Source: Paracoccaceae bacterium (GTDB lineage: Bacteria > Pseudomonadota > Alphaproteobacteria > Rhodobacterales > Rhodobacteraceae). Taken from it: a DNA stretch of 33,532 nucleotides. Shown piece after piece: positions 1-33,532 of this stretch. Both the position numbers and the translations under genes were made by a program. Numbering within the stretch: position 1 is the stretch's first letter; each line of letters begins with the position of its first letter. Location: positions 1 to 33,532 of the forward strand of contig JAPYON010000015.1 in NCBI GenBank assembly GCA_029938175.1, given 5' to 3'. The notes below the pieces were generated by a model. That model made no database searches. It saw only the letters and a program-made list of their open reading frames with translations, and was not told the DNA's origin.

Positions 1-15
1 TCTTGCCGTGATATA

Positions 16-33
16 GTGTAAATGATTTTACAC
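16..33. promoter_or_regulatory. Candidate operator: perfect 7-bp inverted repeat GTGTAAA-TGAT-TTTACAC upstream of the transporter/acs cluster
   Basis: Read directly from the sequence; lies in an AT-rich intergenic region about 155 bp upstream of the likely start at 189. Confidence 0.45.
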
Positions 34-188
34 ATACGGGTTTATATTATGACAAGAATTTACAAAAAAATACAGTAATAGCAATCATTTATTGATTTAT
101 TTACATATTGATCAAATTATGGCGTTGGGTGAACGCACCCTCTGCCGATACAGGCAGCATAGAAATTTACACGAATGGGAGGAAATTC

Positions 189-1535
189 ATGTCTGGATTC
201 ACAACAAATCGTCGCGGTTTGCTTAAGTCGAGTGCTGTTATCGGCACAGGTTTGGCATTGCCGACGATCTTCACTGCTAGCTCTGCGGCTGCGTATACGA
301 ACGCTCCGACGGGTAATGGCGTAACACTTGGGTTCAACGTTCCACAATCTGGTCCTTATGCGGACGAGGGTGCGGACGAATTGCGTGCATACATGCTTGC
401 TGTTGATCACCTGAATGGTGACGGCGACGGCGGAATGATGAACACGTTCTCGTCCAATGCTCTTAAAGGTAACGGTATCCTTGGCAACAAGGTTAACTAT
501 GTAACCGGCGATACGCAGACCAAATCCGATGCGGCGCGTGCGTCTGCTAAATCCATGATCGAAAAAGACGGCGCAGTGATGATCACTGGTGGTTCTTCTT
601 CGGGCGTGGCGATTGCGGTGCAGGGTCTTTGTCAGGAGGCTGGCGTGATCTTCATGGCTGGTCTGACGCACTCGAACGACACAACCGGTAAGGACAAGAA
701 AGCCAACGGCTTCCGTCACTTTTTCAACGGTTACATGTCTGCGGCTGCTTTGGCACCTGTGTTGCTGGAAATGTATGGTCCTGACCGTACCGCTTACCAC
801 CTGACTGCTGACTACACATGGGGTTGGACGCAACAGGAATCCATTCAGGCAGCGACTGAAGCTGTTGGTTGGGAAACTGCTAACAACGTTCTTACACCGC
901 TTGCGACACAGGACTTCAGTTCCTACGTTGCTCCGGTTCTTAACTCTGGCGCGGACATTTTGGTTCTGAACCACTACGGTGGTAACATGATCAACTCGCT
1001 GACTTCAGCTGTTCAGTTCGGTCTACGTGACAAGCAGGTTAACGGCAAGAACTTCGAGATCGTCGTTCCGCTTTACTCCCGCCTGATGGCGAAGGGTGCT
1101 GGCGAAAACGTTAAAGGCATCTTTGGTTCGACGAACTGGCACTGGTCCTTGACGGACGCTGGCTCGCAAGCTTTCGTTAAGTCCTTTGGTGAGAAGTATG
1201 GCTTCCCACCATCACAGGCTGCACACACAGTTTACTGTCAGACGCTTCTTTATGCGGATGCATGTGAGCGTGCAGGCACCTTCAACCCATGCGGTGTTGC
1301 CGAAGCTCTTGAAGGCTTTGACTTCGACGGTCTGGGCAATGGTCCAACGCACTATCGTGCCGATGATCACCAGTGCTTCAAAGACGTGCTGGTTGTGAAG
1401 GGTAAAGAGAACCCGACTTCCGAATTTGACCTTCTGGAAGTTGTTCAGGTTACACCACGTGCTCAGGTTGAGTACGATCCGGAGCATCCAATGTTCGCTG
1501 GTGGTGCTTTGGGTAACTGTAACCCAGGCGCATAA
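189..1535 (+). CDS. ABC transporter substrate-binding protein (Leu/Ile/Val-binding, periplasmic-binding type I fold) with Tat signal
   Basis: ORF track starts at 108, but ATG 189 has a strong SD (GGGAGGAAA) and begins MSGFTTNRRGLLKSSAVIGTGLALPTIFTASSAAA, a twin-arginine-like signal; followed by liv-type permease and ATPase genes. Confidence 0.88.
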   Translation: MSGFTTNRRGLLKSSAVIGTGLALPTIFTASSAAAYTNAPTGNGVTLGFNVPQSGPYADEGADELRAYMLAVDHLNGDGDGGMMNTFSSNALKGNGILGNKVNYVTGDTQTKSDAARASAKSMIEKDGAVMITGGSSSGVAIAVQGLCQEAGVIFMAGLTHSNDTTGKDKKANGFRHFFNGYMSAAALAPVLLEMYGPDRTAYHLTADYTWGWTQQESIQAATEAVGWETANNVLTPLATQDFSSYVAPVLNSGADILVLNHYGGNMINSLTSAVQFGLRDKQVNGKNFEIVVPLYSRLMAKGAGENVKGIFGSTNWHWSLTDAGSQAFVKSFGEKYGFPPSQAAHTVYCQTLLYADACERAGTFNPCGVAEALEGFDFDGLGNGPTHYRADDHQCFKDVLVVKGKENPTSEFDLLEVVQVTPRAQVEYDPEHPMFAGGALGNCNPGA

Positions 1536-1558
1536 GTTTCCCCCTCGGGAATACACTG

Positions 1559-1584
1559 CCGGTCGCGCCTTTGTGTGCGGCCGG
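1559..1584 (+). terminator. GC-rich stem-loop, probably a partial terminator/attenuator between the binding protein and permease genes
   Basis: CCGGTCGC...GCGGCCGG (8 bp with one G-U) followed by ATTTT; a second 5-bp stem TCCGC-TAAAGT-GCGGA follows at 1589-1604. Confidence 0.5.
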
Positions 1585-1632
1585 ATTTTCCGCTAAAGTG
1601 CGGAGCCACATAGAAATTACGGGACGTAAGCG

Positions 1633-2661
1633 ATGGACGCGATCTTTCTGCAAGTATTGAACGGGTTGGATAAGGGTAGCGCCTATGCGTTGATAGCCCT
1701 AGGTTTGACTCTTATTTTTGGCACGTTGGGTGTGGTGAACTTCGCTCATGGCGCACTGTTTATGCTTGGCGCATTTTGTGCAGTGGTGACGCGGAAAATT
1801 CTGACGCTATCCCAAATCACGCTAGACCCCGAAAGGACGAACTTTCTTGGCAAACCTTTGGAGATCAAAACCGCCTATGTCGAGTTGTGGTGGGGGGATG
1901 TCGGCACATGGATGATCGATTATTCCGTCCTGCTGTCGATAGGCTTTGCGATTCCGGTTATGGCCATTATCGGTATTGTGATGGAACGTGGGCTTATCAA
2001 GCACTTTTACCATCGTCCGCACGCGGATCAGATCCTGATGACGTTCGGCCTTGCGATAGTTTTGCAAGAAATTATTAAGGCATTCTTTGGTGCCAACCCG
2101 ATCCCGCAATCCGCACCTGATGCGATGGGCGGGGCGATGGATATTGGCATACTGTTCGGATTCGCCGAGTACGCGGTGATTTACCCATATTGGCGGCTGG
2201 TCTATTTTGTTTTCGCTGCCGTGGTTATCGGTGGAGTGTTCGCCTTCTTGCGGTTCACGACCTTCGGGATGGTTGTTCGTGCAGGCATGGTTGACCGCGA
2301 GACGGTTGGCCTGCTGGGCATCGACATCGACAGACGTTTCACAATCATGTTCGGCCTTGCCGCCGCGGTGACGGGGGTGGCGGGGGTAATGTATACACCT
2401 ATTCTGCCCCCGAACTACCATATGGGCATGGACTTTCTAGTGCTGTGCTTCGTGGTAGTGGTTGTCGGAGGCATGGGCAGCTTGCCCGGTGCTGTGCTGG
2501 CTGGGTTCATGCTGGGAATGCTAGAGAGCTTCTCGTCCATGAACGAAGTCAAGGCCGTCATTCCTGGTATTGACCAGATTATTATTTACCTCGTTGCCAT
2601 GGTTGTTCTGCTGGTCCGCCCCCGCGGTCTGATGGGCAAAGCTGGCATGATGGAGGATTAA
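1633..2661 (+). CDS. Branched-chain amino acid-type ABC transporter permease (LivH-like)
   Basis: Hydrophobic protein beginning [43 protein letters not shown], a LivH family signature; operon context. Confidence 0.9.
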
Positions 2662-2665
2662 GAGC

Positions 2666-3826
2666 ATGCTAAAATACAACGACAAACTCCTGATGCTTGT
2701 GTTCACAATCCTCGTATTGACCGGACCAATTATTCTTGCACCGTTCGGCGCAGGGTACCCTGACTTGCTACAACGCTTTGTCATCTTCGGCATTTTGGCT
2801 GTGGGTTATAACATTCTGTTCGGTCTGACAGGCTACCTTTCCTTTGGGCACGCAGCGTTTCTGGGTGTAGGATCATATTCGACCGTTTGGATGTTCAAAC
2901 TGCTGACGATGAATATCATTCCGGGGATTATCCTTGCGATTATTATGTCGGGCCTGTTTGCCTTACTGATCGGGTTTATCACGCTGCGGCGATCGGGTAT
3001 CTACTTCTCGATCCTGACACTTGCCTTCGCGCAGATGTCTTACAGTCTGGCGTATTCGGTGCTGACGCCGATCACGAATGGCGAGACGGGTTTGCAGATA
3101 CGTCTGGCGGATGCACGTATTTTAGACGCAAAAAATGACTCAGGGTCGTTGCCGTCGACCAACTTGTTTGGGTTGGAAATGAACGACACTTGGCGAACCA
3201 CGTTTATGGGTATGGATTTGCAGTTCAACGTCGGGTTCTACGTCAGCGCGTTTATTCTGATCGCGGTATTTTACCTGTCGATCCGCATCTTCCGATCGCC
3301 TTTCGGTTTGATGTTACGGGCGGTTAAAACCAATCAAAACCGCCTGATGTATACGGGGATCAACACAAAACCGTACACGCTGGCAGCATTCGTGATTTCC
3401 GGCATGTACGCGGGTTTGGCAGGGGCTTTGCTGGCCTCGATGGACCCGCTGGCAGGGGCCGAACGGATGCAGTGGACCGAGTCTGGCTCCATCGTTCTGA
3501 TGGTGATACTTGGCGGCGCCAGCACTTTGCTTGGGCCTGTTCTGGGCGCGGGCGTTATCAAATACTTCGAGGCGATATTCTCGCGTATCAATGACAACGT
3601 TTTGCACGAATGGTTCGATATTCTACCCGGCTTTCTTGAGACTTTCATGGTCTGGATCGTCCACCCGTTTGTGGGCAAAGGCTGGAGCCTGACTTTGGGA
3701 GCAGTTTTCATGATCATCGTAATTTTTCTGCCCGGTGGGCTGATGGAGGGCGCGAACCGCATCGGAAAACGGTTTGTAAAACTGAAACGTGGCTCGGCGG
3801 ATAACGCCAAGACTCCAGCTGAATAA
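2666..3826 (+). CDS. Branched-chain amino acid-type ABC transporter permease (LivM-like)
   Basis: [24 protein letters not shown] motif, multiple TM segments, operon context. Confidence 0.9.
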
Positions 3827-3838
3827 GGAGCAAGGATT

Positions 3839-4597
3839 ATGGGAATTCTTGAAGTCCAGAATGTCAACAAACACTTCGGCGGCTTGCATGCGCTGAACAA
3901 TGTGAACCTCGACGTTAAAAAAGGTTCGGTTCACGCGATTATCGGCCCGAACGGTGCAGGTAAATCTACGTTCCTGAACTGCCTGATCGGCAAGCTGGCT
4001 CCGGACACGGGATCAGTTATGTTTCAGGGCAAACCAGTGCTTGGCCAGAAGCCACACCAGATTAACCAGATGGGCATCAGCCGCGTGTTCCAAACACCCG
4101 AGATATTCACGGACCTAACCGTTTTCGAAAACGTCATGATCCCGTGTTTTGCACACCGTGACGGGTCGTTCGTGTTGAATGCTTGGAAAAAGGTTAAAGG
4201 TGAAACCGGCATTCGTGAACAAGCAGAGCAGATGTTGTTAGATGTGAACATGCAGGACAAATTGCACATGAATGCGGCCTCGCTTTCCCGTGGTGACAAG
4301 CGGCGATTGGAATTGGCAATGTGTTTGGCGCAAGATCCGAAACTGTTGCTGTTGGACGAACCGACTGCGGGCATGGCGCGCGCAGATACAAACGCGACGA
4401 TTGACTTGCTGAAACACATCAGTGAGACGCGCGGCATCACCAAGGTTATTATCGAGCACGACATGCATGTGGTGTTCAGCCTTGCCGACACGATCTCGGT
4501 TCTGGCGCAAGGTGCAATCATTGCCGAAGGTCTGCCGGAAGACATTAAAGGTCATCCGAAAGTCCGAGAAGCCTATCTTGGGGAGGCAGAGGTATGA
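3839..4597 (+). CDS. ABC transporter ATP-binding protein (LivG-like)
   Basis: Walker A GPNGAGKST, signature-like LSRGDKRRLELA, Walker B LLLLDEPTAGM. Confidence 0.92.
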   Translation: MGILEVQNVNKHFGGLHALNNVNLDVKKGSVHAIIGPNGAGKSTFLNCLIGKLAPDTGSVMFQGKPVLGQKPHQINQMGISRVFQTPEIFTDLTVFENVMIPCFAHRDGSFVLNAWKKVKGETGIREQAEQMLLDVNMQDKLHMNAASLSRGDKRRLELAMCLAQDPKLLLLDEPTAGMARADTNATIDLLKHISETRGITKVIIEHDMHVVFSLADTISVLAQGAIIAEGLPEDIKGHPKVREAYLGEAEV

Positions 4598-5319
4598 ACG
4601 ACCAGATCAACAAACCAGCCTATTTCTCGCTGCACGACATCCATTCGTATTACGGCGAAAGCTATATCGTGCAAGGCGTGTCTTTCAACATTCACGAGGG
4701 CGAGATTTTGGCGCTGCTGGGGCGGAATGGCGCGGGAAAGACATCGACTTTGCGCTCCATCGCTCAGATCGGTGATCCACAAGTGACGCACGGTGAATGC
4801 TGGCTGGACCATCAGCCGTTACACGACATGAAGTCGTTCGAGGCGGCGCGTGCGGGCGTGATGCTCGTGCCCGAAGATAGACGGATCATACAAGGTTTGA
4901 CGGTTCAGGAGAACTTGGAATTGGCGCAAATCGCCCCGCCGCATGGCTGGTCGATTGAGCGAATTTATGAGCTTTTCCCCCGTCTGTGCGAACGTAAAAA
5001 CCAGGAAGGCACAACGCTTTCGGGTGGTGAGCAACAGATGTTGGCAATTGGTCGTGCACTGGCGCGGGACATTAAGCTGTTGTTGCTGGATGAACCTTAT
5101 GAGGGGCTTGCTCCCGTGATTGTACAAGAAATTGAGAAGACACTGCGCCAAATCAAAGAGCTTGGTATCACCACGATCATCGTCGAGCAAAATGCTGTTG
5201 CAGCACTGAAACTGGCGGACCGTGCGGTGATTCTGGACACCGGCCAAGTAGTTTTTGACGGAACAGCGCAAGAGGTGCTGGACAACGAGACGCTACGCGA
5301 AGAATATCTCGCAATCTAA
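4594..5319 (+). CDS. ABC transporter ATP-binding protein (LivF-like)
   Basis: Walker [38 protein letters not shown]; 4-nt ATGA overlap with the preceding gene. Confidence 0.92.
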
Positions 5320-5344
5320 CGAATTCCGACTTCTGGAGAAAATC

Positions 5345-7282
5345 ATGGAACAGCATATTTATCCGCCTTCGAAAGAAACTGTCGTCAAAGCATTGATCAA
5401 GGAAGATCAATATAATGCGATGTATGCTGAGTCTATTAGCGATCCGGAGGCTTTCTGGGGCGAGCAGGGGCATCGCCTCGACTGGATCAAACCTTATACC
5501 AAAGTGAAAAACACGACGTTCGAGTACCCGAATGTCTCGATCAAGTGGTTCGAAGACGGGGTGTTGAATGTCTCGGCCAATTGCATTGACCGGCATTTGA
5601 AGGACAGAGGCGATCAGGTCGCTATCATTTGGGAAGGCGACAATCCCGAGGATGACGCGCGGATCACCTATAAGGAATTGCACGAACACGTCAGTCGCTT
5701 GGCGAATGTGTACAAGAAACTAGGCGTCAAGAAGGGCGACCGGATCGTTCTATACATGCCAATGATCCCCGAGGCGGCTTATGCGATGCTGGCTTCGGCG
5801 CGCATTGGTGCAGTCCATTCGATCGTATTCGCAGGCTTCTCGCCCGAGGCATTGGGCAGCCGGATCAAGGACTCCGGCGCGAAGCTGGTTGTAACAGCGG
5901 ATGAAGCACCACGTGGCGGGCGGAATACTCCGTTAAAAACGAACGTTGACAGGGCGCTGGAGATTTCCGGCGACGTAACGACCTTGGTGGTTGAACGGAC
6001 AGGTGCGGATGTTGGCCTGAAGGCCGGCCGCGATCATTCGTACCGTGCAATGACGGCGGACGCCTCGGCTGATTGCCCGCCCGAGCCGATGAACGCCGAA
6101 GATCCGTTGTTTGTGCTGTATACGTCGGGTTCCACGGGGAAACCCAAAGGGGTTGTGCACTCAACAGGCGGGTATCTTCTGTATGCCTCTATGACCCACC
6201 AATATGTTTTTGACTACCACGAGGGCGATATTTATTGGTGCACGGCGGATGTGGGCTGGGTGACTGGGCACAGCTATATCGTTTATGGGCCGCTTGCGAA
6301 CGGCGCGACGACGTTGATGTTCGAGGGTATCCCGACCTATCCCGACGCCAGCCGTTTCTGGCAAGTTTGCGACAAGCACCAAGTAAACCAATTCTATACA
6401 GCCCCGACCGCGTTGCGTGCATTGATGGGCCACGGCAATTCCTACGTCGAGAAATGCGACCTGTCCTCGCTGCGAATTTTGGGATCAGTAGGCGAGCCAA
6501 TCAACCCCGAAGCATGGGAGTGGTACAACCGCGTCGTTGGCAAGGGCAAATGCCCCATTGTCGATACGTGGTGGCAAACCGAAACCGGAGGCATTCTGCT
6601 GACACCACTGCCCGGCGCGACGGCTTTGAAGCCCGGCGCTGCGATGAACCCGTTCTTCGGTGTTCAGCCCGTGGTTCTGGATCCTCAAACAGGGGTTGAG
6701 TTGGAAGGTAACGGCGTCGAGGGCGTGCTGTGCATGAAGGACAGTTGGCCGGGGCAAATGCGGACGGTGTTTGGCGACCACGACCGCTTTATCTCTACGT
6801 ATTTCGCGGATTACAAAGGGTACTATTTTGCGGGTGATGGTTGCCGTCGTGACGAGGATGGCCATTACTGGATTACCGGTCGTGTTGACGACGTGATTAA
6901 CGTATCTGGCCACCGCATGGGAACGGCCGAAGTGGAATCCGCGCTGGTCGCCCACCCCAAAGTTTCCGAGGCCGCTGTGGTCGGGTATCCGCACGCGATC
7001 AAAGGACAGGGCATTTATGCCTATGTTACGTTGATGGGGGGCGAGGAGCCGACTGATGGCTTGCGCAAAGAATTGGAGCTTTGGGTGCGTAAAGAAATCG
7101 GCCCGATTGCCAAGCCAGACCTGATCCAATGGGCACCGGGCCTGCCGAAAACCCGTTCGGGCAAAATTATGCGCCGTATTCTACGTAAGATAGCCGAAGA
7201 TGATTTCGGAGCGTTGGGTGATACGTCTACGCTGGCTGATCCATCCGTGGTCGAAGAATTGATCGAAAACCGGATGAAATGA
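5345..7282 (+). CDS. acs: Acetyl-CoA synthetase (acetate--CoA ligase), 645 aa
   Basis: [31 protein letters not shown] and [17 protein letters not shown] motifs; ATG 5345 preceded by CTGGAGAAAATC; the ORF track start at 5255 is too early. Confidence 0.93.
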
Positions 7283-7308
7283 GCGTAAAATCCAATCGCC
7301 TGTGATTG

Positions 7309-7333
7309 AAGGCTCGCCGGGCTGGCGGGCCTT
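7309..7333 (+). terminator. Rho-independent-like terminator downstream of acs
   Basis: AAGGCTCGCC-GGGCT-GGCGGGCCTT (10 bp with one G-U) followed by a short T run. Confidence 0.6.
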
Positions 7334-7412
7334 TGTACGTTTGTCATGAATTTGTGATAGTTGCCCAATAGAAAACACATCAAGTGTTATCGTAGGGGAC
7401 ATAAATACATCA

Positions 7413-7820
7413 GCGAAACCTGACGGAATAGTTTCGTTTTACGTATGGGATTACCCAGAAGTTAGCGCTGGCTTTATCAGTGCGTTCTGGAAGGCAGCAG
7501 CCGAGTTGGATGATAAGGTCGAAGGCCTGAAGGAAGGTAAGCGGTTTCCGTATTGAACACCTCAAGGCCTGTCTGCCCTCTGTCAAAAAACCAGGCTAAG
7601 TTCGGTGACGGTTGAGGCGATAGATATTGATTGTGTGTTCGCAACGTTTGAAGATTTCTGGCGGCCCTTCACACTCGGCGCGGGCCCAGCACTTGGATAC
7701 TGCATGTCGTTGGAGCAACCTCAACGGGAAGCGTTGAGAGCATTGTTAGAGAAGAACATTGGGTTGCGTGGCGAAATTATCATGCCGGCACGCGCTTGGG
7801 CGGTTAAAGCAGCCGCTTAG
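7413..7820 (+). pseudogene. Remnant of a class I SAM-dependent methyltransferase (C-terminal part only, with in-frame TGA)
   Basis: Continuous frame AKPDGIVSFYVWDYPEVSAGFISAFWKAAAELDDKVEGLKEGKRFPY*TPQGLSALCQ...VEAIDIDCVFATFEDFWRPFTLGAGPALGYCMSLEQPQREALRALL...[12 protein letters not shown], interrupted by TGA at 7554-7556; no N-terminal SAM-binding region upstream. Confidence 0.7.
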
Positions 7821-8245
7821 GAACTTTTCCGCAGCCGTATAACCACATCAATCTTTGAAATCTCGGCACCTTCAGGCAAATCCGGCAGACTTTTGAACTT
7901 CACCGAACCAACGGGTGCATCCGTAAGCACACCCTCGTCTTCCCAATAGAAATGCGAGTGGTCTTCAACCCGAGTGTCGTAATACGAACGATGCCCGTCT
8001 ACGCTGACTTCGCGCATAAGGCCGGCCTCGCAGAACGCGCCGAGCGTGTTGTAGACCGTGGCCAAAGAAACTTTTGTATCGGAATCGTGCGTTAGGTCGA
8101 ACAAGGACTCTGCTGTTACGTGGCGGTCTTGTCCATCGCCTACCAGCAGATCGGCCAAAAACAGGCGTTGGCGTGTCGGGCGCAAATCTCCGCCGGACAG
8201 CCAAGTCGAGGCACGTTGATGCGGGTTTTGAATTTGCAGGTTCAT
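7817..8245 (-). CDS. irr: Fur-family transcriptional regulator, probably the iron response regulator Irr
   Basis: [15 protein letters not shown]...[11 protein letters not shown]...[22 protein letters not shown]...[10 protein letters not shown]: Fur fold with Irr-like sequence; divergent from fabA-fabB-fabI. Confidence 0.82.
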
Positions 8246-8384
8246 CGTTCTAATTCCTATGGTTCGTCACTATATACGACTAAATTACCCACAATGGCCA
8301 GACCCACGCCAGCGCTATTGCGCCTCGTTGTGGCACAGTGGTAAGAATGCAGAACTAAACCGAATTTCAGGAGCATCCCCTAAC

Positions 8385-8894
8385 ATGACCGAATTTCCCA
8401 CAAGCTTTGATCGTGAAGGCCTTCTAAAATGTGCTCGTGGTGAGTTATTCGGACCGGGTAACGCACAATTGCCGATGCCACCCATGTTGATGATGGACCG
8501 TATTACGGAGGTTTCGAGCGACGGCGGCGAGCATGGTAAGGGCCACATCGTGGCGGAGTTTGATATTAATCCTGACCTTTGGTTCTTCGATTGCCATTTC
8601 CCTGGCAATCCGATCATGCCTGGTTGCCTTGGCTTGGATGGTTTGTGGCAGTTGACGGGTTTCAATCTGGGTTGGCGTGGCTGGCAGGGGCGCGGATATG
8701 CGCTGGGTGTGGGTGAGGTCAAGCTTACCGGCATGGTGCGCCCTGAACGCAAAATGCTTACGTATCACGTTGATTTCACCAAAGCCATCCAGACACGTCG
8801 CTTGACCATGGGCGTTGCCGATGGGCGGGTCGAGGCTGACGGTGAAGTGATCTATCTGGTTAAAGGCATGAGAGTCGCGCTGTCTGCGGAATAA
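8385..8894 (+). CDS. fabA: 3-hydroxydecanoyl-ACP dehydratase/isomerase
   Basis: [40 protein letters not shown]...[30 protein letters not shown] at 8385 fits the FabA N-terminus. Confidence 0.95.
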
Positions 8895-8915
8895 TCTGAA
8901 TTAAAGGAATACAAT

Positions 8916-10142
8916 ATGCGTCGCGTAGTTATCACCGGTCTCGGGATCGTTTCGTCAATTGGCAATAACGCTGAAGAGGTTCTTGCCTCGTTGAAGGCAC
9001 AGAAATCCGGCATTACTTTTGCACCGACTTATGCGGAACATGGGTTCCGTAGTCAAATCCACGGAATGCCGACAGTTGATCTGAAGGAAAGCATCGACAA
9101 ACGTATCTGGCGGTTTATGGGAGACGGTGCGGGCTATTCTTACCTGTCCATGGAGCAGGCGATTGCGGATGCAGGGCTTGAAGAAAGCGACGTTTCAAAC
9201 GAGCGCACAGGCCTGATTGTTGGCTCGGGTGGTCCTTCAACCAAACATTTGCATGATGCGCATAACATCGTGGTGGAAAAAGGCGCGCCCAAGCGTATGG
9301 GGCCGTTTATGGTTACACGCGGGATGTCTTCGACGACTTCGGCCTGTCTGGCAACGCCGTTCAAGATCAAAGGCGTTAACTATTCTATAACCTCTGCCTG
9401 TTCGACCTCGGCGCATTGTATTGGTAATGGTGTTGAGCAAATTCAGTTTGGCAAGCAGGACATTGTGTTCGCTGGCGGTGGCGAGGAACTGGACTGGACC
9501 TTGTCCTGTCTATTCGACGCGATGGGCGCGATGTCGTCCAAGTATAACGACGCACCGGAAACGGCAGCACGGGCGTTCGATGCAACGCGTGACGGGTTTG
9601 TGATTGCAGGCGGCGGTGGCATGGTTGTGCTTGAGGAGCTGGAGCATGCGAAGGCGCGTGGTGCAAAAATTTATGCCGAGGTTACGGGCTACGGTGCTAC
9701 ATCGGATGGTTACGACATGGTTGCCCCTTCGGGTGAGGGTGGCGAGCGGTCGATGAAGCTGGCGATATCTACGTTGGGTGATCGCAAGGTAGATTATATC
9801 AACGCGCACGGCACGTCGACTCCGGTTGGCGATGTGAAAGAAGTCGAGGCTGTCCGTCGGATATTCGGTGAGGGTTCGACCCCGCTGATTTCCTCGACAA
9901 AATCGCTGACAGGGCACAGCCTTGGCGCGACGGGTGTGCAGGAGGCGATCTATTGTCTGATGATGTTGCAGAATGATTTCATAGTTGGTTCGGCGAATGT
10001 GATGGAACTCGATCCAGAGTTATCTGCAAGCGAGATTGCCACGGCGAATATCGAGAACGCGGGGCTGGATACGGTGATTTCGAACAGCTTCGGTTTTGGT
10101 GGCACGAACGCGACACTAGCGATGAGCAAATATCATGGCTGA
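8916..10142 (+). CDS. fabB: Beta-ketoacyl-ACP synthase I
   Basis: [18 protein letters not shown], active-site region [34 protein letters not shown]. Confidence 0.95.
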
Positions 10143-10923
10143 TTTAATGAAGGGCAAACGCGGGCTGGTTATGGGCGTCGCGAATGAACGCTCGATCGCT
10201 TGGAGTATTGCCAAAGTTCTGGCGGAAGAGGGCGCGGAACTGGCATTCACATATCAGGGCGAGGGTTTTGGTAAACGCTTGCGCCCGCTGGCTGAAAGCA
10301 TTGGTTCGTCGCTGGTTATTCCGGCTGACGTGCAGGATGAAGCCTCGCTTGATACTACGTTCAAAACGTTGAAAGACGAGTGGGGCACTATTGATTTTCT
10401 GGTTCACGCCATCGCCTATTCTGACAAGGAAGAACTGGCGGGGCGGTTTATTGATACCTCGCGCAAGAACTTTTTGAACTCGCTGGATATTTCGTGCTTC
10501 AGCTTTGTGGACGTTGCCAAACGAGCGGCGGCGCTGATGCCGGACGGCGGCTCGATGATAACGCTGACCTATATGGGCAGCAACCGCGTGCAGCCGAATT
10601 ATAATGTCATGGGTGTGGCGAAAGCGGCGCTTGAAAGTTCGGTCCGGTATTTGGCAAACGACCTTGGCCCTGACAACATTCGTGTGAATGCGGTTAGCCC
10701 CGGTCCGATGAAAACGCTGGCGGGTGCTGCAATTGGCGGGGCGCGTAAAGTGTACCGCACGATTGGCGAGAATGCGCCATTACGGTCCAACGCCACACCG
10801 GATTCGGTGGGTGGAACCGCGGCATTTTTGCTGTCGGACTACGGTGCATTCACTACTGGCGAGATAATCCGTGTGGACGGCGGTTATCACATAATGGGCA
10901 TGATGCAGTCCGAAAACCTTTAA
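10135..10923 (+). CDS. fabI: Enoyl-ACP reductase [NADH]
   Basis: [61 protein letters not shown]; 8-nt overlap with fabB. Confidence 0.95.
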
Positions 10924-10943
10924 CGCTAAATTGCTTTTAACAA

Positions 10944-10983
10944 TGGTTCCTCTTGTGCCAATGTACGGGCAGCGGAGGAACCA
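10944..10983 (+). promoter_or_regulatory. 5' UTR hairpin sequestering the Shine-Dalgarno of the HAD dehalogenase gene
   Basis: Perfect 9-bp arms TGGTTCCTC / GAGGAACCA with inner TGCC/GGCA pairing; the right arm contains the GGAGGA SD just before ATG 10987. Confidence 0.55.
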
Positions 10984-10986
10984 ACT

Positions 10987-11670
10987 ATGCCAATCACCAC
11001 ATGTGTATTCGATGCCTATGGCACCCTGTTTGACGTGGCCGCTGCCGCGCGGATAGCCGCCGCAGAACCCGGCCGCGAGGCTTTTGCTGCCAAATGGCCG
11101 CTTATCGCGCAGGATTGGCGGCTTAAGCAGTTGCAATACACTTGGCTGCGGGCTGTTGCTGACGCGCACACGGATTTCTGGGAAGTAACGCAAAACGGGT
11201 TGGATTACGCGCTAGAGGCCTCTGGTATTGATGATGACGAACTGCGAGAACGATTGTTGGCATTGTATTGGGAATTATCAGCCTTCCCCGAGGTTCCGGC
11301 GATGTTGAAGGCGTTGAAAGACGCTGGGATGCAGACGGCGATACTTTCGAACGGCTCGCCTGAAATGCTACAAGGGGCGGTAAAAAGTGCCGGAATTTCC
11401 GACCTGCTGGACGACGTTCTAAGCGTTCAGGATGTGGGCGTGTTCAAGCCACACCGTTTTGTCTACGACATGGTTTGTGATCGTTTTGGATGCGAGAAAT
11501 CCGAGGTGTTGTTCGTGTCTTCGAATGGTTGGGATGCAGCGAATGCAGCGGGTTATGGATTCTACACCGCTTGGGTGAACCGCCCCGGCGAGCCAATGGA
11601 TCGCCTGCCGTGGAAGCCGCAAAAAGTGATGTCGGATTTGACCGGAATACCGGAACTGGCAAAGGGATAA
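10987..11670 (+). CDS. Haloacid dehalogenase type II-like HAD hydrolase
   Basis: CVFDAYGTLFDVAAA motif I, ILSNGSPEML motif II, FKPHRFVYDM motif III, FVSSNGWDAANAAGYGFYTAWVNR motif IV. Confidence 0.9.
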   Translation: MPITTCVFDAYGTLFDVAAAARIAAAEPGREAFAAKWPLIAQDWRLKQLQYTWLRAVADAHTDFWEVTQNGLDYALEASGIDDDELRERLLALYWELSAFPEVPAMLKALKDAGMQTAILSNGSPEMLQGAVKSAGISDLLDDVLSVQDVGVFKPHRFVYDMVCDRFGCEKSEVLFVSSNGWDAANAAGYGFYTAWVNRPGEPMDRLPWKPQKVMSDLTGIPELAKG

Positions 11671-11672
11671 GT

Positions 11673-11936
11673 ATGAAATTCACCACATCCGAAGGGCTTC
11701 AATTGGCCTCTGAAGACGAGGGCGAGGGGCCGATGTTTGACGCCCTGGAAGGGTTGCCGCTTGCGTTGATACGCGGTGCAAATTCAAACCTGTTGACCGA
11801 GGAAAGCGAGGCCGAGATGCAACGCCGTCGGCCAGATATGCTTTACGCTAACGTGCCGGACAGAGGGCATGTGCCGTTTTTGAACGAAACGCAGTCTGTT
11901 ACCGTGATTGAAAAGCTGATTGGGCAAGTTGGATGA
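11673..11936 (+). pseudogene. Alpha/beta hydrolase with large internal in-frame deletion (87 aa left)
   Basis: N-terminal MKFTTSEGLQLASEDEGEGP fused directly to C-terminal MFDALEGLPLALIRGANSNLLTEESEAEMQRRRPDMLYANVPDRGHVPFLNE; no GxSxG nucleophile elbow. Confidence 0.7.
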
Positions 11937-12907
11937 ACATCGAAATGATTATGGCGGCGGCCACAAGGTTGGCTCCAGTCGTGCGGCGGACGCCGCTGCT
12001 CAGCTCTCCGTTTCTGGACGAAATAGCGGGTCGGCGTGTGTTCGTTAAGGCCGAATGCTTGCAACACACCGGCAGTTTTAAGTTCCGTGGCGGCTGGGCC
12101 GCAGTTTCGGCGCTGGAAGAGGCGCAGCGAGCGGGCGGCGTCATCGCATTTTCCTCCGGAAATCATGCGCAAGGCGTCGCCTTGGCGGCACAACGGCACG
12201 GGATCGAGGCAGTCATAATAATGCCGCATGACGCGCCGGAACTTAAGATCTCGAACACGCGGGCTTTTGGGGCCGACGTCGTACTTTATGACCGGCTTAC
12301 TGAAGATCGCGATAAAATTGGCGATGAAATGGCGGCGGCGCGTGGGTTAACGTTGATCAAGCCGTTTAACGAACCACAAGCAATCGCGGGACAAGGCACC
12401 GTCGGCCTGGAAATCGCCGAGCAGGCAGCATTCGAGGGTATCACGAACGCCGAGGTTATCGTGTGCTGCGGCGGCGGTGGTCTGACGAGTGGAATTGCAT
12501 TGGCTTTGGCGGATAAGGCGCCGTCAATGCGCGTACGCCCTTGCGAGCCGATGGAATCTGACGATGTTGCGCGTTCACTGCGCTCCGGTATGATCGAGGT
12601 GAACGCGACTGTCGCTAACTCGATTTGCGATGCGATTCTTACGCCTTCTGCCGGGGATATCACCTTTGAAATCATGAAAAACTTATGTGGTTCTGGGCTG
12701 GCTGTCAGTGATCACGACGCGATGCGGGCGATGGCGCATGCCTTCCGGAGGTTGAAAATTGTTCTGGAACCGGGCGGTGCGGTGGCGCTTGCGGCGGCCT
12801 TGTTTCAGCCAGAGGAAATTAGCGGTGACGCCGTGATTGTGGTCGCCACGGGTGGAAACGTGGATCCGAACGTCTTCGCGCGCAGTTTGGAAACGTTGAA
12901 TGACTGA
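11933..12907 (+). CDS. PLP-dependent threonine/serine dehydratase or racemase family protein
   Basis: VKAECLQHTGSFKFRGGWAAV (PLP lysine), FSSGNHAQGVALAA, CCGGGGLTSGIALAL; ATGA overlap with upstream ORF. Confidence 0.9.
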   Translation: MNIEMIMAAATRLAPVVRRTPLLSSPFLDEIAGRRVFVKAECLQHTGSFKFRGGWAAVSALEEAQRAGGVIAFSSGNHAQGVALAAQRHGIEAVIIMPHDAPELKISNTRAFGADVVLYDRLTEDRDKIGDEMAAARGLTLIKPFNEPQAIAGQGTVGLEIAEQAAFEGITNAEVIVCCGGGGLTSGIALALADKAPSMRVRPCEPMESDDVARSLRSGMIEVNATVANSICDAILTPSAGDITFEIMKNLCGSGLAVSDHDAMRAMAHAFRRLKIVLEPGGAVALAAALFQPEEISGDAVIVVATGGNVDPNVFARSLETLND

Positions 12908-13979
12908 AAAGACTGACATAATTGTAATTGGCGGCGGGATCGCTGGTGGCAGTCTCGCAGCGGCGGTTTCGGGCGATGCCAATGTCGTATTGCTGGAGGT
13001 GGAGGACGTCTTGGGCTACCACGCCACCGGTCGGTCGGCCGCGATGTTCGAACCAAATTACGGCAACGATGTAATAAACGCTCTGACCCGCGCGAGCCAC
13101 GATGCTCTTGTCGAGGCAGATGTTCTTTCGCCGCGTGGGGTGATGACGGTTGCGGACGAAACCGAAGTACATCTGATGGACGCGATTGCCGACCAACAGG
13201 ACAATGTGCGGATGGAATTGGAAGAGGCACTCGCATTGGTGCCCATCCTTAATTTATCGACCGTCAAAGATGTCGTGCTGGGTTCTGCGGCGCAGGATCT
13301 GGATGTGGATAAGCTGTTTCAGAGCCGTTTGAAAGTTGCGCGCGCGAACGGGGTGCAGTTGCACACGAAATCCGGCGTTGAAGGCATCGGATATGTTGAT
13401 GGAAAATGGCACGTTTTGACTGCTGCGGGGGAATTCACTGCCCCAATAATAGTTAACGCGGCAGGTGCGTGGGCCGACAAGATTGCTGCCTTGGCTGGTG
13501 TGACGCCTTTAAGCATTCAGCCGTTTCGACGTTCTGTGGCGCGATTGCCTGCGCCGGGTGGGCGCGATATAAACGATTGGCCGATGTTGCTGTCTGCGAC
13601 CGAGACTTGGTATGCCAAGCCGGATGCCGGAAAATGGCTGGTGTCTTCCGCTGAGGAAGACCTCATTGAACCAATGGACGCTTGGGCTGATGATATGGTT
13701 CTGTCCGAGGGGTTGGCGCGCTATCAGGCGTTCGTCACCGAAGAAGTTACGCGCGTCGAGGGCAACTGGGCCGGAATTCGCAGTTTCGCACCGGACCGCA
13801 CACCTGTTGTGGGTTTTGATCGCGACGCACGCGGATTTTTCTGGCTGGCAGGGCAAGGGGGGTACGGGGTGCAGACGTCTCCGGCTTTGTCGGAGTTAGC
13901 TGCGAACTTGATCTCTGGTCGAACATTAGGGCTTTATGCCGATATTATCGCAGCACTCTCGCCTGCGCGGGACATGTAA
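12900..13979 (+). CDS. FAD-dependent oxidoreductase, DAO (D-amino acid/glycine oxidase-like) family
   Basis: IIVIGGGIAGGSLAAAV dinucleotide-binding motif, GRSAAMFEPNYG, WAGIRSFAPDRTPVVGFD, FFWLAGQGGYGVQTSPAL; 8-nt overlap with upstream gene. Confidence 0.88.
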   Translation: MTEKTDIIVIGGGIAGGSLAAAVSGDANVVLLEVEDVLGYHATGRSAAMFEPNYGNDVINALTRASHDALVEADVLSPRGVMTVADETEVHLMDAIADQQDNVRMELEEALALVPILNLSTVKDVVLGSAAQDLDVDKLFQSRLKVARANGVQLHTKSGVEGIGYVDGKWHVLTAAGEFTAPIIVNAAGAWADKIAALAGVTPLSIQPFRRSVARLPAPGGRDINDWPMLLSATETWYAKPDAGKWLVSSAEEDLIEPMDAWADDMVLSEGLARYQAFVTEEVTRVEGNWAGIRSFAPDRTPVVGFDRDARGFFWLAGQGGYGVQTSPALSELAANLISGRTLGLYADIIAALSPARDM

Positions 13980-15152
13980 ATGGAACAGTTAGACGCCTTG
14001 GTGATCGGGGCCGGCCCGGCTGGATTAATGGCGGCGTCTCGTCTGGCCGCTGCGGGTGTGCGCGTGGTTATTGTCGAGGGAAAACCTTCGGTTGGGCGCA
14101 AGTTATTGATGGCCGGAAAATCGGGTTTGAATCTGACGAAAGACGAACCGTATGAAGATTTTCTGAAAGCGTACGGAGATGCGCAAGCGTGGCTGGAACC
14201 GATGCTCCGTGATTTCGGCCCCGTTCAGGTTCGGGAGTGGGCCGAAGGACTGGGGCAGGAAGTTTTCACAGGCAGCAGCGGGCGGGTCTTCCCAAAGGTT
14301 ATGAAAGCCTCGCCTTTGTTGAGAAACTGGTTGAGGACGTTGGCGGACGACGGCGTCGAACTGCGGACGCGGTGGCGTTGGATTGGTTGGGACGGGGACG
14401 CGCTGCGATTTAACACTTCCGAAGGTGAACGCGTCATATCGGCCAAAGTCAAGGTTCTGGCCCTGGGCGGGGCGAGTTGGCGAAGGCTTGGATCGGACGG
14501 GTCTTGGGCAGAATTTCTTGATGCCCCGCTGGCCCCGTTCAGGCCTGCTAACATGGGATTTTTGCGAGAATGGTCGCAGTTTATGCAGCCGCATTTTGGC
14601 GCGCCAGTGAAGCCGGTTCTGCTGCGCGTTGGCAAGCGAACGGTTAAGGGCGAATTTGTGGTGACATCACGCGGTATCGAAGGAAGCGCCGTTTACGCGG
14701 TTTCATCAGCCTTGCGCGACGGTGGAGAGTTAATATTGGATCTGCTGCCAGACGTTGATCTGCCCGAAGTCGTTACCAAACTGAACCGTCCTAGGGGCAA
14801 AAACAGCCTTTCAAACCACTTGCGAAAAACGCTTGGCTTAAAGGGGGTTAAGGCGGCCTTGTTGCGTGAGGCGGGCGCGCTGCCGGAAACCATCAATGGT
14901 TTGGCGGAGCGGATTAAGGCGCTGCCTTTAGCGCTGAACGGCCCCACACCAATGGACGAGGCGATCTCGACGGCAGGCGGAGCCACGCGGGCTGGGCTTA
15001 ATGATCGGTTAATGCTTAATGCCTATGATGGTGTGTTTTGCGCAGGTGAGATGCTGGACTGGGAGGCTCCGACAGGTGGGTACCTGCTGACAGCCTGCCT
15101 TGCGACGGGCCGTCTTGCTGGTGACGCGGCGCTCGAATATCTTAAGAATTAG
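13980..15152 (+). CDS. NAD(P)/FAD-dependent oxidoreductase, HI0933-like/TIGR03862-like flavoprotein
   Basis: ALVIGAGPAGLMAASRLAAAGVRVVIVEGKPSVGRKLLMAGKSGLNLT; FCAGEMLDWEAPTGGYLLTACLATG. Confidence 0.85.
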   Translation: MEQLDALVIGAGPAGLMAASRLAAAGVRVVIVEGKPSVGRKLLMAGKSGLNLTKDEPYEDFLKAYGDAQAWLEPMLRDFGPVQVREWAEGLGQEVFTGSSGRVFPKVMKASPLLRNWLRTLADDGVELRTRWRWIGWDGDALRFNTSEGERVISAKVKVLALGGASWRRLGSDGSWAEFLDAPLAPFRPANMGFLREWSQFMQPHFGAPVKPVLLRVGKRTVKGEFVVTSRGIEGSAVYAVSSALRDGGELILDLLPDVDLPEVVTKLNRPRGKNSLSNHLRKTLGLKGVKAALLREAGALPETINGLAERIKALPLALNGPTPMDEAISTAGGATRAGLNDRLMLNAYDGVFCAGEMLDWEAPTGGYLLTACLATGRLAGDAALEYLKN

Positions 15153-15745
15153 TAACCGGTTTTGTCTTTGGCCCGCTGATACGCAGGCCGATTGGCAACG
15201 CGCTTAAAGTATTCAGCAACTTTGCCTTCGGGGATATCGAATTTGGCCCCTTCGGCCCAATTCGAGCAGTGTCCAAGTAGAAGGTCGGGAATGGTGAACG
15301 TGTCGCCCATCACGAATTCATTATCACCGAGACGGGTCTCCAATGTTTTCATAGCTTTTGCGAACTCGTATTTCGCAGTCGGCTTGATCGCTGGAACGCG
15401 GTACTCTTCTGGGTGTATAAACGAGTTTTTAGCAGCCATCCAAAGCGTGCCATCCACTTCGTCACAACAGAACTGGGTGAAGCTGTCCTGTTGCGCGCGT
15501 TCGATTGTGCCGGCCGGAAAAGTCAATTGTCCGTGCTTGTCGGCCAAGTACTGGATGATCGCTACCGAGTCAAAAATAGTCTCGCCCTCAGCAATCAGGC
15601 AGGGAACTTTTCCCGACGGATTGATCTCGCGGGCCTCTTTGGAGCCGGGACTGACCAGCACCATTTCATATTCCATACCCATCTCTTCAAGCGCCCAATA
15701 TACGCGCATTGTGCGATTTCTCGAGTTTCCGATGACTTTATACAT
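15149..15745 (-). CDS. Glutathione S-transferase family protein
   Basis: N-terminal thioredoxin-like domain: NRTMRVYWALEEMGMEYEMVLVSPGSKEAREINPSGKVPCLIAEGETIFDSVAIIQYLADKHG. Confidence 0.9.
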   Translation of the reverse strand: MYKVIGNSRNRTMRVYWALEEMGMEYEMVLVSPGSKEAREINPSGKVPCLIAEGETIFDSVAIIQYLADKHGQLTFPAGTIERAQQDSFTQFCCDEVDGTLWMAAKNSFIHPEEYRVPAIKPTAKYEFAKAMKTLETRLGDNEFVMGDTFTIPDLLLGHCSNWAEGAKFDIPEGKVAEYFKRVANRPAYQRAKDKTGY

Positions 15746-15754
15746 ATTGATTCC

Positions 15755-16786
15755 TCATCTGGGGTGAAGCATGGCGATGCGAATGAATGCGCGTTCCATC
15801 ATGGCCATTGCGGGGACGGGACTAGAGGAGCGTAGTGCAAGGTCGGTGTCCGTTAAAACCTTTAACGCCGCTTCAAGGCGCGGGGTCTGCCATTGTCGGG
15901 CCTGCCGGATCATACGATCGCGGCGCGGACCGAATACTGGGGGGCGGGCGCGAGACAACGTCGCCTCTGGCCCTTGGTCGGAAGAGGCTGCCGCATGAAG
16001 CAGTCGGAAATGGCGTGTGGCCCCAATGCAAAGCGATGTTGGATTAACACCTTGTCCTGCCAGCCTTCGCATTTGCGGAACGATAGCCGCGGAGTTTCCG
16101 TCGGCAGCAAAATTTACCGCATCGTCCAATACGGCTTCGGATGTTAACGGGGCGCAGGCAGCAATGTCGTCGGGCGATACTGGAGTATCGTCATCGAGTT
16201 TATACAACGCCAGTTTTTCGATTGTTTGACGAAAATCCCCAAGGCTTAACGCGCGCGACAGGTTGTCGAGATCGGTCATGGCGTCAGGGTCCACGGCGGT
16301 GACGCCGGATTTTTTTAATGTTGCTTCAATTTCATCACGGCTTGGTGGATCGGTGTAAATGCCTATACCAACACAAGAATTGCTGCCTTCAAATGCCTTA
16401 CGAAGGGCAGAGCGTGCATTTAGTTGGCCTGCCGTCACGACCATCATCGCATCACCGGGCAGCCAGCCTTGAATCGCGGCGAGGAAGGTCTTGGACAGGC
16501 CGTCTGTAGCGTCTTCGATCAACACGACCCGTTGGCCGGGGAAAAACCCTTGCGCTTTGATTGCATCCAGCAGTCTGGCGGGGTCTTTGCGTAGCTCCGC
16601 ACCATTAATGCGGGTCAGGCGCATCTCCGTTTCGCCATCCGGCCCAATCAACGTTTTCACAACGTCTTGACGTTTCAATGCTATCCGCATCGCATCCGGT
16701 CCGTAAAGCAAAACCCCTGCTTTGGACAGGTCGGGTTTTGCCAGAAAGCGGGTGGCGTCGCGGGCGTTTAACTTCACGTCAACCAA
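15755..16786 (-). CDS. holA: DNA polymerase III subunit delta
   Basis: HolA-like sequence (VLLYGPDAMRIALKRQDVVKTLIG...FFPGQRVVLIEDATDG...) and the leuS-lptE-holA order. Confidence 0.85.
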   Translation of the reverse strand: MVDVKLNARDATRFLAKPDLSKAGVLLYGPDAMRIALKRQDVVKTLIGPDGETEMRLTRINGAELRKDPARLLDAIKAQGFFPGQRVVLIEDATDGLSKTFLAAIQGWLPGDAMMVVTAGQLNARSALRKAFEGSNSCVGIGIYTDPPSRDEIEATLKKSGVTAVDPDAMTDLDNLSRALSLGDFRQTIEKLALYKLDDDTPVSPDDIAACAPLTSEAVLDDAVNFAADGNSAAIVPQMRRLAGQGVNPTSLCIGATRHFRLLHAAASSDQGPEATLSRARPPVFGPRRDRMIRQARQWQTPRLEAALKVLTDTDLALRSSSPVPAMAMMERAFIRIAMLHPR

Positions 16787-17268
16787 TCCTCGGCGGATAT
16801 AGATAAGCGCGTCACGATTTTATTTGCAATGGTTGCAGCCATTCGCCGGTTGGCGTCCCGTTCCGCGATGCGCGTGGCATAAGCCGAAGCCGTAGCATTA
16901 TAGGCCGTGAAGGCAGATACGGAGTCCTGAAAAGCGATGCCGCCACCAAGCTGCGTTATGGTAAACACAGCAGTTCCCGAAAGATTATATCGTGTGATCG
17001 AGCCATCCTGAGTAATCGCTACCCCGACACTGTTCACATTCAGTACAACGTCCAACCGATGCGTCGCCGCGGTTGCTGTCCCGAGGCGGGTCACCAATTG
17101 TTCGCGCATCTGGAAGCCGTCGAGACCGATGAAATCCCCCAGCGCGATACGGCCGTGCATGCGTTCCGCGGCAGAACCTTCGCTGTAGATGGGCGTAAAT
17201 CCGCAGGCCGACAGGGCCAGCGGGACGGCTGTCAGGGCCAGAAATTTGCGGCGATTAAATAACGACAT
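16774..17268 (-). CDS. lptE: LPS assembly lipoprotein LptE
   Basis: Lipobox [27 protein letters not shown] typical of alphaproteobacterial LptE; located between leuS and holA. Confidence 0.85.
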
Positions 17269-19798
17269 TGATGATACGGCCCGTAACTACGATCAGTTTT
17301 TTAGGCGCATTGCCAGCAAGCGCCCTGATCACAGCTTCGTCTGCCAGCGCCAGTTTTTCAACCTCGGATTTCGGCAGGTCTTTGGCAACTTTGATTTCCG
17401 AACGCCGTTTGCCGTTGATCTGGATTGGCAACGTGATTGTGTCGTCTATCAGCATCGCTGGGTCAATTTCGGGCCAAGGCGCGGTTGTTACCATTCCGGT
17501 CCCACCCATCAATGCCCAGACCTCTTCGGCGATATGCGGGGTCGTCGGGTGCATAAGCTGCGCCATGATTTTCATGGCGGCCTGCTTGTCAGATTTGCCA
17601 GCTTTGGATTTCTGCAGCGTGTTCGTGAACTCGTACAACTTGGCGATCGCTTTGTTGAAAGCGAAACCCTCGATGTCCGCAGTCACCTCGTCAATCGTAC
17701 GGTGCGCGGCTTTGGCCAGGGCCAGAGCGTCTTGCGCTGACGATGGTTTGGCATCGGATTCGTCGATTTCGCAAGCCATACGCCAGATGCGTTGTAGGTG
17801 TTTCCACGCGGCCTCAGCGCCTGCGGCCGTCCATTCAACGTCGCGCTCTGGTGGGCTGTCGGACATGGTGAACCAGCGGGCGGTATCGGCGCCGTATTGG
17901 TCGATGATGTCTTCCGGGTCCACGACGTTTTTCTTGGACTTGGACATCTTGATGATCGGGCCGACGGTAACTTCCTTGCCTGTAGAGCGCAGGGTTGCGC
18001 CCGTTGCGGTGCGGATCACCTCGGAGGGGTTATGGTATGTAGTGCGATTGGCCTTGGTGCTGGCGTAGAATTCATGCGTAACCATGCCTTGCGTGAACAA
18101 AGCGTTAAAAGGCTCGATTGCAAATTTTGGCAAATGTCCCGTCTTTTCCATCGCCCGCGCAAAGAAGCGAGAATACAGCAGGTGCAGGATCGCATGCTCG
18201 ATGCCGCCAATGTATTGGTCGACGTTCATCCAGTATTCGGCTTCGGCCAGATCGGTCGGTGTTTCGGCATTCGGCGAGGTAAAGCGGGCGTAATACCACG
18301 AGCTGTCAACGAACGTGTCCATCGTATCAGTCTCGCGCTGCGCCGCTGCGCCACATTTCGGGCAGGCAACGTCACGCCATGTGTCGTGACGGTCCAGCGG
18401 GTTACCGGGACGTTCAAAGGATACATCGTCGGGCAATTTGACGGGCAGGTTCTTCTTTGATTCCGGAACAATTCCACAGGTATCGCAATGGATTACCGGA
18501 ATCGGGCAGCCCCAGTAACGTTGACGGCTGATGCCCCAATCGCGCAGGCGGTATTGCGTGACGCCTTTGCCCATGTCGCGCGCTTCGACGCGAGAAATTA
18601 CTTCGGCTATGGCTTCATCTATCGACATGCCATCCAGGAAGTCGGAGTTGATCAGGGTGCCGGGGTCACTGAATGCCTCCGTACCAACCTCGTAATTCGT
18701 GCCGTCGGCGGAAACCACGGCCTTCACGTTCAGGCCATACTTCCGCGCAAAATCCAAATCGCGCTGGTCATGTGCAGGGCAGCCGAAAATCGCACCTGTT
18801 CCGTAATCCATAAGGATGAAGTTGGCGATATAGACGGGCATCTGCCAATCGGGGTCGAACGGGTGTGTAACCGTGATGCCCGTGTCCAACCCGACCTTGT
18901 CAGCCTTCTCCATCTCTTCGGCCGATGTTCCCATGCGGCGGCAATCTGCGTTGAAGGCGGCCACTTTCGGATCGTTCTCCAAGGCCTTGGCCAACGGATG
19001 ATCCGCCGAGATCGCTGCAAAGCTGGCCCCGAACAGTGTGTCGGGGCGGGTAGTGTAAACCTCTAGCTCCTCAAACCCCTTCGGCGCGCCATTCATTTCA
19101 AAGCTGAATTGCAGCCCTTGCGATTTGCCGATCCAGTTCTTTTGCATAGTCTGGACTTTTTCCGGCCAGTTGGGCAGGTCGTCCAACGCTTCCAGCAGCT
19201 CATCCGAATAATCCGATATCTTGAAGAACCACTGCGTCAGCTCTTTCCGTTCTACCGGAGCATTCGAGCGCCAACCCTTGCCGTCAATCACCTGCTCGTT
19301 AGCCAGAACCGTCATATCGACGGGGTCCCAGTTGACGACGGCGTTCTTGCGGTAAATCAGGCCAGCTTCCAGCATATCGATAAACATAGCCTGTTGTTTG
19401 CCGTAGTATTCGGGATCACAGGTGGCGAATTCGCGGCTCCAATCGATCGAGAACCCAAGCGGGCGCATTTGTTTCTTCATGGCGGCGATATTCTGGTAGG
19501 TCCATTTGCCGGGATGGGTGTTATTCTCCATCGCGGCGTTTTCTGCGGGCATCCCGAAGGCATCCCAGCCCATCGGGTGCAAAACGTTGAACCCGCGGGC
19601 GGCTTTGAAGCGTGCAACCACATCGCCCATCGTATAATTCCGTACATGGCCAATATGAATGCGGCCGGAGGGGTAAGGGAACATCTCGAGCACATAGTAC
19701 TTTTCACGCGAATCGTCGCGTTCCGCTTTGAAAACAAGGGCCTCGTCCCACACTTTTTGCCATTTCGGTTCCGTTACGCGCGCATTATATCGTGTCAC
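17255..19798 (-). CDS. leuS: Leucyl-tRNA synthetase
   Basis: [20 protein letters not shown] (HIGH), [24 protein letters not shown] (KMSKS); likely GTG start at 19798 ([17 protein letters not shown]), the ORF-track start at 19924 being too long. Confidence 0.95.
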
Positions 19799-20058
19799 AG
19801 CGGGTGTTTCCCTCTTATTAGCTTCGGCCACCGCCGAAAATTGGATAATTGCTAAGTATAAGGTCGTGAAAGCGGGAACAAGAGGCATTGAACCGCCTCT
19901 AAGGCACAAGAGTGTGACATCCATGCATCACCTTATAGAACAATTAACACATAATAGTCAGCTTACTTGACCCTAAAGGCAGGTTGGTTGAATAAAGTTG
20001 CACTCCTTCCGGGTAACCGGCGATAGGTGATTTTTTTAACTAAAGGAAAGAAAAAACG

Positions 20059-21111
20059 ATGAAAAACGTTCTTCTTACTACTACGGCACTGGTTGCCTTT
20101 GCTGGCGCTGCTGCCGCTGGTGCTGATCTGAGCCTGTCCGGCTCGTCAGCTATAACATACGACGTTGAAGCGGGAACTGCTGCCCTTTCAGCATCCGCAG
20201 CAGTCGGCGCTTCCTTCTCCACGGAATTGAATAACGGCATGGTTGCTACCTTGTCCGCTGGTGACGTGCTTACATATAGTGGGACCGCATGGGCCGCTTC
20301 TGGCGCTAAGTCTTACACTGCATCCCTAGCTACTGGTTACGGCACTCTGTCATATGGCGCTGTTAAGAATGCGGGTTACAATGCCGATGGCTCCACTCTG
20401 AGCCTAGTGGCCGGTATGAACGAAGGCGTGGCTGCTGCAGCCGCTGCCCACGACGTTCGTATTGATGCTGCTATGGGCGGCTTCTCCGCTGAAATCAGCT
20501 TTGACGCTAGCGCTGTAGCCACTAATGCAATTGCTCTATCCGGCTCTGTAGCTGGTGCAGATGTCGCATTTGCCACAGACGGTGATCAGTCTGCCATGAC
20601 TGCAGCCATTTCCCTTGCCGGTGCTTCTGTAGGTCTTGCCTATGCTACTGACGGCACAAATAACTCTGTGGGTGTATCAGTTTCCTACGCCTTGACTAGC
20701 GACCTTACAGTATCCGGTTCGAGCGCAACTAACTCCGAAGCTGGAAAAGATAATCATCAAGCACTTAAGTTTGCATACGCAAGCGATGGTGTATCTGCTA
20801 GCCTAGCTTATGATGTGGATGCTAAGACATACGCCGTGGCAACTTCATACACAGCTAACTTGGATGCAACGGCAGTTACAGTGGCACTAGGCTATGACGG
20901 CTCGGATGTTACCGTTTCCGTAGACGCCGTCTACACTGCTGGTGATCTTACTGTAAATGCGGGTGGTAATGACAACAGCAAAGGTTACCTAGATGCTCGT
21001 TACAATCTTGGTGGCGGCGCAGCAGCATTTGCATCATACGCAAATGCCGCCGATCTTGGACCTAACAAAGTTGCAAAAGGTACATTCGTTGGTGTATCTC
21101 TAGCATTCTAA
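20059..21111 (+). CDS. Putative outer-membrane porin (Rhodobacter-type general porin-like)
   Basis: Signal peptide MKNVLLTTTALVAFAGAAAAG, alternating beta-strand-like segments, C-terminal ...GVSLAF ending in Phe; monocistronic with strong terminator. Confidence 0.68.
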   Translation: MKNVLLTTTALVAFAGAAAAGADLSLSGSSAITYDVEAGTAALSASAAVGASFSTELNNGMVATLSAGDVLTYSGTAWAASGAKSYTASLATGYGTLSYGAVKNAGYNADGSTLSLVAGMNEGVAAAAAAHDVRIDAAMGGFSAEISFDASAVATNAIALSGSVAGADVAFATDGDQSAMTAAISLAGASVGLAYATDGTNNSVGVSVSYALTSDLTVSGSSATNSEAGKDNHQALKFAYASDGVSASLAYDVDAKTYAVATSYTANLDATAVTVALGYDGSDVTVSVDAVYTAGDLTVNAGGNDNSKGYLDARYNLGGGAAAFASYANAADLGPNKVAKGTFVGVSLAF

Positions 21112-21138
21112 GCCTAACGGTTTAGATTTGAATAGAGG

Positions 21139-21164
21139 GGGCGGGCTTTGGCCCGCCCTTTTCT
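21139..21164 (+). terminator. Rho-independent terminator of the porin gene
   Basis: GGGCGGGC-TTTG-GCCCGCCC followed by TTTTCTTTT. Confidence 0.9.
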
Positions 21165-21188
21165 TTTGGGTATTGGGTGGAATGACGC

Positions 21189-21854
21189 ATGGCGCTTTTG
21201 GATATTCAACAACGTATTGCAGTGGCTGAGGGTAAGGCCGGGCGTGATGCTGGATCGGTTCTGTTGATTGCTGTTTCCAAGGTCCAGCCGAACGCGCGGG
21301 TGGCAGAAGTGTTAGTGCAGGGGCACCGCTTGTTTGGTGAGAACCGCGCCCAAGAAGCCGCCGGAAAATGGCCGGATTTTAGGGCGCAGTTTGCGGATGT
21401 GCAGGTGCACCTGATTGGTCCGCTCCAGTCAAACAAGGTGAACCAGGCGCTGGAATTGTTCGATGCGATCCACACCGTTGACCGTGAAAAGCTGTCGAAG
21501 AAACTGGCGGACGCAGTGCAGAAGCGCGGAAGCTGTCCGGAATTGTTCATACAGGTTAATACGGGCGAGGAGCCGCAGAAGGCTGGTGTTATGCCCGCTG
21601 ATGTGGATGATTTCGTGAAAACCTGCCGCGAGGTGTACGACCTGTCAATAGCCGGACTGATGGTAATCCCCCCGGTGGAGGAGGAGGCAAGCCTGCATTT
21701 CTCGTTGCTATCCAAGATGGCGAAACGGAATGGGCTGGAAGGTTTGTCGATGGGCATGAGTAGCGATTTCGAGAAGGCGATTGCGCTGGGGGCGACGCAT
21801 GTCCGTGTCGGATCGGCCATATTTGGAGAGCGGGTTGCGAGCGTTAACCTTTAA
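21189..21854 (+). CDS. YggS/PROSC family PLP homeostasis protein
   Basis: LLIAVSKVQP, LFGENRAQEA, HLIGPLQSNKVNQAL, FIQVNTGEEPQKAG, LSMGMSSDFEKAIALGATHVRVGSAIFG. Confidence 0.93.
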   Translation: MALLDIQQRIAVAEGKAGRDAGSVLLIAVSKVQPNARVAEVLVQGHRLFGENRAQEAAGKWPDFRAQFADVQVHLIGPLQSNKVNQALELFDAIHTVDREKLSKKLADAVQKRGSCPELFIQVNTGEEPQKAGVMPADVDDFVKTCREVYDLSIAGLMVIPPVEEEASLHFSLLSKMAKRNGLEGLSMGMSSDFEKAIALGATHVRVGSAIFGERVASVNL

Positions 21855-21959
21855 GGGTTTTGGCGTAATTTTCGCGTACACAACCCGTACACAATGCGTA
21901 TGCACAAAAATTGACGACGGGTTGTTAACTAATTCAGCATTGAACCGCGGCGGCGTTCT

Positions 21960-22253
21960 CTAGCCAGAGGAATCATAGGCGACCATGTGCTGGTCTGATC
22001 CTTCCTCGGGCAGTGGTATCAGCGCGGTGTATTCATCCGAGATGTGCCAACGGTCTAGCATTTCCATAGATTCGAATTCGATTACAAACACCATCCCATG
22101 GACGTCTTTTTCGCCGTTGAGCATCTTGGGGTTCGCGCCTATGGCAATCGGTTTGGCATCAAATTTGGAAGCAACGGTTCGCGTTTTTGCAATGTACTCT
22201 TCAAATTTATCCCGGCAGGTCACAGTTGCCCGAGAGATCATATAAGCTGGCAT
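21960..22253 (-). CDS. DUF1330 family protein
   Basis: MPAYMISRATVTCRDKFEEYIAKTRTVASKFDAKPIAIG...VFVIEFESMEMLDRWHISDEYTAL typical of this family. Confidence 0.8.
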   Translation of the reverse strand: MPAYMISRATVTCRDKFEEYIAKTRTVASKFDAKPIAIGANPKMLNGEKDVHGMVFVIEFESMEMLDRWHISDEYTALIPLPEEGSDQHMVAYDSSG

Positions 22254-22302
22254 TGGTGTTTCCTTTCATCGTAGCTCTAGTTTATGAATTTTTGTCACGA
22301 CG

Positions 22303-22830
22303 GTGCTATCGGGCATCGCGTCGAACTTGTTGTCAGGGCTATTACAGGCGCTTAAGGAAAGTGGGCTTGTCCAAAAGAGTCGATCAGAATTTGGGTCCTC
22401 TCTGCATTCATTGACTGAACGTGGTGAACAGACGGGCCAGCTGCTTTTTGAGCTTGCGAGATTCGGCCGGCAGATGCCGCATCCGGTAAAAGTTCAAAAA
22501 CCGGGTGATTTCAGGACTATTGCAGTTTCGCTTGGAAGCGCATGCAAAAGAGCAGCCGGTCCCGATCATAATTTTACCGCGACTGTAATGATCAACGAAC
22601 AAGTGTATCAATTGATCGCGCGGAATAGCGACGGACGAATTCGAACGGGCGAGGCGGACAGTCCGGATGTGGTTATGACCACGTCATATGAGGCGATAAT
22701 GGCGCTCGCTGATGGTGATATGCCGCGGGACGAGTTTCTTTCGAAACACGTGGCGCTCGATGTGATGACATCCGGCAAAGGAAAAGAGTTCTTTGATTTG
22801 TTGGCGCGGGCCATGAGGGGCTTCGACTGA
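22303..22830 (+). CDS. HxlR-type winged-helix regulator with C-terminal SCP2-like domain, apparently N-terminally truncated
   Basis: GTG start; SGIASNLLSGLLQALKESGLVQ resembles the recognition-helix region of HxlR regulators, then SLTERGEQTGQLLFELARFG and a C-terminal SCP2-like segment; in-frame TGA at 22285-22287 blocks extension. Confidence 0.5.
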   Translation: MLSGIASNLLSGLLQALKESGLVQKSRSEFGSSLHSLTERGEQTGQLLFELARFGRQMPHPVKVQKPGDFRTIAVSLGSACKRAAGPDHNFTATVMINEQVYQLIARNSDGRIRTGEADSPDVVMTTSYEAIMALADGDMPRDEFLSKHVALDVMTSGKGKEFFDLLARAMRGFD

Positions 22831-22846
22831 AGTTGTACAGTTTACA

Positions 22847-22862
22847 CCAATATAATTATTGG
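22847..22862. repeat. Short inverted repeat CCAATA-TAAT-TATTGG between convergent genes
   Basis: Perfect 6-bp arms read directly; possible weak bidirectional terminator. Confidence 0.3.
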
Positions 22863-22869
22863 CCGGAAG

Positions 22870-23226
22870 TTACATCAAGGCGATGATGATACCCAGGTCA
22901 GACCAGCCGGATGTGCTGCAATGGCCACGAATGACAATGTATTCGACACCATCGGGAATTTCGAGACTGTTGATCTGGATCGTCACATGCTTGGCACCAA
23001 TGCTGGGCTTCGGGACTTCCGCTATTGTTAATTCGACGTTACCCGGCAAAAATATCGCGATATTGTCGAGCATGTGATCGGTGCTGGCGTCGGGATGGTG
23101 AACAGTCACGTCAAAATCCCACAGGCCGTTTGTCTGGACTGCTTTTACCATTAGAACATCCACCTCGTCCGATTGGGCGGGGAGGCTGAACGCCAACAAT
23201 ATTAATATGGCGAGGATTGGTCGCAA
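22870..23226 (-). CDS. Small exported protein of unknown function (paralog 1)
   Basis: Signal peptide MRPILAILILLAFSLPAQSDE; shares layout and motifs with the protein at 23312-23665. Confidence 0.75.
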   Translation of the reverse strand: MRPILAILILLAFSLPAQSDEVDVLMVKAVQTNGLWDFDVTVHHPDASTDHMLDNIAIFLPGNVELTIAEVPKPSIGAKHVTIQINSLEIPDGVEYIVIRGHCSTSGWSDLGIIIALM

Positions 23227-23311
23227 TGTGGTCTCCAGCGTTGATTCCCCGCAATATTAACACAGGGTTAACTGAAATGCAGATCACATTACTGAAAGGT
23301 TGACGTGACTA

Positions 23312-23665
23312 TTATTCCGTATTTAAGACGAGATCCGGACCGTTTTCACCCACTAGATCATGAGGGCGCAGGATGATTGTGGTTGTCCCTTCTGGAAGTG
23401 CCACGCCGCTTAGGCTGCGGGTGAAGGGGCGCTCGTTGACGTGGGGATGGGCGAGAATGCGGTAGCCGATCTCTGTTCCCTCAAGGGTGTAGATGCCCCA
23501 GCCGTTGGCGTAATGGCCCGAGCCCTCATCGGCACGCAAAACGGTTACATCAAAACGCCATGTGCCGTTCGATTGGGGCGCCTCGACCGAGATGATTTCG
23601 GGAATGTCGGCGATGGCGGTTAGCGGTGCGAGGGTAAAAAGGGCGGCTAGGATTGGGGGTTTCAT
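23312..23665 (-). CDS. Small exported protein of unknown function (paralog 2)
   Basis: Signal peptide MKPPILAALFTLAPLTAIAD; shared Q(T/S)NG.W.FDVTV and (I/L)P(D/E)G motifs with paralog 1. Confidence 0.75.
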   Translation of the reverse strand: MKPPILAALFTLAPLTAIADIPEIISVEAPQSNGTWRFDVTVLRADEGSGHYANGWGIYTLEGTEIGYRILAHPHVNERPFTRSLSGVALPEGTTTIILRPHDLVGENGPDLVLNTE

Positions 23666-23780
23666 CGGTATTTATCCTGTTCTGACGCGTATATAGCGCA
23701 AATTCTTTCGAATCCCTTTCACATTCGCGTGGAAATCGCTAAGAGCGCGGTGTTGAACCCCCTATTTCAGGAGAAGAACC

Positions 23781-24803
23781 TTGGGTTACCGAATCGTCGT
23801 CGTTGGCGCCACAGGCAATGTGGGCCGTGAAATGTTGAACATCTTGGATGAACGTGAGTTCCCGATCGATGAGATCGCAGTGCTCGCCAGTCGTCGCTCT
23901 TTGGGTACGGAAGTTGCGTTCGGCGAGAAGACGTTGAAGACGGGTGATCTGGACACGTTTGATTTTACCGGCTGGGATCTGGCTTTGTTCGCTGTAGGTT
24001 CAGAGGCGACGAAGAAGTATGCGCCACGGGCTGCGAAAGCCGGGTGTGTGGTTATCGATAATTCGTCATTGTATCGGTACGACCCGATGGTGCCGCTGAT
24101 TGTGCCCGAGGTGAACCCCGATGCGATCATGGGATATGACCAGAAAAATATCATCGCCAACCCGAATTGTTCGACAGCGCAGATGGTAGTGGCATTGAAG
24201 CCACTGCATGACCGCGCAACGATCAAGCGGGTGGTTGTGTCCACTTACCAGTCGGTTTCAGGTGGTGGCAAGGATGCGATGGACGAGCTGTGGATGCAGA
24301 CCAAAGGCATGTATGTACCGGGGCAGGAGCGGGTTCCGGGAGTCTTTACCAAGCAGATAGCTTTCAACGTAATTCCGCATATCGACGTGTTTATGGACAG
24401 TGGCGACACTAAAGAAGAATGGAAAATGGTTGCTGAAACCAAGAAGATCGTTGATCCTAAAATCAAGGTGACGGCGACTTGTGTGCGGGTTCCGGTGTTC
24501 GTCGGGCATTCCGAAGCGATCAACATCGAATTCGAGGATTTTCTGGACGAGGATGAGGTGCGGGATATCTTGCGCGAGGCTCCGGGCATTATGGTAATCG
24601 ATAAACGCGAGGATGGCGGGTACATGACGCCAATCGAGAGCGTCGGAGAGTATGCGACGTATATCAGCCGTATCCGGCAGGACGTGACCGTCGAGAACGG
24701 GATCAACCTTTGGTGTGTATCGGACAACTTGCGCAAAGGGGCGGCGTTGAACGCGGTCCAGATCGCCGAGCTGTTTGGGCGGCGAGTGTTGAAAAAAGGT
24801 TAA
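23781..24803 (+). CDS. asd: Aspartate-semialdehyde dehydrogenase
   Basis: VVGATGNVGREMLNIL, IANPNCSTAQMVVALKPLHD (catalytic Cys), VPVFVGHSEAINIEFE; TTG start at 23781 preceded by AGGAG. Confidence 0.95.
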   Translation: MGYRIVVVGATGNVGREMLNILDEREFPIDEIAVLASRRSLGTEVAFGEKTLKTGDLDTFDFTGWDLALFAVGSEATKKYAPRAAKAGCVVIDNSSLYRYDPMVPLIVPEVNPDAIMGYDQKNIIANPNCSTAQMVVALKPLHDRATIKRVVVSTYQSVSGGGKDAMDELWMQTKGMYVPGQERVPGVFTKQIAFNVIPHIDVFMDSGDTKEEWKMVAETKKIVDPKIKVTATCVRVPVFVGHSEAINIEFEDFLDEDEVRDILREAPGIMVIDKREDGGYMTPIESVGEYATYISRIRQDVTVENGINLWCVSDNLRKGAALNAVQIAELFGRRVLKKG

Positions 24804-24807
24804 CGGT

Positions 24808-24834
24808 AAAAGGCGGCTGCAAGGGCCGCCTTTT
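24808..24834. terminator. Bidirectional terminator between asd and the carbonic anhydrase gene
   Basis: AAAAGGCGGC-TGCAAGG-GCCGCCTTTT with T tail, between convergent genes. Confidence 0.85.
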
Positions 24835-25488
24835 TTACACGCGGAAGAACGCCTCGGCTTCGGCGTTGTAATATTCAAGCCCACCATCGCGAATATCGTT
24901 CCATATTCCATGCAGTGATAAACTGTCGTTTGCGACAGCTTCCTTGATAAACGGGAAGGTCATCAGATTTTCGAGGCTGACTAGCACGCCTTGCTTTTCA
25001 AGAGCGGTCTGGCGTTCTTCGTCGGTTACTTCTAGGTCTTTAACGCGTTCGTAGCCTGGGCGTAGGATGTCCATCCAGCGGCCGATAAAGCTGGAGGACT
25101 TCTCTAAATCTGGGGCCTTGCCGCTACACATTTCAAGGCAACCTGCGACGCCTCCGCAATCCGAGTGACCGACGACTATCAGATTGGAAACGTGCAGGTA
25201 TTTGACGGCGTATTCGATGGCAGCAGAGGTTCCGTGGAAATCTTCGGACGGCGTGTAAACGGGCACGAGATTGGCGATATTGCGGTGGATGAAAAACTCG
25301 CCAGTCTTGGCGCCGAAGATCTCGGTTACGTGTACGCGGCTGTCACAGCATGAAATGATCATGGCGCGGGGGCGTTGGCCCTCGTCCGCGAGGCGCGCAT
25401 ACCAAGCTTTGTTTTCCTGAAACTGCGTTGCCCGCCAACCCGCATAGCGTTTGGCCAAATAGGACGGCAGTGGTTTTGCATGTTTCAT
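24835..25488 (-). CDS. Beta-class carbonic anhydrase
   Basis: CCDSRV, HRNIANLVP, VVGHSDCGGV zinc and active-site motifs; ATG at 25488 (MKHAKPLPSYLAKRYAGW) with a good SD, versus the ORF-track start at 25614. Confidence 0.93.
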   Translation of the reverse strand: MKHAKPLPSYLAKRYAGWRATQFQENKAWYARLADEGQRPRAMIISCCDSRVHVTEIFGAKTGEFFIHRNIANLVPVYTPSEDFHGTSAAIEYAVKYLHVSNLIVVGHSDCGGVAGCLEMCSGKAPDLEKSSSFIGRWMDILRPGYERVKDLEVTDEERQTALEKQGVLVSLENLMTFPFIKEAVANDSLSLHGIWNDIRDGGLEYYNAEAEAFFRV

Positions 25489-25612
25489 AGGCGGCTCCTT
25501 TCCTCCCTTTTGCGGGTTTTTTAAGGGGCTTTCAAGGACTGGATGCTTGATAACACTTTTTTTAGACTTAGCCGCTAATGTGGTCGACGCGAGACTAGAG
25601 GGGAAAGAAGTC

Positions 25613-25990
25613 ATGGGACAAATTCACCATATTTGCAGGGCGTACGCCGTGGGTGCGGGCATGGACCACGAGGTTATCCGGAATCTCAAAAAATCAGTAG
25701 GAATGGCGAAATATGAAGAGATAGCAGAGCGAGCGGCGTTTCAATTGGCGGATCGGCTTGGGCGGCTGGATCGGGCGTTGCCGGAGGCGGACTTAACAAT
25801 GTGTTACCGCCATGCGCTGCATATTTGCGGGGTCGCTAGCCAGATCTGGCTGGTTGAGGTAAGCAAGGTTGCCGCAGGCGTAATGCGCTGTGCCCGGGCT
25901 GAAAATAATCTCGCGTTGGTGGCAGTGATCGGGCGGCTGAACCCTGTGGCGGAGGCGCCGTTGTTTTCGGTATTTGACCTCGAAGAATAA
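25613..25990 (+). CDS. Hypothetical protein, 125 aa
   Basis: ATG 25613 with upstream GGGGAAAG; Ala/His/Cys-rich predicted helical protein. Confidence 0.65.
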   Translation: MGQIHHICRAYAVGAGMDHEVIRNLKKSVGMAKYEEIAERAAFQLADRLGRLDRALPEADLTMCYRHALHICGVASQIWLVEVSKVAAGVMRCARAENNLALVAVIGRLNPVAEAPLFSVFDLEE

Positions 25991-26053
25991 CAGGCCTTGC
26001 GGTTCCGCTGCTGACGGCTAGTTTACGGGGGACTTATTTTGGAGATACCCTCG

Positions 26054-27430
26054 ATGGCTGATTGCTTTGTTAAGAATTCCAGTGCTGCGATAGATGTTTA
26101 TGCTGTGGCCAAGGGCGGGGAGTATCCCGTCCGGTTGACCTCGGCGCAGCTCGGTTGGTTGGAGGCAACCGGATTTTCGGGTGGCTTGGGCGAAGTGGCG
26201 TTGTTGCCGGACGACGGCAAGATCGCGGCGGTGTTGGTTGGATGGGGCACAGAGGATGCGCGGGCACGTGGACGGTTCCATCTTGCGGCTGCGGTGGCGA
26301 AGTTGCCAGCGGGAGATTACCGGATCGCGTCTGGAATTCCAAAAGATGAGATGGAAACCGAGGCGTTGGGCTGGTTGTTGTCGAACTACCGTTTCTCGAA
26401 ATATAGGGATGCGGGGGCGGTTAAGGCGCGGCTGATTACGCCAGACGATGTTGACGCACGGCGCATAGAGGTGTTGGCCGAGGGTGACGCCTTGGCGCGG
26501 GATTTGATAAACACGCCAGCGTCGGACATGGGGCCGGAGGCGTTGGAGGCGGCGTTTCGCGATTTGGGCAAGCAGCACGGTGCCGAAGTTTTCGTGACCA
26601 CGGGCGATGCGTTGTTGGAGCAGAATTTTCCGATGATCCACGCGGTTGGGCGGGCGTCTGATCAGGCCCCTAGGTTGCTGGATATGCGTTGGGGAGATGC
26701 AGACGCGAAGACAGTGACGCTTGTGGGCAAAGGGGTTTGCTTTGATACGGGTGGGTTGAACATCAAGCCCGGCGCCTCGATGGGGTTGATGAAAAAGGAT
26801 ATGGGCGGCAGTGCCAATGTGATGGGGCTTGCGCATATGATCATGTCGCTTGGGCTGAATGTAAGATTGCGGGTGCTGGTTCCAGTGGTTGAAAACTCGA
26901 TTTCTGCGGGGGCTTTCAGGCCGCAGGATATCCTGACCAGCCGTAAAGGTTTGACGGTCGAGGTGAATAATACTGACGCCGAAGGGCGCTTGGTATTGGC
27001 CGACGCGCTGGCTTTGGCGGATGAGGAAACGCCGGAATTACTGTTTTGTTTGGCGACCCTGACAGGCGCTGCGCGGGTGGCGTTAGGGCCGGATCTGCCC
27101 CCGTTTTTTACTGATGGTGATGATCTGGCCGCCGAAATCTCCGAAGCGGCTGGCCGTGTGGCCGATCCGTTGTGGAGGCTACCGTTCTGGCAACCGTATG
27201 AGGAAAATATCGAACCGGGAATTGCCGATCTGGATAACGCGCCTTCAGGCGGCATGGCGGGGGCGATCACTGCGGCATTATTTTTGCGCCGTTTTGTTGA
27301 AAACACCAACAATTTTGTGCATCTGGATATTTATGGTTGGGTGCCCGCAGCCAAGCCTGCGCGCTCTAAGGGTGGGGCGTGTCAGTCGGTTCGGGCGTTG
27401 TTGTCCGTTATAGAAAATCGGGTTGGCTGA
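26054..27430 (+). CDS. M17 leucyl aminopeptidase family protein
   Basis: GKGVCFDTGGLNIKPGASMGLMKKDMGGSANV and VNNTDAEGRLVLADAL metal-binding and active-site motifs. Confidence 0.93.
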   Translation: MADCFVKNSSAAIDVYAVAKGGEYPVRLTSAQLGWLEATGFSGGLGEVALLPDDGKIAAVLVGWGTEDARARGRFHLAAAVAKLPAGDYRIASGIPKDEMETEALGWLLSNYRFSKYRDAGAVKARLITPDDVDARRIEVLAEGDALARDLINTPASDMGPEALEAAFRDLGKQHGAEVFVTTGDALLEQNFPMIHAVGRASDQAPRLLDMRWGDADAKTVTLVGKGVCFDTGGLNIKPGASMGLMKKDMGGSANVMGLAHMIMSLGLNVRLRVLVPVVENSISAGAFRPQDILTSRKGLTVEVNNTDAEGRLVLADALALADEETPELLFCLATLTGAARVALGPDLPPFFTDGDDLAAEISEAAGRVADPLWRLPFWQPYEENIEPGIADLDNAPSGGMAGAITAALFLRRFVENTNNFVHLDIYGWVPAAKPARSKGGACQSVRALLSVIENRVG

Positions 27431-28248
27431 TGGATAAACGCCGCACTCCGGTTAGACATGATCTGGCCGCTGAACATTTGCGCGGACAGGTAGATGTGGA
27501 GAGTTTTGTCGAGGGGAAGCCCATGATGGTAGGGGTTTCGTTGTTGAATCTATCAATAAATGCGAATCCGGCGACGGCGATGGCAACACAGCTTTTGTTC
27601 GGCGAAGGTTTCACAGTTTACGACGAGATTTCCGATATGGGGCTATCTTGGGGGCAGTCGGATGTGGATGGATACGTGGGCTATGTGGCGTCGGCGGGAC
27701 TGGTCTGTCCGGCTGATGGCGAGGCGGTTAAGGTCACGGTGATGTCGGCGTTGATCTACGCTAAGCCGGACTATAAATCGCAGCCGATCGGATCATATTC
27801 ACTGGGTTGCCGTGTTGTGGTCGAGCGCGAGGAAAACAGGTATGCGCAGCTGGGCGACGGAATGTTTACGGCTGTGGTTAATCTGGCCCCGATTGTCGGG
27901 GATTTCGTTGATGTTGCCGAAAAATTCATCGGTACACCCTATTTGTGGGGCGGGCGTAGCGCGTTCGGGTTAGATTGTTCGGGATTGGTGCAGATTGCGT
28001 TGCAGGCTGTGGGCGTGGATGCGCCACGGGATTCTGACTTGCAGCAGGAAGAACTAGGCGAGGCGGTCAATGACACGTTAACGCGCGGCGATCTGGTGTT
28101 TTGGGGCGGGCACGTGGGGATTATGCTGGACAGCGAGAATGTGTTGCACGCCAACGTGCATCATATGGCCGTTGTGTCCGAGCCATTGGCAGATGTGGTT
28201 GTACGGATAGGCGAGGCTGTCGAAAGGCGCAGGTTAACGACGGATTAG
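27430..28248 (+). CDS. NlpC/P60 (C40) peptidase with N-terminal SH3-like region
   Basis: GTPYLWGGRSAFGLDCSGLVQIALQAVG (catalytic Cys) and GHVGIMLDSENVLHANVHHM (His); starts at ATG 27430 overlapping the upstream stop. Confidence 0.9.
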   Translation: MDKRRTPVRHDLAAEHLRGQVDVESFVEGKPMMVGVSLLNLSINANPATAMATQLLFGEGFTVYDEISDMGLSWGQSDVDGYVGYVASAGLVCPADGEAVKVTVMSALIYAKPDYKSQPIGSYSLGCRVVVEREENRYAQLGDGMFTAVVNLAPIVGDFVDVAEKFIGTPYLWGGRSAFGLDCSGLVQIALQAVGVDAPRDSDLQQEELGEAVNDTLTRGDLVFWGGHVGIMLDSENVLHANVHHMAVVSEPLADVVVRIGEAVERRRLTTD

Positions 28249-29513
28249 CCGTGTTCCTGAAGGACGCGGCCTGCGAGGTAAAGCGAGCCACAAATCATGA
28301 TGCGGGCGTTTGGTTCGACTGATACGATGGTGGATATTGCTTCGGATATTGAGGTGGACTCGCGGGCGTCCATACCCACGGATTGCGCAGAAGCAACGGT
28401 TTCAGCCGCCGACAAAGTCGCTGCTTCGCCTTCAATCGATACGCCGTACAAGCCTTGAGAGACACTGGCCAAGGGTCGCAAATACCCCGAAATATCTTTG
28501 GTATTCAGCATCCCGCAAACCAGATATGTCGGGCGTTCTGGCAGTCGGCCTAAGGCTTCAACCAAGGCGTGACCAGCGGCGGGATTGTGCCCGCCATCAA
28601 GCCAAACTTCGGCCCGTCCTGCGGTTTCGATCAGCGGTCCATGACGCAGGCGTTGCAGGCGGGCGGGCCATTCGGCCTTGGTGATTGCGGCCTCGATGGC
28701 GGGCTCCGGTTTACCCACAGCGCGTAATGCGGCAATTGCTGCGCCAGCATTCTGGACCTGATGTGCGCCAACAAGGTTCGGCATTGGCAGGTCCAGTAGG
28801 CCGTTTTCGTCTTGGTAAACCAGCCGCCCGTTTTCCTCCCAGACTTGCCAGTGCTGTCCGTGAACCAGCAGCGCTGCACCTACTTTGGCGGCTATGCCTT
28901 CGATAACCTCAAGGGCCGCGTCTTCTTGTGGGCCGACGACGCAATAGACGCCGCGTTTCAGGATGCCGGCCTTTTCGGCGGCGATTTCCTCGATGGTTTC
29001 ACCAAGATATTGTTGGTGGTCGATACTGATTGGCGTGATAACGCATAGGCGCGGAACGTTGATTACGTTGGTGGCGTCAAGTCGACCGCCAAGGCCGGTT
29101 TCCAGCAATAAGTATTCCGCATCGGAACGCGCGAAGGACAGCATTGCGGCGCAGGTAGTGATCTCGAAATAGGTGATGGTAATGCCGCCGTTAACATCGA
29201 CGCATTCATCCAGAATTTCGGTCAGGTAATCTTCTGAAATTAATTCGCCAACCAGCCTGATACGTTCGTGGAAGCGTGCCAGATGCGGTGATGTGTAAGC
29301 ATGAACACGGTCGCCATCCGCCTCGAGCCCTGCGCGGATCATCGCTTGGGTCGAGCCTTTGCCGTTGGTTCCCGCAAGGTGGATTACAGGCGGAAGGCGT
29401 TTTTCAGGGTTTCCCAGCGCGCCCAGAAGGCGCGTCATGCGATCCAGTGTCAGGTCAATAATTTTGGGGTGGAGCGACATCATCCGCTCCAGAATAATAT
29501 CGCTGTTACTCAT
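28245..29513 (-). CDS. folC: Bifunctional folylpolyglutamate synthase/dihydrofolate synthase
   Basis: HLAGTNGKGSTQAMI, TSPHLARFHERIRL, LLLETGLGGRLDATNVI, WLDGGHNPAAG. Confidence 0.94.
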   Translation of the reverse strand: MSNSDIILERMMSLHPKIIDLTLDRMTRLLGALGNPEKRLPPVIHLAGTNGKGSTQAMIRAGLEADGDRVHAYTSPHLARFHERIRLVGELISEDYLTEILDECVDVNGGITITYFEITTCAAMLSFARSDAEYLLLETGLGGRLDATNVINVPRLCVITPISIDHQQYLGETIEEIAAEKAGILKRGVYCVVGPQEDAALEVIEGIAAKVGAALLVHGQHWQVWEENGRLVYQDENGLLDLPMPNLVGAHQVQNAGAAIAALRAVGKPEPAIEAAITKAEWPARLQRLRHGPLIETAGRAEVWLDGGHNPAAGHALVEALGRLPERPTYLVCGMLNTKDISGYLRPLASVSQGLYGVSIEGEAATLSAAETVASAQSVGMDARESTSISEAISTIVSVEPNARIMICGSLYLAGRVLQEHG

Positions 29514-30418
29514 TTTTCAGCGTCGGCGCTGGTCTTTTCCGGCTTGGGGAGATCGCCGTGCACGCGCGGCGTTTTCTTGGTCAACATCCGCAGAATAGTG
29601 ATCAACTCGTCGCGCATATTCTTGCGGTGGATAACGCGGTCAAGGACGCCGTGGTCCAGCAGGTATTCGGACCGCTGAAAGCCTTCGGGCAGTTTTTCGC
29701 GGATGGTTTGCTCAATAACACGCGGTCCGGCAAAGCAGATAAGCGCGTTAGGCTCGGCGATATGCACATCACCCAGCATTGCATAGGAGGCGGTAACGCC
29801 GCCTGTAGTCGGGTGGGTTAGTACGACGATATACGGCAGGCCTGCCTCTTTCAGCATTTGAACGGCGACGGTCGTGCGGGGCATCTGCATCAGGGATAAA
29901 ATCCCCTCTTGCATGCGCGCGCCGCCCGCGGCTGCGAACAACACCAGTGGAACCTTCAGTTTTACCGCGCGCTCGGCTGCGGCTATAATGGCATTGCCGA
30001 CATACATGCCCATGGAACCACCCATGAACGAGAAATCCTGACCTGCGCAAACGACCTTCATGCGCCCCATGTCACCTTCGGCGACAAGCATCGCGTCTTT
30101 CTCACTGGTTTTTTTACGGGCATCGCGCATCCGATCAGGGTACTTTTTCTGATCTTTGAAGTGCAGCGGATCGGCCAAAGGCTCGGGTACGTCCACCTCG
30201 ACGAACAGGCCATCGTCAAAGATGGTTGCAAAACGCGCGCGGGGTGTGATGTGCATGTGGTGACCGCAAGACTGGCAGGTGTTCAGCGCTTCGGTCAGTT
30301 CGCGATGAAATAACATGGTTCCGCACTCGGGACATTTGGTCCACAGATTATCCGGCGTCTCGCGACGGGAAAAAATCGAATTAATTTTTGGACGAACGTA
30401 GTTTGAAATCCAGTTCAT
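29510..30418 (-). CDS. accD: Acetyl-CoA carboxylase carboxyltransferase subunit beta
   Basis: Zinc ribbon CPEC...CQSC, MGGSMGMYVGNAI, GGARMQEGILSLMQM, HPTTGGVTASYAMLGD. Confidence 0.96.
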   Translation of the reverse strand: MNWISNYVRPKINSIFSRRETPDNLWTKCPECGTMLFHRELTEALNTCQSCGHHMHITPRARFATIFDDGLFVEVDVPEPLADPLHFKDQKKYPDRMRDARKKTSEKDAMLVAEGDMGRMKVVCAGQDFSFMGGSMGMYVGNAIIAAAERAVKLKVPLVLFAAAGGARMQEGILSLMQMPRTTVAVQMLKEAGLPYIVVLTHPTTGGVTASYAMLGDVHIAEPNALICFAGPRVIEQTIREKLPEGFQRSEYLLDHGVLDRVIHRKNMRDELITILRMLTKKTPRVHGDLPKPEKTSADAEK

Positions 30419-30482
30419 GTGCCGTTTGGCCCTTTTTGCTGCTTTTTAGTCTAATTAATCCGGCATCGAGGGGATTGCAATG

Positions 30483-31394
30483 TCAGAGCCGTCGCCTGCG
30501 CATGATTAGCATGAAAATAATGTAGCCCGTCAGCGTCGCGGCCAACGAGATTATCATCGTGTTGCTCAAGTGGTCACTTTTCAGATCGACGTTGTGGAGA
30601 TAGAGGCTTACGCCGCTAAGTTGACCTGGCGAATTCAGCAGCAGTATCACTACAAGATTATTGGCAAAATGCAGCCCCATGGCCGGAGAAAGCGAGCCGA
30701 AACGGGCGGTTACGTCGGCCAGAACAAGACCTGTTAGCGTAGTGATGGCCACGACGAACACAGCGTTGCCGCCAAATAGTGCCGGATTAAAATGGCCAAG
30801 GCCGAAGATAAATGACGGCAGAAACCACCAGATCCAACGACTTTTGAAGCGTGCAGCAAGCTGCTGCTGCAAATACCCGCGAAACACCAGTTCTTCGGCC
30901 GTGGTTTGCAAAAACAGGATCACGAGCGCCGGAGCTAGCCACGTTAACCATTTTATTAGTGACATTTGCTGGATTAGGTCGGCGGTCAGGAAGGTTGTAA
31001 TGGCGTCGCCAATACCAAGTATCAGGATGATAGCCGCCCCCGCTTTCCAGAGCTTCCAGTTGATGCGTCCGGATGGCCCTAGCAACGTGCGAAGTGGCCG
31101 TTTGTGCAAGAATCGCAGAACCAGCCATAAAGCGGGGGTCAGGGCTGCTATCATGGCTAATGCACCGAAAGTGGCAAAGATCGTCCGACCGCCCTGTATC
31201 TGGCGCATTAGGTCTTCGCCTAAACCCGGTTCGATGTCTTCTCCGATGAACGCGGTGCCCAACCCAAAAACCAGTGTGGTTAGCAGGAAGATCGCCAAGA
31301 TAAGCACCATGCCTAAAATTGTGCGCCATATCTCGGAACGGAGTTGAGCAGGGGCGATGAACCGCTGAAATGCAGGGGAAAGATGGGGGAGCAT
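30483..31394 (-). CDS. CPBP family intramembrane metalloprotease
   Basis: TTAEELVFRGYLQQ (EExxxR motif) and FGLGHFNPALFG in a multi-TM protein; likely ATG 31394 (MLPHLSPAFQRF). Confidence 0.88.
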   Translation of the reverse strand: MLPHLSPAFQRFIAPAQLRSEIWRTILGMVLILAIFLLTTLVFGLGTAFIGEDIEPGLGEDLMRQIQGGRTIFATFGALAMIAALTPALWLVLRFLHKRPLRTLLGPSGRINWKLWKAGAAIILILGIGDAITTFLTADLIQQMSLIKWLTWLAPALVILFLQTTAEELVFRGYLQQQLAARFKSRWIWWFLPSFIFGLGHFNPALFGGNAVFVVAITTLTGLVLADVTARFGSLSPAMGLHFANNLVVILLLNSPGQLSGVSLYLHNVDLKSDHLSNTMIISLAATLTGYIIFMLIMRRRRL

Positions 31395-31448
31395 GGGCAA
31401 TCCTGTAAAAGGACCAAGGGTAACGGGCGAAAAACCGCGTTGCAATGC

Positions 31449-31477
31449 TTGAGATTCCCTGTGGCAATCCCTATTGC
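31449..31477 (+). promoter_or_regulatory. Possible sigma70-type promoter of ilvD
   Basis: TTGAGA - 17 nt - TATTGC in the divergent intergenic region. Confidence 0.3.
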
Positions 31478-31515
31478 TGGTTCTAACAGAATTTTTCCAA
31501 CAGGAGCTGCCTAAA

Positions 31516-33249
31516 ATGTCTCTCGGTCCAATCGATAAGTCCAGACTTCCCAGCCGTCACGTAACCGAAGGGCCAGAGCGCGCGCCGCATCGTTCGTATC
31601 TGTATGCGATGGGTTTGACGGAAAAAGAAATCCACCAGCCGTTGGTCGGTGTGGCGACATGCTGGAACGAGGCGGCACCTTGTAACATCGCGCTGAACCG
31701 TCAGGCACAGTCGGTCAAAGCGGGCGTTAAAGTTGCAAACGGCACGCCGCGTGAATTCACGACGATTACAGTGACAGACGGGATTGCGATGGGTCACGAG
31801 GGGATGCGGTCATCCTTGGTTAGCCGTGAGGCGATTGCGGATACGGTTGAATTGACCATGCGCGGGCATTGTTATGACGCGCTTGTTGGTTTGGCGGGTT
31901 GTGACAAGTCTCTGCCCGGTATGATGATGGCGATGATACGTTTGAATGTACCGTCGGTGTTCTTGTACGGGGGGTCGATCCTGCCGGGTCGTTTTGAAGG
32001 TCGAGATGTAACAGTTCAGGACGTGTTCGAGGCTGTGGGACAGCATCAGGCGGGCAACATGTCGACCGAGGATCTGATGCGTTTGGAAGCGGTCGCTTGT
32101 CCGTCGGCGGGTGCTTGTGGTGGGCAGTTTACTGCGAACACTATGGCGTCGGTTTCCGAGGCGATCGGTTTGGCATTGTTCCAGTCCGCTGGCGCGCCAG
32201 CCCCCTATGAAAGTCGTGACGCTTTTGGTGAGGCCTCTGGCGAGGCGGTGATGAACCTGCTACGCCTTAACATTCGCCCTCGTGATATCGTTACGCGCAA
32301 GGCACTTGAAAATGCGGCACGGATTGTGGCGTGTACAGGTGGTTCGACCAACGCAGGGCTGCATTTGCCAGCGATCGCACATGAGGCGGGCATTGATTTT
32401 GATCTTGAAGATGTTTGTGACATCTTCCGCGACACTCCGTACTTTGTCGACCTTAAACCGGGTGGTCAGTATGTAGCCAAGGACTTGTTCGAGGCTGGCG
32501 GCATTCCGATTGTCATGCGCGAGCTGGGCAGAGCGGGCCTGTTGCACGAAGAATGTATAACCGTCTCGGGCCGCACCATTGGTGAAGAAGTCGACCGCGT
32601 TGCCGGCGAGGCGGATGGTAAGGTTATCTATCCGGTTGAAACGCCGATTTCTAAAACTGGAGGTGTTGTTGGCCTGAAGGGCAACCTTGCCCCAGACGGT
32701 GCGATTGTGAAAATCGCTGGTATGACTGAAGAAGAGACAGTTTTCACTGGCCCTGCTCACGTTTTTGAATGCGAGGAAGATGCGTTCGAGGCCGTGCAGA
32801 ACCGCACTTATAAAGAGGGCGAAGTTTTGGTTATCCGCAATGAGGGTCCTTCCGGCGGTCCCGGTATGCGTGAAATGCTGGCAACGACTGCGGCCCTGTC
32901 CGGTCAAGGGATGGGCAAGAAAGTTGCGCTGATTACGGACGGGCGTTTCTCGGGCGCGACGCGCGGGTTCTGCGTGGGTCACGTTGGACCAGAGGCGGCG
33001 CATTGCGGACCAATTGCGCTGGTTAACAACGGCGATATGATCACGCTGGATGCACACAAAGGCGAGATTTCGATTGATGTTTCCGACGAGGAAATGACCA
33101 AGCGCAAAACAGAATGGAAAGGTCCGCATGATACGATCTATTCCTCCGGCGCGCTCTGGAAATATGCCCAGCAGGTTGGTGCAACCAGCAAGGGCGCAGT
33201 TACGCATCCGGGCGGAAAGATGGAAAAGCACGTATATGCGGATCTCTGA
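31516..33249 (+). CDS. ilvD: Dihydroxy-acid dehydratase
   Basis: [84 protein letters not shown] at 31516. Confidence 0.96.
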
Positions 33250-33532
33250 TCGTCCAATAAAATGGCTAGCGCCGATTGCCCTCGCGGGGATGCTCGCATC
33301 CTGCGAGAATTTCCAGACCGTTAGCGTTGACGATGGTCCGACACCGATCCCAAAGGCCATGCACGTCATGGCTGATGGTGTCGATTTGGCCATCGGTGCG
33401 CCCAACGGGTTTTGCATCGATCGTGCCTCAGTCGAAGAAAACGGCAATGGTGCGTTCCTGTTGCTTAGTGATTGCTATGTGGTTGCAAGCTCGGGCAAAG
33501 CTGCGCGAATGCCGATCTCTACTATTTTGACG
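33236..33532 (+). CDS. Partial small lipoprotein (truncated by window edge)
   Basis: [80 protein letters not shown]... with lipobox LASC; open to the window end, overlaps the ilvD end by 14 nt; absent from the ORF track. Confidence 0.72.

Follow-up and report, generated by a model that had tools for sequence, protein, structure and literature searches.

The junction of fabI and the dehalogenase gene

The gene considered here encodes a haloacid dehalogenase (HAD) of type II, whose nearest solved structures are L-2-haloacid dehalogenases. It lies in the window, the whole stretch of 33,532 nucleotides that was analysed, which comes from a small Rhodobacteraceae MAG of 2.1 Mb. Its co-directional upstream neighbour is fabI, in the order fabA, fabB, fabI, and the fabI stop is separated from ATG 10987 by 63 nt. 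The compact operon proposed downstream of the gene was recovered, with tightly packed genes following the HAD gene (10987-11670) at ATG 11673 and then at 11933, 12900, and 13980. The genes and the hairpin between them are as follows:

10135 to 10923, + strand: fabI, enoyl-ACP reductase (NCBIfam and Pfam FabI matches), with its stop ending at 10923
10944 to 10952, + strand: left arm of the hairpin, TGGTTCCTC (from the sequence and the fold; 10953 adds a U-G pair)
10956 to 10971, + strand: inner helix TGCC (10956-10959)/GGCA (10968-10971) with an 8-nt loop (predicted fold; kept in seven of eight core-clade sequences)
10974 to 10979, + strand: Shine-Dalgarno (SD) sequence GGAGGA (from the sequence)
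10975 to 10983, + strand: right arm of the hairpin, GAGGAACCA (SD and AAC invariant in eight relatives, last two positions variable)
10987 to 11670, + strand: haloacid dehalogenase type II gene (TIGR01428, 200.9 bits against a cut-off of 125.4)

Two further observations concern the surroundings. The 87-aa ORF at 11673-11936, directly after the HAD gene, matches only both ends of a 274-aa alpha/beta hydrolase that occupies the corresponding place in four relatives (L004-L006 and L009); the interior, approximately 187 residues with GTSRGG among them, is lost in frame, so that either the gene has suffered a deletion or the assembly has collapsed here. An Irr-type Fur-family regulator gene (7817-8245, - strand) is divergent to fabA and lies 13 nt from the annotated-length ORF start of fabA.

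The hairpin had been described with 9-bp arms and a second TGCC/GGCA helix closed by an 8-nt loop, and this structure is present: TGGTTCCTC and GAGGAACCA are perfectly complementary over 9 bp, a T10953-G10974 wobble lengthens the outer helix to 10 pairs, and the two helices together form the predicted MFE structure in a single-strand fold of 10925-11010. The MFE of -26.2 kcal/mol (z -2.9) was equalled by two of 200 shuffles. GGAGGA does lie in the hairpin, as claimed, but it ends 7 nt before ATG 10987 and not 4. No terminator-like site was found by scanning the + strand between fabI and the HAD gene. An intrinsic terminator of fabI, which needs a GC-rich stem and a T run, was considered and rejected, the right arm being followed by ACTATGCC.

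The hairpin exceeds chance expectation. The proposed sequestration of the SD is supported by a predicted opening cost of 14.4 kcal/mol, which no other of the 90 genes sampled from the same genome approaches (next 8.8, mean 3.5, sd 2.3), a background that covers RNA from -70 to +24 of 90 predicted genes in approximately 179 kb (20 stretches and the window) and is approximate because the gene calls came from a simple script. With approximately 30 genes in the window, choosing the dehalogenase gene costs a factor of approximately 30, and the outlier result still holds. When 11 bases of the promoter spacer described below were varied and the rest was kept fixed, two of 3000 random spacers reached the observed opening cost, and permutation of the spacer alone gave none as strong in 3000.

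Promoter motif and predicted transcription start

HAD orthologues were gathered from 13 members of the genus and from many other genera, and their leaders were aligned at the start codon. In the Rhodobacteraceae, 108 orthologous leaders yielded a two-block promoter motif, CTTTtCC-N12/13-TGTGCCAatcT, which accompanies the HAD gene whether fabI or another gene lies upstream. Conservation in the second block is highest at T-15 (91%), G-14 (95%), A-11 (93%), and T-7 (95%), which are the extended -10 element positions of sigma-70 promoters. In a held-out test, 34 of 40 leaders scored above the 99th percentile of dinucleotide shuffles (training n = 108), a test that is not fully independent because training and held-out leaders belong to a single family and at least one leader is present in both groups (L153/L128). 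Among 112 leaders, a purine follows the -10 at base 7 in 79% and at base 8 in 94%, with a preceding pyrimidine in 68%; these positions lie outside the motif fit, and the SD purines, which begin a few bases later, may contribute to the signature. The corresponding features in the window are as follows:

10936 to 10941, + strand: predicted -35 element TTTAAC, family consensus cTTTtCC (two-block motif and held-out test; invariant in the core clade)
10942 to 10958, + strand: promoter spacer of 17 nt, which includes the TG of the extended -10 and the left arm (unchanged at 16 of 17 columns across eight relatives)
10959 to 10964, + strand: predicted -10 hexamer CAATGT, extended with TG at 10956-10957 (best motif match in 179 kb of its own genome)
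10971 to 10972, + strand: predicted transcription start at A or G (purine signature at bases 7 and 8 after the -10)

The predicted -35 and -10 elements are thus 17 nt apart. The window scores 24.3 bits against 14.5 for the best unrelated site in 179 kb of its own genome, where no other strong motif site was found. This candidate promoter is missed by a generic sigma-70 scan (TTGACA/TATAAT); the case for it is made by comparative conservation. More than 60% of alphaproteobacterial -10 elements lack T at -7 (PMC8407463), unlike the predicted HAD -10, which carries it. Taken on sequence comparison, the motif is the predicted dedicated promoter of type II haloacid dehalogenase genes across the Rhodobacteraceae, for instance in L025, L036, L045, and L160. 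A search for a regulon with a looser promoter pattern in 12 genomes gave approximately as many matches as the reversed control.

Other recurring elements were seen in the same material. In Ruegeria and Sulfitobacter leaders (e.g., L077 and L096), TGTAAACCC or TACAATTT recurs approximately 10 nt upstream of the -35 block and may serve for activator binding or as an upstream element of the promoter. The pattern search also returned a recurring CTTTTGACA-N-ACAAAA-N-TGTGNCA in three genomes (L196, L201, and L202), which is probably a further conserved promoter, its -35 being TTGACA.

Constraint on the left arm and leaders of relatives

The core clade comprises eight sequences (L002-L006, L008, L009, and L015), within which the dehalogenase gene has diverged considerably, with approximately 51% of its 4-fold sites differing between core-clade pairs (nine sequences). 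In the spacer, 16 of 17 columns are invariant, against approximately 9% of the 4-fold columns of the two flanking genes; the associated probability assumes independent sites and ignores shared ancestry and is readable only as very small. The sole spacer change is shared by L008 and L009, where T replaces C10950 and the pairing is kept as G-U. Spacer sites differ by 3.6% in the core clade and by approximately 69% in other family pairs of similar divergence. Left-arm conservation, on which the original prediction had been made to depend, is therefore real but clade-specific, strong among the nearest relatives and lacking elsewhere in the family. The whole 29-nt block from the -35 to the -10 is invariant in the core clade except for that spacer change and one change in the -10, and the invariance of the right arm reaches past the SD to AAC, that is, over the paired stretch. 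In L006, a 13-pair helix is retained despite an indel.

Covariation analysis of the orthologous leaders, proposed as a check on the hairpin, gave no support because the core-clade arms do not vary. T10944 and G10945 are invariant even where their partners have changed (in four and two of the eight sequences, respectively), which suggests a DNA-level role as well, and the constraint does not by itself establish a role at the RNA level. With up to three mismatches allowed, the hairpin block has no other copy in the 13 genomes of the genus.

Beyond the core clade, the genus relative L010, whose dehalogenase gene starts 64 nt after fabI, has a hairpin of unrelated sequence over its SD (-36.2 kcal/mol, z -6.5). 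Its predicted start would remove this hairpin and lower the SD opening cost from 9.8 to 2.8. The hairpins of L011, L013, and L014 are weak by whole-fold z-score, and the fabI-adjacent leaders outside the genus (L032, L037, L069, and L092) have no strong hairpin. Across the family, the opening cost is 7.2 for co-directional leaders and 6.5 for the others, a difference that includes the window's genus. A hairpin conserved over the whole family was rejected, only four of 133 non-genus leaders exceeding shuffles at p < 0.05; the non-genus leaders show a small excess of SD pairing, with a mean of 4.87 against 4.51 Watson–Crick pairs. Separately, a second dehalogenase copy in G002, one of the genus genomes (L016, 81% identical), is without promoter motif or strong hairpin. 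Both are likewise lacking in L069, where 37 nt separate the dehalogenase gene from fabI, as would suit expression by read-through.

Proposed silencing of read-through mRNA and its alternatives

The best explanation of these features, and one that leans slightly to the probable side, is that the hairpin is a promoter-embedded silencer of read-through mRNA and not a switch in the dehalogenase's own leader. The left arm lies within the promoter spacer and the predicted start is at approximately 10971, so the arm would be outside the gene's own mRNA, and the hairpin would therefore form only in transcripts that arrive from upstream. Polymerase coming from fabI would produce an RNA with both arms, which would pair, bury the SD, and leave the dehalogenase untranslated. 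The gene's own promoter (-35 at 10936-10941 and extended -10 TGC-CAATGT ending at 10964) would give an RNA from approximately 10971, past the left arm, and this short mRNA, with a leader of approximately 16 nt, would have a free SD and be translated. Three features that such a silencer calls for are seen or predicted at the locus: the predicted opening costs place the SD in a stable stem of long transcripts (14.2-14.9 kcal/mol for RNAs starting at 10924-10944; 14.2 from 10924 vs. 5.1 from 10971), the predicted start follows the 5′ arm, and the co-directional fabI lies 63 nt upstream with no recognisable terminator. As a general rule, the arrangement is contradicted by the fabI-adjacent leaders outside the genus.

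The original prediction placed a translational switch in the gene's own mRNA, which would have to start upstream of 10944 and to be opened by a protein, a small RNA, or a metabolite. The strong sequestration of the SD and the clade-specific constraint on the left arm would suit such a switch, but the -10 (10959-10964) falls within the hairpin, and the conserved promoter and the start-purine signature place the predicted start downstream of 10952, which the prediction itself had named as evidence against it. An RNA thermometer is improbable, with a predicted opening cost for the RNA from 10924 of 16.1 kcal/mol at 10 °C, 14.2 at 37 °C, and still 10.4 at 60 °C. The likeness to ROSE and FourU thermometers consists in an SD paired in a leader hairpin; the HAD hairpin differs in having no U-tract pairing, a very stable predicted helix, and a left arm predicted to lie outside the gene's own mRNA. 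Nor does a small riboswitch fit: Rfam gave no match at the gathering threshold and none on 10880-11060 at E up to 1, conservation of the hairpin does not extend over the family, and a known aptamer would not fit into an 8-nt loop and an internal loop of 2x2 or 3x3. A switch in the gene's own mRNA is accordingly considered very unlikely. A little less credit still is given to a role for fabI, as a 3′ end-stabilising or processing structure of its mRNA. The hairpin does lie 20-60 nt after the fabI stop in genus members with adjacent fabI, and L010 has a very stable version, but there is no T-tract or terminator, and a 3′ stabiliser would have no need of exact pairing with the SD, whereas here it is the outer helix that pairs with it.

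The pairing could also be a chance by-product, pyrimidine-rich promoter spacers being naturally complementary to purine-rich SDs. The small general excess of SD pairing in non-genus leaders is what would be expected where C/T-rich promoters meet G/A-rich SDs; the strength and the constraint in the core clade far exceed it, and this account is the least credible of those weighed here. An unlikely but more substantial alternative is an element acting on DNA only, in which a regulator or an unusual polymerase contact reads the spacer between the -35 and the -10, its complementarity to the SD being a coincidence. The invariance of the 29-nt block includes unpaired positions and arm positions with a lost partner, and TGG..C.....G..CCA (10944-10960) is weakly palindromic. 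The RNA-level reading is nevertheless favoured by the rarity of the match (such masking of the SD in only approximately two of 3000 random spacers), by the conservation of the right arm past the SD, by the retained helix in L006, and by the matching design in L010 with another sequence. The block is, moreover, unique in the 13 genus genomes, so that no regulon is seen.

Read-through silencing of this kind resembles several known systems. IS10 and other transposase genes are protected by fold-back inhibition of read-through mRNA, the likeness being a gene shielded from translation of outside transcripts and the difference the mobile-element context. For T4 gene e (lysozyme) and I-TevI, longer upstream-initiated transcripts fold a hairpin over the ribosome-binding site, and promoters directly ahead of that site, within the DNA of the 5′ strand, give transcripts that lack that strand and are translated (PMC3014915). 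Common to gene e and the present case are an SD hairpin found only in the long RNA and promoter DNA that overlaps the 5′ arm, both predicted here. Gene e is, however, a phage gene with timed late promoters and a measured effect of approximately 100-fold, whereas the HAD hairpin is known from sequence alone and belongs to a chromosomal metabolic gene with a conserved extended -10 promoter and no sequence relation to gene e. In B. subtilis, a hairpin has been proposed to block translation of upstream-operon read-through into sigG, which follows spoIIGA-sigE (PMC5942855). There too, the gene's own promoter yields an RNA in which the large hairpin cannot form, as is predicted for the HAD gene. The sigG case differs in a hairpin of 20 or more pairs, in its setting at a sporulation sigma gene, and in a further small RBS hairpin that the sigG mRNA itself carries, and it is not homologous. 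The resemblance to gene e and sigG would thus be one of working principle, and no homology is claimed. The design is already known from these cases, and the HAD hairpin most likely adds a further instance of it.

It is also possible, though this is advanced tentatively, that in this marine lineage of Rhodobacteraceae one stretch of 30 nt has been selected twice, as promoter spacer and as anti-SD arm, so that fabI, a housekeeping gene of fatty-acid synthesis, and the dehalogenase operon are translated independently at a distance of 63 nt without a terminator, and that relatives in the genus have reached such a layout by way of unrelated sequences. If the reading as a read-through silencer is true, it would be a chromosomal, non-sporulation case of a device described chiefly for genes of phages and of sporulation, and neighbouring operons would be insulated at translation instead of by a terminator. 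SD-masking hairpins found by folding or by eye need a promoter check, since the masking arm may be absent from the gene's own mRNA. The predicted dehalogenase promoter motif across the Rhodobacteraceae is useful in itself.
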